Assembly: GCA_003990705.1 (NCBI GenBank)
Contig: AP018318.1
Coordinates: 5,443,001 to 5,507,000 of the forward strand
Source: Nostoc sp. HK-01
Lineage (GTDB): Bacteria; Cyanobacteriota; Cyanobacteriia; Cyanobacteriales; Nostocaceae
DNA: 64,000 bases
Direction: 5' to 3'
The notes beneath the pieces are model-generated. The model did no database searches. It was not told the DNA's origin and saw only the letters and a list, made by a program, of their open reading frames with translations. Below are positions 1-64,000 of the stretch, one piece after another. The first letter of the stretch is position 1; every line of letters begins with the position of its first letter. The position numbers and the translations under genes are program-made.

Positions 1-747
1 TGGGTTTTGCGCGATTTAAATCAATCCATACCATCTGTTCAATTCATTCAAGTGTACTTAAAAACTAACATCGCCAAGTATTTACCGGGTAATATTTGGC
101 ATTATTATGGGCGAATTGTCGCAGCTAAAAATGCCAATATCTCTGCTGGTGCAGCTACATTAAGTGTGTTATTAGAACCGCTACTCATGGCCGCAGCCGC
201 TTTAATAATTGTTGTTTTATTAGGTAATCAATTTGCGGCAACTCAGACTAATTTAGCAGTACTAATATGCCAATTTTTAGCCTTAATTTTTATACTTTGT
301 GGCGTACATCCTTGGTTTTTAAACCCGGTAATTCGTTTTTTACACAGGTTGAAAAACAAAAAATCGGCTAATGAGACTCAGCCACAAGCCGCTATCAATC
401 TCGAACGCTATCCCATCCGTCCCTTATTAGGCGAATTCGGATTTTTAGGATTGCGGAGTTTAGGATTTATCTTAACTATATATGCCATTTACCCTGTGAA
501 TCTCAGCCAAATGCCTTTGTTAGTTGGGGCTTTTAGTTTTGCTTGGCTGTTAGGGCTGGTAGTTCCAGGTGCGCCTGGAGGATTAGGTGTATTTGAAGCC
601 ACGGCGATCGCACTTTTACAGCACCGCTTTCCTTCGGCTGTAGTGATTAGTGCGATCGCACTATATCGTCTAATTAGTATTTTGGCTGAAACCTCTGGTG
701 CCGCTTTAGCTTGGCTAGATGAACGTCTGGTTAATATTAATAGATAA
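1..747 (+). CDS. Lysylphosphatidylglycerol synthase TM-region family membrane protein (5' partial)
   Basis: The frame is open from the first base of the window, so the gene starts upstream; a TTG at position 7 is only an in-frame codon, not a convincing start. The visible 248 residues are mostly hydrophobic, with about six membrane segments. A stretch near the C-terminus, VPGAPGGLGVFEA, matches the conserved PGGxGxxE region of the flippase-like membrane domain shared by MprF, AglD and YbhN proteins (UPF0104). The hydrophilic aminoacyl-transferase half of MprF is not seen, so this is likely the membrane-only form. Such proteins are thought to move or modify lipids; the substrate cannot be told. 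Followed by the oppositely oriented DUF167 gene. Confidence 0.75.
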   Translation, partial: WVLRDLNQSIPSVQFIQVYLKTNIAKYLPGNIWHYYGRIVAAKNANISAGAATLSVLLEPLLMAAAALIIVVLLGNQFAATQTNLAVLICQFLALIFILCGVHPWFLNPVIRFLHRLKNKKSANETQPQAAINLERYPIRPLLGEFGFLGLRSLGFILTIYAIYPVNLSQMPLLVGAFSFAWLLGLVVPGAPGGLGVFEATAIALLQHRFPSAVVISAIALYRLISILAETSGAALAWLDERLVNINR

Positions 748-809
748 AATCGTGTAGCTGCTTACCTATAAAATTCAATAACTGATTTTCTATAAAAATA
801 ATATTACTA

Positions 810-1037
810 CTAAATATCCGTGCTAATTTCAATTAATTTCTGTCGAGAAGATAAACCCGATTTAATAGTGACATAAGACTTAGGCACATCAAATTTCTCG
901 GCTAAGAGTTTAATTAACTCTTCATTCGCTTTACCATCAACTGGAGGCGATTTCAAATGGACAGTTAAACTCCCATCTGCTTGTTCTTCGATTTTTTGTT
1001 GTTTTGAATTAGGTTTGACTTTCACTCTTTTTTGCAT
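810..1037 (-). CDS. DUF167 (UPF0235/YggU) family protein
   Basis: A 75-residue protein starting at ATG. The motif [20 protein letters not shown] is the hallmark of the DUF167 family (E. coli YggU), followed by the typical [16 protein letters not shown] strand-helix segment. The length equals that of the family, a small alpha/beta fold of unknown function found in bacteria, archaea and eukaryotes. It lies tail-to-tail with the upstream membrane protein gene, and its promoter should lie in the gap 1038-1343. No partner gene suggests a role. Confidence 0.85.
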
Positions 1038-1296
1038 TGCCTATTTCCTTTAACTTTCGTCGCCACAACCAACCAAAAATACACCCCAACATATAATGCA
1101 CGAAATCCTGTCCAAAAAAAAGTAATACCAAGCAACAATCTATTTATCAATGTAGCTTGCATAGTCTTTAATATTGCCACATACTAAAGCCGGAGAAATT
1201 TTAGTATACAACTGACGATAAAAAGCCCATCGCCATAAACGATGAGCAAAGAGAGATGATGAAGATTTTTGAGTGACAGCTATGGCAGATTTTCTA

Positions 1297-1327
1297 AAAG
1301 CTAGAGACTAAAAAAGATTCTAGCTTT
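1297..1327 (-). terminator. Possible terminator hairpin in the 1038-1343 gap
   Basis: A perfect 9-bp inverted repeat (aaagctaga / tctagcttt) with a 13-base loop lies 16 bases past the stop of the DUF2231 gene, on the side where its transcript ends. The run of U after the stem is weak, so this is tentative. The rest of the 306-base gap holds nothing else that I recognise. Confidence 0.35.
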
Positions 1328-1343
1328 CAAATCTCAAATAAAG

Positions 1344-1901
1344 TTATGGGTACCTTTTACTACCAGCCCCCACTACACCTATTTTGTGGCGATAAGAAAG
1401 TTCTGCACCAAACCATCCAGACACGCTAGTTAGTGTCCCAACTACCAAGGATATTAATAATCCCCAAGGTAAGATGCGTGCTTCTGCATCGCCCCAACGC
1501 AAAATAAAGTTCAACAGTGTTAAAACTAGGATAGAAACATTGAGAATCATGTGCGCCCAGCCAGCCTTGCGCTTACGGACTCGCTCAATTTTCAAAAAAT
1601 CACTCATCCCGATCGCAGCTGCAATTAAACCGCCAACCAACCCAAGGCCAATTAACCATAAAGAAGCCCGCGCCCAGAAGAAATCACGAGTTAACCAATA
1701 GCCAAAGTCGCTTCCTAATGCTGCGGCTAAAAAAGCTATGGGGAAAATGACGCTTAAAGGGTGTAAGGGATGTCCGGCGATCGCTACTGTACTAGGTACG
1801 CCAGTATCACGATATTCTCTATCATCACTTTCAATAATCGGTGGGATATTGGGAAAAGGAGTAGAAGCCGATGTTGTTTCTGAAGTATCCATAGTTTCCA
1901 T
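1344..1901 (-). CDS. DUF2231 domain membrane protein
   Basis: A 185-residue protein with a polar, Ser/Thr-rich N-terminus of about 40 residues and then four membrane segments. The entry to the first segment, GHPLHPLSVIFPIAFLAAA, carries the HPLHP motif that marks DUF2231. Histidines in this motif suggest metal or haem contact in some relatives, but no function is established. The start ATG is preceded by an AAAGGA-like ribosome binding site. It follows the DUF2993 gene by 18 bases on the same strand, so both are probably one transcript (DUF2993 > DUF2231). Confidence 0.85.
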   Translation of the reverse strand: METMDTSETTSASTPFPNIPPIIESDDREYRDTGVPSTVAIAGHPLHPLSVIFPIAFLAAALGSDFGYWLTRDFFWARASLWLIGLGLVGGLIAAAIGMSDFLKIERVRKRKAGWAHMILNVSILVLTLLNFILRWGDAEARILPWGLLISLVVGTLTSVSGWFGAELSYRHKIGVVGAGSKRYP

Positions 1902-1919
1902 AAATTTAGTATCCTTTGT

Positions 1920-2660
1920 TTAAGCGGAGGGAATTTGCTCTACATAAGCTTCTGCTTGAAGCGTTAATTTACCTGCTTGTACTTGTAGTTGCTTAACTTG
2001 CAGGCTCATACCTTCTAAATCGAAGTTACTTAAATTCAGAATATTGCTGGTTTGGTCAATTAAAGCCTTTGTCAATTCTGGTGAGATTTCTTCACCTTCG
2101 CCATACTCGACATTCTCTAAAGAGACAGTTTGTCCATTAGCACTGACTCTAGGTATTGCAGAGAAAGCAACTTTTTGAGTTTCGCTTGTTTCTTTTAATT
2201 GAATAGTTGCATTGAGCCATATTTTTTGATTATCAAGTAAGCGAAAGTCTACTTGTTGAGGCTCTATATTCATTAATTGCCCATTGATATCTATTTTTTG
2301 GCTTTGAAGTTGCGATCGCACATATTCTGAATTAAAAGCGCGGTTGATATCATTTTCTGTTAATACAACTCTCGCACTAGCTTGTGTCGGTTTAGTTAAT
2401 TCAATTTTGCCAAAAGCCACACTCAAAGGATTGATGGCAACATTACCCATTTGCATTTTTAATTCCTCCATTCGGAGGTCTTTTTGCATCACCAAACCTT
2501 CGCCTGAGATTTCCACTGCATCTACCTGTCCCTGAACCATTTTCAGCGGATCAGTTTTGATGTTGACATCTAGATTTTCTACTTCATCTAACTGGCTAGA
2601 TAATCCTATTTCTGCGGCTTTATTTAGTGCTTGCTCTCCTATTCCAGGGCTTTCTGACAT
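1920..2660 (-). CDS. DUF2993 (LmeA-like) lipid-binding family protein
   Basis: A 246-residue protein when read from the ATG at 2660, which has a purine-rich GAGATGAG stretch upstream; a TTG 36 bases further upstream lacks a ribosome binding site. DUF2993 features include the long beta-rich body, the LTENDINRAFNSEYV segment and the QLQVQAGKLTLQAEA end. Actinobacterial LmeA of this family binds phospholipids and acts in envelope glycolipid assembly; cyanobacterial members are uncharacterised. There is no signal peptide. It is likely cotranscribed with the downstream DUF2231 gene. Confidence 0.8.
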   Translation of the reverse strand: MSESPGIGEQALNKAAEIGLSSQLDEVENLDVNIKTDPLKMVQGQVDAVEISGEGLVMQKDLRMEELKMQMGNVAINPLSVAFGKIELTKPTQASARVVLTENDINRAFNSEYVRSQLQSQKIDINGQLMNIEPQQVDFRLLDNQKIWLNATIQLKETSETQKVAFSAIPRVSANGQTVSLENVEYGEGEEISPELTKALIDQTSNILNLSNFDLEGMSLQVKQLQVQAGKLTLQAEAYVEQIPSA

Positions 2661-2916
2661 TACATTCTCATCTCGTGTTTGACTCTCTTTGGACAATTTA
2701 GAAAAATAATGTCAAAAAATTATCTACCTAACGATGGAGTCAAAATTTTATCTGTATATATCCAAAAGTATAATCAGCTTTTCTTATGTTTAAGAAAATT
2801 TGCTTTCTATCTAGAGTGAAGCAATTAATCGCTCAAAAGAAAGAGGAAAGATGATTAAGTCTTATGACAAGCTGTGATTAGTAATAATCCGATTAATTTT
2901 TGAGGAGAACTAGATA

Positions 2917-3972
2917 ATGGTATCTACTTTAGATGATACAAAACGCAATGCTATTGCCACTAAATTGGCTAGTATTAAATTAGTTCAACAGTTGCTGATT
3001 GAGAATGAAGAACTATTTTTAAGAGAATCTACAGATAGTGAAATCTCAGATCGGATTCGAGACTTCCTCGAAGATGATCGGAAAAACCTGGGCATCATCG
3101 AAACAGTCATTGTGCAGTATGGTATTCAGCAAGAACCGAAAAAAACTGTGCAAGAAATGGTCAACAAAGTTCGCCAATTGATGCAAGGTTCAGAACTGAG
3201 TTTCTACGAAAAAGTATCTCAGCATGAGTTGTTGAAGCATCAACAAGTTATGAGTGGTTTGTTGGTACACAAAGCAGCCCAAAAAGTTGGTGCTGATGTG
3301 ATGGCTGCGATTGGGCCTATCAATCCTGTTAACTTTGAAAACCGCGCCCATCAAGAACAACTCAAAGGTATTTTAGAAATTCTCGGTGTGCGTGAGCTAA
3401 CTGGACAAGATGCAGACCAAGGAATCTGGGCGAGAGTCCAAGATGCGATCGCAGCTTTTAGCGGTGCTGTAGGTAGTGCAGTTACCCAAAGTACTGACAA
3501 ACAAGATATGAACATCCAAGACGTTATTCGCTTGGATCACAACAAGGTAAATATTTTATTTACTGAACTGCTACAAAGCAAAGATCCTCAAAAAATTCAA
3601 GAATACTTTGGTCAAATTTACAAAGACTTAACAGCACATGCTGAAGCTGAAGAAGAAGTAGTTTATCCCAGAGTTCGTTCTTTCTATGGCGAAGGCGATA
3701 CTCAAGAACTTTATGATGAACAAGCCGAAATGAAGCGGCTTTTAGACCAAATTAAGGCTATCAGTCCTTCTGCTCCTGAATTTAAAGATAGAATCAAAAA
3801 TCTGATGGATATCGTTAGCGACCATGTTCGTCAAGAAGAAAGCACAATGTTTGCTGCAATCCGTAATAACTTGAACACTCAACAAACTGAGCAACTAGCT
3901 ACAGAATTTAAAGCAGCTAAAGCCAAAATTCAACAAAAATTGGGCGGAACTGCAACTGGTGCAAATGTCTAG
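2917..3972 (+). CDS. Hemerythrin HHE domain protein with extra N-terminal helical half
   Basis: A 351-residue protein with a good ribosome binding site (GAGGAG, 8-9 bases before ATG). The C-terminal part, from about residue 198, is a hemerythrin domain: the expected iron ligands are visible in RLDHNKVN, HAEAEEEVVYPRV and DHVRQEESTMF. Hemerythrins bind O2 or sense iron or oxygen through a di-iron site. The N-terminal part, about residues 10-160, is helical, with Glu and His residues spaced as in ferritin-like bundles (ENEELF, HELLKHQQ), but I cannot assign it firmly. It stands alone between divergent stress-type genes and a repeat. Cytoplasmic. Confidence 0.85.
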   Translation: MVSTLDDTKRNAIATKLASIKLVQQLLIENEELFLRESTDSEISDRIRDFLEDDRKNLGIIETVIVQYGIQQEPKKTVQEMVNKVRQLMQGSELSFYEKVSQHELLKHQQVMSGLLVHKAAQKVGADVMAAIGPINPVNFENRAHQEQLKGILEILGVRELTGQDADQGIWARVQDAIAAFSGAVGSAVTQSTDKQDMNIQDVIRLDHNKVNILFTELLQSKDPQKIQEYFGQIYKDLTAHAEAEEEVVYPRVRSFYGEGDTQELYDEQAEMKRLLDQIKAISPSAPEFKDRIKNLMDIVSDHVRQEESTMFAAIRNNLNTQQTEQLATEFKAAKAKIQQKLGGTATGANV

Positions 3973-4021
3973 TGATTGATGCTGCTAACAATAAGTAGTT
4001 AAACATAATTGCTGACACAAA

Positions 4022-4140
4022 GTCATTGCGAATGCAGCAAAGCTAAATGAAGCAATCCCAACCCCTGGGATTGCTTCGCGTTTCTGCGAGACCTAACGCG
4101 TTAAGCGAAGCTATGCTATTGGCTTTACGCTCGCAATGAC
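4022..4140. repeat. Repeat element with terminal inverted repeats, copy A (left of Uma2 gene)
   Basis: The 119-base segment begins with gtcattgcga and ends with tcgcaatgac, a perfect 10-base terminal inverted repeat. Inside is ttgcttcgcg...ctgcgagacctaacg, which recurs in inverted orientation in the element at 5039-5129. It fills most of the gap after the hemerythrin gene. This looks like a non-coding, MITE-like repeat of cyanobacterial genomes. Its mobility cannot be shown here. Confidence 0.7.
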
Positions 4141-4294
4141 ATACAAAAAAGTAAGATGCTCTCATTAGCTTGTTTTTGAAGAGGAGCGATCGCAATGACT
4201 ATCAGTCAACCAGATTATGATAGTAATTACATCTTTGCATTGATCTACAATCCCAAATGAATGCGATCGTCTCACCCTTAGCCCTAATCAAGTC

Positions 4295-4984
4295 ATGTCA
4301 GTCGCCCAAGAATTAGAACCAGCAGCAGATATAATATTTCCACCAGGAGATATTGAAAGTCACGAACCACCTTTGGAAAGCGATTTACATCTACGTCAAA
4401 TTATTCTGTTATTACAATGTTTAGAATTGTGGTGGCAAAACCGCAATGACTTTTATGCTGCTGGGAACCTGACAATTTACTACAGCCAACGTCAACTCAA
4501 GTCAGAAGAATTTCGTGGACCTGATTTTTTTGTGGTGCGAGGATGCGAAAGAAAACCCCGCAAAAGTTGGGTGATTTGGCAAGAAGACGGTAAATATCCT
4601 AATATCATTGTTGAGTTACTGTCATCTTCTACAAAAGCCACAGACAAAGGCTTAAAAAAGCAAATATACCAAGATATATTTCGCACACCAGAATATTTTT
4701 GGTTTGACCCAAATAATTTAGAATTTGTTGGGTTTCATTTAGTCGATGGAAATTACCAACCCATAGAACCAAATCCCCAAGGTTGGTTATGGAGTCAGCA
4801 GCTAGATTTATATTTGGGTGTGCAGAACAATCAATTACGCTATTTTACGGCACAAGGGGAATTAGTGCCGACACCGGAAGAATTAGCAGCACAAGAAAAA
4901 CAGCGTGCAGACGAAGAAAAGCAACGTGCGGAACGCCTAGCTGCCAAGTTGCGCGAATTAAATATTGACCCCGATTTTCTCTAA
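4295..4984 (+). CDS. Uma2 family (DUF820) putative restriction endonuclease
   Basis: A 229-residue protein. The core EFRGPDFFVVRG...PNIIVELLSSSTKATDKGLKKQIYQ fits the Uma2/DUF820 family, a PD-(D/E)XK nuclease fold that is greatly expanded in cyanobacteria; the Asp of GPDF and the Glu of VELLS are the likely metal ligands. A short Glu/Lys/Arg-rich coiled coil follows at residues 195-220 (EKQRADEEKQRAERL), as in many relatives. The biological target is unknown. It is flanked on both sides by inverted copies of a short repeat element. A 21-codon open frame just upstream (4195) is out of frame and ends before it. Confidence 0.8.
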   Translation: MSVAQELEPAADIIFPPGDIESHEPPLESDLHLRQIILLLQCLELWWQNRNDFYAAGNLTIYYSQRQLKSEEFRGPDFFVVRGCERKPRKSWVIWQEDGKYPNIIVELLSSSTKATDKGLKKQIYQDIFRTPEYFWFDPNNLEFVGFHLVDGNYQPIEPNPQGWLWSQQLDLYLGVQNNQLRYFTAQGELVPTPEELAAQEKQRADEEKQRAERLAAKLRELNIDPDFL

Positions 4985-5038
4985 AATGATTATATTAAGC
5001 GATCGCTCCCCAGTGATATCAAGTCTGACTAAACACTT

Positions 5039-5129
5039 GTCATTACGAGCGTTAGCGTCTCGCAGAAAAGCGAAGTAATCGCAAAGTCTAGGCGATTGCG
5101 TCGTTCCACTTCGTTGCACTCGCAATGAC
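5039..5129. repeat. Repeat element with terminal inverted repeats, copy B (right of Uma2 gene)
   Basis: This 91-base segment starts with gtcattacga and ends with tcgcaatgac. Its internal part cgtctcgcagaaaagcgaag is the reverse complement, with few changes, of the internal part of the element at 4022-4140. The two copies therefore face each other around the Uma2 gene. Confidence 0.7.
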
Positions 5130-5214
5130 ATATTATAAGTAATTTGCCGGACATGATCTGAGAGGTAAAAATTTAGTGGTTGACCATATCTGCAATAATA
5201 TTAAATAATTCAGA

Positions 5215-5220
5215 TATAAT
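5215..5220 (+). promoter_or_regulatory. Possible -10 box of the ferredoxin gene
   Basis: A perfect TATAAT lies 35 bases before the ferredoxin start codon. No -35 box is found at the usual 16-18 base spacing; a TTGACC at 5180 is about 29 bases away, too far. Tentative. Confidence 0.3.
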
Positions 5221-5254
5221 AATGAGTTTGTCTATTGCACTCATTTTTTAGTAT

Positions 5255-5572
5255 ATGTCCAATACTTACACCGTAGAACTCCATCACCAAGGTAAAATTC
5301 TTACTCTGCAAGTTCCTGAAGATGAAACTATTTTATCCGTAGCTGAAACTACTGGTTTCGAGTTGCCTGCTTCTTGTCATGCAGGGGTTTGTACAACTTG
5401 CGCCGCCCAAATCATCGAAGGAACTGTAGACCAAACCGAGGGTATGGGTGTTAGTCCAGAATTGCAAAAACAAGGTTACGCATTACTTTGCGTCTCCTAT
5501 CCCCGTTCTGACTTGAAAATTGAAACTGAAAAAGAAGACGTTGTTTATCAGTTGCAATTCGGTAAAGAGTAA
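5255..5572 (+). CDS. Plant-type [2Fe-2S] ferredoxin
   Basis: A 105-residue soluble electron carrier. The four iron ligands are Cys41, Cys46, Cys49 (CHAGVCTTC) and Cys79 (LLC), the exact spacing of plant-type [2Fe-2S] ferredoxins. The length is slightly more than that of the photosynthetic PetF (about 98). The sequence lacks the SCRAGACSSC loop typical of PetF, so it is more likely one of the accessory ferredoxins of cyanobacteria than the main photosystem I acceptor. It is followed by a strong inverted repeat and, 115 bases later, by a small conserved-looking gene. Its redox partner is not known. Confidence 0.9.
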   Translation: MSNTYTVELHHQGKILTLQVPEDETILSVAETTGFELPASCHAGVCTTCAAQIIEGTVDQTEGMGVSPELQKQGYALLCVSYPRSDLKIETEKEDVVYQLQFGKE

Positions 5573-5591
5573 TAAAGTATAAAGTTTGAAG

Positions 5592-5633
5592 TATGAAGTC
5601 TAAAAGATAAGATTTCATACTTTAGACTTCATA
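5592..5633. terminator. Inverted repeat after the ferredoxin gene
   Basis: A perfect 13-bp stem (tatgaagtctaaa / tttagacttcata) starts 19 bases after the ferredoxin stop. The arms contain the GAAGTAT-type heptamer that recurs elsewhere in the window. It could end the ferredoxin transcript, although no long U run follows. Confidence 0.5.
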
Positions 5634-5687
5634 ACTTATAGTTCATTCGGCTATTGTAGAACAAATTAATTAACAGGAGAAACGGCA

Positions 5688-5873
5688 ATGACTACTCATT
5701 TTATTACTGCGGAAATTGATATTCAAGAAACTCCTACCCAATTGCAACAAGTAATTGAAGCTGAGTTAAAAAAACAAGGTGAACCATTACGTTGGGCGAT
5801 TACATCTGTAGATGAAGAACAGCAAAAAGTTGCTGTGGAAGCAGTTGTTACTACAGGAAGTATTGAGTCTTAA
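5688..5873 (+). CDS. Small hypothetical protein (61 aa)
   Basis: A 61-residue acidic protein preceded by a clear ribosome binding site (AGGAGAAACGGCA before ATG). No domain is recognised. Its sequence pattern, with alternating strands and one helix (TQLQQVIEAELKKQG), suggests a compact soluble fold. It follows the ferredoxin on the same strand and precedes the DUF3326 gene. The good start signal and normal composition support a real gene; function unknown. Confidence 0.6.
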   Translation: MTTHFITAEIDIQETPTQLQQVIEAELKKQGEPLRWAITSVDEEQQKVAVEAVVTTGSIES

Positions 5874-5901
5874 GTGTATGACGGTGCTAGATTTTTCTAG
5901 C

Positions 5902-6008
5902 ACTCAGCACGCTGCTCAACTCCCGCTACCGCTAACAGCACTTAGCAACGCCACTTGCTTCAAGTCGGCAGAGCCGCCCAACGCAGTGGCTCCTCAGCAC
6001 TCAGCACT
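5902..6008. repeat. Intergenic repeat, family member also found inside cobB
   Basis: Bases 5902-5942 match 34892-34932 (opposite strand) over 41 bases with one mismatch. The rest, with gtcggcagagccgcccaacg, resembles the segment near 7190-7215. The element directly precedes the DUF3326 start codon and leaves an open reading frame into it, which creates a false N-terminal extension of that gene. Confidence 0.75.
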
Positions 6009-6012
6009 TAAA

Positions 6013-7050
6013 ATGCGTCCTTACACAGCTATTCTAATTGTACCTACTGGCGTTGGGGCAGCGATTGGGGGGTATGCTGGCGATGCTATACCTGTTGCTC
6101 GAACATTAGCACAGGTTTGCGATCGCCTAATCACTCACCCCAATGTCCTCAATGGCGCAAATTTATATTGGAACATCCCCAATGCTTTCTATGTGGAAGG
6201 TTTTGGGCTTGACAAGTTTGCCTCTGGATGCTGGGGATTACGACCAGTCCGCAATAATAAAATAGGTTTGCTTTTAGACCAAGGCATTGAACCAGAGTTA
6301 CAGCTACGACACTTACAAGCTGCTGATGCAGCGAGGGCAACTCTCGGATTAACTATCACAGATTATGTAGTTACTGATGCCCCATTGAATGTAGAACTAC
6401 GCACTTCCACATCAGGGGCAAGTTGGGGAACCATCGGCAACCCCGATAGTTTACTCAGGGCAGCAGAGATATTAATCAATAAAATAGGGGCAGAAGCGAT
6501 CGCAGTTGTCGCCCGTTTCCCTGATGATATGGATGAAGATGCTGTGCAGAACTATCGCCAAGGTAAAGGCGTAGACCCGTTAGCAGGTGCAGAAGCAGTA
6601 ATTAGCCATTTACTAGTGAGAAACTTGCAAATTCCTTGCGCCCATTCACCAGCCCTCGCCAGCGCCCCGCCTTACCCTGATTTATCTCCGCGTTCCGCCG
6701 CCGAAGAATTAGGCTATACTTTTTTACCAAGCGTACTTGTAGGCTTAAGTCGCGCCCCCCAATTTATCGTCGAGAAACAATTATTTACATCTCATCCAGC
6801 AGATATTTGGGCTGATCAAATAGATGTTGCGATCGTACCTGCAAACGCTTGTGGTAGCAGCGCTCTACTAAGTTTAAGTCAAAGCCGATGCCTAATAATT
6901 ACCGTCAAAGATAATCACACTCAAATACAAGTTCCGGCCCAACCGTTGGGAATCAAATCCATACAGGTAAACTCGTATTTAGAAGCAGTAGGTGTATTGG
7001 TAGCCCTCAAAGCAGGCATCAATCCAGATACTTTGATTCTTGGTCAATAG
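6013..7050 (+). CDS. DUF3326 domain protein
   Basis: A 345-residue protein if read from the ATG at 6013. The open frame continues upstream to 5812, but that part is encoded by the small gene's other frame and by a repeat, so it is rejected. The N-terminus MRPYTAILIVPTGVGAAIGGYAGDA and the segments PVARTLAQVCDRLITHPNVLN and EGFGLDKF are typical of DUF3326, a family found in cyanobacteria and plant plastids whose function is unknown. Glycine-rich turns near the start hint at nucleotide or cofactor binding, but this is inference. No membrane segment or signal peptide. Confidence 0.8.
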   Translation: MRPYTAILIVPTGVGAAIGGYAGDAIPVARTLAQVCDRLITHPNVLNGANLYWNIPNAFYVEGFGLDKFASGCWGLRPVRNNKIGLLLDQGIEPELQLRHLQAADAARATLGLTITDYVVTDAPLNVELRTSTSGASWGTIGNPDSLLRAAEILINKIGAEAIAVVARFPDDMDEDAVQNYRQGKGVDPLAGAEAVISHLLVRNLQIPCAHSPALASAPPYPDLSPRSAAEELGYTFLPSVLVGLSRAPQFIVEKQLFTSHPADIWADQIDVAIVPANACGSSALLSLSQSRCLIITVKDNHTQIQVPAQPLGIKSIQVNSYLEAVGVLVALKAGINPDTLILGQ

Positions 7051-7089
7051 TCAATGGTCAAAAGGCAGACGGATAAAGGATAAAATTTC

Positions 7090-7257
7090 CTACTATCCTG
7101 CGGTATGCCCTGACACTCCTTCGTCGCTAATAGCAGTTGCTTCTCCTAATCGGAGACGCTACGCGTAGCTTGCTTCCCCATAGGGTTACAAGTCGCGGAA
7201 CCCGCCTAACGCACTGCTTCACCGTTGCGCGTCTACATACTTCATACTTCATACTTC
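7090..7257. repeat. Composite intergenic repeat region before the CPBP protease gene
   Basis: It holds a palindromic gagacgctacgcgtagctt segment, a stretch agtcgcggaacccgcctaac resembling part of the 5902-6008 repeat, and three perfect atacttc heptamers (7237-7257). An open frame runs through it into the next gene, but the composition is that of intergenic repeats, not of coding sequence. Confidence 0.65.
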
Positions 7258-7268
7258 ATAACTTTCCT

Positions 7269-7850
7269 GTGGTAGAACAACAAAAACAAGATCCAGAAAT
7301 TCCTTACCTGACACGTATCCAGGTTTTAGTAGCAATGGCGGTAACTGCCATCCTGCTGTGGACAGTTGCTAAAGTTTGGCTGCGCTTTGGTAATGTTTTC
7401 CTATTTAAGTGGGAATGGCACGAAATAGATTTTCTTTGGGGGCTGGGTGTAGGACTGATAATCACCAGCTTGAGTGGTTTAGCTTATCGGTTGTGGCCAG
7501 CCTATCGTCAAAGTGCAGACTATTACCTAGAACTAGTATTAAGACCTTTAGCCTGGCCGGATTTAATTTGGCTGGGTTTACTACCAGGATTAAGCGAAGA
7601 ATTATTATTTCGAGGTGTAATGCTGCCAGCTTTAGGCTTAGACCATGTAGCAGTGATTGTATCTAGCCTGTGCTTTGGAGTTTTACACCTCAGTGGTTCC
7701 CAACAATGGCCTTACGTAATGTGGGCAACAGTGATTGGGTTGATTTTGGGATATAGCGCCCTGTTAAGTGGAAATTTGTTAGTGCCGATTGTTGCCCATA
7801 TTATGACAAATTGGGTTTCCAGCTATTTTTGGAAAATCCAGCAACATTAG
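7269..7850 (+). CDS. CPBP family intramembrane metalloprotease (Abi/CAAX type)
   Basis: Read from the GTG at 7269, the protein has 193 residues and about five membrane segments. The CPBP motif SEELLFRG gives Glu110, Glu111 and Arg115, and the second motif FGVLHLSG gives His140; a third conserved region (VPIVAHIMTN) holds another His and Asn. These are the expected catalytic and zinc-binding residues. Family members cleave prenylated or membrane proteins or act in bacteriocin self-protection; in cyanobacteria and plastids the role is mostly unknown. The open frame reaches 7137, but that part is repeat DNA. Confidence 0.85.
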   Translation: MVEQQKQDPEIPYLTRIQVLVAMAVTAILLWTVAKVWLRFGNVFLFKWEWHEIDFLWGLGVGLIITSLSGLAYRLWPAYRQSADYYLELVLRPLAWPDLIWLGLLPGLSEELLFRGVMLPALGLDHVAVIVSSLCFGVLHLSGSQQWPYVMWATVIGLILGYSALLSGNLLVPIVAHIMTNWVSSYFWKIQQH

Positions 7851-7858
7851 ATTTTGTA

Positions 7859-7879
7859 GGGTAGGCAAGATGCCCGCCC
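7859..7879. terminator. Hairpin between convergent CPBP and Rieske genes
   Basis: An imperfect GC-rich hairpin (gggtaggca / tgcccgccc) starts 9 bases after the CPBP stop and could serve both converging genes. It belongs to a hairpin type seen again at 8736 and 49869. Confidence 0.45.
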
Positions 7880-7903
7880 AATTAATGCAATTGAAATGTC
7901 AAT

Positions 7904-8260
7904 TTAGTTATCGGCTAAATCAATCCAAATACTACCTTCTTCCACCCGCACAGGAAAAACGGGCAGTGTTTTTTCTTGCGAAATTAATGACAATACTTTA
8001 CCTACTCCGGGTGGCCAAGGACACCAATTATTAACTTGCCCGTTACTGAGATTAAAGGCACTGCGGTGAACAGGACAAACAATTGCCCCATCTTCAATTT
8101 TGCCATTCTTTAAAGGTAATTTTAAGTGAGGACAGGCATTATCTACCGCATATAGTTGATTTTCGTGATTTAACACGAGAATTTTCCGCTTGCCAACATT
8201 CACAACTTGTCTAGCACCAGGGGCTAATGCATCAGCCGCCAGAACTTTAGTCCAGCCCAT
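7904..8260 (-). CDS. Rieske [2Fe-2S] domain protein
   Basis: A 118-residue, single-domain protein. The Rieske ligands are Cys43 and His45 (CPHL) and Cys62 and His65 (CPVH). The second box has CPVH where many Rieske proteins have CPYH or CPWH, which is within the family range. There is no membrane anchor and no oxygenase catalytic domain, so it is a soluble ferredoxin-type electron carrier, as in NirD-like or dioxygenase ferredoxins. It is divergent from the next gene, and no partner oxygenase lies nearby. Confidence 0.88.
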   Translation of the reverse strand: MGWTKVLAADALAPGARQVVNVGKRKILVLNHENQLYAVDNACPHLKLPLKNGKIEDGAIVCPVHRSAFNLSNGQVNNWCPWPPGVGKVLSLISQEKTLPVFPVRVEEGSIWIDLADN

Positions 8261-8445
8261 TGCGTTCTCCTTCGTTAATGGATCTGTTTTCAGTTTCTCG
8301 CATTTGTTACCCCAATGCGTATTGTTGCAATTATGATTGTCAATATAGTGCGCTTGCCTAAGTTCAACCCTTATTATCTAACCATCGATATAACATAGAG
8401 TAGGCAATGTCTTAACTTTAAATTACTTTACAAAGGTGCTAAAAA

Positions 8446-8706
8446 ATGGGTCGCCTAAATCCCTACACCCTACAAATGCAAATTACTCGGATGTTTGACC
8501 AAGGACAATCATTTTTCGCCACAACTAAAGTCCAGGAATGGTTAAAAGAACGTAATCAAAACCCATTAGACTACGATATTGTTTTCCACCAAAAACCTGC
8601 GCCTCCTGGTTCTAAAGAGGTCATTTCTATTGAAATTGAATTGCGGCGTAAAGATGGACAACCTGTAGATTCTTGGTTACAAGAACAAGTTAATCTTCAT
8701 GCTTGA
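8446..8706 (+). CDS. Hypothetical protein (86 aa)
   Basis: An 86-residue soluble protein starting MGRLNPYTLQMQITRMF. I do not recognise a domain. The start has a modest ribosome binding site (AAAGGTG), and a terminator-like hairpin follows the stop, which supports a real transcription unit. Charge pattern and length suggest a small alpha/beta fold. It is divergent from the Rieske protein gene. Confidence 0.65.
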   Translation: MGRLNPYTLQMQITRMFDQGQSFFATTKVQEWLKERNQNPLDYDIVFHQKPAPPGSKEVISIEIELRRKDGQPVDSWLQEQVNLHA

Positions 8707-8735
8707 TTGACTGAAATGATCAGCATTATCTTTAG

Positions 8736-8757
8736 GGTGGGCAAAACTTTACCCACC
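8736..8757 (+). terminator. Terminator-like hairpin after the 86-aa gene
   Basis: The stem ggtggg / cccacc with an A/T-rich loop is followed by ttattattta, 30 bases after the stop codon. It resembles the hairpins at 7859 and 49869. Confidence 0.55.
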
Positions 8758-8854
8758 TTATTATTTAATCAGAACTGACACACGGGTAAGCAACCATCGA
8801 ACCATCAAGAACACGGAGAAATAAGAGTTTCAGAGTGTTTTTGTGTCAGTCCTA

Positions 8855-9973
8855 TTAATGATGATGGTGGTGGTGATGATGTTCACTTGATTGATGATTA
8901 ACTGCCAAAGCTTGTTCTGACAACAATTCTGCAATATGAGGGTTCGCCCATTCTGCCGCCATTGCCAAGAAGTCTGCATTGTCGTTAACACAAGCCATCT
9001 GCACATAATCCACACCAGAATATTGCTTTTCTAAAGCATGAATAATGTGGTGGACATCTAACAACGTTTCATGGTTTTCTGTAGCGAAACCAATGGGCAT
9101 AAATATGATGATTTTCGCACCTAATTGAATCAGGTTTTTGGCAGCTTGTTCGGCGTTAGGCTGCGTCCATTCAATTAGAGGTGTATCATGATTCAACCAA
9201 CCGACGGATATTAAAGGATAGCGGTTAATCAGTTTATCTCTAACTAAATCGTATAGTGCTTGACTTTCAACAATCCCAGATGTAAAGCCTTTAGCTTTAT
9301 GCGGACAACCGTGATTCATTAACACGATCCCAATTTGGGAAGGTAAGTAAGTTGCAGCGAAATCAGCATTGATTTTCTCTTCAACTAGATGCGCCATCAA
9401 ATCAATGTAGGCTGGTTCGTTGTAAAAAGAAGGAATATAACGCTGTCCTTTTACCCAATGTTCTTCACCATCAGCTATTTCAGCTAAAGCATTATTCACT
9501 TGCTCGATCGCAATCCCACTGGTAAAAATTGAATCAACAACCAACAGTGGGTAGATTAATAGCTTATCAAATCCTTGGTGCTGGATTTCGTCTAAAACTT
9601 GCTTGGGCAGAAACGGCGCACAGAAGTTAAATGCTTTGAATACTTTAACGCGATCGCCCCACTTCGCCTGTAAATTTTGCTCAATTCCGGCTCGTTGCTG
9701 TTCAAATATGGCGTTGTGTGGCGAGATGAAATCATGGTGTGTATGACCCCATTCGTGGCGGTCAAATAACGCCAACAACTTTGCTAAAGGTGGATAAATC
9801 CAGGTTGGCACAGGTGCGAATTTTGCTGTTAGTAAATTTAAAGCCTGTTCGTTATAGTTGGCGAAATCTTCGTAGCTTTCAACTTCACCATAACCCATGA
9901 GCAATACAGCTACACGGTCTTGACCAGGTAGATGCTCGTGGGTGTGTTGCAATTTTTCTGGTGTAGCAACCAC
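8855..9973 (-). CDS. Ferrochelatase-like protein with C-terminal His8 tail
   Basis: A 372-residue protein from a GTG start with a well-placed ribosome binding site (GAGGA, 7 bases). The fold signatures of ferrochelatase are present: VAVLLMGYGEVES at the N-terminus, a middle part with PLLVVDSIFTSG, and LNHDTPLIEW and IIFMPIGFATENHETLLDVHH in the C-terminal half, with the His and Glu expected at the metal site (NHET). The usual HemH motifs are only loosely kept, so this is probably a second, cyanobacterial ferrochelatase/chelatase paralogue and not the main HemH. The protein ends SSEHHHHHHHH, a natural poly-His metal-binding tail. Soluble; metal specificity unknown. Confidence 0.7.
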   Translation of the reverse strand: MVATPEKLQHTHEHLPGQDRVAVLLMGYGEVESYEDFANYNEQALNLLTAKFAPVPTWIYPPLAKLLALFDRHEWGHTHHDFISPHNAIFEQQRAGIEQNLQAKWGDRVKVFKAFNFCAPFLPKQVLDEIQHQGFDKLLIYPLLVVDSIFTSGIAIEQVNNALAEIADGEEHWVKGQRYIPSFYNEPAYIDLMAHLVEEKINADFAATYLPSQIGIVLMNHGCPHKAKGFTSGIVESQALYDLVRDKLINRYPLISVGWLNHDTPLIEWTQPNAEQAAKNLIQLGAKIIIFMPIGFATENHETLLDVHHIIHALEKQYSGVDYVQMACVNDNADFLAMAAEWANPHIAELLSEQALAVNHQSSEHHHHHHHH

Positions 9974-10336
9974 AGTAAATTCCTCAATATAAACCAGAGT
10001 AAAGCATCAGAGCTAGATAATAGCTCTATGTATTTTTCTGGATCATAAATCATTATCCCTTCCGGGGGGATAGGATAACCATAAAATTAACAACAATACT
10101 TCAAAAGACATACTTAGAGTTAATCCTAGATACTGAGTATGACAAAATAATTACTTATTATCCTAGAGGAAAATCTGTGGAACCAAGATTTCACTAATTT
10201 TCCTTACATAGTGCGATAAAATTTTGAAGTAACTTTTATAGCATTGTAGATAAATAGAAATACTTAAATTAAAGATTTAGATTAATGACAAAAAACCCCA
10301 TCTTCCGCAAGAGAAACTTGTGAGCATAAAAGATAA
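9974..10336. other. Gap between divergent genes; no gene seen
   Basis: This 363-base A/T-rich stretch separates the ferrochelatase-like gene (minus) from the alpha/beta protein (plus). It must hold both promoters, but I see no clear -35/-10 pair and no structured RNA. Confidence 0.5.
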
Positions 10337-10885
10337 ATGATGATCATCATTTGCCCTGGCATCCATGAACCAGAAATAACTGATAGCTTTATTTCAAAAT
10401 GCTTAAGCCAAACTACAGTCAAGACAATGGTTTTTCCAGGACAAGGTGCTTTAGCGTTATCAGCGCCTCACATTTTGCAATTTTTGGGCGATCGCCTAAA
10501 AAATCAACTAAACTCCCCTGTTGTATTTATTAGCTTCAGTGCAGGAGTAGTAGGTGCGATTGTCGCCGCTTGGAACTGGCAAATCTTGGGAGGACAAGTC
10601 AAAGCCTTTATTGCTATAGATGGATGGGGTGTGCCTTTATGGGCTAATTTTCCCATTCATCGCCTGAGCCACGATTATTTTACACATTGGAGTTCCTTGT
10701 TACTGGGTAGTGGGCATAATAATTTTTACGCAGAACCAGCCGTTGACCATCTATCCCTGTGGCGATCGCCCCAAACTGTTCAAGGTTGGTGGGTAGACTC
10801 TGATTGTCAGGGTTCTCCCCAACAAATGCGCTTGACTGCTACCGAGTTTTTGCATGTGTTGGTCAAACGCTATGAATCAAAATAG
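10337..10885 (+). CDS. Alpha/beta-hydrolase-like protein
   Basis: A 182-residue protein. It begins with a hydrophobic beta strand and loop, MIIICPGIHEP, and contains FISFSAGVVGA, which fits a nucleophile elbow (Sm-x-Nu-x-Sm) with Ser in the middle. The later AEPAVDHLSLW contains an Asp and a His, possible triad members. It is shorter than most alpha/beta hydrolases (250 or more), so it may be a minimal or non-catalytic member. No signal peptide. Substrate unknown. Confidence 0.55.
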   Translation: MMIIICPGIHEPEITDSFISKCLSQTTVKTMVFPGQGALALSAPHILQFLGDRLKNQLNSPVVFISFSAGVVGAIVAAWNWQILGGQVKAFIAIDGWGVPLWANFPIHRLSHDYFTHWSSLLLGSGHNNFYAEPAVDHLSLWRSPQTVQGWWVDSDCQGSPQQMRLTATEFLHVLVKRYESK

Positions 10886-10925
10886 TCCGGAAAACAGCGT
10901 AGGGCAACAGGAGTGAGAAATATGA

Positions 10926-11012
10926 AGAGGCAAGGGAGTAGGGGTGTAGGGAGCAAGGGGGAAATTTATCCCCTCCGATCCCTGCACCCATCCCCTCCAC
11001 TCCCTCATTCCT
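10926..11012. repeat. Long imperfect purine/pyrimidine palindrome
   Basis: A G-rich arm (aggggtgtagggagcaaggg) is followed by a C-rich arm (atcccctccactccctc), which together could fold as a long imperfect hairpin of about 40 bp per arm. It lies between the alpha/beta protein and the MFS gene. It may act as a terminator or simply be a genomic repeat. Confidence 0.5.
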
Positions 11013-11052
11013 ACCTGCCCCATCTACCCTAGTCGTTATCACTAAGTACCCG

Positions 11053-12315
11053 ATGTTTCCTACTGAACCTGCTGCTGTAAATAATGGGTTTAGCGCACTG
11101 CTAAAAAACCGTGGTTTCATGCTCCTGTGGATTGGGCAACTCATTTCCCAGTTGGCAGATAAAGTCTTTTTCGTGTTAATGATTGCCTTGCTGGAATTTT
11201 ATCCAGCCCCATCAGGATTAGCAGAAAACTCGATGTACTCAACCTTGATGGTGGCATTTACTATCCCCGCAATTTTATTTGGTTCTGCGGGTGGTGTATT
11301 TGTTGATCGGTTGCCCAAAAAGCTAATTATGGTAGGCTCCGATATTGTGCGTGGGCTATTAACATTGTGTCTGCCCTTTTTGCCAAGAGAGTTTTTCATT
11401 TTATTACTTCTCACATTTGCCATCTCCACAGTTACTCAGTTTTTTGCCCCCGCAGAACAAGCCGCAATCCCTCTATTAGTGCGCCGAGAAAATTTACTAG
11501 CAGCCAACGCCCTGTTTAGCAGCACAATGATGGGAGCGTTAATTGTCGGTTTTGCCATCGGAGAGCCAATATTAAGCTGGGCGAAAAGCTTAATGGGAGA
11601 AGAATACGGTCAAGAGATTATCGTTGGCGGACTATATATTTTATCGGGGGCAATTATGCAGCCGATAAAATTTAAAGAACATAAACCGCATCAAGAACAT
11701 CTATCTTCTGTCAACCCTTGGGCTGAATTCACCGAAAGTGTGCGCTACCTCAAGAAAAACCGCTTGGTTTTAAATGCCATGCTGCAACTCACCACTTTAT
11801 ATTGTGTGTTTGCCGCTTTAACAGTGCTAACAATTCGATTAGCAGAAGACTTTGGTTTAAAAGAAAAGCAGTTTGGCTTTTTCTTAGCAGCCGCTGGGGT
11901 AGGTATGGTGATGGGTGCTGGGATTTTAGGCCACTGGGGTGATAAATTGCACCATAAACCCCTACCTTTAATTGGGTTTTTGGCAATGGCACTGGTTTTA
12001 GGAGTATTCACATTTACCCATAACTTAATGCTGGCACTGGGACTGTGTGCATTTTTAGGTATAGGTGCTGCTTTTATTGGCGTACCGATGCAAACTTTAA
12101 TTCAGCAGCAAACACCACCAACCATGCACGGTAAGGTATTTGGTTTTCAAAACCATGCCGTCAATATTGCTTTATCAGTACCTTTAGCAATTACTGGCCC
12201 CTTAACAGATGTGCTGGGCTTGCGTGTTGTTCTCGTCACAATGAGTGTTGTTGTGGCGGCCGTTGGTGTTTGGGCATGGCAAAATACACGCCGAGTTTTG
12301 CAGGATGTAATTTAA
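11053..12315 (+). CDS. MFS transporter
   Basis: A 420-residue membrane protein with about twelve hydrophobic segments. The N-terminal half contains FMLLWIGQLISQLADKVFFV and GGVFVDRLPKKLIMVGSDIVRG, the latter being the MFS loop 2-3 motif (G-x3-D-R-x-K/R). The layout resembles the MFS_3/enterobactin-exporter group of drug or metabolite exporters. The substrate cannot be told. It precedes ilvB with a 226-base gap, so the two are probably separate units. Confidence 0.85.
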   Translation: MFPTEPAAVNNGFSALLKNRGFMLLWIGQLISQLADKVFFVLMIALLEFYPAPSGLAENSMYSTLMVAFTIPAILFGSAGGVFVDRLPKKLIMVGSDIVRGLLTLCLPFLPREFFILLLLTFAISTVTQFFAPAEQAAIPLLVRRENLLAANALFSSTMMGALIVGFAIGEPILSWAKSLMGEEYGQEIIVGGLYILSGAIMQPIKFKEHKPHQEHLSSVNPWAEFTESVRYLKKNRLVLNAMLQLTTLYCVFAALTVLTIRLAEDFGLKEKQFGFFLAAAGVGMVMGAGILGHWGDKLHHKPLPLIGFLAMALVLGVFTFTHNLMLALGLCAFLGIGAAFIGVPMQTLIQQQTPPTMHGKVFGFQNHAVNIALSVPLAITGPLTDVLGLRVVLVTMSVVVAAVGVWAWQNTRRVLQDVI

Positions 12316-12541
12316 TCAGTTTTCTCACATCATTCATTGTCTATGATTAAAGATAGTCAGCGTCAGATTTGCTAGTTCCTAATTTTGAGAATGGCGATCG
12401 CCAACAGATTTATTTGTTTCTCACCTCCATCGTCTGATTGATATTTAAAAATTGATAAACATTAAATCTAACTTTTCAATTAAAATGAAATCTTAAATAC
12501 AGAATAGAAGCGTCAACTTAGCTATTATCTGAGGTTCGACC

Positions 12542-14437
12542 GTGACCTTGAGCTTGCCTTCCCCGATTAGTCCCGCAAAAACCGAGAATCAAAACCAGTC
12601 TGCGGCTCAATCGTCAGTTGTGACCCCCAAACGGGCAACTGGTGGTTTCGCATTACTAGACAGCCTCCTCCGCCACGGAGTTGAATATATTTTTGGTTAT
12701 CCCGGTGGAGCAATCCTACCGATTTATGATGATTTATACAAAGTGGAATCCACTGGTGCGCTGAAGCACATACTGGTGCGGCACGAACAAGGCGCAGCCC
12801 ACGCCGCAGATGGCTATGCTCGTGCCACAGGGAAGGTAGGAGTTTGTTTTGGTACTTCTGGCCCTGGAGCAACAAACTTGGTGACAGGCATCGCTACAGC
12901 CTACATGGACTCGATTCCAATGGTTGTGGTAACAGGACAAGTCCCCCGCAAAATGATCGGTACAGATGCGTTTCAAGAAACCGATATTTACGGCATTACT
13001 TTACCAATAGTCAAGCACTCTTATGTAGTGCGCGATCCCAAAGACATGGCGCGAATTGTGGCTGAAGCGTTCCACATCGCCAGTACGGGAAGGCCAGGGC
13101 CAGTTTTAATTGATGTCCCCAAAGATGTGGCCTTTGAAGAATTTGATTATGTGCCAATAGAACCAGGTACAGTTAAATTACCAGGATATCGCCCTACAGT
13201 TAAGGGAAATCCCCGCCAAATCAACGCGGCAATTAAGTTAATTAAAGAAAGTCGCCGCCCATTGCTGTATGTTGGTGGTGGTGCGATCGCCGCTAATGCC
13301 CATGAAGAAGTTCTGCAATTAGCTGAACTATTTAATATTCCTGTCACCACTACATTGATGGGGATTGGGGCATTTGATGAACATCATCCGCTATCTTTAG
13401 GGATGTTGGGAATGCACGGTACAGCCTACGCTAACTTTGCTGTGAGTGATTGTGATTTGCTCATTTGTGTAGGCGCAAGATTTGACGATCGCGTCACTGG
13501 TAAATTAGATGAGTTTGCTTCCCGTGCCAAAGTTATCCACATTGATATTGACCCAGCGGAAGTAGGTAAAAACCGCATTCCCGAAGTCCCCATTGTTGGC
13601 GATGTCCGCAATGTCTTAGTTGACTTGTTGCGCCGCTGTAAGCAATCAGGTGCCAAACCTACACCTAACCAAAACCAAGAATGGTTAAGTTTAATTAATC
13701 GTTGGCGGGAAGAGTATCCGTTAGTAGTACCACAGCACCCCGACAGCATCTCACCCCAAGAAGCAATTGTTGAAGTTAGTCGCCAAGCACCCCACGCCTT
13801 CTACACCACAGATGTGGGTCAACATCAAATGTGGGCGGCGCAATTCCTCAAAAATGGCCCACGCCGCTGGATTTCCAGTGCTGGCTTAGGCACAATGGGT
13901 TTTGGCTTACCTGCGGCTATTGGTGCAAAAGTAGCCTTCCCCAATGATGAAGTAATCTGTATTAGCGGTGATGCCAGTTTCCAAATGTGTTTACAAGAAT
14001 TGGGAACCGCTGCACAATATGGGATTAATGTCAAGACTGTAATTGTCAACAACGGCTGGCAGGGAATGGTACGCCAGTGGCAACAAGCTTTCCACGGCGA
14101 GCGTTATTCCTGCTCAAATATGGAAGTCGGGATGCCAGATATTGAATTGTTGGCGAAAGCTTATGGTATCAAAGGCATTGTCGTGAAAGAACGGGAGCAA
14201 TTAAAAGATGCGATCGCCGAAATGTTAGCACATAACGGCCCCGTAATCTTGAATGTCCATGTTACTAGAGACGAAAACTGTTATCCAATGGTAGCCCCTG
14301 GTAAGAGCAATGCTCAAATGGTCGGCTTACCCAAGCAGCCACTAAAAAGTTCTATAGAACCAGTTTGTTGTAGTCACTGCGGTAGCATGAATGCGCCTAA
14401 CCATAACTTCTGTGCTGAGTGTGGGACGAAGTTGTAA
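12542..14437 (+). CDS. ilvB: Acetolactate synthase large (catalytic) subunit with C-terminal zinc ribbon
   Basis: A 631-residue thiamine-diphosphate enzyme that makes 2-acetolactate or 2-acetohydroxybutyrate, the first common step of branched-chain amino acid synthesis. The N-terminal ThDP domain has [13 protein letters not shown] and the catalytic Glu in [19 protein letters not shown]; the C-terminal ThDP motif is GDASFQ...VIVNN. The GTG start at 12542 has a GAGG ribosome binding site. The last 25 residues carry two CxxC pairs (Cys610/613, Cys624/627; CSHCG...CAECG), a zinc ribbon beyond the usual end of the enzyme. The regulatory subunit gene ilvN is not next to it. Confidence 0.95.
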
Positions 14438-14453
14438 ACCAGGGCGTGTACGT

Positions 14454-14490
14454 GTGGAGAAAGTTTTGCATCAGGGCTTTCTTTCTCCAC
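14454..14490. terminator. Terminator hairpin between convergent ilvB and S51 peptidase genes
   Basis: A perfect 10-bp stem (gtggagaaag / ctttctccac) begins 16 bases after the ilvB stop and could serve both converging transcripts. Confidence 0.6.
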
Positions 14491-14558
14491 TGCGTAGTCT
14501 TTGAGGTTTTTAACGCAAAGGGGCGCTGAGATAAATGCGGAGGTAGGCGGAGTTTAAT

Positions 14559-15593
14559 TCAATAGGGATCTGAATTAAATCTGCCTCGTTTGACGCTTCT
14601 AAAGTAATAACCTCGATTTGGTGGGTTTCTCAGGTCGAATGTTTCGCCGCTGGGAACTCGCCAAATCTTATAGTCATGGTAAGTTAGGGGCGTTCGGGGT
14701 TTACATACCTCTGGAGGGTGGTCTCCTAAGACAAAATAGGCGGCATTTCTTCCCATCACTTTTATGAGACCATACTTATCTACGACAACTGAGGTTTCCT
14801 CACTAATAGCTATCCCTAAAACACGTTTGGCTTTGCCATCCTGAATTTGTCGTGCAATAAAAGCCATAATTCTACCCATCCGTTTGCGGCTATCAAAATG
14901 GGTATCGATAATGGTTCCGCGCAAATGACCCCATTGAAAAAAATCATAACTAAAGGTGATATTTTGATAAGGGTCTTCAAGGATTTCTCTAGTTTCGATG
15001 CTGTCTTCACAGGCGCAAGAATCGTAAATATACTCACTGTGAATCATGGCACCTGCGCTAGTTCCACCAATGGCACCACCTCTAGTGTAGACTTCTCTGA
15101 CGGCATTTTCTAGTTTGGTGTTTTTCCAACTGCGGATGTATTGGCATTGGTCGCCACCAGCAAAGAAAACTACGCCAGCTTTTCGGACTTTTTCGACAAT
15201 ATCATCTCGGTTAGCCTCTTGGCGGTTACTAATGATGAGAGTTCTGACAGAATTCACACCTCTCATACCATAGATCAGGTGATTATAATCATCACTGCCA
15301 TAAGTACGGAGAACTACCACATCAACTTTCGTAGCGTTGCTAGTCCCTCCCCTAACTTGGTCAATCATCCATTGAATGGCCTTCTCGACATCAGGGCCAC
15401 CGCCGCCTAAGTTCAGTACTGGGCCAGCTAGTCGGGGAAGGTGGGAAACGGGCGAAACAACGTCTACAGTGTTGTCAATGAAGTGGCGTTTCAGGTATGC
15501 TGTAAGACGGGTTATTAAACTGGCACCCATCCTTAACAACACAGTTCCCAAATTTTTCCAGAATTTTGCTATATCTGGGAATGCCTTCGTCAT
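14559..15593 (-). CDS. Cyanophycinase-like S51 family peptidase
   Basis: A 344-residue protein. The nucleophile motif GGTSAGA places Ser179 at the S51 (peptidase E/cyanophycinase) catalytic position; FFAGGDQCQY and HFDSRKRMGR are further cyanophycinase-type segments, and the Asp-x-His of IDTHF is near the expected active site. Cyanophycinase (CphB) degrades the storage polymer cyanophycin to beta-Asp-Arg dipeptides. The first 50 residues are an extra, partly amphipathic segment. Relatives of this type differ from canonical CphB, so activity on cyanophycin is inferred. No cyanophycin synthetase gene is in the window. Confidence 0.75.
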   Translation of the reverse strand: MTKAFPDIAKFWKNLGTVLLRMGASLITRLTAYLKRHFIDNTVDVVSPVSHLPRLAGPVLNLGGGGPDVEKAIQWMIDQVRGGTSNATKVDVVVLRTYGSDDYNHLIYGMRGVNSVRTLIISNRQEANRDDIVEKVRKAGVVFFAGGDQCQYIRSWKNTKLENAVREVYTRGGAIGGTSAGAMIHSEYIYDSCACEDSIETREILEDPYQNITFSYDFFQWGHLRGTIIDTHFDSRKRMGRIMAFIARQIQDGKAKRVLGIAISEETSVVVDKYGLIKVMGRNAAYFVLGDHPPEVCKPRTPLTYHDYKIWRVPSGETFDLRNPPNRGYYFRSVKRGRFNSDPY

Positions 15594-15757
15594 ACTAACT
15601 TTTTAGAGCAAACTGCATTTATTGTTTACTCTCGCATCAGAAGGCTTGATATTCCCAGCGTACAGGGTTTGTAATGTTTTTTAACGCAAAATTATCTAGA
15701 GTAATCATTTATTCTCTGCGTTTCTGGTAAGTATCCTCAGTTTTACTTGGTGTTGGA

Positions 15758-16945
15758 TTACCAGATAACTTGCGATCGCTCCTGCATAACTCGCTGATAA
15801 ACTGATTCTGTTTGCTGGGCTAAATTTGGCCAGCTAAAGCGACGTTCTAAATCTTCATAAGCGTTATCTACCAGCCATTGCCGATATCCAGGGTTTTTCA
15901 AAACCTCTAAAATTCCCCACGCTAATGAATCAGGATCATTTACCCAGGTAACAATACCAGTTTTGGTATGCTGCACAACTTCAGGGAAACCCCCGGTATC
16001 TGAAACTACCACAGGAACGCGAGACGCAAAACTTTCTAAAGCCACAATCCCAAAGGGTTCATAAAAACTGGGGAATACAGCACAGTCGGCAATTGTTTGG
16101 AATTTATCTAAGTATTCATCAGATAAGAAACCCGTAAAATAGCATTTATCCCAAATACCTAAATCTGCGGCTTGCTGTTTAAGATGATCAGTATTACCGC
16201 CACCAATAATCACAAATTTAACGTAACCACCCATTTGGGCTAGGACTTTAGGTGCAGCATTTAATAATACTGGTACACCCTTTTCGTAAGTCATCCGGCC
16301 GACATAGTAAACAATTTTTTCACCATCTTCGGCAAATTGACGGCGAAAATCTTGGGCATGAAAATCTTGATGATGCTGTTTTTTTTCGGGACGAATACCG
16401 TTATATATGACATCTACTTTATTCCAAGGGCTGTGGAGAGCGCGTTCTACTTCTCGGCGCATATAGTCGGTACAAACGATAATTCGCCAAGCATCGAAAG
16501 CAAGTAAGGTTTCTTTACCGTGAATGTAATTTTGGATATCGTTATGAATACCGTTATAGCGTCCGTATTCTGTAGCGTGGATTGTTGCTATTAAGGGAAT
16601 TTTAAAAGTATGCTTGAGAGCGATCGCTGCATCTCCAACTAACCAATCATGGGCATGGATTAAATCAAATGTCCCTTCTTCTAAAATGAGCTTACCACCG
16701 TGATGTCCCATGCTTTGGTTAAGATTGACAACCCAGTGAAAAAAGTCGTTACTATGTCCTACAGGGACTCGATGTACATTTATCCCTTCAACCATCTCAT
16801 ACATCGGCGCTTGACCGAACTCTACTGTAATCAAATGGATTTCATGTCCTAACTTGACTAGTTCCGGGTACAACTCAGATACGTGTCTAGCAATACCTCC
16901 GACTATCCTTGGGGGAAATTCCCAACTTAATACAAGTATTTTCAT
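15758..16945 (-). CDS. Glycosyltransferase family 4 (GT-B, glycogen-synthase-like)
   Basis: A 395-residue GT-B enzyme. The start MKILVLSWEFPPRIVGGIARHVSEL is the typical glycogen/sucrose synthase-like N-terminus with the GG loop, and the C-terminal half has VYYVGRMTYEKGVPVLLNA and the nucleotide-sugar site PSFYEPFGIVALESFASRVPVV (E-x7-E pattern). It transfers a sugar from a nucleotide sugar, but donor and acceptor are unknown. It lies downstream of lepA and upstream of the S51 gene on the same strand, with gaps of 373 and 164 bases. Confidence 0.9.
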   Translation of the reverse strand: MKILVLSWEFPPRIVGGIARHVSELYPELVKLGHEIHLITVEFGQAPMYEMVEGINVHRVPVGHSNDFFHWVVNLNQSMGHHGGKLILEEGTFDLIHAHDWLVGDAAIALKHTFKIPLIATIHATEYGRYNGIHNDIQNYIHGKETLLAFDAWRIIVCTDYMRREVERALHSPWNKVDVIYNGIRPEKKQHHQDFHAQDFRRQFAEDGEKIVYYVGRMTYEKGVPVLLNAAPKVLAQMGGYVKFVIIGGGNTDHLKQQAADLGIWDKCYFTGFLSDEYLDKFQTIADCAVFPSFYEPFGIVALESFASRVPVVVSDTGGFPEVVQHTKTGIVTWVNDPDSLAWGILEVLKNPGYRQWLVDNAYEDLERRFSWPNLAQQTESVYQRVMQERSQVIW

Positions 16946-17242
16946 ATACTCAAGTCTCCAATTTTTTATAAATTTCTCAACAACTAGATTTATCTAAAAA
17001 TACAAGGGGACGAAATCAATTGAGTAAGTATGTTTACTAAAGTTTTCTAATTTTTTAATAATTTTAAGGATAGATCACAGGGTAGCAAGGTTGGTTGAAT
17101 TCGCAAATACCTTATGAAACTTTCTAGAGTAATTGATAAATGTCCCTAGGGGATGGAGTATCTAACCCCTCTTTCGAGTTTTAGTACACCACCATTCTTT
17201 GCTTGTTTTCATGCTGGAGTAAAAACCATCAGGACATAAATA

Positions 17243-17279
17243 AAGGAATGTAAAGAGAATCTTCCCTTAGACATTCCTT
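17243..17279 (-). terminator. Terminator hairpin of lepA in the 16946-17318 gap
   Basis: A perfect 9-bp inverted repeat (aaggaatgt / acattcctt) lies 40 bases after the lepA stop. The following minus-strand sequence is T-rich. The remaining part of the 373-base gap must hold the promoter of the glycosyltransferase; I recognise nothing else in it. Confidence 0.6.
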
Positions 17280-17318
17280 GTAATTTTCTTGCAGTATAAA
17301 GTTAATAACAGCTGCTAT

Positions 17319-19130
17319 TTAATTTTGATCTAAACGCAACACAGCCATAAAAGCTTCTTGCGGTACATCAACTGTACCTACAGCCTTCATTCGCTTTTTA
17401 CCTTTGGCTTGCTTTTGCAAAAGTTTCTTCTTCCGGCTGATGTCACCGCCATAACACTTGGCGAGTACATCTTTGCGTAAAGCGGGGATATGTTCACTGG
17501 CGATAACTTTGCTACCAATTGATGCTTGAATTGGTACTTTAAATTGATGGCGGGGAATCAATTCTTTGAGTTTCTCAGCCATTGATCGCCCGACGTTATA
17601 AGCTTTATCGCGGTGGACAATCATCGCTAAGGAATCAACTGGGTCGCCGTTGATCATGATATCCAGCTTCACCAGTGGATTTTCGCGGTAGCCGATGAGA
17701 TGATATTCCATACTGGCATAACCGCGCGATCGCGATTTCATTTGGTCAAAAAAGTCGGTGACAACTTCTGCTAAGGGTAACTCATAGGTTAGGGTTGTCC
17801 GCCCTTGGGTAAGATATTTCATATCCTTGAAGATACCCCGCCGATTTTGTGACAACTCCATCAAAGTCCCCACGTATGTTTCCGGCGTAATCATCTCTAC
17901 CTTGACATAAGGTTCTTCGATTTTTTCGCGAGCGTTTGGTTCAGGCAAATGGCTAGGGTTATCAATATATAACTCTTCACCCTTGAGCGTAGTTACACGG
18001 TAAACCACAGATGGGGCAGTAATAATTAGATCCAAGTCATATTCGCGTTCTAACCGTTCTTGGACAATTTCCATGTGTAGCAAACCCAAGAACCCACACC
18101 GAAAGCCAAAACCCATCGCGCTGGAAGTTTCTGGTTCGTAGTGCAGCGCTGCATCATTCAGCCTGAGTTTTTCTAAAGCTTCTCGCAAGTCTTCAAATTG
18201 GTCAGCATCAATGGGGAACATCCCGCAAAAGACCATTGGGTTAGCTTCGGTGTAACCAGGTAAAGGTTCTTCCGCTTTGGCATTAGATAAAGTAATCGTA
18301 TCCCCTACCCGCGCATCAGCTACCGCTTTAATAGCTGCGGCGAAATATCCTACTTCGCCAGCGTGAAGTTCATCAACTTGCTTCTGAGTGGGAGACAGGA
18401 CACCCAACTCGTCGATTTCGTATTCTTTGCCAGATGCCATTAAATAGACGCGATCGCCTTTTTTTACCCGACCATCCATCACCCGGAAGTAGACAATTAC
18501 ACCCCGATAAGAATCATAATAGCTATCAAAAATTAACGCTCGTAAGCGCTGATCTACGGTATTGGGTGCTGGTGGAACGCGTTCAACAATTGTCTCTAAA
18601 ATTTCGTTAATTCCTATGCCCTCTTTGGCTGAGGCTAAAATTGCCCCGCTGCAATCGAGACCGATAATTTCTTCAATTTCACCAATCACCCGGTCTGGTT
18701 CTGCACCAGGAAGGTCAATTTTATTCAAAACTGGAATAATTTCCAGGTTATGTTCTAACGCCAAATAGACATTTGCCAAAGTTTGCGCTTCCACACCTTG
18801 AGATGCGTCTACAACCAACAATGCCCCTTCACAAGCAGCTAAACTGCGAGACACTTCATAAGAAAAGTCTACGTGTCCGGGAGTATCAATTAAATTTAAT
18901 ACATACTGCTGACCATCTTTAGCAGTGTAATTCATTCGGGCAGCTTGCAGCTTAATTGTAATGCCGCGCTCCCGTTCTAAATCCATATTGTCGAGAAACT
19001 GCTCCTTCATCTGCCGCACGTCAACAGTGCCAGTAGCTTGCAGTAAGCGATCGGCGAGGGTTGATTTCCCGTGATCAATGTGAGCAATAATACAGAAATT
19101 GCGAATGCGAACTGCGGGAACGTCAGTCAT
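17319..19130 (-). CDS. lepA: Elongation factor 4 (LepA), ribosome back-translocase GTPase
   Basis: A 603-residue translational GTPase. The G motifs are AHIDHGKST (P-loop), DTPGH (G3) and NKIDLPGA (G4). EF-Tu domain II, the EF-G-like domain and the LepA-specific C-terminal domain ([20 protein letters not shown]...QAKGKKRM) follow in order, and the length matches the family. LepA acts on ribosomes during stress and helps 30S assembly. The ATG is clear. Confidence 0.98.
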
Positions 19131-19398
19131 ATACTATCTTTGCTGAAGCAGCAACCAAGGTTATAAAGAGCGATTTACTTCATGTATTTTAATGCTTTCT
19201 TAGCCAAGACGCTGCTATGAAGTATGAAGTAAAGGTAGAGGGTAGGGACAATAACAAATGACCAATGACTATTGACTAATAATTAAGTCTATTTTTCCTT
19301 GCAGGTATTGATCTATCAGCAGCGTACAATAAATATATATAAGTACATAGTGTAGAAAGCGTGGGCAGTTACACCTCGTAAATGCTCGGAGCTACTGA

Positions 19399-19529
19399 TT
19401 TACTGACAAAACTTCTAGAGCCTTGAAAGAGTGAGTTCTATGAAAATTGCCACTTAAAAATCTCAAGCTGTTACTTTTGGTAAGAGTTCGGGGAACTATG
19501 TAACTATACCTTGAAGATTTGTCAGTAAA
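19399..19529. other. Region bounded by a perfect 12-bp inverted repeat, upstream of the RHH gene
   Basis: The sequences tttactgacaaa (19399-19410) and tttgtcagtaaa (19518-19529) are exact inverted copies 107 bases apart. They could close a structured 5' leader or small RNA, or be operator halves. They lie in the 468-base gap between lepA and the ribbon-helix-helix gene, which otherwise holds low-complexity A/T-rich sequence of the type AATGACCAATGACTATTGAC. Confidence 0.4.
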
Positions 19530-19598
19530 CTAACCCGAAACTTGAGTAGAACTACTTTACAAAGCTTTAGACAAAACACATTCAGAGTATATAAACCG

Positions 19599-19835
19599 AT
19601 GAATATGAAAGAGAGAGCTACCGAAGGGGAGCAAAAACAAGGCGATAAGGTAGAAATTGCTGTCCGCCTAGATTCTGAATTACTAGAGCAAATTCAGCAT
19701 CTCACCAACGACCCTAGCAAAGTCATTGAAGTAGCAATTCGCCAATGGTTACGGGGTGAGATTCCTAGAGATGATGAACTAACCCGCACTCCTTACCGTA
19801 CCCCTGTGCCGCCTAGAGGTGAATGGAATGATTGA
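19599..19835 (+). CDS. Ribbon-helix-helix (CopG/antitoxin-like) protein
   Basis: A 78-residue protein if read from the ATG at 19599; another ATG follows at 19605, and a TTG at 19542 would add 19 residues of doubtful coding quality. The core VEIAVRLDSELLEQIQHL...PSKVIEVAIRQWLRG has the strand-helix-helix pattern of MetJ/Arc/CopG repressors and CcdA-like antitoxins. The C-terminal tail (TRTPYRTPVPPRGEWND) is short and proline-rich, like the toxin-binding tails of antitoxins, but no toxin gene is adjacent. It probably binds DNA as a dimer and may regulate itself or the following kinase. Confidence 0.65.
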   Translation: MNMKERATEGEQKQGDKVEIAVRLDSELLEQIQHLTNDPSKVIEVAIRQWLRGEIPRDDELTRTPYRTPVPPRGEWND

Positions 19836-19993
19836 CAGCCACAAAAAAGCTTTTTATAGACAAGAACACAACTATCAAATTTGTCAATCATCGTGTTCAT
19901 CACAGCCAAAACACCCAATGTAAGTATGTAAAAGCTTTTAGTAGCTTGAGCAAAACTGTATTGAGTTGCCACTTGTCTACCCAACTCGATTAA

Positions 19994-21751
19994 ATGACTA
20001 TTACTGCCAACTCCCAATTGCCAAACTTATTTTCTCAAAATCTGGAAGACATAGCTCATCAAACGGATGGCTCGTTACCAACTCTCGGTGCTGAGTTGGT
20101 CTATATGCAAGATGGGTCAGGCCGCTACCTGTCATTTTATTGGCAGCACAGCGAAGTTCTGGGATTAAACCCTGAGCAAATAGTGAATGGTAGCCATGAT
20201 GAGGAAATTTTTACTCCTGTGGATAAGGTAGCTTATCTAGAACGATTGCACCGAATTTTAGAAAGTTTGGTGCCAGAAAAGTTGCAATGTTGGTTTCGCT
20301 ACCACCAAGAGTTGTGCGAGTTGGAATTAGTAATTTGTCCGATCATGCCGCCACTAGGAACTGCCGCCACTACAGTTGTAGTGATGGGACGGTTATTACA
20401 GGCAACAGTTAATCAAAAAGAACTCAGTAAAACACCAAAAGCGCCTACACCAATCGAGTTGGCTTTACGTTCGCAGCAACATCAAAAACTAGTAAATAAA
20501 ATTACTAGAAATATTCGCCGAACTTTGGATTTAGACATTATATGGCAGCAAACAGTAGACAATTTGGGTAAAGCCCTAAAGCTAGAACGTTGCATTATCT
20601 GTCCCTATCAGCCCTCTAGCTCAAAAGTGCGAGTTATAGCAGAGTATCATCAGCCAGAACGGAGTTCGATGCTTGGCTTAGAAATAGATGTAGCTTCTGA
20701 GCCAGCATTTGCTCAAGCGTTAGCCACTTTAGAACCAGTGGTGATGGAGATAGCGAAATATGCACTGTGTCCAGAGCAGAAAGTTTTAGTAGTAGCAACA
20801 TGTTATCAAGACCAAGCAAATGGCTTGATTGCCTTAAATGTACGGGATGAATGCTATCCGCTGACAACTGCCGAACTTGAACTAGCCAAAGAAGTAGCCG
20901 ATCAATTAGGAACTGCGATCGCTCATGCTACTTTATATAAAGAATTAGAAGCCGCCCGCCAAAAAGCTGAAGAAGCCTCACGCCTCAAAAGTGAATTTTT
21001 AGCCAACGTCTCCCATGAAATTCGCACTCCCCTCAACGGGATGATTGGCTTTTTGAAGTTAATCCTAGAGGGTATGGCAGATGACCCAGAAGAACAACAT
21101 CAGTTTCTCTTAGAAGCACATCAATCATCAATCCACCTGCTCAACATCATCAACGATATTTTGGACATTGCCAAAATCGAAGCAGGCAAAATGGAATTAG
21201 ATTGCGCTCCCGTCCAGTTAGATGAGCTATTTTGTGGTGTAGAAAGTTTCATGCGTCCCCAAGCAGAGATGAAAAACCTCAGTTTTCGGATGCAAATTCC
21301 CACCACCTGCGATGAAATCGTTGTCCAAGGCAATTATCAACGGCTGCTCCAAGTGATGCTGAACTTGGTAAATAATGCAATTAAATTTACCCATGAAGGC
21401 GGTATTACCATCACCGCCGATATAGTACAGAAAAAGGTGAAATTTCAAGAACAGCAATTTCCTGGTCTAGTGAGAGTGAGGGTAGCCGATACCGGAATTG
21501 GTGTTTCATTAGACAAACAAGATAAATTATTTCAATTATTTTCTCAAGTAGATGGTTCCCGCACTCGTCAGTATGGCGGTACAGGATTGGGACTGGCAAT
21601 CTCCCAAAAGCTGATTGAAGCAATGGGTGGTGAAGTGCATTTCTACAGTCTGGGTGAAGGACTTGGCTCAACCGTTACCTTTACAGTGCCTTTGTATCAA
21701 CGACCAGTAATTGTTTCATCAACAGACAATAATTTAGATTGCGCTTGTTAA
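19994..21751 (+). CDS. PAS-GAF sensor histidine kinase
   Basis: A 585-residue soluble kinase. Order: PAS-like N-terminal domain (about 25-135), GAF domain (about 180-315), HisKA dimerisation domain with phosphoacceptor His341 in [12 protein letters not shown], and a HATPase_c domain with the N box (NLVNNAIKF), G1 (VADTGIG) and G2 (GGTGLGLAI). No membrane segment or receiver domain. The signal sensed is unknown, and no partner regulator is adjacent. The GAF domain lacks an obvious bilin-binding Cys-His pair. Confidence 0.92.
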
Positions 21752-22160
21752 TTAGGCATGAAGCAGAAAGCTGGGATGTTGAGATTGGATGTTAGGGTAT
21801 AAAACCAACGCAATCACCATCCTTTATTCCACCCCTACGCCCTTTTTTGATGACTGTATATGAAAACACTATATCTATGGGTGGGGAGTAAGGTAAAGTT
21901 ATGATGGATTTCATCTCTGTTCATGAGTAAGTTCACGAATCCTATCAGACGGCTTGATGCTAACTTTTGTTGAGTCGTTAGTTGTTGTTTTGTCTAAAAT
22001 CAGAAAGGTAAAAGCACGACAGGCAATCTAGCGACAATTAGATCTAGGATTGATTAACAAAGCTAAAAAACAAAGTTATGGGTGTTGAGTCGGTAGTAGT
22101 GCCAAAAATCTACGCAAAACTCATACCTATAACCATCACTAAATTCACAGGTCTAAAACA
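21752..22160. other. Gap before nfu; no gene seen
   Basis: This 409-base stretch separates the sensor kinase from the Nfu gene. I see no tRNA, no convincing open frame and no clear terminator. A weak inverted repeat (caatctag / ctaggattg) near 22024-22052 is the only structure noted. Confidence 0.4.
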
Positions 22161-22391
22161 ATGGAACTGACACTTGACAACGTAGAAACCGTTTTAGATG
22201 AGATGCGCCCTTATTTGATATCTGATGGCGGTAATGTAGAAGTTGTGGAACTTGATGGCCCTGTAGTCAGATTACGGCTACAAGGTGCTTGTGGTTCTTG
22301 TCCTAGCTCCACAATGACCCTCAGAATGGGTATTGAACGCCGCCTGCGAGAAATGATTCCTGAAATCGCGGAAGTTGAACAAGTCATCTAG
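22161..22391 (+). CDS. NifU-like C-terminal domain protein (Nfu), Fe-S cluster scaffold/carrier
   Basis: A 76-residue protein made only of the Nfu domain. The [10 protein letters not shown] segment holds the CxxC that binds an Fe-S cluster between two monomers. In cyanobacteria and plastids, this short Nfu is the scaffold or carrier that helps deliver [4Fe-4S] clusters, for example to photosystem I. The start is well defined and length is typical. Confidence 0.93.
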
Positions 22392-22401
22392 GGACTAATA
22401 A

Positions 22402-22476
22402 AAAAAGGCTGAAGTATGAAGTCTCAAGTATGAAATTTCATACTTCATGCTGCATGTTTCATACTTCATACTTTCT
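22402..22476. repeat. Heptamer-rich inverted repeat after nfu
   Basis: The region carries several gaagtat/atacttc heptamers in both orientations (gctgaagtatgaagt ... atttcatacttcat), so the transcript can fold into a hairpin. It may end nfu transcription. The same heptamers occur at 5592, 7237 and 37236. Confidence 0.55.
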
Positions 22477-22500
22477 TTTTCCCTAATCACTACCTAATAT

Positions 22501-24735
22501 ATGCCTCATCCACTTTATGTTGCCTTTATTTGGCATCAACATCAGCCGCTGTACAAATCCCCTGACAGCGGCGTTTCACTTTCATCTACTCAGCAGTACA
22601 AGCTACCTTGGGTACGCTTGCATGGCACCAAAGATTATTTAGATTTAATATTAATTCTCGAACAGTATCCCCAGTTACACCAAACGGTGAATCTGGTACC
22701 TTCTCTGATATTGCAATTAGAAGATTACATTGCTGGTACAGCTTTTGACCCTTATTTAACAGCCAGTTTAACTCCTGCGGAACAACTCACCCAGTATCAG
22801 CAAGAATTTATTGTCCAACATTTTTTTGATGCCAATCACCACACGCTGATTGATCCGCATCCGCGCTATGCCGAATTGTATCAACAAAGACAAGAAAAAG
22901 GGCCAGCTTGGTGTTTGGCAAATTGGGGACTGGCAGATTACGGTGATTTGCTGGCTTGGCACAACTTAGCTTGGATAGATCCGCTATTTTGGGATGATCC
23001 AGAAATTGCTGGATGGTTAAAACAGGGGCGGAACTTTAGTTTAAGCGATCGCCAGCAAATTTATGCCAAACAACGCCAAATCTTAAGCCGCATTATTCCT
23101 CAACACCGGAAAATGCAACAAACGGGGCAATTAGAGGTAACTACCACGCCCTACACTCACCCCATTATGCCCTTGCTGGCTGATACTAATGCTGGTCGGG
23201 TGGCAGTGCCAAATATGACTTTGCCAGAGCATCGTTTTCAATGGGCAGAAGATATTCCCCGCCACTTACGCAAAGCTTGGGATTTATATACAGACCGTTT
23301 TGGTCAAGAACCACGAGGTTTATGGCCTTCAGAACAATCCGTTAGTCCAGAAGTTTTACCGTATATTATTAAGCAAGGGTTTAAGTGGATTTGCTCGGAT
23401 GAGGCCGTTTTAGGATGGACACTCAAACACTTCTTCCATCGGGATGGCGCAGGTAACGTCCAGCAACCAGAAATACTGTATAGACCTTATCGGTTAAAAA
23501 CCCCAGCAGGTGATTTGGCCATTGTCTTCCGTGACCATAGATTGTCAGATTTAATTGGCTTTACTTATGGGTCAATGCAGCCAAAACAAGCCGCCGCTAA
23601 CTTAGTGGGACATTTGCAAGCGATCGCCAAAAAGCAACGCGAAAACCCCAGCGAACAACCTTGGTTAGTTACCATTGCCTTGGATGGCGAGAATTGTTGG
23701 GAATTTTATCCCCAAGACGGCAAACTCTTCCTCGAAGCTTTATATCAAAACCTCAGCAACGACCCACAGTTGCAACTTGTGACAGTCTCTGAATTTATCG
23801 AACAATTTCCGCCCACAGCTACTATCCCCCAAGAACAATTACACAGCGGTTCTTGGGTAGATGGTAGCTTCACCACCTGGATTGGCGACCCGGCGAAAAA
23901 CAAAGCTTGGGACTACTTGACCCATGCCAGAGCTGTGCTGGCCAGCCATCCAGAAGCCACAGAAGAAAGCAACCCAGCCGCCTGGGAGGCTTTATATGCT
24001 GCCGAGGGTTCAGATTGGTTTTGGTGGTTTGGTGAAGGACATTCTTCCAATCAAGATGCCATCTTTGATCAATTATTTCGGGAACATTTATGTGGCATTT
24101 ACAAAGCCTTAAATGAACCAATACCAGCCTATCTTTCACAGCCTGTAGAGGTGCATGAAGTTAAAGCCAACCATATTCCCGAAAGCTTCATTCACCCCGT
24201 AATTGATGGCAGAGGTGATGAACAAGATTGGGACAAAGCTGGACGAATAGAAATTGGTGGTGCTAGAGGTACAATGCACAACAGCAGCATTGTCCAACGA
24301 CTTTGGTATGGGGTAGATCACCTGAATTTTTATTTAAGGTTGGACTTCAAAAGTGGCGTGGCACCAGGAAATGAGTTACCACCAGAGCTAAATCTGCTGT
24401 GGTTCTATCCTGAGAAAACAATGCACAATAGCCCAATTCCCTTAGCAGATTTGCCACAGCAAGCACCAGTGAATTATTTGTATCATCACCATCTAGAAAT
24501 TAACTTGCTGACACAATCGGTGCAGTTCCGAGAAGCCGCAGAGAATCATCAATGGCAACCCCGCTGTAGTCGCGCCCAAGTAGCTTTAGATACCTGTTTA
24601 GAGTTATCAGTGCCTTGGGCAGATTTGCAAGTGCCACCAGATTATCCCTTGCGCTTGATTTTAGTGCAGTCTGATAATGGGCGTTTCTGCGATTATTTGC
24701 CAGAAAATGCGTTGATTCCGATTGAAGTTCCATAA
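22501..24735 (+). CDS. Glycoside hydrolase family 57 protein
   Basis: A 744-residue protein. The N-terminal FIWHQHQPLYKS is GH57 conserved region 1 (HQP); GLWPSEQSVSPEV carries the probable catalytic Glu, FRDHRLSDLIGF the probable acid/base Asp, and ALDGENCWEFY is another conserved motif. GH57 enzymes are alpha-amylases, amylopullulanases or branching enzymes acting on alpha-glucans such as glycogen. The C-terminal 180 residues have a beta-rich pattern like the extra domain seen in larger GH57 proteins. No signal peptide, so it acts in the cytoplasm, probably on glycogen. Confidence 0.92.
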   Translation: MPHPLYVAFIWHQHQPLYKSPDSGVSLSSTQQYKLPWVRLHGTKDYLDLILILEQYPQLHQTVNLVPSLILQLEDYIAGTAFDPYLTASLTPAEQLTQYQQEFIVQHFFDANHHTLIDPHPRYAELYQQRQEKGPAWCLANWGLADYGDLLAWHNLAWIDPLFWDDPEIAGWLKQGRNFSLSDRQQIYAKQRQILSRIIPQHRKMQQTGQLEVTTTPYTHPIMPLLADTNAGRVAVPNMTLPEHRFQWAEDIPRHLRKAWDLYTDRFGQEPRGLWPSEQSVSPEVLPYIIKQGFKWICSDEAVLGWTLKHFFHRDGAGNVQQPEILYRPYRLKTPAGDLAIVFRDHRLSDLIGFTYGSMQPKQAAANLVGHLQAIAKKQRENPSEQPWLVTIALDGENCWEFYPQDGKLFLEALYQNLSNDPQLQLVTVSEFIEQFPPTATIPQEQLHSGSWVDGSFTTWIGDPAKNKAWDYLTHARAVLASHPEATEESNPAAWEALYAAEGSDWFWWFGEGHSSNQDAIFDQLFREHLCGIYKALNEPIPAYLSQPVEVHEVKANHIPESFIHPVIDGRGDEQDWDKAGRIEIGGARGTMHNSSIVQRLWYGVDHLNFYLRLDFKSGVAPGNELPPELNLLWFYPEKTMHNSPIPLADLPQQAPVNYLYHHHLEINLLTQSVQFREAAENHQWQPRCSRAQVALDTCLELSVPWADLQVPPDYPLRLILVQSDNGRFCDYLPENALIPIEVP

Positions 24736-24751
24736 TCAACTATGACTAATT

Positions 24752-24783
24752 AGGCTGAAGTGTGAAACGAATTGCTTCAGCCT
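24752..24783 (+). terminator. Terminator hairpin after the GH57 gene
   Basis: An 8-bp perfect stem (ggctgaag / cttcagcc) starts 18 bases after the stop and is followed by tttat. Confidence 0.6.
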
Positions 24784-24929
24784 TTATCTGCTTATATTCG
24801 TGGTTGGCTAATTACAATAGAAAGATTGAAGCCTCTTAACATATAGCTTTGTAACGCGATGTGCGACTTATTTTTGAAACCCCACTTCCATTGCTCTTGC
24901 CGCAACGGAGAGAAACTTTGATGATTACT

Positions 24930-24952
24930 CCCCTTCCCTTGTAGGTAAGGGG
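24930..24952. repeat. Short C/G-rich palindrome in the 24736-25211 gap
   Basis: The palindrome ccccttccc / ggtaagggg resembles a very common short repeat of Nostoc-type genomes. The rest of the 476-base gap before the kinase gene is A/T-rich and shows no gene. Confidence 0.5.
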
Positions 24953-25211
24953 TTGGAGGTTAGGTTTGACATAAAGTTGTACACGGCGTTTTGTACTGAA
25001 AATTTGTACCTCATTCATCTGCAATCTGCTGTAATATTGCAGTCATCTCAGTAATCCGGATAAATTTGTATAAAAATTATAAAATTTTAATTTTGAATTA
25101 CGGTTGAATTTTACAATAGAGCAAAAATTTGCAAATAAGCAGTAATGATACTGGCAAAAAAATATTTTTATAGTTAAATTGAAGACAACACAGAGTAGCT
25201 GTTTTTGAACC

Positions 25212-26303
25212 ATGAATCGCTTTTCTGGAAATATGACCAATTTTCAAAACGAGTACAGTTCACAAAAGAATCAACTGGCTCAATTGTGTGGTTCCACGCA
25301 GCTATTTCGCGATCGCTACATCATCCTGCGAATTTTAGGTAGAGGTGGTTTTGGCATTACTTTTTTAGCTAGAAATGCCCAATTACCAGGCAACCCTCTG
25401 TGTGTGATTAAACAACTTTGCCCGAAGACAACTAGTACTAAAAGTTGGCAAAAAGCCTGTCAGCGCTTTGAGCAAGAAGCCAAAACTTTAGCGCAACTTG
25501 GTAGCCATTCGCAAATTCCCATGCTTTTAGACTACTTTGAAACAAATGGCGAGTTTTATTTAGTGCAAGAATATGTGCGCGGCTACACTTTAGCACGGGA
25601 AGTTAAGCGGAACGGCACTCAAACTGAAACAGAAGTAAAACAGTTTTTACGAGAAATTTTGCCAATATTACAATACATACATCAAAATCGCGTTATTCAT
25701 CGAGATATTAAACCGCAAAACTTGTTGCGCTGTGAAGATGATCAGCGGTTAGTAATGATAGATTTCGGTGCAGTTAAAGAAAAGTTAGTTGATATTGCGG
25801 AAGACTCTGGTTATAAAACTGCAAGTACTAATTTTGTTGGCACAATGGGGTTTGCACCTCCAGAACAGTTTGCACTGCGGCCAGTTTACGCTAGTGATAT
25901 CTATGCAGTGGGAGTCACTTGTCTTTATTTGTTAACTGGTAAAGGGCCTTTAGATTTTGAACAGGATATCTCCACAGGTGAGATATCATGGCACAAAGAA
26001 GTGAATATTAGCGATCGCTTTGCCAAAATTTTAGGCAAGATGGTAAAATTTTCTTTAGATGATCGCTTCAAAACAGTTGATGAGGTAATTAAAGCTTTAA
26101 ATATAGAGAATAATTTACCCAATTTAAGCAATTGTTTAACAACTCAGCCTCTGCGAGAATTCCCGTCTCAACCACAACAAACACCTCCACAAGCATATAT
26201 ATCACCGACTAACAGAACGGCGATCGCAATTCGAGAATGGAAAGCTAAACTCAACCACAAACAGTTGCATCGTCAGTTAAATTCTTACTTAACTTCGGTT
26301 TAA
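25212..26303 (+). CDS. Hanks-type Ser/Thr protein kinase
   Basis: A 363-residue soluble protein with one kinase domain (about residues 32-300). Motifs: glycine loop GRGGFGITFLA, Lys in CVIKQL, catalytic loop HRDIKPQNLL, IDFGAVKE (DFG), and APPEQ. The kinase is complete and looks active. The last 60 residues are Gln/Pro-rich and then basic, with no known domain. It lacks the membrane segment and repeats of many cyanobacterial Spk proteins. Its substrates are unknown. Confidence 0.93.
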   Translation: MNRFSGNMTNFQNEYSSQKNQLAQLCGSTQLFRDRYIILRILGRGGFGITFLARNAQLPGNPLCVIKQLCPKTTSTKSWQKACQRFEQEAKTLAQLGSHSQIPMLLDYFETNGEFYLVQEYVRGYTLAREVKRNGTQTETEVKQFLREILPILQYIHQNRVIHRDIKPQNLLRCEDDQRLVMIDFGAVKEKLVDIAEDSGYKTASTNFVGTMGFAPPEQFALRPVYASDIYAVGVTCLYLLTGKGPLDFEQDISTGEISWHKEVNISDRFAKILGKMVKFSLDDRFKTVDEVIKALNIENNLPNLSNCLTTQPLREFPSQPQQTPPQAYISPTNRTAIAIREWKAKLNHKQLHRQLNSYLTSV

Positions 26304-26342
26304 AAAGCCATTTTTATCAACATTTCAGTAAATAGCTTAAAG

Positions 26343-26843
26343 TTAATGAGCCATAAAAGATTGACTCAACCAATATCCAATTGTCCCAAATATAATTATG
26401 ATTAATACAGGAACAAACCATATTTCTAAATGGGGGTTTTCTGTAGTTGCTAGATGGAAGATTTGCCATTCAATATAAGCAAATATCCAAACCATTTCAC
26501 TTTTTAACCAATTCAGCATTGAGCAAGCAATTTGATACTGGCGCAAAGCATTTAATTCAGTAATGATCACTGCATAATTAAATGTATGAGGATAACGACT
26601 GATAAATGTTAAAAATCCATAAATTGCTAAAGCTATAATTGGTAACAGCGAGAGAATTTTTTTACTTCCCCAACCATTGACTTTGCCATCAATCTCAAAA
26701 TGGATGGGTATAGTCTCTGGTAATGTCAACCAAGCGTAGATAGCAATACTAAATAATCCCACTAGTCCTGCTAGTGCAATCCAATTTAGTATTTGTGCTG
26801 AAGATGATTGAGGAATTACTAGAACAGGTCTATAACGACTCAT
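26343..26843 (-). CDS. DUF1648 domain membrane protein
   Basis: A 166-residue protein with four membrane segments. The segment LPETIPIHFEIDGKVNGWGSK is the DUF1648 signature (P-x-H-F-x3-G-x-x-x-x-W/G). Relatives include SdpI-type immunity membrane proteins, but many are of unknown role. The gene is convergent with the Ser/Thr kinase gene with only 40 bases between. Confidence 0.8.
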   Translation of the reverse strand: MSRYRPVLVIPQSSSAQILNWIALAGLVGLFSIAIYAWLTLPETIPIHFEIDGKVNGWGSKKILSLLPIIALAIYGFLTFISRYPHTFNYAVIITELNALRQYQIACSMLNWLKSEMVWIFAYIEWQIFHLATTENPHLEIWFVPVLIIIIFGTIGYWLSQSFMAH

Positions 26844-26951
26844 ATTAGTAACTTTTTTAGAGTAATTCGTTTCTAATCTATTTTGACAAAAAAGTAAATG
26901 TCTTGAGAGGACGTAGAAGATATGTTGGGATTGAAGAAGAATTCAGGAGTC

Positions 26952-27051
26952 ATACCGTTTCACTTTAAGTTTGATACAAATAGACCGCAGGGGACAGGGG
27001 GAAAGAATGAAAAACCCATAAATTTGTATCATTTTTTTCGTGAAATGGTAT
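26952..27051. repeat. 100-base palindromic element
   Basis: The arms 26952-26981 and 27022-27051 are inverted copies over 30 bases with a few mismatches near the middle of the arm (outer part: ataccgtttcac / gtgaaatggtat; inner part: tgatacaaat / atttgtatca), separated by a 40-base loop. This fits a MITE-like or hairpin repeat. A 72-codon open frame (26922-27140) runs through it and is probably not a gene. The gap 26844-27211 holds nothing else that I recognise. Confidence 0.65.
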
Positions 27052-27211
27052 CAGAATCAATTAGCCGGGGATTCAGACGCTCTCTACGGGATGCTATCCG
27101 CCACTCGCAGAGAATTTCCAAGCTGAATTCTGCACCCTAAAATCTTAGTTCCCATCTCTGCAAAGTAAGAGTCAAGAGTTAAGCTAGATTAAGTTTAGTT
27201 AAATTTGAGTC

Positions 27212-28048
27212 ATGTCTGACTTCAAAGAAAATATCGCCACGTTCGCCAGACAGTTTGTTCCCTCTTATCGATTCATTCGCACCCATGAATCAACCCTTGA
27301 TAACAGTCATAAACTGCAAACAGAACTAAATCATCACTCAATTAAAGTTTTAAATTGGAATATAGCTAAAAATAACTTTGAGAAAACTTGGTTTAAAGAC
27401 TTTTACCGAATTTTAAGACAGTACCAGCCAGATTTAATCTTTTTCCAAGAAGTGCGGATGGGTGTAGGTGTAGAACAAATTATTGGTTTAACAAATTTTA
27501 GTTGGGCTTACGCGCCTAATTTTATTGATGCTCATCATCAAACTTATTCTGGTATTTTAACAGCAGCTAATGTGAGTCCTGTTAGCAAAAAAGCTATAGT
27601 AACTAAACATTATGAGCCTTTAGTCAATACGCCCAAGGTTTCATTAATTACGGAATATTCTTTATCTAATCACCGAAAAACACTTTTAACTATTAATAGC
27701 CATCTAATTAATTTTGTAGATATTAACAAATTTAAAACTCAATTACAAGAAATAGAATTAGCATTATCTACACATCACGGGGCGATTATCTTTGCTGGGG
27801 ACTTTAATACTTGGAATCGCCAAAGAGCAATACTTTTAGATAAAGCTATCACTAAGTTAGGCTTAAAATCAGTAGAATTTGCCACCCAGGAAAGCAAAAA
27901 GATTAAAAGGTTCCTTTTGTCACCCCCCTTAGATTATATTTTTTACCGAGGCTTAACTGAAAAACCAGCTAGTGCTAAAGTTTTAGACGAAATTAATTCA
28001 TCCGATCACAAGCCATTGCTGGCAGAATTTAGTTATGTCGATATGTGA
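27212..28048 (+). CDS. Endonuclease/exonuclease/phosphatase (EEP) family protein
   Basis: A 278-residue protein with the EEP motifs in order: LNWNIAKN, FFQEVRM (catalytic Glu), TINSHLINF, FAGDFNTWN (Asp/Asn) and SSDHKPLLAEF (general base His). This metal-dependent fold includes nucleases and phosphoinositide or sphingomyelin phosphodiesterases. The next gene, a phospholipase-D-type cardiolipin synthase, starts 10 bases after the stop, so both are in one operon, which suggests a role in lipid metabolism. No signal peptide. Confidence 0.9.
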   Translation: MSDFKENIATFARQFVPSYRFIRTHESTLDNSHKLQTELNHHSIKVLNWNIAKNNFEKTWFKDFYRILRQYQPDLIFFQEVRMGVGVEQIIGLTNFSWAYAPNFIDAHHQTYSGILTAANVSPVSKKAIVTKHYEPLVNTPKVSLITEYSLSNHRKTLLTINSHLINFVDINKFKTQLQEIELALSTHHGAIIFAGDFNTWNRQRAILLDKAITKLGLKSVEFATQESKKIKRFLLSPPLDYIFYRGLTEKPASAKVLDEINSSDHKPLLAEFSYVDM

Positions 28049-28057
28049 AAAATAACG

Positions 28058-29500
28058 ATGCTTGTAGATATTAGCATCCTCACTTTTTTTAGTGCAGCTA
28101 CCGTTGTAGTTCATACCTTGGGAATTGCCCATGCAGCCCATGCAGTTATGACAGTGCGTTCTTCCCGTGGGGCGATCGCTTGGAGTATTTCTTTGATCAC
28201 CTTTCCCTGGCTGGCTCTCCCCTTATACTGGATTTTAGGCAGAACTAAATTTCATGGATACGCCGAAGCCTTGCGCTCAGTCTTTGCTCAACACCAGAAA
28301 TTAGTTCATCAAGCTTATAGTGAAATAACTAAATTTCAGGTTGCAGTCCCAGAGAAATTAAAATCACTAGAACCATTAGCAGAAACATTTACAGGCATTT
28401 GCTTTACATCAGGTAATGCTGCGGAATTACTCATTGATGGACAGCAAACATATCAAGCAATGTTGAGTGCTATCGCCTCTGCAAAAAGTTATATCTTGTT
28501 GCAATCTTACATCGTTGATGATGACGCAGCAGGTAATGAATTTCAAGCAGCTTTAATTACTAAAGCCAAACAAGGTATACGCATCTATTTTCTTTATGAC
28601 GAAATTGGTTCTAACAAATTACCTCACACTTATCTCAACTCTCTGCGCCAAAATTTAATTCAAGTGAGCGCATTTCACACTACTAAAGGTAGAGGTAATC
28701 GTTTTCAACTTAATTTCCGCAACCATCGCAAAATTTTAGTTGTGGATGGTGAAATTGCATTTACTGGTGGTTTAAATATTGGTAATGACTATTTGGGTAA
28801 AAATCGCCGTCTGAGTCCTTGGCGCGACACTCATATCAAACTGCAAGGGCCGACTGTTCAAAGTCTGCAAAGTTCTTTTTTGCAAGATTGGTATTGGGCA
28901 AATCGCCAAGTTATCGATGTTAACTGGCAAGTGCAACCCAACAGGGAAGCTAACCAAACAGCACTTATCTTACCCACTGGCCCCGCTGATAAACACAAAG
29001 CTTGTCAACTTTTTTTCGTTAATGCGATTAATCAAGCGCAAACTCGTCTTTGGATTGCTACTCCCTATTTTGTCCCAGATGATTCGACTTTGACAGCCTT
29101 AAAACTAGCAGCAATGCGCGGTGTTGATGTGCGAATTATCTTACCAAACCGACCTGATCACTTATTTGTTTATCTGTGTTCTTTCTCCTACTACAACGAA
29201 ATGAAAGCTCTAGATATCAAATTTTATCGCTACAAACATGGATTTATGCACCAAAAAATTATCCTCATCGATAATGATTTAGCAGGAGTAGGCACAGTCA
29301 ACCTCGATAATCGCTCATTTTTTCTCAACTTTGAAGTCATGGCATTTATGATCAATGCTCAATTTGCTCATAGCGTTGATAAAATGCTCAAAACCGATTT
29401 AGCTGCCTCAATTACAGTAAATTTCTCTGAATATGATAAAAAACCTCTGTGGTTCAAGTTAGCTGTGAGAATATCTCGATTACTTACACCTTTGTTGTAA
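28058..29500 (+). CDS. cls: Cardiolipin synthase (phospholipase D family)
   Basis: A 480-residue membrane protein. Two N-terminal membrane segments (residues 5-60, with WSISLITFPWLALPLYWILGR) are followed by two PLD domains with the HKD motifs NHRKILVVDGEIAFTGG and MHQKIILIDNDLAGVGT. This is the Cls architecture, which makes cardiolipin from two phosphatidylglycerols. Cyanobacteria are usually said to contain little or no cardiolipin, so the true product may differ. It is cotranscribed with the EEP gene 10 bases upstream. Confidence 0.88.
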   Translation: MLVDISILTFFSAATVVVHTLGIAHAAHAVMTVRSSRGAIAWSISLITFPWLALPLYWILGRTKFHGYAEALRSVFAQHQKLVHQAYSEITKFQVAVPEKLKSLEPLAETFTGICFTSGNAAELLIDGQQTYQAMLSAIASAKSYILLQSYIVDDDAAGNEFQAALITKAKQGIRIYFLYDEIGSNKLPHTYLNSLRQNLIQVSAFHTTKGRGNRFQLNFRNHRKILVVDGEIAFTGGLNIGNDYLGKNRRLSPWRDTHIKLQGPTVQSLQSSFLQDWYWANRQVIDVNWQVQPNREANQTALILPTGPADKHKACQLFFVNAINQAQTRLWIATPYFVPDDSTLTALKLAAMRGVDVRIILPNRPDHLFVYLCSFSYYNEMKALDIKFYRYKHGFMHQKIILIDNDLAGVGTVNLDNRSFFLNFEVMAFMINAQFAHSVDKMLKTDLAASITVNFSEYDKKPLWFKLAVRISRLLTPLL

Positions 29501-29646
29501 CAATACACCGATGCTAGTTAAGAGAATTCCGAGGATATTTTATTTATGGGGCAAATTTATATAGAGTATTTGCCAAGGCAAATCATTTAACGAGAAAATA
29601 ATATGGTATCAACTGTTAACTGCTAACTGTATTAGTGAAGTCCAGT

Positions 29647-30933
29647 ATGACACCAATTGCATTTCACGTGGAAGGAAAAAAACCTATAAAGTCCGAAGAT
29701 TATAAAACTTCGGAGGAACTAGAGTCCGAGTATCCAGGATTAAAAATATGCCCTATTTGCGATGGTGTTCTACACTTTGTTCCACAATTTTTCAAAAAGG
29801 TGAACAACAGGATAATCACTGTCGCCTCCTTCTTTAGACATGATAGCGAAGAAGCTAATAACCTTTGTCCTACTCGTAATATGGGTGAATCTATTGAGCA
29901 TTTATGGATAAAAGTCGAAACTCAGCGCAGATATAAAGAAGCGGCAAGCTATGCAGGATTTAAAAATTTGAGTATCGACATTGAGAAGAATATTAATAAA
30001 CCTAATGGTTATAATCGTCCTGACATTCTGATAAAAAATAACGACAAACCTATATTTGCTGTTGAAGTTCAAACCTCTGGTATTTCAGAACTTAACCAAG
30101 CTAATAGAGCATTTGGACATCAACTAGCAGGTATTGATTTAACGGACTGGCGATGTACTGATAATAGCCGTATGGCTGTAGAACGAGCAATCTGGCGCTA
30201 TGGTTTTGCACATACAACGGATATTTACAGAGCTACTCATGAAGAGTTATACGATAACGGATATTTTATCCAAAAAATTTTTAAGGAAACAATTAGAAAT
30301 ATTGAATTTACCCTTCACCACCCTAACCAGAATGGTATTAGAGCAACGATAGACAGCGATGCCAAACTATTAGAAAAAGCTTTACAAGATTCTACTTCAT
30401 CAAATATTCCGAAACTTTCAGATAACAATACAGAATCAAAAAGATACAACTTACTCCGTCCTCAAGAATACAATGAATTATGTAAATCCTTAACTCCGAT
30501 TGTAGATATTCTGAAATCAGGTATTCATCACGATGACCTTATTGGTTGGTACGTCAAAATCAAAGGACAAACCATTACAGAAGGTATGATCAAGGCAATT
30601 GAACCTATATGTAAGAAAATAGTTTCAATTCAAATGTTTTATACTAATAACAACGAAATTGTACCTATTGAATCAGTTAGTATTGTTAACTGGAATGAAA
30701 CTATCTGTGGCTCAACTATAAAAGAAACACCGAAAGTAAACTCAGAGCTAGATCGACTCGAACCCCAAAAACGATTAATCTGGAAAGTAGGTGATCGCGC
30801 TTCGTGGAAAAATGCTCCATCCTGGTGGAATCCTTATGGCGAAGAAATTATCAGCATTGAAGATAACAAATGTATGATTAACTATTGGGGAAGTCCAATC
30901 GATTTGACTCAATTATTTCCTCCGAATATTTAG
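29647..30933 (+). CDS. CoiA-like putative PD-(D/E)XK nuclease with zinc-finger N-terminus
   Basis: A 428-residue protein; a GTG 12 bases upstream of the ATG is an equal start candidate. The N-terminal KICPICDG...SFFRHDSEEANNLC has the Cys/His pattern of the CoiA N-terminal zinc-binding segment. Then come GESIEHLWIKVE, RPDILI and FAVEVQTSG, which fit the E...D...ExQ active site of restriction-like nucleases. CoiA acts in competence in Gram-positive bacteria; similar standalone proteins are found scattered in bacteria. The C-terminal 180 residues are unrecognised. The gene lacks HIP1 and is A/T-rich, so it may have been acquired. No partner gene is adjacent. Confidence 0.55.
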   Translation: MTPIAFHVEGKKPIKSEDYKTSEELESEYPGLKICPICDGVLHFVPQFFKKVNNRIITVASFFRHDSEEANNLCPTRNMGESIEHLWIKVETQRRYKEAASYAGFKNLSIDIEKNINKPNGYNRPDILIKNNDKPIFAVEVQTSGISELNQANRAFGHQLAGIDLTDWRCTDNSRMAVERAIWRYGFAHTTDIYRATHEELYDNGYFIQKIFKETIRNIEFTLHHPNQNGIRATIDSDAKLLEKALQDSTSSNIPKLSDNNTESKRYNLLRPQEYNELCKSLTPIVDILKSGIHHDDLIGWYVKIKGQTITEGMIKAIEPICKKIVSIQMFYTNNNEIVPIESVSIVNWNETICGSTIKETPKVNSELDRLEPQKRLIWKVGDRASWKNAPSWWNPYGEEIISIEDNKCMINYWGSPIDLTQLFPPNI

Positions 30934-31094
30934 ACCAAACTCTTGCACACTTCTTTGCGGCTTTGCGTCTTTGCGCGAAATAATTTAAGTCAAAATTCTC
31001 AGATTACCAGTCAATAAGGTTCCAGAATTTGCTAAACTCCAACTTCGGAGATCACAAATAGACTTAAATATTGGGAATTCGGAGGGGTTTCAGG

Positions 31095-32324
31095 GTGGCT
31101 CACGATGAACGTGCAGTAACAAAACAAATTCATCCAAAAGATATTTCCTGGCCATTTTGGCCGATTGTGCCACTCTACCCGTATAGCAGGCGGCGGACAA
31201 TTCGTAAAGAAGTCATCAAAAACACTATCTGGACTTTTGACCAATTACAAGGCATCTTTTATGTTGTTGTGCCGATTCGGATGACTGTTGTCAAGCTAGA
31301 TGCAGGTGGTTTACTGGTATATGCGCCTGTTGCACCAACAAAAGAATGTCTTCAACTTGTTCAGGAGTTGGTAGCAGAACATGGCGATATCAAATATATT
31401 ATCTTGCCAACTATCTCTGGTATCGAACACAAAGTTTTTGTCGGCCCTTTTGCAAGATGCTTTCCTAACGCACAGGTGTTTGTTGCGCCGAATCAATGGA
31501 GTTTCCCGTTGAATTTACCATTAAGTTGGTTGGGTTTACCTGCAAAACGCACTCAAGTTTTGCCAGAAGATAGCAGTCAAGCGCCTTTTGCTGATGAGTT
31601 GGACTATGCAATCTTAAAGACAATTGATTTAGGCCCTGGTAAGTTTACAGAAGTGGCATTTTTTCATAAGCGATCGCACACTTTATTAGTCACAGATGCG
31701 GTGGTATCTGTACCAGAAGAACCACCAGCGATCGTCCAACTCGACCCCTATCCTTTACTATTCCACGCTAAAGAAAAAGGTTCGGATGTTGTGGCTGATA
31801 ATCAAATAAATCGCCGCAAAGGATGGGAACGCATCACACTGTTTGCTTTATACTTTCAACCCAGTGCTTTAGAAGTACCTACATGGGGCGATGTGTTCCG
31901 CGATGCTTTGAAAGCACCAGAACGCTCTAGGAAGGCTTATTTTGGCTTATTTCCTTTTAAATGGCAAGAGAATTGGCAGAGGTCATTTCACGCTTTACGC
32001 GGAGATGGGCGTTTGTTTGTCGCACCAGTTTTACAAACTCTCATTCTTAACCGCGCACCCAAAGAAACACTTGATTGGGCTGATAAAGTCGCAAGTTGGA
32101 ATTTTCAGTGGGTGATTCCTTGTCATTTTGACGCACCAATTAAAGCTCAACCGCAGCAATTTCGCCAAGCATTTTCTTTTTTAGAAAAACAACCAACGGT
32201 CAGTACAGGTTTGTTTAATAGTAGTAGTTATCCCTTACCAGAGGACGATTTTAAAATTCTTCGAGAAATTGATGCAGGTTTAAATAAAACTGGAATTGTC
32301 CCGCCTGCGAAGGAGAAAATCTAA
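31095..32324 (+). CDS. DUF4336 domain protein (metallo-beta-lactamase-like fold)
   Basis: A 409-residue protein. The GTG at 31095 is chosen because GGAGGGG lies 7 bases before it; the open frame starts at 31071 with a TTG. The body (KLDAGGLLVYAPVAPTKEC, IKYIILPTISGIEHKVFVGPF, FPNAQVFVAPNQWSFPLNLP) matches DUF4336, a cyanobacterial and plant family with a degenerate metallo-hydrolase fold. Only one of the usual metal His residues is clear (GIEHK). Function unknown. Its stop is 15 bases from that of the opposing GGDEF gene. Confidence 0.8.
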   Translation: MAHDERAVTKQIHPKDISWPFWPIVPLYPYSRRRTIRKEVIKNTIWTFDQLQGIFYVVVPIRMTVVKLDAGGLLVYAPVAPTKECLQLVQELVAEHGDIKYIILPTISGIEHKVFVGPFARCFPNAQVFVAPNQWSFPLNLPLSWLGLPAKRTQVLPEDSSQAPFADELDYAILKTIDLGPGKFTEVAFFHKRSHTLLVTDAVVSVPEEPPAIVQLDPYPLLFHAKEKGSDVVADNQINRRKGWERITLFALYFQPSALEVPTWGDVFRDALKAPERSRKAYFGLFPFKWQENWQRSFHALRGDGRLFVAPVLQTLILNRAPKETLDWADKVASWNFQWVIPCHFDAPIKAQPQQFRQAFSFLEKQPTVSTGLFNSSSYPLPEDDFKILREIDAGLNKTGIVPPAKEKI

Positions 32325-32338
32325 AAGGTATTAGGGAT

Positions 32339-33805
32339 TTAGAAGCAAATTTGATTACGTCCGTTTTTCTTGGCTGCTCTGACTTTATCGCTGGCTCGCT
32401 GCAAAAAAGACACAAGGTTATTTTCTGCCATTAGTTCGACAACACCAATACTGGTGGTGAGGTGAAACTGCTGGCCATTGTAGGCTGTGATGATTTCTTC
32501 ACTCAAAGCTAGGCGAATTCGTTCAGCTATTTGACATCCGGTATTGAGATCAGTGTTGGACATGACAATACAAAATTCTTCGCCACCGTAGCGTGTAACC
32601 CAATCTCCTGCTCGGATATGAGTTGTAAATATTTTTGCAGCAGTTTTTAAAGCTTGATCACCAGTAGGAAAACCGTAGGTACGATTCACCTCACCGAAAT
32701 TATCTAAATCAAGGAGCAAGATTGTTAGCCGTTGCTGATATTTATGATATTTTTCGATCTCACGGGCTAGTAATCTATCGAGATAGCGGCGATTAAACAC
32801 CTCAGTTAAGCCATCGTGTTCTGCTTCTATGCGGTATTTATTGGCTAAACGACTAGCTTTCAGCACCATTTCACTAATCATTCGTTCCGCAGTGACACGA
32901 ATGCGATGCTCAAAATCAGTTATGAGTTTATCTTGACCGGAAGCGTCTGCGATCGCCTCAAATTCTTCTGAGGTGACAACGCGGTTACGTCCCTTTTGCT
33001 TGGCCGCATAGATACATTGATTGATTTCTTGCCATAATTGCTCAACGGAAGAATGTCCTGACATCGTAACTACTCCTAATGAAGCTGTTAGATGCACAGA
33101 AGACATGTCATTCAGCTTGAATTCATGAGTTTCGATCTGCGTTCTGAGAAATTCGGCAAAAGCTTTTCCCTGCACCATACAACCATCCATACAAATAGCA
33201 AATTTATCGCCGCCTGTCCGAGCGACGATACTTGCTCCTAGTGAGTACTTTTGGAGAATTTGTCCAATCTCTTGTAGTATCTGATCTCCGACATTATGAC
33301 CATAGCGATCGTTAATAAATTTAAACCGATCAATATCTAAGTAAATTAAAGATACAGGTTCTACCTCTTCGTTGGATGTTAAAAGCTTGATGGCATAATC
33401 ATTAAATTTGCGAAAATTAGCAATTCCTGTTAACTTATCCAGACTAAATAAATGCTTTTGTTGGTTATGCCAAATACTGCGCTGTAAACGTAAACCTATT
33501 TGCTGATCAATAGCATCAAGTTTACAGGTTTCATCTCCTGCTTCTAACCAGCAAAGAACAGCAGCTTCTTGCTCAATTGTCTCTACTAAGACTACTATTG
33601 GCAAACCAACAGTAGTATACATATATTTGGCTTGCTCCAAATTTTCAAAAGTTTTGATATCGAGTACAATCACGTCAAAATCTTGCTCAAATAAAGTTGA
33701 AATATCAACTTGCATCCACTCAAAATCGAGGGGAATATTTATTGGTTGAGGCAAATCTAGTGAACTACACCACGCAACTCGAATTGCATTCACCTGTTTA
33801 TTCAT
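32339..33805 (-). CDS. Tandem GGDEF domain protein (diguanylate cyclase)
   Basis: A 488-residue protein. The first 115 residues resemble a receiver fold (FDVIVLDIKTFENLEQ), but the acidic pocket is incomplete. The first GGDEF domain (about 140-285) has the degenerate motif RTGGDKF; the second (about 320-480) has an intact RYGGEEF, with an inhibitory-site RAGD five residues before it. The second domain should make cyclic di-GMP and be product-inhibited, while the first is likely inactive or regulatory. No EAL domain and no membrane segment. Confidence 0.92.
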   Translation of the reverse strand: MNKQVNAIRVAWCSSLDLPQPINIPLDFEWMQVDISTLFEQDFDVIVLDIKTFENLEQAKYMYTTVGLPIVVLVETIEQEAAVLCWLEAGDETCKLDAIDQQIGLRLQRSIWHNQQKHLFSLDKLTGIANFRKFNDYAIKLLTSNEEVEPVSLIYLDIDRFKFINDRYGHNVGDQILQEIGQILQKYSLGASIVARTGGDKFAICMDGCMVQGKAFAEFLRTQIETHEFKLNDMSSVHLTASLGVVTMSGHSSVEQLWQEINQCIYAAKQKGRNRVVTSEEFEAIADASGQDKLITDFEHRIRVTAERMISEMVLKASRLANKYRIEAEHDGLTEVFNRRYLDRLLAREIEKYHKYQQRLTILLLDLDNFGEVNRTYGFPTGDQALKTAAKIFTTHIRAGDWVTRYGGEEFCIVMSNTDLNTGCQIAERIRLALSEEIITAYNGQQFHLTTSIGVVELMAENNLVSFLQRASDKVRAAKKNGRNQICF

Positions 33806-34230
33806 TAATTTCCAACTTTAGTAACCGACAAAAGTGTATGGGTAACTTAAAGTTTAACAAGTGAATTCAGTAGTCTGTGAGCAACATTCTTTAACTAAGA
33901 AATTAAGTTATTCTAGGTGAAGTTACTAACATGGAAATTGCTGAGTATGATGAAATTACTAAAAATTGTGTTTCCATTCCAGCCATTAATATGAATTTGA
34001 CGAGATTTTAAGCCAGTTATAGCAATCTTAAATGAGTCATGAAAAATATAGATAAGGAAACGAACTAAAACTATTTTGGATTATGGAAGGCTTTATTGAT
34101 CATCTGTTCAGAACTCAATTTCTCACAATCATTTTTCAAATGGATATAACCTAATACTCTTGCGTTGTTAACGGATTAAAATCCTTCTAAATTCATTTAT
34201 GCCAAAGACAAAAAATTTTCTCTAAAATGT
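33806..34230. other. Gap between the GGDEF gene and cobB; no gene seen
   Basis: The 425-base A/T-rich stretch holds the promoter of the GGDEF gene and the end of cobB. A small palindrome, ggattaaaatcc (34171-34182), is the only structure noted. I see no RNA gene. Confidence 0.4.
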
Positions 34231-35694
34231 TCAAGTCATAACATTGCTGTAGTACATCCTATGAGACTGACATTGTTGAATAAATCGCTGGGGAATTTCT
34301 ATACTAGCGCCCCAATGTAAATGTATATATGAAGCATGAAGATTAATAGGTAAATTCCAGCCTTCAAAGCCCATATTTTCATCACAATCGTAGCGGTAAG
34401 TTTCAAATAATGGCTGATGAGAATTAGCTCTTAAACTTGAGCGATGAAATTCATGTCCGTAAATATTTGTCCCAGCATTTACTAACAAACTATCTTGTAA
34501 AGCTACCGCCCGACGATAACCCAAAGTTAAACGTCCACCCATACAAGCAGATGTGGGGATTATTCCTACCATTGGGTAAGTTTTACCCTCAAAATCAATG
34601 ACTTCTCGACACAAATACATCAATCCGCCACACTCGGCAATTGTGGGCATTCCTTGAAGAATAGCTGTTTTGACGGCTTGCAAAACATTTGTATTTTTAG
34701 TTAATTGTTCAGCAAATACTTCTGGAAAACCACCACCAAAATACATTCCTTGAATATTTGGCGGTAATTCTGCATCTGCTAAAGGACTCCAAAAGGCTAA
34801 CTCTGCGCCTAATTGTTGGAGTAAATCAAGGTTATCTTGATAATAAAAATTAAAAGCGCGATCGCGTGCAACGGCAATCCTTACTTGAGTGAGTGCTGTT
34901 AGCGGTAGCAGGAGTTGAGCAGCGTGCTGAGTTACCGAACTTTGCTCAACGCGGGGAACCCGCGCACGCAAGTTCTCGCTGAGTTTTGAGTTTTGAGTGT
35001 CTAACAACGGTAATAAACTTTGCCAATCGAAGCAAGTATCACCTAAATCAGCTAGACGTTCTACTACAGCATCCAGTTCACTAATTTCGCCTGTGGGGAC
35101 TAAGCCGAGATGGCGGTCAGGAATTGTAATGTTATCTTGACGACGCAATACACCAAGAATCGGTAATTGTAGAGATTGTAGAGCATCTTTGAGTAAAGAG
35201 AGATGGCGATCGCTCCCCACGCGATTTAGGACTAATCCAGCTATTTTAATTTTAGGGTCAAAGGAACAATAACCATGCGCGATCGCCGCCACAGAACCCG
35301 ATAACCGACTGCAATCAATTACCAACACTACAGGTAAATCTAGTAACCGTGCAATATGCGCCGTACTAGCAAAAGTGAATGGGTGTTGACTATCGTCTGT
35401 TCCACTCCCCATCACCCCATCAAACAACCCCATCACCCCTTCCACCAAAGCATATTCACTTGCTTGGCGATGTTTAGCAAAACATTGCTGAACGTAGGCT
35501 TCACTAGTCAGCACTGGGTCTAAGTTGCGACAAGCAAGACCAGTCACATACTGATGAAACATTGGGTCAATATAGTCCGGGCCGACCTTGAAAGATTGCA
35601 CCTGACCACCACGACGACATAAAGATGCTAACAGGGCGAGTGTGACTGTTGTCTTACCCACCCCGCTACGTTCGCCAGCAATTACTAAAGCCAT
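34231..35694 (-). CDS. cobB: Cobyrinate a,c-diamide synthase (CobB/CbiA), with in-frame repeat insertion
   Basis: A 487-residue enzyme that amidates the a and c side chains of cobyrinate in cobalamin synthesis. The N-terminal ATP-binding domain has GERSGVGKTTVTLALL, FKVGPDYIDP and EGVMGLFDG; the C-terminal glutaminase domain has the nucleophile Cys in AECGGLMYLC and GHEFHRSS. Between them, at about residues 232-269, lies an extra segment encoded by a genomic repeat (34886-35002), which includes the peptide VTQHAAQLLLPLTAL. It falls in the linker, so both domains remain intact and the enzyme may still work. Usual length without insert is about 450. Confidence 0.93.
   Translation of the reverse strand: MALVIAGERSGVGKTTVTLALLASLCRRGGQVQSFKVGPDYIDPMFHQYVTGLACRNLDPVLTSEAYVQQCFAKHRQASEYALVEGVMGLFDGVMGSGTDDSQHPFTFASTAHIARLLDLPVVLVIDCSRLSGSVAAIAHGYCSFDPKIKIAGLVLNRVGSDRHLSLLKDALQSLQLPILGVLRRQDNITIPDRHLGLVPTGEISELDAVVERLADLGDTCFDWQSLLPLLDTQNSKLSENLRARVPRVEQSSVTQHAAQLLLPLTALTQVRIAVARDRAFNFYYQDNLDLLQQLGAELAFWSPLADAELPPNIQGMYFGGGFPEVFAEQLTKNTNVLQAVKTAILQGMPTIAECGGLMYLCREVIDFEGKTYPMVGIIPTSACMGGRLTLGYRRAVALQDSLLVNAGTNIYGHEFHRSSLRANSHQPLFETYRYDCDENMGFEGWNLPINLHASYIHLHWGASIEIPQRFIQQCQSHRMYYSNVMT
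34886..35002 (-). repeat. Repeat element inserted in frame within cobB
   Basis: The core 34892-34932 matches the intergenic repeat at 5902-5942 (other strand) with one mismatch in 41 bases. The whole unusual stretch is about 117 bases (39 codons), without stop codons in the cobB frame, and includes gcggggaacccgcgc, a GC-rich palindrome. Exact borders are estimated. Confidence 0.7.
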
Positions 35695-35800
35695 AAGAAG
35701 GTTAAGAGGTTGTGACTAGCTTAAATCTTAAAAGATTACGAACTATCTTAATAAAACCTCCGCGCAACTTTGCGCCAACCTCCATGTACCTTTGCGTTAA

Positions 35801-35836
35801 AAAAAGCCCCCCATTGTGAAAATTGGGAGACTTTTT
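35801..35836 (-). terminator. Strong terminator after opcA
   Basis: A 13-bp stem (aaaaagcccccca / tgggagacttttt, with G-U pairs) lies 22 bases after the opcA stop, with a T run on the minus strand. It ends the fbp-tal-zwf-opcA cluster. Confidence 0.75.
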
Positions 35837-35857
35837 GGAAAAATTAGCTGAGTCAAT

Positions 35858-37228
35858 CTAACCCTTCACTGAAGGTTTCACAGTTTGGGCAATAACTCCC
35901 AAGCTGTCTTCAAACAGAGTTTCACGTCCCCAGCGTTGTACTTGCTGACTCAGCAGTGCTTCCGCCTTTTGTTCTGACAGTGAACTCACTTGTTGGAATA
36001 AACCAGCAGATTGAGCGCCACCGTGGGTTTCCATCCGCATACAACCGCCAGTCTCCGAGCAGATGACTGTGCTACAGTCGGCTTTGGTATTAGTTGAACT
36101 CAGACGTAAAGCAATCAAGTCACCGGAGATATCGCCTGCATCAGCAACCGGAACTCCGGCTAACTCGGCTTCTATTTGTTTTTGGTCTTGAGTCACAAAG
36201 CGAATCCGAATGATATCGTAATCATTGCTTTCCTTTTGATAGGAAATCGGCATCCATTCTAGGCGACTAGCCAACCAACCTAAAAATAGTAGTGCTTGGG
36301 CGGGGTTGCCTTTTTCATAGTCAATTGTTACCCGGTCAATTTCCTTTAACGCAGCACGACGAGTGGGGGGGTCGTAAGCTTCCGCAGTCAATTCTTGCCA
36401 TGCTGATATACGCCGCCAATTCAAATCAGCCAAGGGGACATTAGTTTCTACTAACTCTTGTAGGCTGAGTAAATCACTTTCTGGCTCGGTAAAGTTGCAA
36501 GAATCAACGATGACGTTATTGCAAACTGCGGCTAGTCGCTTAAATAAGGCGTTGTTGGGGTCGGGAGTAGCTTTCCACCACAGGAACTTCGGCAGACCAC
36601 CAATTAATAATGCGGGAATCATCCCCCCAATTCTTTCTAAAGCCGAGGCTGTACCAGAAAGGGTGATGTATTCGCAACAAACAAGGGTGCTAGAAGATTG
36701 CTTTTGAATGGGGCAGTAAGCAGAAACTTGGGCTTTTACACCTTCATCTTCACCGGCAATTGGACATAGGGCAATGATGCGGCAGGGGTTACGTAAAGCT
36801 ATTTCATCAGCAATTCTGGGGCTGGTAACACTGAAGTTATAGGAACCATTGCCATTTTCTGCAACGGCTCCATTACCTTGGCGTTTGGTGTATTCTTCCC
36901 GCAATTTTACCAAAGTTTCTGGTGTAGCCGTGCCAGTTTCTAGCAGTTCATATTTTTGTTGCGCTTGTCGCAGTGCGATGTCTGTCTGTGGCCCTAAAAT
37001 CCCATCGATGGGGCCGTTATAAAATCCCAGAGATGCTAATAGATATTGGGTTTCTTCAGGTTCGTAAACCACTAAGGTAAAAGTTGTGGCACGAGTAGCA
37101 GCAGGTAAGCCGCCATCTTCACCAGTGATGCCGTAACTTTGCCAAATTTGATTCAATTCCGCTTCGATTTCATTCAGCGAAATGTCCTTGGGGGCTTGGA
37201 GTGAAAAAATGGTAGGAGCTTGGGTCAT
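35858..37228 (-). CDS. opcA: Glucose-6-phosphate dehydrogenase assembly protein OpcA
   Basis: A 456-residue protein. The OpcA core includes GLPAATRATTFTLVVYEPEE at the N-terminus and FLWWKATPDPNN, ISAWQELTAEAYDPPTRRAAL further on. An inserted peptidoglycan-binding-like segment (about residues 58-110, LGFYNGPIDGILGPQTDIALR) is present, as in other cyanobacterial OpcA. OpcA is needed for full activity of the Zwf enzyme and links it to redox control in Nostoc and Anabaena. It is the last gene of the cluster, 94 bases after zwf. Confidence 0.95.
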   Translation of the reverse strand: MTQAPTIFSLQAPKDISLNEIEAELNQIWQSYGITGEDGGLPAATRATTFTLVVYEPEETQYLLASLGFYNGPIDGILGPQTDIALRQAQQKYELLETGTATPETLVKLREEYTKRQGNGAVAENGNGSYNFSVTSPRIADEIALRNPCRIIALCPIAGEDEGVKAQVSAYCPIQKQSSSTLVCCEYITLSGTASALERIGGMIPALLIGGLPKFLWWKATPDPNNALFKRLAAVCNNVIVDSCNFTEPESDLLSLQELVETNVPLADLNWRRISAWQELTAEAYDPPTRRAALKEIDRVTIDYEKGNPAQALLFLGWLASRLEWMPISYQKESNDYDIIRIRFVTQDQKQIEAELAGVPVADAGDISGDLIALRLSSTNTKADCSTVICSETGGCMRMETHGGAQSAGLFQQVSSLSEQKAEALLSQQVQRWGRETLFEDSLGVIAQTVKPSVKG

Positions 37229-37235
37229 AGCTTTT

Positions 37236-37277
37236 GAAGTAGGAAGTATGAAGTATGAAGTAGGAAGTATGAAGTAT
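37236..37277. repeat. Heptamer tandem repeat between zwf and opcA
   Basis: Six tandem heptamers of the form GAAGTA(G/T) lie just before the opcA start, followed by a partly complementary segment (gccttcagacttcatact) that can fold back. This is of the short tandem heptamer repeat (STRR) type known from heterocystous cyanobacteria. It could modulate read-through from zwf to opcA. Confidence 0.7.
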
Positions 37278-37322
37278 GAAGGCTGAGATTTTTTCAGACT
37301 TTAGCCTTCAGACTTCATACTT

Positions 37323-38852
37323 TTACAGTCTGCGCCAGCGACGGCCGTCTTGGTTTATCAACAATTCGGCTTCTGCGGGTTCCCAAGTACCGGCTTCGTA
37401 CTGAGGAATAATGGTTGGGTCTGTGGGTGCATCCCAAACGGAAAGCGCGGGGGTGACTATTTGCCAAGCTGCTTCCACTTCGTCAGCCCGTGTGAACAAT
37501 GTTTGGTCGCCCATCATACAATCTAAGAAGAGGCGATCGTAGGCATCAGAAGTACCGGAAATCCCGAAGGAACCGTAGCTAAAGTCCATATCTACGGAAC
37601 GGGTGCGGAATTCTGCCCCTGGCATTTTCACATCAAAGCGCAAAGAAATTCCTTCGTTGGGTTGAATCCGCATTGCCAGTACGTTGGCATTTCTTTGTTG
37701 GGCGGCGGACTGGAACATCCGTGAAGGAACATCGCGGAAATGAATCGAAATTTCGCTGACTTTTTTCGGCATCCGTTTGCCAGTCCGCAAATAGAAAGGT
37801 ACACCTTGCCAACGCCAGTTATCCACCATGAATTTCATGGCTACATAAGTGGGTGTACCAGACTTGGGATCAACACCTGGTTCTTCGTGATATCCTGGCA
37901 CTGGTTGTCCTTTCATCCAACCAGCACTGTATTGACCGCGAATGGCAGAACGGGACAAATTGTGGATATCTGCTAGGCGGGTAGCTTGAAGTACTTTAAC
38001 TTTTTCTGTGCGAATACTGTTAGCATCCATTGAGTTGGGTGCTTCCATTGCCGTCAAGCAGTAAAGTTGCATTAAGTGGTTTTGCAACATATCTCGGAGT
38101 GCGCCGGCTTTTTCATAGTAACCAGCCCGGTCTTCTACCCCTACGGTTTCAGCAACGGTAATTTGTACGTGGTCAACAAACTGACGGTTCCACAATGGTT
38201 CAAAAATTGCATTGGCAAAGCGGAACACGAGCAAGTTTTGAACGGTTTCTTTACCTAGGTAGTGGTCAATGCGATAGACTTGATTTTCTTTACAATACTT
38301 CTGCACAATCACGTTGAGGCTTTGAGCAGAAGCCAAGTCTCGACCAAAGGGTTTTTCAATTACTAGGCGGTGCTTTTCTGGATTGTCTAGCATTCCGCCT
38401 TCTCCTAGCTGCCTGATGGCTTCGGGGAAGAAGTTGGGAGCGACGGAAAGGTAGAACATACGGTTGCCGCGTGTTCCCCGTTTTTCGTCTAATTCACTGA
38501 GTAAGTTTTTCAGTTTTTGATAACTTTCAGGATTGTCTATGTCACCAGGACAGTAAAACAAACCTTGAGAGAAGTCTTGCCATAGTTCTTCGAGTTCGAC
38601 ACCACCGTGGGCTTCTTCCATGCCTTTACGCATTTGTTCACGGAAGTATTCATGAGTCCATTCCCGACGTGCCACACCAACAATCGTGATTTCTGGTGGA
38701 ACCCGCCGTTCTCGCCGTAGTTTGTATAATGCTGGAACTAGTTTGCGCCAGGTAAGATCACCAGAAGCGCCAAAGATAACTATAATTTGGGGTTCGGGCA
38801 TCCCTTGCTGTTGCAGACCAACGCGCAAGGGATTTTCTAGCAGACTGACCAT
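37323..38852 (-). CDS. zwf: Glucose-6-phosphate 1-dehydrogenase
   Basis: A 509-residue enzyme that oxidises glucose-6-phosphate and makes NADPH, the entry step of the oxidative pentose phosphate pathway. The NADP-binding site is [19 protein letters not shown], and the substrate-binding/catalytic motif RIDHYLGKE is intact. The length matches cyanobacterial Zwf. In Nostoc it is the main source of reductant in darkness and in heterocysts. It lies between tal and opcA on the same strand. Confidence 0.98.
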
Positions 38853-38900
38853 AACAATTTTTGGATCTTGGAGTTGAGATTTGGATGGGTAGAAATTAAG

Positions 38901-38948
38901 AGTAAAAAGGTAAAAGACTATATTTCTTTTTACTTTTGCCTTTTTACT
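38901..38948. repeat. Inverted repeat between tal and zwf
   Basis: Arms agtaaaaaggtaaaag and cttttgcctttttact are inverted copies with one mismatch over 16 bases. The hairpin could be a partial terminator or mRNA processing site within the cluster. Confidence 0.5.
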
Positions 38949-38964
38949 TTTTACTTCTTAGACC

Positions 38965-40110
38965 CTACACAGGTGACAATAACTTGACTTTGTTTTCTAA
39001 AGAGTTCATCAAGGACTTGAAAGGTTGGACAAATTTATCAATACCTTCCACTAACAGTTCATCCATTACGGTATTGATATCAATGTTTATGTCTGGATCT
39101 TTCAAACTTTCGATGAGTTGATAAGCTTCATGAACTTTGGTTTCCACGCGATCGCCTACATCGCAGTGGTCGGCACAAGCTGCTATTGTCGAGGGTGGTA
39201 AGGTGTTAACGGTATCGTGGCCAATTAACTCATCAACATACATCACGTCGCTGTAGTTCGGGTCTTTGGTGCTGGTACTAGCCCAAAGTAACCGCTGTAC
39301 TTTTGCCCCTTTGGCTGCAAGGGCTTGCCATTGGTCGCTTTCAATAATTTTTTTGTATTCTTGATAAGCTATTTTGGCATTAGCGATCGCTACTTTGCCT
39401 TTTACGGCTCTGAGTTTGGCTTCTAGGTTAATATCATCAACGCCACGGTGCAATTTTGCATCGATTTTTGCGTCAATGTTACTATCAATGCGACTGAGGA
39501 AAAAGCTGGCGACAGAAGCAATTTTGCTAATGTCTTTTTCCTCTGCTAGGCGTTTTTCTAAGCCTCGAATATAAGCCCAAGCTGTATTAATGTAGCTTTG
39601 TACAGAAAATAACAAAGTAACATTGACGTTAATTCCGTCGGCGATTACTTGTTCTACGGCTGGTAAACCTGATTCTGTACCAGGAATTTTAATCATGATA
39701 TTTTCCCGGCCAATTTCTTGAAAATAACGGCGGGCTTCGTTGATGGTGGCTTGAGTATCATGAGCAATAGTTGGCGGTACTTCTATACTCACATAACCAT
39801 CAAGTCCATTCGAGGCTTCATATACAGGGCGCAGAATATCTGCCGCATTACGGATATCTGCGAAAACTAAAGATTCGTAAATTTTGTAGGTTGGTAATTT
39901 AGCGCGAACACCTGCTTCTATGTCCGCATCATAAATCGCATTGTTGGCGATCGCTTTCTCAAAAATGGCTGGGTTCGAGGTGATCCCGGAGATTCCTTGA
40001 TTTTCTACCAGGTTTTTCAATTCCCCTGATTGAATCATGTCTCGCGTCAAATTATCCATCCAGATACTTTGACCGTATTGTTGAATCTCCTGTAGATGAT
40101 TAGTCGCCAT
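38965..40110 (-). CDS. tal: Transaldolase
   Basis: A 381-residue transaldolase that moves a dihydroxyacetone unit between sugar phosphates in the non-oxidative pentose phosphate pathway. The Schiff-base Lys lies in MIKIPGTESGLPAVEQ, and the N-terminal WMDNLTRDMIQSGEL and ISGITSNPAIFEKAI segments are typical of the long (about 370-residue) bacterial Tal type. It lies between fbp and zwf, the order known from Nostoc. Confidence 0.97.
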   Translation of the reverse strand: MATNHLQEIQQYGQSIWMDNLTRDMIQSGELKNLVENQGISGITSNPAIFEKAIANNAIYDADIEAGVRAKLPTYKIYESLVFADIRNAADILRPVYEASNGLDGYVSIEVPPTIAHDTQATINEARRYFQEIGRENIMIKIPGTESGLPAVEQVIADGINVNVTLLFSVQSYINTAWAYIRGLEKRLAEEKDISKIASVASFFLSRIDSNIDAKIDAKLHRGVDDINLEAKLRAVKGKVAIANAKIAYQEYKKIIESDQWQALAAKGAKVQRLLWASTSTKDPNYSDVMYVDELIGHDTVNTLPPSTIAACADHCDVGDRVETKVHEAYQLIESLKDPDINIDINTVMDELLVEGIDKFVQPFKSLMNSLENKVKLLSPV

Positions 40111-40385
40111 AGCTTAGTTCCCTCCGTTTAATGATGTCTCCAAGTGAACTTGGCAATCCATCCTGTGATGGTGACTTTTGCATTTTGGCTTTGCCAATCA
40201 CTTATCGCATCGACCAGCTGAAATAATCTATCTCTACTTCATCCGCACTGTAGTAGTGATATTTTTTCTTCTTCATCCCAAGCAGACACTAGTAAAGCAA
40301 GATAAAAATAACTTCACAGTAAGAAACAGTTAAAAGTGAATGCTCAATGGTCAATAGTCAATAATTATTGGTAAATAAAATTTAT

Positions 40386-40413
40386 TTTTGACTTTTGACT
40401 TTTGACTTTTGAC
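40386..40413. repeat. Heptamer tandem repeat between fbp and tal
   Basis: Four perfect ttttgac heptamers lie just after the fbp stop in the 311-base gap between fbp and tal. Just upstream is aatggtcaatagtcaat, another common low-complexity Nostoc motif. The rest of the gap holds no gene. Confidence 0.75.
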
Positions 40414-40421
40414 TTTTAAAA

Positions 40422-41471
40422 CTAGTGACCGTTTTGAATAAAAGACTCAACTTTTGCCACAGACTCTTTACTACCAATAATCAAAGGTGTGCGTTGGTGA
40501 AGTTTTTTCGGCACCACATCTAAAATATCTACTAGTCCTGTGGTGGCGCGACCGCCTGCTTGCTCAATCAAAAAAGCTAGAGGAGCCGATTCATATAGTA
40601 AGCGTAATTTACCTTCTGGCTTTTGAATTGTACCTGGGTAGAGAAATACACCGCCTTGAACCAGAATTCTATGGATATCACTCACCATCGCTCCACTATA
40701 GCGAGCAGAGTAGCCCTCTGTACGATGAACGTACCGAACATATTCTCTAATTGACTCTTCCCACTGCCAGAAATTTCCTTCATTGACACTGTAAACAGAG
40801 CCATTATCAGGAATGCGAATATTTTCTTCAGTGAGGATAAACTCTCCCAAACTGGGATCAAGAGTAAATGAATGCACCCCTCTACCTATACTATAAACCA
40901 GCATAGTGCTTGGCCCATATAGTATGTAGCCAGCGGCAATTTGCTTACGTCCATTAGTAAGTAAATCGGTGGCTAAACCATCCGCGTCGTCTCCTTCTTG
41001 TTGGCGAATCGCAAAAATGGAACCCAAGCTGAGATTGGTATCGGTGTTAGAAGAACCATCTATTGGGTCATACAACAAGGTATAACGACCTATAGGACAG
41101 TTTTCTGGGATGTAATAAGGGTCGTCCATTTCCTCAGAAGCTAGGCGACAAACTAAGCCACTTTGCTTAAATACCGAGATAAAAACATCGTTGGCATAAA
41201 CATCCATCTTTTTGACGGATTCTCCTTGAACATTTACATCCCCGGTAAATCCGAGAACGCCTTCCATTAACCCTGCACGGCTAAGATGACGGGCAATTAA
41301 TTTACCTGCAAGGGCGATGCGATTCATCAGCGCACTTAAATCCTGAGCATCAGGAGAAAAGCTTTGAAGTTGCTGAAGAACATGACGGGATAAGGTTGTA
41401 CAATCACGATCTAAGCTTTTATCTGTATGATCGTCGATTGGCAACTCTAGAGATTCTGGCGCTTTAGCCAT
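40422..41471 (-). CDS. fbp: Class I fructose-1,6-bisphosphatase
   Basis: A 349-residue enzyme that hydrolyses fructose-1,6-bisphosphate in gluconeogenesis and the Calvin cycle. Metal-binding motif [17 protein letters not shown] is intact, and [22 protein letters not shown] carries the sugar-phosphate site. A GGGAGA ribosome binding site precedes the ATG. First gene of the fbp-tal-zwf-opcA cluster, so the main promoter should lie upstream of 41471. Confidence 0.97.
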
Positions 41472-41738
41472 TTTTGCATTCTCCCTAGGGACTGGTTGAT
41501 AGTTAGGTTGGTAAAGTCATGGGTAGCAACTTATAGCTGCTGCTTCTATCTTAGAAAGGTAAGTTGATAACCTTGATGTGGCTTTAGATAAACTAAAGAA
41601 ATGGATAAGTTTTTGCTGAATTTACCAAGGCAGAAAAGTATCGTTGCCGATGGAAGCGTAGAAGTAAAATGGCTTGTTGTTAGATCTCACCCCAGATCTA
41701 CCTAAGCCCTAAAAAACCGACTGCTTGTGAGATTGGTC

Positions 41739-41814
41739 TGTAGCTCACAACAGCCGGGTATAGTTGCCTTCGATTGTTTAATACTTACAGCAATTTGTAA
41801 CTAAGTGAGCTACA
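41739..41814. other. Perfect 10-bp inverted repeat upstream of fbp
   Basis: The arms tgtagctcac (41739-41748) and gtgagctaca (41805-41814) are exact inverted copies separated by 56 bases, in the 465-base gap between the RNA-binding protein gene and fbp. They could close a leader hairpin, be part of a terminator, or be operator halves. Nothing else in the gap is recognised. Confidence 0.4.
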
Positions 41815-41936
41815 GAATCATCTTTAGCCTGGGGTACTGTTGGTTTTTAACTCCGCTAATTGTGCTGAGTTAACTTTAGCCAAGAAAATTCTTGCTTAAG
41901 AGTAAAACAATTTGCTATTATTGTCGTCCGTCTGAT

Positions 41937-42236
41937 TTAAATTTCTTGTTTTTTCGCCCAACCACCTCGCCGATTATCATCTCGTCGGTCATCCTCTCGT
42001 GGTTTTGCTTTGTTAACTCTGAGTTGCCGACCCATCCACTCAGCACCATCTAACTCAGTGATAGCGGCATCTTCTTGAGCGTCTTCTTCCATTTCCACAA
42101 AAGCAAAACCACGCATCCGCCCTGTTTCACGATCAGTAGGTAAGACAACTCTTTTGACCTCGCCATAGTCTGCAAATACTGCTTTTAAATCTGCTTCAGT
42201 AGCGCGGTAGGAGAGATTTCCAACGTAAATAGTCAT
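41937..42236 (-). CDS. RRM-type RNA-binding protein (Rbp)
   Basis: A 99-residue protein with one RRM: RNP2 is IYVGNLSY and RNP1 is RGFAFVEM. The C-terminal tail (RREDDRRDDNRRGGWAKKQEI in part) is short, charged and Gly/Arg-containing. Cyanobacterial Rbp proteins bind RNA, and several are induced by cold through long A/T-rich leaders. The 504-base gap upstream fits such a leader, though I cannot show it. Confidence 0.93.
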   Translation of the reverse strand: MTIYVGNLSYRATEADLKAVFADYGEVKRVVLPTDRETGRMRGFAFVEMEEDAQEDAAITELDGAEWMGRQLRVNKAKPREDDRRDDNRRGGWAKKQEI

Positions 42237-42661
42237 GTGGGATCACGTAATTGTCAACAAACAGCGATTAGTTCAGCGAAAAAACAGAGATCAACAAACT
42301 ACAAATCTTGCGTTGCCGCTTCTGATTTATTTTTATTGATGACGAACGTTGTGGCGCAGCAATCATAGTGCTGGCGTGACTTCAACTAAACTGTCCATAA
42401 GGCTGAACTTACGCTTACGCTCATATAATAACTGATTGTGACATTTTTCAAAGTATGGGATATTACAATCCCAAATAATACAAAATAAGCCAAACTTATA
42501 GATTTTTAAGATAAAAAGTTCATTGTGTTAATATAGCTAGTCTGATTGTTTCGCCAGCTTTTTTAGTAGTTTTTACTTAAAAAAGCAGTTATTTATACAT
42601 TGGGATTAGTAATCTTAAGATTAATATTAGATTTTTAAACTTTGCTAAAAGACAAAAATTT

Positions 42662-42703
42662 ACCTGCAACTTTGCTGAATCTGCCAGAGTAAGAGTTGCA
42701 GGT
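42662..42703 (-). terminator. Terminator after the 72-aa gene in the 42237-42740 gap
   Basis: A perfect 10-bp stem (acctgcaact / agttgcaggt) lies 37 bases after the stop of the small gene and is followed on the minus strand by a T-rich run. The other 400 bases of the gap are A/T-rich and probably hold the promoter and leader of the RNA-binding protein gene. Confidence 0.7.
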
Positions 42704-42740
42704 AAAAAGCGATTAATTTGATGGGAAATCAGCAGCAAAT

Positions 42741-42959
42741 TTATTCAATTGAAATTGTCTGCGGGCCTGTGGCTTTGCCATTGCTCACTTCGGTTGTGGA
42801 AGTGGGGTAGCTAGTGGTACCTCTTTGTTGATCTAGCCAACTTTTCACAGGATCATCTTTCAGATTAAGTCGCAGCACTCCAGAGAAAAAACCACCGAGA
42901 AATGAGACTGGGTGATGAGTTAACTCTTTAAATATTGGTGACAATTCATCAAGAAACAT
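42741..42959 (-). CDS. Small hypothetical protein (72 aa)
   Basis: A 72-residue protein with an excellent ribosome binding site (AGGAG, 8 bases before ATG) and a terminator of its own. The N-terminal half is amphipathic with a short hydrophobic part (HPVSFLGGFFSGVLRL), and the C-terminal third is Ser/Thr-rich and looks disordered. I recognise no family. The good signals make it a real gene. Confidence 0.7.
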   Translation of the reverse strand: MFLDELSPIFKELTHHPVSFLGGFFSGVLRLNLKDDPVKSWLDQQRGTTSYPTSTTEVSNGKATGPQTISIE

Positions 42960-43083
42960 GCAAAATCTCCTGGCAGTGCCATAAAAAATTATTACTTTTT
43001 TATCAATCGTAACGCGGGATTCAAAGTCAAAAGTAAAAAAGCAAAAGTCAAAATAAATCTTTTACCTTTTTACTTACTAGCTC

Positions 43084-46000
43084 CTAGTTAGGTTGTTGAT
43101 CTGGAAACATACACTTGTCAGAATCACAACCGCTGGGGCCTGCTTCTGTTAGTTCGCCGGAGTCATAGCGGCTGAGAACAGCACAGAAGTCATCGGTTTT
43201 GCGTCGTGTTAGCACTTCTTGAGATAAACGCTCATAAGTTGCTTTGTCTATTGGCTCAAATGGGAGACGGGGGAATGATTGTAAATCGTCAAATCGTGCT
43301 AATAGTGCGGCGGAAATGTAACCCTCATCATTTTGGATGGCTTCGTAAATTCGCTGTCCTAAAGGTTCAACTTCATCAGCCCGTAGTTCTAGGGTAGCGG
43401 ATGTGTTGTGTGTTACGTAATGGCGTTGAACTTGCATGACAAAATCAAATTGCGCTAAGACAGAAAACTTAGATACATCAATTTGATCGGCACCAGGTAC
43501 ATCAGCCCAAGGTACCGCGACAGGAATTTCCACCAACCATTCACTTACGCGGGGATCGAAGGGGTCGTTTAATAAGTTACCTTGTTCATCCTTATCAGCT
43601 TGGGAGGGAATGACATTATAGCCGTAGTCAATACAAGCTAAGGCTACTGGATCATTTTTGCGGAAAGTGATGCGGCGAATAAATCTTTGGGCTTTGGGTG
43701 GATGCCAACCAGAACTAGCGCCAGATAATAGAGCTTTAGTGCCGCTAGGTTGGACTGTAGTACAACGATTAGGACGTTTGAGATGATGGCGATCGCAATA
43801 ATCCCACACTGCCTTTTGTACTACTTCTCTCCAAAAGCTGAGATATTTTTCTTCTTGGTGTTTAAATGCTAACCCTTGGGGTGTTGCAGGTCTACCTTCT
43901 GCCCACCAGCGCAACCAGTCCACACCAAAAGTATGGACAAAGAAATCAAATAAGCCAGTAAAAGAAACCCCAACAATTGGGTCTAATTCCCGACTATATT
44001 GATAGCGCGGTTCCAAAAATTGATGATTTAAAAGTGTTGCTACAGATAACGCCCCAGCAGTGAAAGCTTCCTCTTGTTCTTTGTAATTAAATGGGTCAAT
44101 TTGATTGAGATGAATCTCTGAAAGATTACAGTGGAAGTTGCTACCAATAATTTCTCCACAATTGTGAGCTACAATCCCATTAGCATCAAACCGAGAAACC
44201 CCTGGTACAGTACAGTCATAAACAGCTTCAAAACCATCGGATAAAATTTGCTTGATTTTCACAGCAAATCTCTCACGGTTTAGTTTTCGTTTGTATCCAT
44301 ACAATAATTCTTGTAAACGTCTAGATTTTTGAGGCTCTTGAAATCCGACTATTTTCTGGAAAGCATAGATATTATCGTTGGAGATTACAAGCTCATGTTG
44401 TGCTTTACAAGAATATAATGCTAGTTCACGATTACTATCAGGAAGATAATGCTCCCTTTCAGGACGACGCTCTTGATAAATTGTTGAGATGATCCCCAAT
44501 CTTGCCAGCATCCGTTGCACAATCTTCAAAGATTCGAGATTACTTTGTGCCAGTCTGACGCTAACACCTTTTTGTTGATTACCTTGGACACTCCCATCAG
44601 CATCAAACAAACCACGCAAGAAACCACGATAAAATTCATAGCTGGCTTGCTCAATTTTTTCTGTTGGCATTTTGTGTTCTAAAGTAACACCATAATTTGC
44701 AGCTAATCGAGCCAAACCTGATGAGTTAATCACTCGATGTTTTAGCTGTTCATGGTAGCATCCAGAGTCTGTGCGATTGGAAAAATTGACAGCATTTTTG
44801 AGTAATGCAACTGCATATCTTCCCATTTCTTCTTGGCTATCTTGCCAATATCTTAGATAAGCTGTCTTTCCCCATTGTGTTGATGCAATGCTTCCATCAC
44901 CAATCAAATTACCAAGTAACCAACCCTCATCAAAAGTACCAAAACTATCCCAAGGCTGTATTTCACGATGATTATGAACCAAAATATAGTCACCAGGAGA
45001 TAAATCTTGAGCTTCTACCCACTCAGAGTATTGTTTTTTCTGAGTTTGAGCAGTTATCTTGAGAAGCTTATGATTGCCAGTTAAACGTAATTCATAGCCT
45101 TCTTGAGTCATAACTTTCAATATGGGTTTGACTCCAGTTAACCAAAAACCATCGGGTGTAGTACTAAACAATTCTCCGTTGATGTATACACTCAACTGTT
45201 TTCCTATCAAGTCTTTAACTTGTCGCGCCCCTTGTTCAGTGTGAACCCAAGTGTCAGCAGTAACGCAAGGGTTTAAACCAAAACGAGCCAAACGATGTTC
45301 TAATTCACTAGTATCTATTTCTGGGTAGCGTTGTTGCAACCAGTCTTTAGCGGTTCCCTGTTCATAAGCTTGCAAGAACTCTTTTTTCAATGCTTGGGTA
45401 GAAAGCAAATCAATGTTAGCTCTGGCTACAGCTTCACCAGCCCATTGAATTGCACCTTCGCCACTGTAATATTGTTTCTGAACAGCTGCGATCGATTCTT
45501 CTAATGTTGGCTTGCGATGAAACACTCTTGTATGATTCGCCATACGTAGAGAATCACGTTCAGGATCAATCCGCCAGTTACCGTTTTCGTCCTGCTGCCA
45601 GAGGTTATCTTTGGCTGTTGCACCTAGTTCATCGTCAGCAGTAAACTGACGCATCCCCGCGCTTCTTCGGATATTGCCAGCAACAATTGTTACAGCCGCT
45701 TCGTCAATTAATAAGCAGCACTCTACAGAATTTAATTGTCTGCCTAGAGCTTTATTTAAGATGTCAGCACAACGTTGATACAATCCTGGTAATTTGACAG
45801 GATTAGCAACGCCGCCAAAACCGTTGAGGGTTTCTCCGGCTTGACGAACATCGCTAATATCAACAAATACTGCTACATCATCTGTAAATCTTTCATCTGT
45901 GGAAAGTTCCAACAAAGTTTGATAAGATGCAACCCAACCTTCGCGGCTATCACCAACATGAATGGTAACGCTGTTGCCTTCTATATCGGTTTGTGTAAAT

Positions 46001-46488
46001 TCACGACGTAAGTTTTTCGGAGTGCTGCCAATTTCGCCTTTGACGGTGACATTGAGACGATTACGGATAGGAGGCAGTTGATTAATATACTGTGGTTCGA
46101 TGATGGCTCCTGTACCGCAGCCCATCATGGCCAAGTCCATCATTAAACCGAAGGCTTTCCAGTCTTGGAGATTGGTGGAGGTGCAATTGTAACCGCCAGA
46201 AAAGTTCTTGGGTTTATTTATCCAATCTGTACCGCCTACCCATAGCCAACGGCCACTAGGTAAAGCTTTGAGTTGGCGTTGTGTTTTTTCTAAAAGGGCA
46301 ATTTCTTGGGGGTTGAGTTTACCTAATTCGATTAAGCCTTGGATGGTGCGATCGCACACTTCATCGTAAGATTCTCTCAGCCCTACCCCAGTCCGGCGGC
46401 TGTAAGTCCTAAAAAATACAGGATTGGCTGCTGGCGCAGTTTCGGGAAATTTAACACCCTGACGTTTTCTTTCAAGCTCTCGAACCAT
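43084..46488 (-). CDS. nrdJ: Adenosylcobalamin-dependent (class II) ribonucleotide reductase with intein
   Basis: An 1134-residue precursor from the ATG at 46488 (a TTG two codons upstream is less likely). The enzyme reduces ribonucleoside triphosphates to deoxy forms using an adenosylcobalamin radical. Extein motifs: GGYNCTSTNLQDW at the start of the barrel, MGCGTGAIIEP, the active-site finger loop NPCGEIIGSNFHCNL, and a C-terminal Cys-rich tail (SGCDSDKCMF). The chain is interrupted exactly before the radical-bearing Cys by an intein (residues about 408-776); the spliced enzyme would be about 765 residues, the usual length. The intein's self-splicing is needed for function. Confidence 0.96.
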   Translation of the reverse strand: MVRELERKRQGVKFPETAPAANPVFFRTYSRRTGVGLRESYDEVCDRTIQGLIELGKLNPQEIALLEKTQRQLKALPSGRWLWVGGTDWINKPKNFSGGYNCTSTNLQDWKAFGLMMDLAMMGCGTGAIIEPQYINQLPPIRNRLNVTVKGEIGSTPKNLRREFTQTDIEGNSVTIHVGDSREGWVASYQTLLELSTDERFTDDVAVFVDISDVRQAGETLNGFGGVANPVKLPGLYQRCADILNKALGRQLNSVECCLLIDEAAVTIVAGNIRRSAGMRQFTADDELGATAKDNLWQQDENGNWRIDPERDSLRMANHTRVFHRKPTLEESIAAVQKQYYSGEGAIQWAGEAVARANIDLLSTQALKKEFLQAYEQGTAKDWLQQRYPEIDTSELEHRLARFGLNPCVTADTWVHTEQGARQVKDLIGKQLSVYINGELFSTTPDGFWLTGVKPILKVMTQEGYELRLTGNHKLLKITAQTQKKQYSEWVEAQDLSPGDYILVHNHREIQPWDSFGTFDEGWLLGNLIGDGSIASTQWGKTAYLRYWQDSQEEMGRYAVALLKNAVNFSNRTDSGCYHEQLKHRVINSSGLARLAANYGVTLEHKMPTEKIEQASYEFYRGFLRGLFDADGSVQGNQQKGVSVRLAQSNLESLKIVQRMLARLGIISTIYQERRPEREHYLPDSNRELALYSCKAQHELVISNDNIYAFQKIVGFQEPQKSRRLQELLYGYKRKLNRERFAVKIKQILSDGFEAVYDCTVPGVSRFDANGIVAHNCGEIIGSNFHCNLSEIHLNQIDPFNYKEQEEAFTAGALSVATLLNHQFLEPRYQYSRELDPIVGVSFTGLFDFFVHTFGVDWLRWWAEGRPATPQGLAFKHQEEKYLSFWREVVQKAVWDYCDRHHLKRPNRCTTVQPSGTKALLSGASSGWHPPKAQRFIRRITFRKNDPVALACIDYGYNVIPSQADKDEQGNLLNDPFDPRVSEWLVEIPVAVPWADVPGADQIDVSKFSVLAQFDFVMQVQRHYVTHNTSATLELRADEVEPLGQRIYEAIQNDEGYISAALLARFDDLQSFPRLPFEPIDKATYERLSQEVLTRRKTDDFCAVLSRYDSGELTEAGPSGCDSDKCMFPDQQPN
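44161..45267 (-). mobile_element. Intein with LAGLIDADG homing endonuclease in nrdJ
   Basis: The 369-residue intein begins with Cys (LNP|CVTADTW), has block B-like GNHKLLKI, and ends with VAHN|C, the classic Asn end with Cys as the +1 extein residue. Two LAGLIDADG motifs are visible (LLGNLIGDGS and FLRGLFDADGS) about 110 residues apart, so the homing endonuclease looks intact. Both motif acidic residues are present. It sits at the active-site Cys of the reductase, a known insertion site for cyanobacterial RIR inteins. Confidence 0.93.
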
Positions 46489-46612
46489 AATCAAGTCGTG
46501 TTGCTTTTGAACAGATTATGACTATACGCCAAGTAAGTTGAGGATAAAAGATTGCAAAATTTTCCACTTTGCGCTACTTCTGTAGCTGTACTCATTGCAA
46601 CGAAAGTATACA

Positions 46613-47194
46613 ATGTCTCTTGCTCCTTGGCGAGGTGCGATCGCTCACGCCCTACATCGCAACCGTAGTCTGGTTTATGCTCGTTACTTACAATTGGCTA
46701 CAATCCGTGCAGATCATCGCCCTGCTAATCGGACTGTTGTCTTTCGTGATTTTCTTCAAGATACAAATCAGCTAAAATTTATCACTGATACCCGTAGCGA
46801 TAAAATTGACCAAATAAAAAATCAATCTTGGGCGGAAGCTTGCTGGTATTTTCCCAATACGCGGGAACAGTTTCGCATTGCAGGGTGCTTGGCATTAGTA
46901 GATAGTCATGATGATTCTGGACTGCAATCAGCCCGCCTTGCTACTTGGCAAGCACTGAGCGATGCAGCACGGTTACAATTTGCTTGGCCTCATCCTGGTA
47001 AACCCAGGGATACAGCGCCAGCAGCTTTTACACCGCCAGCGCCCGATCCTTTGCAACCAGTGTCAAATTTTTGCTTACTGTTACTTGATCCAGTACAGGT
47101 TGATCACTTAGAGTTGCGGGGTGAACCACAAAATAGAAGGATTTATCGGCTTGGTGAAAATCAAGAATGGGGTTGTGAGGAAGTTAATCCTTGA
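46613..47194 (+). CDS. FMN-dependent PPOX-type flavoprotein (Npun_F5749-like)
   Basis: A 193-residue protein read from the ATG at 46613; a TTG six codons upstream is less likely. The segment YLQLATIRADHRPANRTVVFRDFL and LKFITDTRSDKIDQI follow the pyridoxamine 5'-phosphate oxidase-like split-barrel pattern, in which FMN binds at the RTVVFR region. The type resembles the cyanobacterial FMN-binding family named after Npun_F5749, close to PdxH but not shown to be PdxH. It is divergent from nrdJ. Confidence 0.82.
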   Translation: MSLAPWRGAIAHALHRNRSLVYARYLQLATIRADHRPANRTVVFRDFLQDTNQLKFITDTRSDKIDQIKNQSWAEACWYFPNTREQFRIAGCLALVDSHDDSGLQSARLATWQALSDAARLQFAWPHPGKPRDTAPAAFTPPAPDPLQPVSNFCLLLLDPVQVDHLELRGEPQNRRIYRLGENQEWGCEEVNP

Positions 47195-47250
47195 GAAGAG
47201 TTTACAGGTTACAGGTGATAGGCGATAGTCCAGTTTTAAATAGTTAGAAC

Positions 47251-47691
47251 TTACCATTTTTTATAGGGTAAGAATTTACCATTCATGGTGACTTTAACGC
47301 GATCGCCTTTGGGGTCTTCTACTTTTTCAATGTCCAAAGTAAAATCAATTGCACTCATAATCCCATCACCGAATTTTTCTTGAATAACTTCTTTGATGGG
47401 GAAACCGTAAACTTGCATGATTTCGTAAAAACGATAAATCAAGGGATCGGTAGGCACAACAGGGCCTAAGCCTTTTGTCGGATAGCTAATTAGTTCTGCA
47501 ACATCTTCGGAATCAAGCCCTAACACATCAGCCAGTTTTTGGGCTTCTTCCAAGGAAGCTGTAGCTTGACGATAAAATAAAGCAGCAATCCAGACTTCAT
47601 CGCGGTCTAAAATTTGTTCTAAGTCTGCAAAGCTTAATCCTTTAATTTTTTTTGCAGCAAGCAGCTTTTGAGTTAAGGCTGGAATTGACAT
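47251..47691 (-). CDS. cynS: Cyanate hydratase (cyanase)
   Basis: A 146-residue protein from the ATG at 47691; the frame is open 16 codons further but that part does not fit the family. Cyanase turns cyanate and bicarbonate into ammonia and CO2. The active-site residues Arg, Glu (YRFYE) and Ser (GIMSAIDF) are present, and the C-terminus GKFLPYKKW is typical. It acts as a soluble decamer. No cyanate transporter gene (cynABD) is adjacent. The 327-base gap to the hybrid kinase holds no gene. Confidence 0.95.
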
Positions 47692-48018
47692 AGTACACTC
47701 TGATAAGTCTGCTGGACAAGAGATAGTATACTTTGCCACGACAGTCTGTCAGTTTAGCTTAAGGTAAAATCTTAACTACTGTACCTTTTTTTACTCATTG
47801 ATACAGTTCATCGACATCTTGATTTTTTAAGGAAGGACAACTCCAAGTCCAATTGGTGCGATCGCAATCATCTGATCTGTACCGGATTTGCCCAAGTATT
47901 AAATGAATCCATCATCAGATTCATACTTGTACAGCTATCGATGTCTCAATACCTTTATGAGCATTTTCATTTTTCTCTATTTGTATGAAACCATTGTGTA
48001 TAAAATATGAATTACGAA

Positions 48019-49746
48019 CTACGAATTAAAATGCTGCTTTGGCAACTTAACTGTAACTTTAGTTCCCTGTCCTTCTTGACTAGATAAACTAATATTGCCG
48101 CCATGCAACTCTACACAGGCTTTAGTAATTACTAAGCCCAAACCTGTTCCTGGGATAGTGTCAACATTACTCCCACGACTGAAGGATTTGAACAAGTTTT
48201 CTTGATCTGCAACAGGAATACCAATGCCTTTATCTTGAATTTCTAGGAGAGTTTCAGATTCTTTACCATTCAGATAAATTTCTATATTGCCGCCTGCTGG
48301 GGAATATTTGATGGCATTGGATAATAAATTCAATAGTATTTGCCGTAAAAGTCCGCGATCGCCCCAAAAGCTTTGATGATTGCCTGTAATCTGTAAAATT
48401 AATTCATGGCGATCGCCTAATACTTCTTGCTGATCTTCAATTAACTCGGAAATAAATTGCAGTAAATCTATCTGCTGCGGCTTAAATTTGGTTTTGTCAA
48501 GTTCTAGTTGATGGACTAACAGCATATCATCCACGAGTTTGGACAAATACCTAGCTTTTTGCTCAATAATTTGCAAGAAGCGGTTTTTTCTCGACTCATT
48601 CAGTTGTGCGCCGTGTTGCTTAATTGTTGATGCCGCCGCCAAGATGGAAGCTAAGGGTGTACGGTATTCGTGAGAAACTGTGGTAACGATTTGAGATTTA
48701 AATTTGTTGAGTTCTTTTTCTTTTACCAATGCGGCTTGAGTCATCGCCAATAGCTCTGCTTGTTGAATAGCGATCGCTAATTGGACAGATACTTGATTGA
48801 GAATTTCTACTTCATCAGCTGGCCACAGTCTATCTTCAGAAGTAGGTTGGGCAATCAAAAATCCCCAAAGTTTCGGGTTGGGGTTATTGTTTTGGTTCAG
48901 ATTAATGGGAACTACTAAATTTATTTGAGGATTCAGTTGCTCTTTTGTCTGGAAACACAAATGGCTTAAACTTGCTTCATGGTGATGGGAAATTCTGCGT
49001 CTGCATCGCCAACGATGATTTTCACCCAAATTGCTGTAAGCCACAACTAAGTTTTTTTGTTTAGTCGTGACGCTACTATGAGCTACTTGTGTAGTGACAA
49101 AGCTGCTTTCTTCTTGATAGCAACTATCCCAGAGGCGATCGCATATTTGCTCAGGCTCTTTAGATGATGCGACTATCTTACCATCCATATCAGAAGTAAA
49201 CTGATAGACCATCACGCGATCGCACTTCAAAAGTTGCTGTACTTCAACTACAGCTGTATGCAAAATTTCTGCTAAATTCAGCGACTGGCGGATGCGAAGT
49301 GCTGTCGTCGCAATTAAACGCTGTCGTTCTTGAGTTTTGCTGAGTTTAACTTCTAGGCAAGATTGTTTAATAGCATTGCGGACTGCTAATTGTAATACAT
49401 CTAACTGGAGGTGCTGTTTAACTAAATAATCATGAGCGCCTCGTTTCATAGCTTGTACTGCAACTGTTTCGTCTCCACGCCCTGTCAACATAATTATGGA
49501 CACAGGGGCTTCAACCTTACGCTTTTTCAAACGCTCCAGCAAATCTAACCCACTCATGTCAGGTAGGCAAAAATCCAGCAAAATCACGTCACAGTGGATT
49601 GATTGGCACAACGCCAGCCCTTCTTCCGCAGAATCGGCCTCGAATATCTGATATGAATTTTGAGGATCTTTTAAGAGATATCGACGATAAATTTTCCGAT
49701 CCTCGGCACAATCATCAATGATGAGTAGCGTCCAGGTGTCCGGCAT
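48019..49746 (-). CDS. Hybrid sensor kinase: receiver-GAF-HisKA-HATPase
   Basis: A 575-residue protein. Order: N-terminal receiver (1-125, phospho-Asp in DVILLDFCLPDMSG), GAF domain (about 150-335, starting CDRVMVYQF), HisKA with phosphoacceptor His in VSHEYRTPLASI, HATPase_c ending KVTVKLPKQ. The GAF ends in LVVPI...LWGFLIAQPTS...LAIAIQQ, as in phytochrome and cyanobacteriochrome GAFs, and has a Cys in HLCFQTKEQ near, but not exactly at, the usual bilin position. It is the third gene after the phytochrome and the response regulator on the same strand, 155 bases after the latter. Confidence 0.9.
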   Translation of the reverse strand: MPDTWTLLIIDDCAEDRKIYRRYLLKDPQNSYQIFEADSAEEGLALCQSIHCDVILLDFCLPDMSGLDLLERLKKRKVEAPVSIIMLTGRGDETVAVQAMKRGAHDYLVKQHLQLDVLQLAVRNAIKQSCLEVKLSKTQERQRLIATTALRIRQSLNLAEILHTAVVEVQQLLKCDRVMVYQFTSDMDGKIVASSKEPEQICDRLWDSCYQEESSFVTTQVAHSSVTTKQKNLVVAYSNLGENHRWRCRRRISHHHEASLSHLCFQTKEQLNPQINLVVPINLNQNNNPNPKLWGFLIAQPTSEDRLWPADEVEILNQVSVQLAIAIQQAELLAMTQAALVKEKELNKFKSQIVTTVSHEYRTPLASILAAASTIKQHGAQLNESRKNRFLQIIEQKARYLSKLVDDMLLVHQLELDKTKFKPQQIDLLQFISELIEDQQEVLGDRHELILQITGNHQSFWGDRGLLRQILLNLLSNAIKYSPAGGNIEIYLNGKESETLLEIQDKGIGIPVADQENLFKSFSRGSNVDTIPGTGLGLVITKACVELHGGNISLSSQEGQGTKVTVKLPKQHFNS

Positions 49747-49868
49747 ATTAAGAATGGGGGAGAATGTTTACACTCCTTCATTCACAATCCCATACATTAC
49801 TGCAATTGTTAATTAATCATTACAAAAATATAAATAAAATCTTAAAATTTAAGATATAGAAAAGTCGG

Positions 49869-49887
49869 GTGGGCAAACTTTGCCCAC
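49869..49887. terminator. Hairpin between the response regulator and hybrid kinase genes
   Basis: A perfect 9-bp palindrome (gtgggcaaa / tttgcccac) lies 14 bases after the response regulator stop. It belongs to the same hairpin type as 7859 and 8736. It may separate the two genes transcriptionally. Confidence 0.5.
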
Positions 49888-49901
49888 TCTACCTTTAACT
49901 T

Positions 49902-50351
49902 TTAATCCCCAGGTGGCAACGTATTACTCTCCAACCAATAGTCAACAAATGCTTGAACCGTCTTTTGCAGTTCTTGAGCATCCATCGGCTTGACTAAATA
50001 GCCATTGGCTCCTTTTTGGTAGCAAAATTCAATGTCTTTGGGGTTGGATGAGGTGGTAAAAACCACAATGGGGATTTTCTTTAAACTTATATCTTGCTTG
50101 AGCCGTTCGAGGATGTCACGACCATCAATCCCCGGTAAATTCAGGTCAAGCAAGATAACAGAAGGCGTTGGTATGCTGTTAGGATTTTGAGAACTTTTTT
50201 CTTGATAAAGCAAGTCTAAAACCTCGTCCCCATTAGTACATCTATATATAGGGTTCTGGACAGCCAACCGCCGCATTAGGCGTTGCAACATTTTAAAGTC
50301 TTCATTGCTATCCTCAACAACCAACAGAGGTTTGTTAAGTTTTTTCGTCAT
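49902..50351 (-). CDS. Response regulator (phytochrome partner, Rcp-like)
   Basis: A 149-residue single-domain receiver from the ATG at 50351; a TTG eight codons upstream is possible. The acidic pair (VVEDSNED), phospho-Asp in VILLDLNLPGIDG, Thr in VFTTSSNP and Lys in YLVKPMD are all present. Cyanobacterial phytochromes are followed by such CheY-like Rcp proteins, which accept phosphate from the photoreceptor. It follows the phytochrome with a gap of 44 bases or less. No output domain. Confidence 0.93.
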   Translation of the reverse strand: MTKKLNKPLLVVEDSNEDFKMLQRLMRRLAVQNPIYRCTNGDEVLDLLYQEKSSQNPNSIPTPSVILLDLNLPGIDGRDILERLKQDISLKKIPIVVFTTSSNPKDIEFCYQKGANGYLVKPMDAQELQKTVQAFVDYWLESNTLPPGD

Positions 50352-50395
50352 CAGAGATTTTAAAAAATGTAACAAAAAATTTTAATTATCTTAAA

Positions 50396-52657
50396 CTATT
50401 GTCCCAAAGTGAAATAAAACGTAGAACCAATACCCACACTGGATTCAACCCAAATTTGACCGTTGTGTAACTCAACAATTTTTTTAGAAATGGCTAGTCC
50501 GGCTCCTGTTCCTCCGCCATACTTTTCTTGAGAGTGTAGTCGTTTAAATAAGCGAAAGATGGTTTGGTAATGATGTTTTTGAATGCCAATACCGTTATCT
50601 TTGACATAAAAAACAGGAAATGAGGTAGCTTTTAAGGCATTATCTGATTCTCGCTCGCTGATAAAGCCAATTTCAATTAATGGTTCTGGTTTATCGTTAT
50701 ATTTCAAGGCATTGATGATCAAATTAGTAAAAACTTCGTTGAGAAGTACCGAGTCACACTGAACCGTGGGTAACGGCCGAGGAATGTGAATATAAGATTC
50801 AGTGTCTTGACGACTGCTACTAATTACCTCAATTACTTGGTTCAGCAATTCATTGAGATCGGTAAGTTGAAGATCAGTTTCTGTTTGTCCTAATTGCGAG
50901 AGACGCAACAGGGAATTAATCAGAGTTTCCATCCGCACAGACAAAGAAAGTACAGTCTGTAAGTAGTCAATGCCATCTTCATCAAGAACTTGGGCATAAT
51001 CTTCGATTAAAATTGTCGAGAAGTTATAAATGCCCCGCAATGGTTCTTTGAGGTCATGAGAAGCCGCATAAGCAAAGGATGCAAGTTCGTGGTTACTGCG
51101 TTCTAACTCTTGATTGATTTTGGCTAACTCTTCCGCTTTGGAAAGAACAATCCCCACGATCGCATTTTTCAAGGCCAAAGCATTATCAATCTCACACTGT
51201 TTCCAAGGTAGAGAGGTTAACTGGACTATTTCTTGCCACTTTTCAAAGGATGTGCGCGGGTAAAAAATAACGCTACCATCGGCCTGTAACTGGATTGATG
51301 TGTTGGGATTTCCCGCCCAATTAATAGTTTGCACAACTTCCGGGCGAAACCAGAGAATATAGTAACGCTGGATTTGGGAAATACGTAACAATAGTAAGCC
51401 ACTGGCTGTATTTTTAAATTCGATCGCCTCTGGGTACTGTTTGGGAAGAGAATCGGTAGCAAAAATACGCTCGCTAATTTGACTATCTACCCAAGTAATT
51501 AGCGATCGCACTTGTTCTATATTTGGTGTTGCGCCCACCAGTGTAATTTCATTATCTAGGCATACCGCCGCCCCAGTGGCATTGACTAGGGCTAATAAAC
51601 TCGGTTGTGGTTTAATTAACGCATCAATAAAATTATCCGCCTGAGAAATTAACTCGACAAATTCCGCTTGGAGAGATTTCAGCCTAACTTCATAGTCTAA
51701 TTCTGAGTGAATAACTTTGTGTCCCAACTCTAAGGAAACAATCTGTCCTAAAAATTCGCAGATTTTCCGCACTTCATAAGCTAGATATGTCGGCGTTTGA
51801 TGATGACAAGAAATTAACCCCCATAACTGCTGATTTTTAATTAACGCAATCACCAGAATGGCGGTTACGCCCATATTTTGATGATATGTAACACAGCAGG
51901 GGTCAACACTCCGCAATACAGCCCAGCTTAAATCAACGGGTGTAGCGTCGGCTGAATTTTGGGAAATCAACTCCACAGATTGGGCTGGGAAATTAGGGAT
52001 AAATCGCTGCAAACATTGAGTATATAGCTGTCTTGCAGGTTCAGGAATATCTGTAGCCGGATAGTGCAGTCCCAAATAAGGCGGTAAATCTTCGCGTTTG
52101 ACTTCAGCAACTACTGAACCCGCACCTTGTTGATCAAATTGATAAACCATCACTCGGTCAAAAGCAGTGATTTTCCGGTATTCTGTGGCTACTAAATGCA
52201 AAAATTCTGCGAGATTTGAAGTATTTTGTAGTTTGGCGATCGCTTCACTCACCAAACCATAAAAACCTAAAAAACTCACCTCATCATCACTGTCTCTTGG
52301 CTCTAGTTCTAAAATTAAGGCATTGCTTGTCCGATGAACAATAGCATCAAAATATCGCTCGCCATTGATAGTTGTGATTGGTATTTTGAAAGTTGTGAAA
52401 CTACCAATTTTTTTCTCTAAGCACTGTTTAATAACTGTTACCTGTTGAGTAGCCAGTAAACAACTCAATGGTTGACCAAGTAACTCTTGGGGTTGTTGAT
52501 CCAAATAGTTCTGAGTATTGTTGCTAACTTGCCAAATTTCTAACTCAGCATTAAGTGCGAGTAATAAACCATGAGGCTGTATCGACCCAGAGAGATGAAT
52601 CGGTTGGTCATGGTTGTTTCCAGAAGTAGTTTGAGCAGTGATGTCTTCAGGACTCAT
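50396..52657 (-). CDS. Phytochrome (PAS-GAF-PHY-histidine kinase)
   Basis: A 753-residue photoreceptor kinase. Order: N-terminal PAS (PIHLSGSIQPHG), GAF with FDRVMVYQF and HYPATDIPEPARQLY, PHY with the tongue motif PRTSF, then HisKA (ASHDLKEPLRGI) and HATPase_c. The bacteriophytochrome Cys near the N-terminus is absent; in the GAF domain, Cys254 aligns with the bilin-binding Cys of Cph1-type phytochromes (LRSVDPCCVTYHQNMG). The next residue, normally His, is Cys255. So a Cph1-type phycocyanobilin adduct is likely, with an altered pocket. It heads a cluster with the response regulator 44 bases downstream. Confidence 0.93.
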   Translation of the reverse strand: MSPEDITAQTTSGNNHDQPIHLSGSIQPHGLLLALNAELEIWQVSNNTQNYLDQQPQELLGQPLSCLLATQQVTVIKQCLEKKIGSFTTFKIPITTINGERYFDAIVHRTSNALILELEPRDSDDEVSFLGFYGLVSEAIAKLQNTSNLAEFLHLVATEYRKITAFDRVMVYQFDQQGAGSVVAEVKREDLPPYLGLHYPATDIPEPARQLYTQCLQRFIPNFPAQSVELISQNSADATPVDLSWAVLRSVDPCCVTYHQNMGVTAILVIALIKNQQLWGLISCHHQTPTYLAYEVRKICEFLGQIVSLELGHKVIHSELDYEVRLKSLQAEFVELISQADNFIDALIKPQPSLLALVNATGAAVCLDNEITLVGATPNIEQVRSLITWVDSQISERIFATDSLPKQYPEAIEFKNTASGLLLLRISQIQRYYILWFRPEVVQTINWAGNPNTSIQLQADGSVIFYPRTSFEKWQEIVQLTSLPWKQCEIDNALALKNAIVGIVLSKAEELAKINQELERSNHELASFAYAASHDLKEPLRGIYNFSTILIEDYAQVLDEDGIDYLQTVLSLSVRMETLINSLLRLSQLGQTETDLQLTDLNELLNQVIEVISSSRQDTESYIHIPRPLPTVQCDSVLLNEVFTNLIINALKYNDKPEPLIEIGFISERESDNALKATSFPVFYVKDNGIGIQKHHYQTIFRLFKRLHSQEKYGGGTGAGLAISKKIVELHNGQIWVESSVGIGSTFYFTLGQ

Positions 52658-53092
52658 GATGTGAATAAGTAAAGTTTAACTGATGACAATGCACTAAATC
52701 GCAGATAGAAATTATTCTGCCTTGCTCTTGCTACTGATTTGTCGAAGCTAGAATGTAAATCAGAACTGTCTCAAATTATCATTTTTGACTGTCGACTTCT
52801 GCATAATTTCTAGCACCCAAGAATTATTGATATAAAAGTTACCTTAATTGCCAATTACTGATGTGCCTTTAATTTGACTAAAAGCATTAAAGCAATTATA
52901 GGCAAGTATTATAAGATTTGTTTCTTTTATCTAGAATGTTGGTATCTAAATATTTACTGGTACTAATAGTCACTAATATAATTAAATCTAGCAAGTCTCA
53001 TCAAAGAGTATGTGCATTTTAAGAAATCAGCACCAGCCTTGAAGAGACAAATCTGCTATCAAGAAATTTTTCTGTCGTACAAGGCATTTTTC
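52658..53092. other. Gap between phytochrome and DUF6636 genes; no gene seen
   Basis: This 435-base A/T-rich stretch holds the divergent promoters of both genes. I see no clear boxes and no RNA structure. Confidence 0.4.
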
Positions 53093-53506
53093 ATGAATCG
53101 CAAGAATTTTTTGAGCATCCTGACAACAACTGTATTTTCTTTTATATCTTTCCCGGCGATCGCCCAAGCAGAAACCCAATTTCAAACACCTTCTCGGAAT
53201 ATTCACTGCTTAATCGCAGATCAAAGTATTCGTTGTGATGTTTTACAAATTACTGGAAGAATCCCACCCCAACCCAAAGACTGTCAATTAGACTGGGGTC
53301 ATGTATTTAATTTGAATGCGCGGGGTAGTGGTTATCGAGGTTGTTATGGTGACACTGTAGCAGATGCCAACAGTCCTGTTTTGCAATATGGTAAAACATT
53401 GCGTTATCAAGGTTTTGTTTGCACATCCAGAAGGACAGGCTTAACTTGCGTTAACCGAGATAATCGAGGTTGGGAACTTAGCAGAGAGCGACAAAGATTT
53501 TTTTAA
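53093..53506 (+). CDS. Secreted DUF6636-like protein
   Basis: A 137-residue protein read from the ATG at 53093. It starts with a signal peptide (basic MNRK, hydrophobic FLSILTTTVFSFISF, cleavage near AIAQA). The mature part has FQTPSRNIHCLIADQSIRCDVL and later GFVCTSRRTGLTCVNRD, with paired Cys that may form disulfides; this fits the DUF6636 type of small secreted proteins, whose function is unknown. The open frame upstream of the ATG is not needed. Confidence 0.75.
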   Translation: MNRKNFLSILTTTVFSFISFPAIAQAETQFQTPSRNIHCLIADQSIRCDVLQITGRIPPQPKDCQLDWGHVFNLNARGSGYRGCYGDTVADANSPVLQYGKTLRYQGFVCTSRRTGLTCVNRDNRGWELSRERQRFF

Positions 53507-53731
53507 AATTGCAGCATCTCACTTGAGAGTGCGATCGCCATTCAGTAAAACCAATTAATTGCTGTTTTTACACCTTCAAATTGCTCAATAACTATCAGCT
53601 ATATTATTTTTTGTATAAAAAATATGGGGAAACAACTAAGTTTAATTCCCCATATTGACAATATATTAATGTTAGCCAAGCAAAATCAGTACCTAATATT
53701 CAAGTTTATAAATCATTTACTGTGAAAATAA

Positions 53732-54400
53732 TCATTCAGTCAACAAACTCGGCGAAGTTAACACAAATACATCTCTAATTCCTAAACCATCAGTTTGAGG
53801 TTTGATGGGAGTCGTAAAATGGAAAAATTCGTGGTCGTTAACTAATAATATTTCACCGGAATTTAGCACTTTGCTAAAAACAGGCTTTTCTTTTTTCGCA
53901 GTATATAAATGAGTTTCTCCCCCTTGAATATTTTCTCTTGCCACAGAGAATATACCGATAAAATCAGTACCATCTTGATGAATACCTTCAGGTGCTGGAT
54001 TACCCATATTTTCTGCCGAACAGATAGTTCTAATTTGATGAACGCCTATTTCTGCTTCTGGGTGGAGTTTACAAGAATCACTAAACGCTAAGACCATCTT
54101 TTTAAAGATATCAAGCTTAATGATGCCATCTTCCAATTCCGAGAACTCTCTTTTAACATCTCCTAATAACGGATTGTATGTCTTACTTTGAAAAAGATAG
54201 CCATGAGGTAATTTTATTAACTCATTTCCAGAAACAGTAAACCGAGATAATCTTCTTAAACGATAATTGCCCTTGATATAAGGATCAACTGGCAAATTAT
54301 GAAAGAATGACTCAAAACCTTCTGGATTAATGGAATTTACTTTTCTTAATGTGAACAGAAAGGCATATTCTAATTCCGTTGATTCCCATACTGTTTGCAT
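53732..54400 (-). CDS. 2OG-Fe dioxygenase family protein (putative amino acid hydroxylase)
   Basis: A 222-residue protein from the ATG at 54400; a TTG nine codons upstream is an alternative. The segment GIHQDGTDFIGIFSVARENIQGGET contains the HxD iron pair and the following strand typical of the PF10014 family, which includes bacterial L-isoleucine 4-hydroxylase. The second His is probably in FFHFTTP, and the Arg for 2-oxoglutarate in IRDVFVL. The enzyme would hydroxylate a free amino acid using O2 and 2-oxoglutarate. It stands alone beside the insertion sequence. Confidence 0.8.
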   Translation of the reverse strand: MQTVWESTELEYAFLFTLRKVNSINPEGFESFFHNLPVDPYIKGNYRLRRLSRFTVSGNELIKLPHGYLFQSKTYNPLLGDVKREFSELEDGIIKLDIFKKMVLAFSDSCKLHPEAEIGVHQIRTICSAENMGNPAPEGIHQDGTDFIGIFSVARENIQGGETHLYTAKKEKPVFSKVLNSGEILLVNDHEFFHFTTPIKPQTDGLGIRDVFVLTSPSLLTE

Positions 54401-54563
54401 AGGATTTACCTGCTGGTTAGGTTTCAATCCTCCGCTATTTTTCTTTCTCGGAGGCTTATATACCGAGTATATGCTACTTTTTATTAAAGTGTCGTTAAAT
54501 TAACTACAGAAATTGACAAATTGTGATAAAGCAATAACTTTACAAAAAAATAAAGATATCTTC

Positions 54564-55905
54564 TTCAAGGGGCGACAATCGCCTCTAAATCAGGACAGAT
54601 AAAGGTTTGGGAGGCACAGACTCCTTGAAAAAATTAGATGCTTATTGAGAATGAACTGTATAGGGGTAGTAGACTCTTCTGTGGAGATCAGTTTCGTGGT
54701 AAAAAAGAACGGTCTCGTAATTTGACCAAGACCGTCGTCATAATGCTGGCATCATTCTACCAAAACTTCTTAGAAAAATACCTAAATAAAGCACAGCTAA
54801 TCACTCTGAAGATGTTGGTGTGGTTGTTACAAAATCAGAAACAGGTCAGGATAGAAAGATTAGCAGCAACACTACCTTTACCTATACAACAAAATAGTCG
54901 TAGGCGGCATTTACAAAGGTTTTTAACACTAAATGCTTTGAGTGTAGTCTTGTTGTGGTTCCCTATCATTGAAGCAATAATTAACCAAAATTTTAAAGTA
55001 GGGTCACAGTTAACAATTGCGATGGATAGAACACAGTGGAAAGAAAATAATATATTGATGGTAAGTGTGATTTACCAAAAAAGAGCATGGCCAATATATT
55101 GGTGCTTATTAGAAAAAGATGGTAGCAGTAACTTAGAAGAACAGCAAAAAGTATTACGCCCAGTAATCCGTTTATTAAAAAAGTATAAATTAGTGATTAT
55201 CGGGGATAGAGAATTTCATAGCGTAGAACTGGCGCATTGGCTCCACAAGCAGAACCAGAGTTTTGTATTTCGTCAAAAAAAGGATACGACTTTTCAAGAA
55301 AAAAGACAAAAATTTCAGTCTTTAAGTAGCATTGAGATTTACCCTGGTATTCGTCAATTTTATCCCAATGTTAAGTTGACTCAGAAAAAAGGTTTTGGTC
55401 GGTTTAATTTAGCAGTCTACTGGAAAAGAAAGTATAGAAGTAAACAAGAAAAGGAAGCTTGGTATTTATTAACTAATTTGCCTGATTTAAATACTGCCCT
55501 CAAAATATATACTCAACGCTTTGGGATTGAAGCCATGTTCAAAGATTGTAAAACTGGCGGTTACAATTTGGAAAGTTCTCAAGCTAATCCTGATAGACTT
55601 GTACGTTTAATATTCTTAATTGCTTTAGCTATGACCAGTGCTTGGTTACATGGACAAAGGACTAAATTTCAAAAACAAGAATCATATATTTGTCGTAGCC
55701 AAGAAAAAAATAGAAATGAGAAACGTCACAGTAATTTCTGGATAGGTTTATATGGTCAAAATTGGATAGTTGCTTGGCATGAGTGTCAAGCATGGGTCGA
55801 GGAACTGGCCGGTTTCAGTCGCAATAAGCAAGCATATTATCAGCGAGGTTTAAGGGCTATGAAGCTTATACAGCAAGCTCTTTAACTGGCTTGTCGCCCC
55901 TTGAA
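54564..55905 (+). mobile_element. Complete IS4-family insertion sequence (1342 bp)
   Basis: The ends are perfect 15-base inverted repeats (ttcaaggggcgacaa at 54564-54578 and its complement at 55891-55905). Outside them, gatatcttc occurs directly at 54555-54563 and 55906-55914, a 9-base target duplication. The element holds one transposase gene and no HIP1 site. Its empty target site would be in the gap between the 2OG-Fe gene and the GT39 gene. Confidence 0.9.
54638..55885 (+). CDS. IS4-family transposase
   Basis: A 415-residue transposase; the ATG at 54743 (VVIMLASFYQ) is another possible start. The DDE residues are visible: Asp in AMDRTQW, Asp in IGDREF and Glu in the IS4 signature YTQRFGIEAMFKDCK (Y-2-R-3-E-6-K, exact). 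The gene is intact and without frameshift, so the element may be active. Confidence 0.93.
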   Translation: MLIENELYRGSRLFCGDQFRGKKERSRNLTKTVVIMLASFYQNFLEKYLNKAQLITLKMLVWLLQNQKQVRIERLAATLPLPIQQNSRRRHLQRFLTLNALSVVLLWFPIIEAIINQNFKVGSQLTIAMDRTQWKENNILMVSVIYQKRAWPIYWCLLEKDGSSNLEEQQKVLRPVIRLLKKYKLVIIGDREFHSVELAHWLHKQNQSFVFRQKKDTTFQEKRQKFQSLSSIEIYPGIRQFYPNVKLTQKKGFGRFNLAVYWKRKYRSKQEKEAWYLLTNLPDLNTALKIYTQRFGIEAMFKDCKTGGYNLESSQANPDRLVRLIFLIALAMTSAWLHGQRTKFQKQESYICRSQEKNRNEKRHSNFWIGLYGQNWIVAWHECQAWVEELAGFSRNKQAYYQRGLRAMKLIQQAL

Positions 55906-55997
55906 GATATCTTCTCTCTAATCCCTATCTTGCAAACAGTTCTAGTTTTTTTATTCAATTCGGGTAAATCTCAAATAAAAGATTTTGCCTAGCCAAG

Positions 55998-57584
55998 TTA
56001 TTTTTTTAGTCGCCATAGCCAAATGTCTTTACCTTCCCAGGCTGGCTTGAGTTCATATTTATTTTTAAGTTTACGAAGTAGTGAATTTGGTGGTCTGTAA
56101 ATGAATATATCGCCAGATTCATTAGGTATCGTAGGAATTTTTGGCTCAACTGTTAGTCTAAGCCTGACCTGTGGTTCAAGCAGATGACTAAGAGATAGCA
56201 TAATGCCAACAAAACTCTTATCATTATGGGTTAAGCCACTACCAATCACTAACGGTTGAACTGATTGGTTAATTATTTGCGCTACTTGTAAATTGTATTT
56301 ATTATCACCTTCACCCTTATTCCACCAATTACTTGCCTGAGAGCTAAGTGAACATGACAAAATTCCACACAGTAGTATAACTGTAGTGACCGATCGCCAA
56401 AACTTTTGGACTAGCGAACTAACCGAAACATCTGTAATTTTTTTGGCAAGAAGATATGCCACAGCTATTTGCATAGCTAAAAGGCTAGGAGTCAGATACT
56501 TAATATAAGTTGATAATATTCCGCCTTGCAATAAATCTTTAGTAATGAAAATCAGTGGATTAATAAAGATTGCTATTATCACAAATAGCCAAGAAAGCTT
56601 GAAAGATTTTTTATAAATAAAATAAATTGAATAACCTACAAGAATTAATAATAATATAGTTGTAGGACTGATTAAAAATATAAACAAAGGATTCGAGTCA
56701 CGATTAACATTTAGATCCAAGAATAGACGGCTAGACTGAAAACTCCACGATCTAACTAAAAAAAAGAAACTTTCTCTTGTATTTGCCCAAGCTAACCTAA
56801 TTTCTGCCTGATCTGTACGTGTAACAAGTACGAAAATCCAAGGTGAGAAAAGTAGTATTCCGCTGAATAATGCTAATAAGTAACTAATTGTCGTTTTGGT
56901 AAATTTGAATTTTTCAGCCAAAATTACGTAGATTCCATGCCCAATAGCAGTTAATACAGTTAAAAGATGGGAATATAACCCTAACGCTAAAGTGATTGCA
57001 TATATTACCCAACTCGTTCTGGTGTTGAGTTTGATGGCTCGCAAAAGACAAGTCCCTGATAGTAAAGTAGTCACTATCCATAAACTATACATCCGAGATT
57101 CCTGTGCAAATAATATATGCAGAGGAGATACTGCTATCAGTAAAACTGCCATCCACCCAACTAGAGGTGATTCAAATAGCTCTCGACATAACCAGTAAGC
57201 GCAGGGAAGTGCCAGCAAGCTGATAATGGCAGCTAAACTTCTGGTGACAGCTACAGAACCACCGAATAAACCTGTCCATAAACGAGCTATAACGAAATAA
57301 AGTGGTGTAAGCTGAGGTTCTTCTTGCGCTAATCCTTTAACTGTATCTATCACACCTTTTTCGATGTTAGGGTGTTGAAATTTTTGTAAATCACTGACAT
57401 GGATTTCTTGCCCGTTAAATGCTTGCTTTGCTATTTCTTTTTCTGTATATCCAGAAATTCTTAATGATGTAAAAGTTTCATCATAGGAATAAATTTTTTT
57501 ATCCAAATTTACGAAACGAAAAAATAACCCTAAAGCTAATACAGAGATAATCAAGAACCGTAGAGAACCTGAATAAAACTTCAT
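55998..57584 (-). CDS. GT39-type glycosyltransferase (ArnT/PMT-like), membrane protein
   Basis: A 528-residue protein with about eleven membrane segments and an N-terminal FVNLDKKIYSYDETFTSLRIS, where the Asp-Glu is the conserved acid pair of the GT-C fold. The C-terminal 130 residues are a soluble domain. Enzymes of this type take a sugar from a polyprenyl-phosphate donor and add it to protein or lipid on the outer face of the membrane. The neighbouring GT2-GtrA gene, 85 bases upstream on the same strand, could make such a donor, so the two form a natural pair. Confidence 0.82.
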   Translation of the reverse strand: MKFYSGSLRFLIISVLALGLFFRFVNLDKKIYSYDETFTSLRISGYTEKEIAKQAFNGQEIHVSDLQKFQHPNIEKGVIDTVKGLAQEEPQLTPLYFVIARLWTGLFGGSVAVTRSLAAIISLLALPCAYWLCRELFESPLVGWMAVLLIAVSPLHILFAQESRMYSLWIVTTLLSGTCLLRAIKLNTRTSWVIYAITLALGLYSHLLTVLTAIGHGIYVILAEKFKFTKTTISYLLALFSGILLFSPWIFVLVTRTDQAEIRLAWANTRESFFFLVRSWSFQSSRLFLDLNVNRDSNPLFIFLISPTTILLLILVGYSIYFIYKKSFKLSWLFVIIAIFINPLIFITKDLLQGGILSTYIKYLTPSLLAMQIAVAYLLAKKITDVSVSSLVQKFWRSVTTVILLCGILSCSLSSQASNWWNKGEGDNKYNLQVAQIINQSVQPLVIGSGLTHNDKSFVGIMLSLSHLLEPQVRLRLTVEPKIPTIPNESGDIFIYRPPNSLLRKLKNKYELKPAWEGKDIWLWRLKK

Positions 57585-57669
57585 TTTTTTAGTAATGTTT
57601 GTATTTTATATGACAAAAAATTACTTTCTACACACTTAATCAAGTATTGGTAAGTATTAAAACGTTTTT

Positions 57670-58908
57670 CTACTTAACTTGTGTGACTCGCCAGCTAAGT
57701 TTTAAGTTCACCCAGAAATTCCAAATAGTAGCAATTACAATCGCAATTAGGTTTGCTATGTAGCGGTTAGGAATAATAAAATTAAATACTAAATTCAAAA
57801 ACAATACATTCAAGACTAGTCCTGCAAGGCAAATAATATTGAACTTTAAAAAGCGTTTCAATCGCTGATGTATTTCTTGTTGCTGCATACTAACATCGGC
57901 AAATGTCCAGGCATCATTCCATAAAAAATTATTCAAAATTGCAATTTCAGACGCAATGATTTTGCTGCGTGTTAAAGGCCAGCCTAATGTTGTCGGATCA
58001 CTGAGAAGATAAAGTATTACCATATCTATAAATACACCACTCAGTCCCACTAAACCAAAGCGGATAAATCTACTAATGGGAAAACTTTGACTGACTTTTT
58101 TGAATCTTCCTGTTGAAAGTCGTAAAAGTACTAAGTGATGTATGTAATCTATATACTGCTTCCAAGTAACTTTGCTTTCACCCTCATGGCGTTCACAGAA
58201 TACATAACCGACTTCTGCAATCTTATCTATCTTGCTTCGCCCAATTACTTCTAATAAAATTTTGTATCCTACAGGGTCTAAATTGACACCTGCTAAACAA
58301 TGGCGACGTACGATAAAATAACCACTCATAGGATCGGAAACTCGACCTAATACTTTAGGGAGAATAATCAATCCCAATAGTTGTGCGCCACGAGACAAAA
58401 AACGTCTGATAAAACTCCAGCTACTAACGCCACCACCTTCTATATGACGACTAGCTAAGGCTAAATCTGCTCCTTGATGAACTTCACTCAATAGTTGTTT
58501 TAATACATGAGGTGGATGTTGTAAATCTCCATCAATTACACCCAAGATATTACCTTTTGCGACTTGCCATCCGCGAATTACTGCTGTTGATAATCCGCGT
58601 TCATGCTGACGGCGCATTACTTGTAATTGTGGATATTCTTCTATTAAAGATAGAGCTACTTCCCAAGTACGGTCTGGACTATCATCGTCTACTACAATTA
58701 GTTCGTAGTCTCCTGGTATAAATTCATCTAAAATTTGAGCCAATCTCATAACAACATACCTAATATTCTTACTTTCTTTGTAAGTAGGAATGATTAGGGA
58801 AAACTGAAGTTGCTGATCAATAACACCCGGTTTAATATATGGATATTCAGGAACTTGAAACTTACCTAAAGGTGTGGGTAAGCAAGATTGAGTGTTTTGT
58901 CTATTCAT
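57670..58908 (-). CDS. GT2 polyprenyl-phosphate glycosyltransferase fused to GtrA domain
   Basis: A 412-residue protein from the ATG at 58908. The first 240 residues are a dolichyl-phosphate mannosyltransferase-like GT2 domain: SLIIPTYKESKNI, VDDDSPDRTWE, GVIDGDLQHPP (DxD) and SRHIEGGGVSSW. The C-terminal 140 residues have four membrane segments of the GtrA type (FIRFGLVGLSGVFIDMVIL). The enzyme would load a sugar on a polyprenyl phosphate and the GtrA part may help flip it. The following GT39 protein on the same strand probably uses it. Confidence 0.9.
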   Translation of the reverse strand: MNRQNTQSCLPTPLGKFQVPEYPYIKPGVIDQQLQFSLIIPTYKESKNIRYVVMRLAQILDEFIPGDYELIVVDDDSPDRTWEVALSLIEEYPQLQVMRRQHERGLSTAVIRGWQVAKGNILGVIDGDLQHPPHVLKQLLSEVHQGADLALASRHIEGGGVSSWSFIRRFLSRGAQLLGLIILPKVLGRVSDPMSGYFIVRRHCLAGVNLDPVGYKILLEVIGRSKIDKIAEVGYVFCERHEGESKVTWKQYIDYIHHLVLLRLSTGRFKKVSQSFPISRFIRFGLVGLSGVFIDMVILYLLSDPTTLGWPLTRSKIIASEIAILNNFLWNDAWTFADVSMQQQEIHQRLKRFLKFNIICLAGLVLNVLFLNLVFNFIIPNRYIANLIAIVIATIWNFWVNLKLSWRVTQVK

Positions 58909-59377
58909 CAAAAAATTTGAGTAACAAAAGCTTTTTGATATAAGAGTAGCTTTTAAAGGTAAACATACTTATACAAATATGTTAATCTTTACAGACTCTT
59001 GATATTTTTGTATGTGAAATCAACTAAATTACAGATGAAAATTCGGTATTTACAATATTCGTATTTATTGATGTTTAAGTTTATCAGGCTGAGTCCAGAT
59101 AAGGCTTAGAGATAATTATGATATTTTGCATAGCTGTTATCAGGATGTTATTTAAATTTTGAGATAATTTATGATTTATACTATTGACAAAATAAAATTT
59201 GCATCAATTGCTTAAGCAACTAATTAATTCTATTTCCGAAGTGGCAGCAGATTTTGTGTAAATAGTAGTATTAGCGATCGCATTAGTAATTAGTGTTCCA
59301 ATACTACTCGGTTAAAGATCATTGTAGCGATTGTCTTTTACCAATTTTTTATGCAGCTACATAGAATTCGCTCCCTT

Positions 59378-59412
59378 TGATCCTCCCCTGAAAAAAGGGG
59401 ATTTCTGGGGAT
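59378..59412. repeat. Short palindrome in the 58909-59512 gap
   Basis: The segment gatcctcccctg...aggggatttctggggatc is an inner stem (tcccct / agggga) with an outer gatcc / ggatc pair, a common Nostoc repeat type. Another 9-bp inverted repeat (agtagtatt 59264-59272 / aatactact 59300-59308) encloses a HIP1 site. The 604-base gap has no gene that I can support. Confidence 0.5.
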
Positions 59413-59512
59413 CTAGATATGTGCAACTTCACATTAAATTAGTATTAGCCAACTCAATAATCAGTAAAATTTTACGCCCAAAGCGAGCAGAGAGTTTACC
59501 TGGTCAAACCCG

Positions 59513-60427
59513 ATGAAATTTCAACTCAAGATACTTGCACGGAAGCAAAGACAAGGTTCACAAAGCATCGTTCACCTAAAGTATCGCAATGGTAATGTCG
59601 AGATTATCGGTTTAGGTGTATGGTACTCATACTGGCGCGATCCCTATCATTTACTGCTGACAGTTCCTTGGAGTGGATTTGTACTATTAATTTGTGCTTT
59701 TTATGTAGTTATTAACACTCTGTTTGCTTTGGCTTATTTATTAGGGGGAGATTGCATTACGAATGCTCGTCCAGGGTCTTTTTTAGATGTGTTTTTCTTT
59801 AGTGTGCAAACTTTGGCATCTATTGGCTATGGGGCAATGTATCCCAAAACGACTTATGCCAATATTATTGTGACGATAGAGGCGATTGTTGGGGTGATGG
59901 GAATTGCAGTCATGACAGGGTTAGCCTTTGCTCGGTTTTCTCGTCCAACTGCGCGTGTCATTTTTAGTCGGGTGGCGGTAATTGTACCCCATGATGGTGC
60001 GCCGACTCTGATGTTTCGCACTGCTAACCAGCGGCGGAATTTAATTTTGGAAGCACAGATGCGGGTGTATTTAATGCGTGATGAAGTGACCGCAGAAGGT
60101 GATTTTATGCGCCGCATTTATGATCTTAAACTTTTGCGCCAGCAAACTCCTGGCTTTGCCTTAAGTTGGTCGGTCATCCATGTAATTGATGAGTCTAGTC
60201 CTTTATATGGAATGACACCAGAATCTTTAACTCAAACTAACTGTGTACTGATGGTATCTTTAAGCGGCATTGATGAAACAGTGGCACAAGTTGTTCATGC
60301 ACGTCATAGCTATGGTAGTAATGAGATTTTATGGAATCATCGGTTTGTAGATATACTGCATCACGCATCTAATGGACATCGTTATATCGACTACAACCAC
60401 TTCCATGATGTTTTACCTTTGGAGTAA
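59513..60427 (+). CDS. Inward-rectifier potassium channel (KirBac-type)
   Basis: A 304-residue protein. Two membrane helices (about 55-80 and 118-142) flank the selectivity filter TLASIGYGAMYP, which keeps GYG. The cytoplasmic C-terminal domain (about 150-300) is the Kir beta-sandwich (FRTANQRRNLILEAQMRVYLM, EILWNHRFVDIL). This is the architecture of KirBac1.1/3.1, bacterial K+ channels. The Gly-Gly in LLGGDCIT marks the outer turret. No neighbour suggests a partner. Confidence 0.9.
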   Translation: MKFQLKILARKQRQGSQSIVHLKYRNGNVEIIGLGVWYSYWRDPYHLLLTVPWSGFVLLICAFYVVINTLFALAYLLGGDCITNARPGSFLDVFFFSVQTLASIGYGAMYPKTTYANIIVTIEAIVGVMGIAVMTGLAFARFSRPTARVIFSRVAVIVPHDGAPTLMFRTANQRRNLILEAQMRVYLMRDEVTAEGDFMRRIYDLKLLRQQTPGFALSWSVIHVIDESSPLYGMTPESLTQTNCVLMVSLSGIDETVAQVVHARHSYGSNEILWNHRFVDILHHASNGHRYIDYNHFHDVLPLE

Positions 60428-60474
60428 AGCCGATAGGAACACAAAGTTGTTTTATTAAAAATAATGTACTACTA

Positions 60475-60747
60475 TTAAGGATTATTTGAATCTAAGACAT
60501 CTGTCCTAATTTCTAGCTGTTTTTTTGCACGTTTTAATTGTTTCCAAAGAGCCTTAATTTGCTGGTAAGCTTCTTCTGGAGAAAGTTTACCATTTGTTTG
60601 CAGATTACTAATGTAGCCCACTCTTTGAGCAAATTCTTGTAAATTAGCGTTAAACACTAGATATTCTGGCTTAAACTGACCGTAATAGCAACTACGTGGA
60701 TAAAGAAAGTCAGAGAGATTAGATAGAAAATCTGATTGCTCTGTCAT
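60475..60747 (-). CDS. Hypothetical conserved-type protein (90 aa, DUF7219-like)
   Basis: A 90-residue soluble protein with the segments FLYPRSCYYGQFKPEYLVFNANLQEFAQRVGYISNL and LSPEEAYQQIKALWKQLKRAKKQL. I recall this pattern from cyanobacterial proteins of the DUF7219 type, but cannot check it. The helical second half may be a coiled coil. Its role is unknown. It is convergent with the Kir channel gene. Confidence 0.7.
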   Translation of the reverse strand: MTEQSDFLSNLSDFLYPRSCYYGQFKPEYLVFNANLQEFAQRVGYISNLQTNGKLSPEEAYQQIKALWKQLKRAKKQLEIRTDVLDSNNP

Positions 60748-61164
60748 AACTATTTAAATTTGGAGAATTTAATTAAACATCAGCAGTTGAGAAACTTTAG
60801 CACATCTTGTGTAAAGACAAAGTAAGCATAGATACAGGGATTCCGAGTTATCGGATAGTGCTAACTATCTTAGTCAGAGGACTCTTCAAAAGTAGTACCA
60901 ACTTTGCTGGTATTAAGAGTATACTAACTGAATCTAGAAAAATGTAACTAAATTAACTTTTTTCAGCTAAAACTAATGCTATGGGGGTGTTAAGCATGGG
61001 ATATCCTCCAATATAGGAATTTGAGCTAAGTTGTACATGTATCTATCAGGTTACTTACGGCCAATTATGCAAGCTGTATAAGTAAGACTATCAGGCGATG
61101 TTGAAGTTGATGTTGACAATCAAATCGTGAGAGTGGCGATCGCTACTGTTAGGTAAATCTTCAA

Positions 61165-61203
61165 AATAAAAAAATATCATTCCCGGCTGGAAACTGGGAA
61201 TGA
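61165..61203 (-). terminator. Rho-independent terminator of the CheA-type kinase gene
   Basis: An 8-bp stem (tcattccc / gggaatga) with a short loop is followed on the minus strand by tattttttta, 26 bases after the stop. The remaining 417 bases of the gap up to 60748 hold no gene that I recognise. Confidence 0.8.
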
Positions 61204-61228
61204 GTGCAAATATTTATTGAGTTGGCAT

Positions 61229-64000
61229 TTAATTAGAAGCGGCTGTTTCTGCTACATTACTGATGAGTTGCTCTAAAGTGCCGAGTAATTCTTGCTCGTT
61301 ATATGGTTTGGAAAAATAGGCTCTAGCACCAAGTTGGATAGCGAGTTGTTTATGTTTATCGCTACTACGAGAAGTCAGCATTGCAACTGGGATATTTTTC
61401 CAATCAATGTTGTTTTTAACTTTTCCTAAAAATCCATAACCGTCAAGACGAGGCATTTCGATATCACAAATTACAGCAGCAATTTTCAAGCCTGTTTCTA
61501 ATTTTTCTAAAGCATCTTGACCGTCTTTTGCTTGTTCTACTTGGTAGCCACCTTTTTCTAAGGTAAGTGCTAAGAAGCGGCGGACATTAATTGAGTCATC
61601 AATAATTAAAATCTTGCCTTTTGGTTTAGGAGGTAACGCCGCCAGCTTTTCACTATCAACAAACAGGAACGGTGTTTTTAATCTGACTGAGGGTAGTTGA
61701 TTGTTTTTGGGAGTGTTTTGGTTAGTGGCAATCCAATATAGTAATTCGTTAGCATTAACTAAGGCGACAACTCGACCATCACCGAGAATTGTACAGTTAC
61801 TAAAACCTTCCGGTAAAGGGATATTACCTTCAACTTGACGGATAGCAACTTCTTGTTCACCCCAACAACGGTCTACTTGGACAGCAACAGTTTGATTGTT
61901 ACCTTTGACTATTAATACACTACTAGCGTTAATGGCTGCGGGAGTTTCCAGTTCTGGACTGTCGTAACGCGGACAATTGAAATCCAAATATTGTCCTAGG
62001 CGAATCAAGGGTATCATTGTACCTTGCCAATTGAGGACTTCGCTACCGCCCATTGAGATGATGCGATCGCTTTGGAGTAAAAATATTTCCGAAACCACAT
62101 CGGTGGGAAAGGCCAGTAATATTTTACTGGTTTCGACTAACAGCACTCGCGCCACAGACAGGGTAAACGGTACTGATAAGGTGAAGGTAGTTCCCTTTCC
62201 TGGCTCAGTATCAACTGTGATATCACCGCGTACCAGTTTGAGGTTGTTGCGAACCACATCCATTCCCACACCACGACCAGATAAGGCGGTGACTTTTTCG
62301 GAAGTACTAAACCCTGGTTCAAAAATGAGTGAAAGTAGTTCATCATCACTCGCACTTTCTAATAAAGAACTATCTAACCCCATTGCTAAGGCACGAGCGC
62401 GAATTTTTTCTAAAGAAATCCCTCGTCCATCATCCCGCATAGTAATAATTGTGCGATTGCTGCGGTGAGTGGCTTGAATTTCGATTAATCCTTGTTCTGG
62501 TTTACCTAAGCTGTAGCGAGTGGCTGATTCTTCAATGCCATGATCAAAAGCATTCCTTAATAAGTGCATTAAAGGGTCATTTAATGCTTCTAAAATACTG
62601 CGTTCAATTAAAGTATTGCCGCCTTCAATTTTTAACTGGACATTTTTGCCATATTCCACATTTAAATCGCGGATAGCTCTAGGAAAACGCTCAACCAATT
62701 CGGAAATTGGCCGCATCCGCACTTGATTGAGCTTGGTTTGCAATTGTTTGGAGGTTTTGTTTAATTTGCGAGCAATTTGATCAGCATCATCTACACTTAA
62801 TTGAATGTCTGTGGAAACTTCTTGCACTTGGACAATAGTTTCGATGACATCTTGCGATCGCAAATTAATTTCTTCTAGGGAGTGCTGGGTGCTGGCAAGA
62901 TTTTGAGTTGGAGAATAAATACTTTCGTTTTCTGAGCTTTCGACCAATGTGATGGCGTGGTGCTGACGCGCATTAGCTGATAGCACTCTGTTATATGCCA
63001 TACGTAGTTCTTGATTTTCCCGATCAAGAGTTTGCACTCTCTGGTTGAGATTCCGCGAGAGTTTACGTAATTTTTCTAGTTGAGAATGTAGACCGTTTCT
63101 TTGAACTATGAGTTCACTAAACAAATCATTAATTTGTTCTAGTTGTTTACTGGGAACTCGGACTGAGTTTTCGGAATGTTCACGGTCTTTGCCATGACTA
63201 ATTACTTCAGTTTTGTGTTCGGCAATAATGGTGTTGATTTCCGGCAGACTAATACTTTGATTAATCTCTGCATCTAAGGGAACAAAATTACTAACAGTTA
63301 TTTCTTCTGCTTGCCCAATCAATGGCGTTTCTGTTAGTTCTACTTCTTGGTGAACACCGTTATCTGTAGCCAGAAATTGGGCGATCGCATCTGCGGTTGA
63401 CAGTTGCTCAAATTGATTATAATTTGTTGAAGTGGTTGGTGCTTCACTTAACTCAATTGCTCTAGGTAAACTATCGAGTTGATTTGTTAAGACTAAAGCT
63501 TGCGATCGCCGCCATGTTTGCAATGCTATCTGGGCAATTTCGGGAATGCGTTCTGGTGCAGCACATTCCACACAGCGTTTGATGAAATCACACAGTTGAG
63601 TAAACGCTGTTAATTGCAGCATTTCTCCCAAACCGCCTAACTCAGCAGCCATAATTGCCACTTCTTCTTGCAAACATGGTTGTTGACTATCAGCCAACAC
63701 AGATTCTAGCCGTTGTAAACAACCTTCAACTTCAGTTTCAAATAATAAAGGAATAATATTTTGTCCATCTTCTGGTGACAACATAGTTGTTGCATCTTCA
63801 GGAGTTGGATCACCCAAACGTTGATGAAGTTCATCAAAGACTGGAAAACAAAAACTCGTTAACCATTGTTCTTCGATGACACTTTCTGTGGAGAGTAATT
63901 CGACAATCTGACGCATCCAATCAATTGCCGACAGCAATAAACTTTGCAATTGTTGGTCAATTTCTAAAGAGCTTTTTCTGGTTTTTAAAACTTTAAAAGC
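61229..64000 (-). CDS. CheA-type hybrid kinase/response regulator (5' partial)
   Basis: The gene is cut by the window end: the frame is open to base 64000, and the TTG at 63949 is not a real start. Order in the visible 923 residues: a long linker that may hold a dimerisation part (coiled coil around residues 280-330), HATPase with LLRNAFDHGIEE, RDDGRGIS, and GRGVGMDVVRNNL, a CheW-like domain (VARVLLVETSKILLAFP...), and a C-terminal receiver (phospho-Asp in VICDIEMPRLDGYG). The Hpt domain should lie upstream. Cyanobacterial relatives (PixL/HmpE/PtxE type) run phototaxis, pilus motility and polysaccharide export. Confidence 0.93.
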   Translation of the reverse strand, partial: AFKVLKTRKSSLEIDQQLQSLLLSAIDWMRQIVELLSTESVIEEQWLTSFCFPVFDELHQRLGDPTPEDATTMLSPEDGQNIIPLLFETEVEGCLQRLESVLADSQQPCLQEEVAIMAAELGGLGEMLQLTAFTQLCDFIKRCVECAAPERIPEIAQIALQTWRRSQALVLTNQLDSLPRAIELSEAPTTSTNYNQFEQLSTADAIAQFLATDNGVHQEVELTETPLIGQAEEITVSNFVPLDAEINQSISLPEINTIIAEHKTEVISHGKDREHSENSVRVPSKQLEQINDLFSELIVQRNGLHSQLEKLRKLSRNLNQRVQTLDRENQELRMAYNRVLSANARQHHAITLVESSENESIYSPTQNLASTQHSLEEINLRSQDVIETIVQVQEVSTDIQLSVDDADQIARKLNKTSKQLQTKLNQVRMRPISELVERFPRAIRDLNVEYGKNVQLKIEGGNTLIERSILEALNDPLMHLLRNAFDHGIEESATRYSLGKPEQGLIEIQATHRSNRTIITMRDDGRGISLEKIRARALAMGLDSSLLESASDDELLSLIFEPGFSTSEKVTALSGRGVGMDVVRNNLKLVRGDITVDTEPGKGTTFTLSVPFTLSVARVLLVETSKILLAFPTDVVSEIFLLQSDRIISMGGSEVLNWQGTMIPLIRLGQYLDFNCPRYDSPELETPAAINASSVLIVKGNNQTVAVQVDRCWGEQEVAIRQVEGNIPLPEGFSNCTILGDGRVVALVNANELLYWIATNQNTPKNNQLPSVRLKTPFLFVDSEKLAALPPKPKGKILIIDDSINVRRFLALTLEKGGYQVEQAKDGQDALEKLETGLKIAAVICDIEMPRLDGYGFLGKVKNNIDWKNIPVAMLTSRSSDKHKQLAIQLGARAYFSKPYNEQELLGTLEQLISNVAETAASN

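Follow-up and report, generated by a model that had tools for sequence, protein, structure and literature searches.

Translated repeats that are dispersed through a genome have been described in several groups of bacteria. Rickettsia RPEs are dispersed palindromes of 105-146 bp that lie in frame within many conserved protein genes and are tolerated there, their hosts being obligate intracellular bacteria, and the available text of the same source counts other bacterial MITEs among the translated dispersed repeats (PMC2229807). The GTAG/CGTC-tagged REPs are palindromes of 20-40 bp which, when intragenic, lie in ORFs and encode 20-30 amino acids; according to the accessible portion of that report, intragenic copies are frequent in DNA repair genes, including that of the UvrD/REP helicase, two Xanthomonas species have different REPs at roughly one position of recB, and GTAG REPs occur in filamentous cyanobacteria (PMC3733652). 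In Beggiatoaceae, TAACTGA heptamers carry stops in all frames in one orientation and 10 ORF-interior sets have the other; in the passages available, most of these repeats lie between genes, and a regulatory role is discussed for them (PMC4679880). The small dispersed repeats (SDRs) of Nostoc punctiforme are mentioned in an excerpt of PMC3116915.

Translated bacterial palindromes are a known kind of element. The new part, so far as the literature was searched, is a heptamer-linked set in free-living cyanobacteria by which one and the same loops of core enzymes are refilled with different repeats; we recognised no account of translated repeats refilling enzyme loops in cyanobacteria in the literature searched, which was mostly without subscription papers. 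Work by Elhai and colleagues in 2008 is said to have described the Nostoc punctiforme SDRs as mobile repeats of 21-27 nt, often embedded in tandem heptamers, and that description is not known to include translated insertions that refill enzyme loops.

The window analysed here is a stretch of 64,000 nucleotides from Nostoc sp. HK-01, part of a 7.52-Mb genome in 8 contigs (G000 in the following, one of a same-genus set of 11, G000-G010). In the CobB encoded in it, Pfam places the CbiA domain at residues 3-196 and the GATase_3 domain at residues 272-462. The linker between these domains is made up of a hairpin, here called A, and a 41-base module, here called B; both are dispersed repeats, and their coordinates are collected in Table 1. 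An earlier note on this DNA had described the linker as holding one genomic repeat that is translated in frame, without a stop, and adds about 39 codons. The frame is indeed uninterrupted over 487 amino acids with the repeat between the two domains, and the module, confirmed as B, matches the opposite strand over 41 bases with one difference (34892-34932, minus, against 5902-5942, plus; 98%), but hairpin A is present as a second repeat. The repeat-derived stretch is as long as proposed, but the net gain is 22 residues (40 against 18 in the shortest same-genus linkers). An AlphaFold2 model of CobB (40-sequence alignment; mean pLDDT 87.6) falls to 44-58 per ten-residue block over residues 231-270, with lesser dips at residues 91-110 and 191-200. 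The low values over residues 231-270 fit an insert-tolerant, disordered loop, and we read the linker as permissive and probably disordered. Placing the linker on a solved relative was attempted with a single-sequence query, which found no PDB chain match at E 0.001.

Table 1. Features of the cobB locus and of the second B copy in the window.
Feature	Position	Strand	Remarks
Second B copy	5902-5942	plus	probably leader of the DUF3326 gene
Third repeat, beside the second B copy	5947-5992	plus	by eye like the smc-loop filling of G008 (L317)
cobB	34231-35694	minus	intact 487-aa ORF: CbiA domain, linker, GATase_3 domain
Repeat-derived stretch in cobB	34886-35002	minus	about 39 codons
CobB linker	34890-34997	minus	hairpin A and module B
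Repeat B in cobB linker	34890-34932	minus	module of the earlier note, read VTQHAAQLLLPLTAL
Repeat A in cobB linker	34924-34997	minus	heptamer-flanked GC-rich hairpin, read SKLSENLRARVPRVEQSSVTQH
43-base core of A	34935-34977	minus	identical (100%) at no fewer than 4 further sites, of which two represent a single IS-like ORF found on two contigs

The repeat recurs elsewhere in the genome, as the earlier note's reading of it as a genomic repeat implied. We found 28 matches to the B core (up to 2 mismatches; a unit of ~31 bases between heptamers) and 26 to the A core (up to 3 mismatches), against 0 for backwards-pattern controls of both. Within the window, both 18-base halves of the 41-base match occur only at the two known places (up to 3 mismatches; expected 0.02 and 0.04), and the best other genome match to the whole of repeat A is 96% over 74 bases among the matches listed (40 of 82). 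Across the family, the B core is present in 79 of 192 genomes and in 19 of the 56 genera examined, with up to 244 matches in one genome; the control for this survey gave one match, in one genome (G168). A folds as a hairpin with weak shuffle z-scores (-1.5 to -2.0) and B folds weakly (-0.3 to -1.3), values too weak for folding to be taken as a signal in either repeat; an Rfam scan of positions 34000-36000, at E up to 1, gave no match to a structured-RNA family. At 7 distinct places in this genome (L009-L014, L023), two of them the IS-like ORF, A cores lie directly behind identical bases of another hairpin, and in G001 nested A forms remain in frame within long ORFs. Such nested copies suggest that the unit may be mobile. 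A transposase-like ORF of 611 amino acids, present on contigs C3 and C2, contains a nested A copy in antisense (1501-1543 in L009 and in L010).

The expectation of the earlier note that relatives would lack residues 232-269 did not hold. A linker is present in all 11 same-genus CobBs, which rules out relatives without one, and its length runs through 18, 18, 18, 19, 24, 27, 31, 31, 32, 40 and 47 residues, all linkers being distinct; identity averages 0.89 across the flanks and 0.16 across the linker (n=11). The linker of G002 contains one ACTCAGC heptamer followed by B, that of G007 heptamers and B in another frame, and that of G003 heptamers with a pair of B copies that are separated by 38 bp and use one open frame each; the linkers of G009 and G010 hold heptamer arrays. 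Five linkers lack A, B and ACTCAGC altogether: those of G001 and G005 are GACAAGG-like, those of G006 and G008 are rich in proline, and in that of G004 we recognised no repeat. Between nearly identical flanks, G000 has B of subtype AAQLLLPL and G002 has B of subtype RLNAPLPL, a difference that makes plain inheritance of B at this site unlikely. Of 80 named CobB loci considered, 56 were recognised by motif and 24 were not, and by eye many of the 56 linkers read resemble translated simple repeats. The own-genome dispersal search of foreign linkers covered one, that of Nostoc sp. WHI (L067), with 40 of 153 candidates scored: its repeat is unrelated to A and B and has at least 40 further matches in its own genome (E up to 0.01), at least 21 of them below 1e-6, all of which map to the linker part of the query.

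CobB is a site of translated repeats, as had been proposed, but it is not a special one, for SMC, UvrD, MutL, MutS2, TrpE and MetH, among others, show the same pattern. In the same-genus set, distinct linkers were found in 11 of 11 genomes for MutL and for SMC, in 10 of 11 for MutS2, in 10 of 10 for UvrD (the broken match of G001 being left out), in 10 of 10 for TrpE (G009 having no close match) and in all 8 MetH loci read of the 11 sought (3 left out). Linker identity in these six proteins is 0.25-0.40, against 0.89-0.98 in the flanks, and the loops of the seven genes, CobB included, measure 11-68 residues and are kept in all genomes read. MutS2 has 11-15 residues at its loop in 8 of 11 genomes, among them G001, which has two heptamers there; in G008, G009 and G010 the loop holds heptamers and a hairpin, with other sequence inside the hairpin in G009. 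G001, with heptamers and no hairpin, and G010, with the same heptamers and a hairpin, can be read as a seed-and-fill pair. Single places in other proteins are filled in different ways as well. In a GH38 enzyme, G000 and G001 carry A where G003 carries B; in an AMP-binding enzyme, B is read in one frame in G000 and in a different one in G002; in a P-type ATPase, the place is taken by B in G002 and by the heptamer alone in G001; and in a tRNA nucleotidyltransferase-like protein, both G002 and G003 have B, in differing surroundings. In G001, the matches to smc (L323/L324) and uvrD (L335) are split or contain stops, and these genes look broken or misassembled.

The position of copies relative to genes was counted for A in G000 (26 sites), G002 (14) and G001 (44 of 45, one being without sequence), and for B in G000 (28), G002 (27) and G003 (44 of 49); a site was taken as interior when inside an ORF of at least 190 amino acids and at least 25 residues from both ends. 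By this definition 43 of 99 B sites are interior (7 in G000, 18 each in G002 and G003), as are 13 of 84 A sites (5 in G000, 1 in G002, 7 in G001). All 43 interior B copies are in sense; the PLPLT frame is used by 34 of them and the PATAN frame by the other 9. Interior A copies are in sense at 11 of 13 sites, the two antisense sites being one transposase-like ORF on two contigs; 8 of the sense copies are in the usual frame and 3, all from G001, in another, two of these visibly nested in another A. The 56 interior sites fall in 49 ORFs, and 36 of the 39 host ORFs scanned have a Pfam family at the cut-offs used, the transposase-like ORF falling below Pfam's own cut-offs. Among the hosts are SMC, aspartate kinase, UvrD, MutL, P-type ATPase, UreD, TrpE and MetH. 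Some of the counted sites may be leaders, notably the copy near the DUF3326 gene and the sites just before an AAA_33 domain (L225, L246). The share of B copies inside long ORFs is 18/27 in G002, against 7/28 in G000 and 18/44 in G003.

Repeated ACTCAGC is free of stops in every sense frame (TQHSALS) and has TGA in every antisense frame. Of the 72 linkers read for the seven genes, 44 contain ACTCAGC, and the 28 without it count against a heptamer-linked model. Allowing one mismatch, a heptamer lies left of B in 24/28 copies of G000 and 24/27 of G002 (48/55 together) and right of B in 12/28 and 7/27, counts that cover G000 and G002; heptamers lie on both sides of A in 6/26, 7/14 and 17/44 copies (G000, G002 and G001). 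The background is 0.7-1.1%. At repeat-bearing loci amounting to 1.19 Mb (0.86 Mb of it ORF), which were picked for repeats and do not give a genome average, double heptamers number 37 in sense and 2 in antisense within ORFs and 50 outside them, both antisense cases being at most 8 residues from an ORF end. Because B with a single heptamer on each side leaves one antisense frame open, a stop filter alone is insufficient to account for 43 sense copies to 0 antisense; the orientation of B may in addition be inherited from a heptamer array already in the gene. Three further 7-base arrays of the window, at 7236-7260, 37235-37281 and 40386-40417 (units CATACTT, TGAAGTA and TTTTGAC), fit a tendency of this genome towards heptamer repeats in general.

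The reading that we favour, with a probability of about 0.78, is that heptamer-linked small repeats keep entering permissive enzyme loops, and that stops and frameshifts purge the rest. Heptamers in a loop would act as a seed for the addition or exchange of heptamer-flanked repeats, whether the repeats are inserted or the heptamers recombine with each other. The loop would tolerate the extra peptide, copies bringing a stop or a frameshift would be purged so that sense-strand, open-frame copies remain, and the repeat peptide would stay in the working enzyme, mostly as a neutral segment. Against this reading stand the 5 of 11 CobB linkers without heptamer, A or B, the location of most A (71/84) and B (56/99) sites outside long ORFs, and the two-sided heptamers in only 30/84 A copies. 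A wider proposal is that, in heterocyst-forming cyanobacteria at large, stop-free heptamer arrays in core-enzyme loops could be landing pads that exchange many unrelated small repeats, with SMC, UvrD, MutL and CobB continually gaining and losing peptides from intergenic-type DNA; this we put forward tentatively, at somewhat less than even odds.

The constancy of the loops, which are found in all genomes read and span 11-68 residues over the seven genes, could also mean that they are selected for length, flexibility or interaction and that repeats are only the raw material. Sister loops nevertheless differ in sequence, composition and length beside flanks that are 89-98% identical, and one and the same repeat is read in either of two frames, depending on the host, and we regard such selection as an unlikely explanation. 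It is more doubtful still that the fillings are ancestral and have merely diverged, with no repeated colonisation: one and the same site holds A, B, heptamers or unrelated sequence in sister genomes, and the two B subtypes of CobB (AAQLLLPL in G000, RLNAPLPL in G002) sit between nearly identical flanks, even if some fillings look shared, such as the CobB linkers of G001 and G005 or the B copy in the ATP-grasp enzyme of both G002 and G003.

We give very little weight to the idea that the repeats are cut from RNA or protein, or bypassed in translation. The hairpin that A can form would suit it, but the frame is kept, stops are avoided and antisense copies are nearly absent from ORFs, none of which removal needs, and positions 34000-36000 have no Rfam family match. 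Misassembly from short repeats is conceivable, yet cobB is intact here, the CobB frame is open in 11 of 11 same-genus genomes, and fillings are found in independent assemblies, of which those of G001 and G002 are single contigs; an assembly artefact or a decaying gene is accordingly just as improbable as removal. The continued entry of heptamer-linked repeats into permissive loops remains the preferred account.

Relative to the SDRs, as Elhai's 2008 work is said to have described them, A and B are alike in being embedded in heptamers (on the left of B in 48/55 copies, on both sides of A in 30/84). They also resemble the Rickettsia RPEs in being dispersed (26 and 28 matches) and in frame in conserved genes, and the analogy with in-gene palindromes drawn in the earlier note appears apt inasmuch as the linker repeat, read in frame, seems to behave like those elements. 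Compared with the RPEs as presented in the available text (PMC2229807), however, A and B are shorter, tied to a 7-base repeat and cyanobacterial, and the loops that hold them are filled anew by unrelated repeats. GTAG/CGTC REPs lie mostly at different sites within one gene category in the part of the report available (PMC3733652), whereas here refilling of the same site is the rule in seven genes. The reverse strand of B has a GTAG beside a possible short stem; B was not assigned to GTAG-12, the accessible text giving no consensus for it (PMC3733652). As with TAACTGA, the orientation of ACTCAGC within ORFs is limited by stop codons, but the linkers refilled here are those of enzymes, and the passages available of PMC4679880 contain no refilled enzyme linkers.

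Our results indicate that the building of core-enzyme segments out of genomic repeats is not confined to reduced intracellular bacteria but takes place in a free-living one too. Repeatedly refilled loops are natural replicates for how proteins tolerate new sequence, and a stop-free heptamer offers a simple rule for which repeats may enter genes. Such linkers should not count as conserved features of a protein, and genes may be made too long when an ORF finder runs on through repeats, as is probably the case for the DUF3326 gene. The B copy near that gene had been said in the earlier note to be open in the same phase as the copy in cobB. It does read open, in a frame without stops from 5812 onwards, and an upstream in-frame ATG at ~5879 leaves its translation possible. 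The DUF3326 domain, however, starts only after the copy, at residue 72 of the stop-to-stop ORF (Pfam), and has an ATG in frame just ahead of it, at 6013, so the copy is probably an untranslated leader and not coding.
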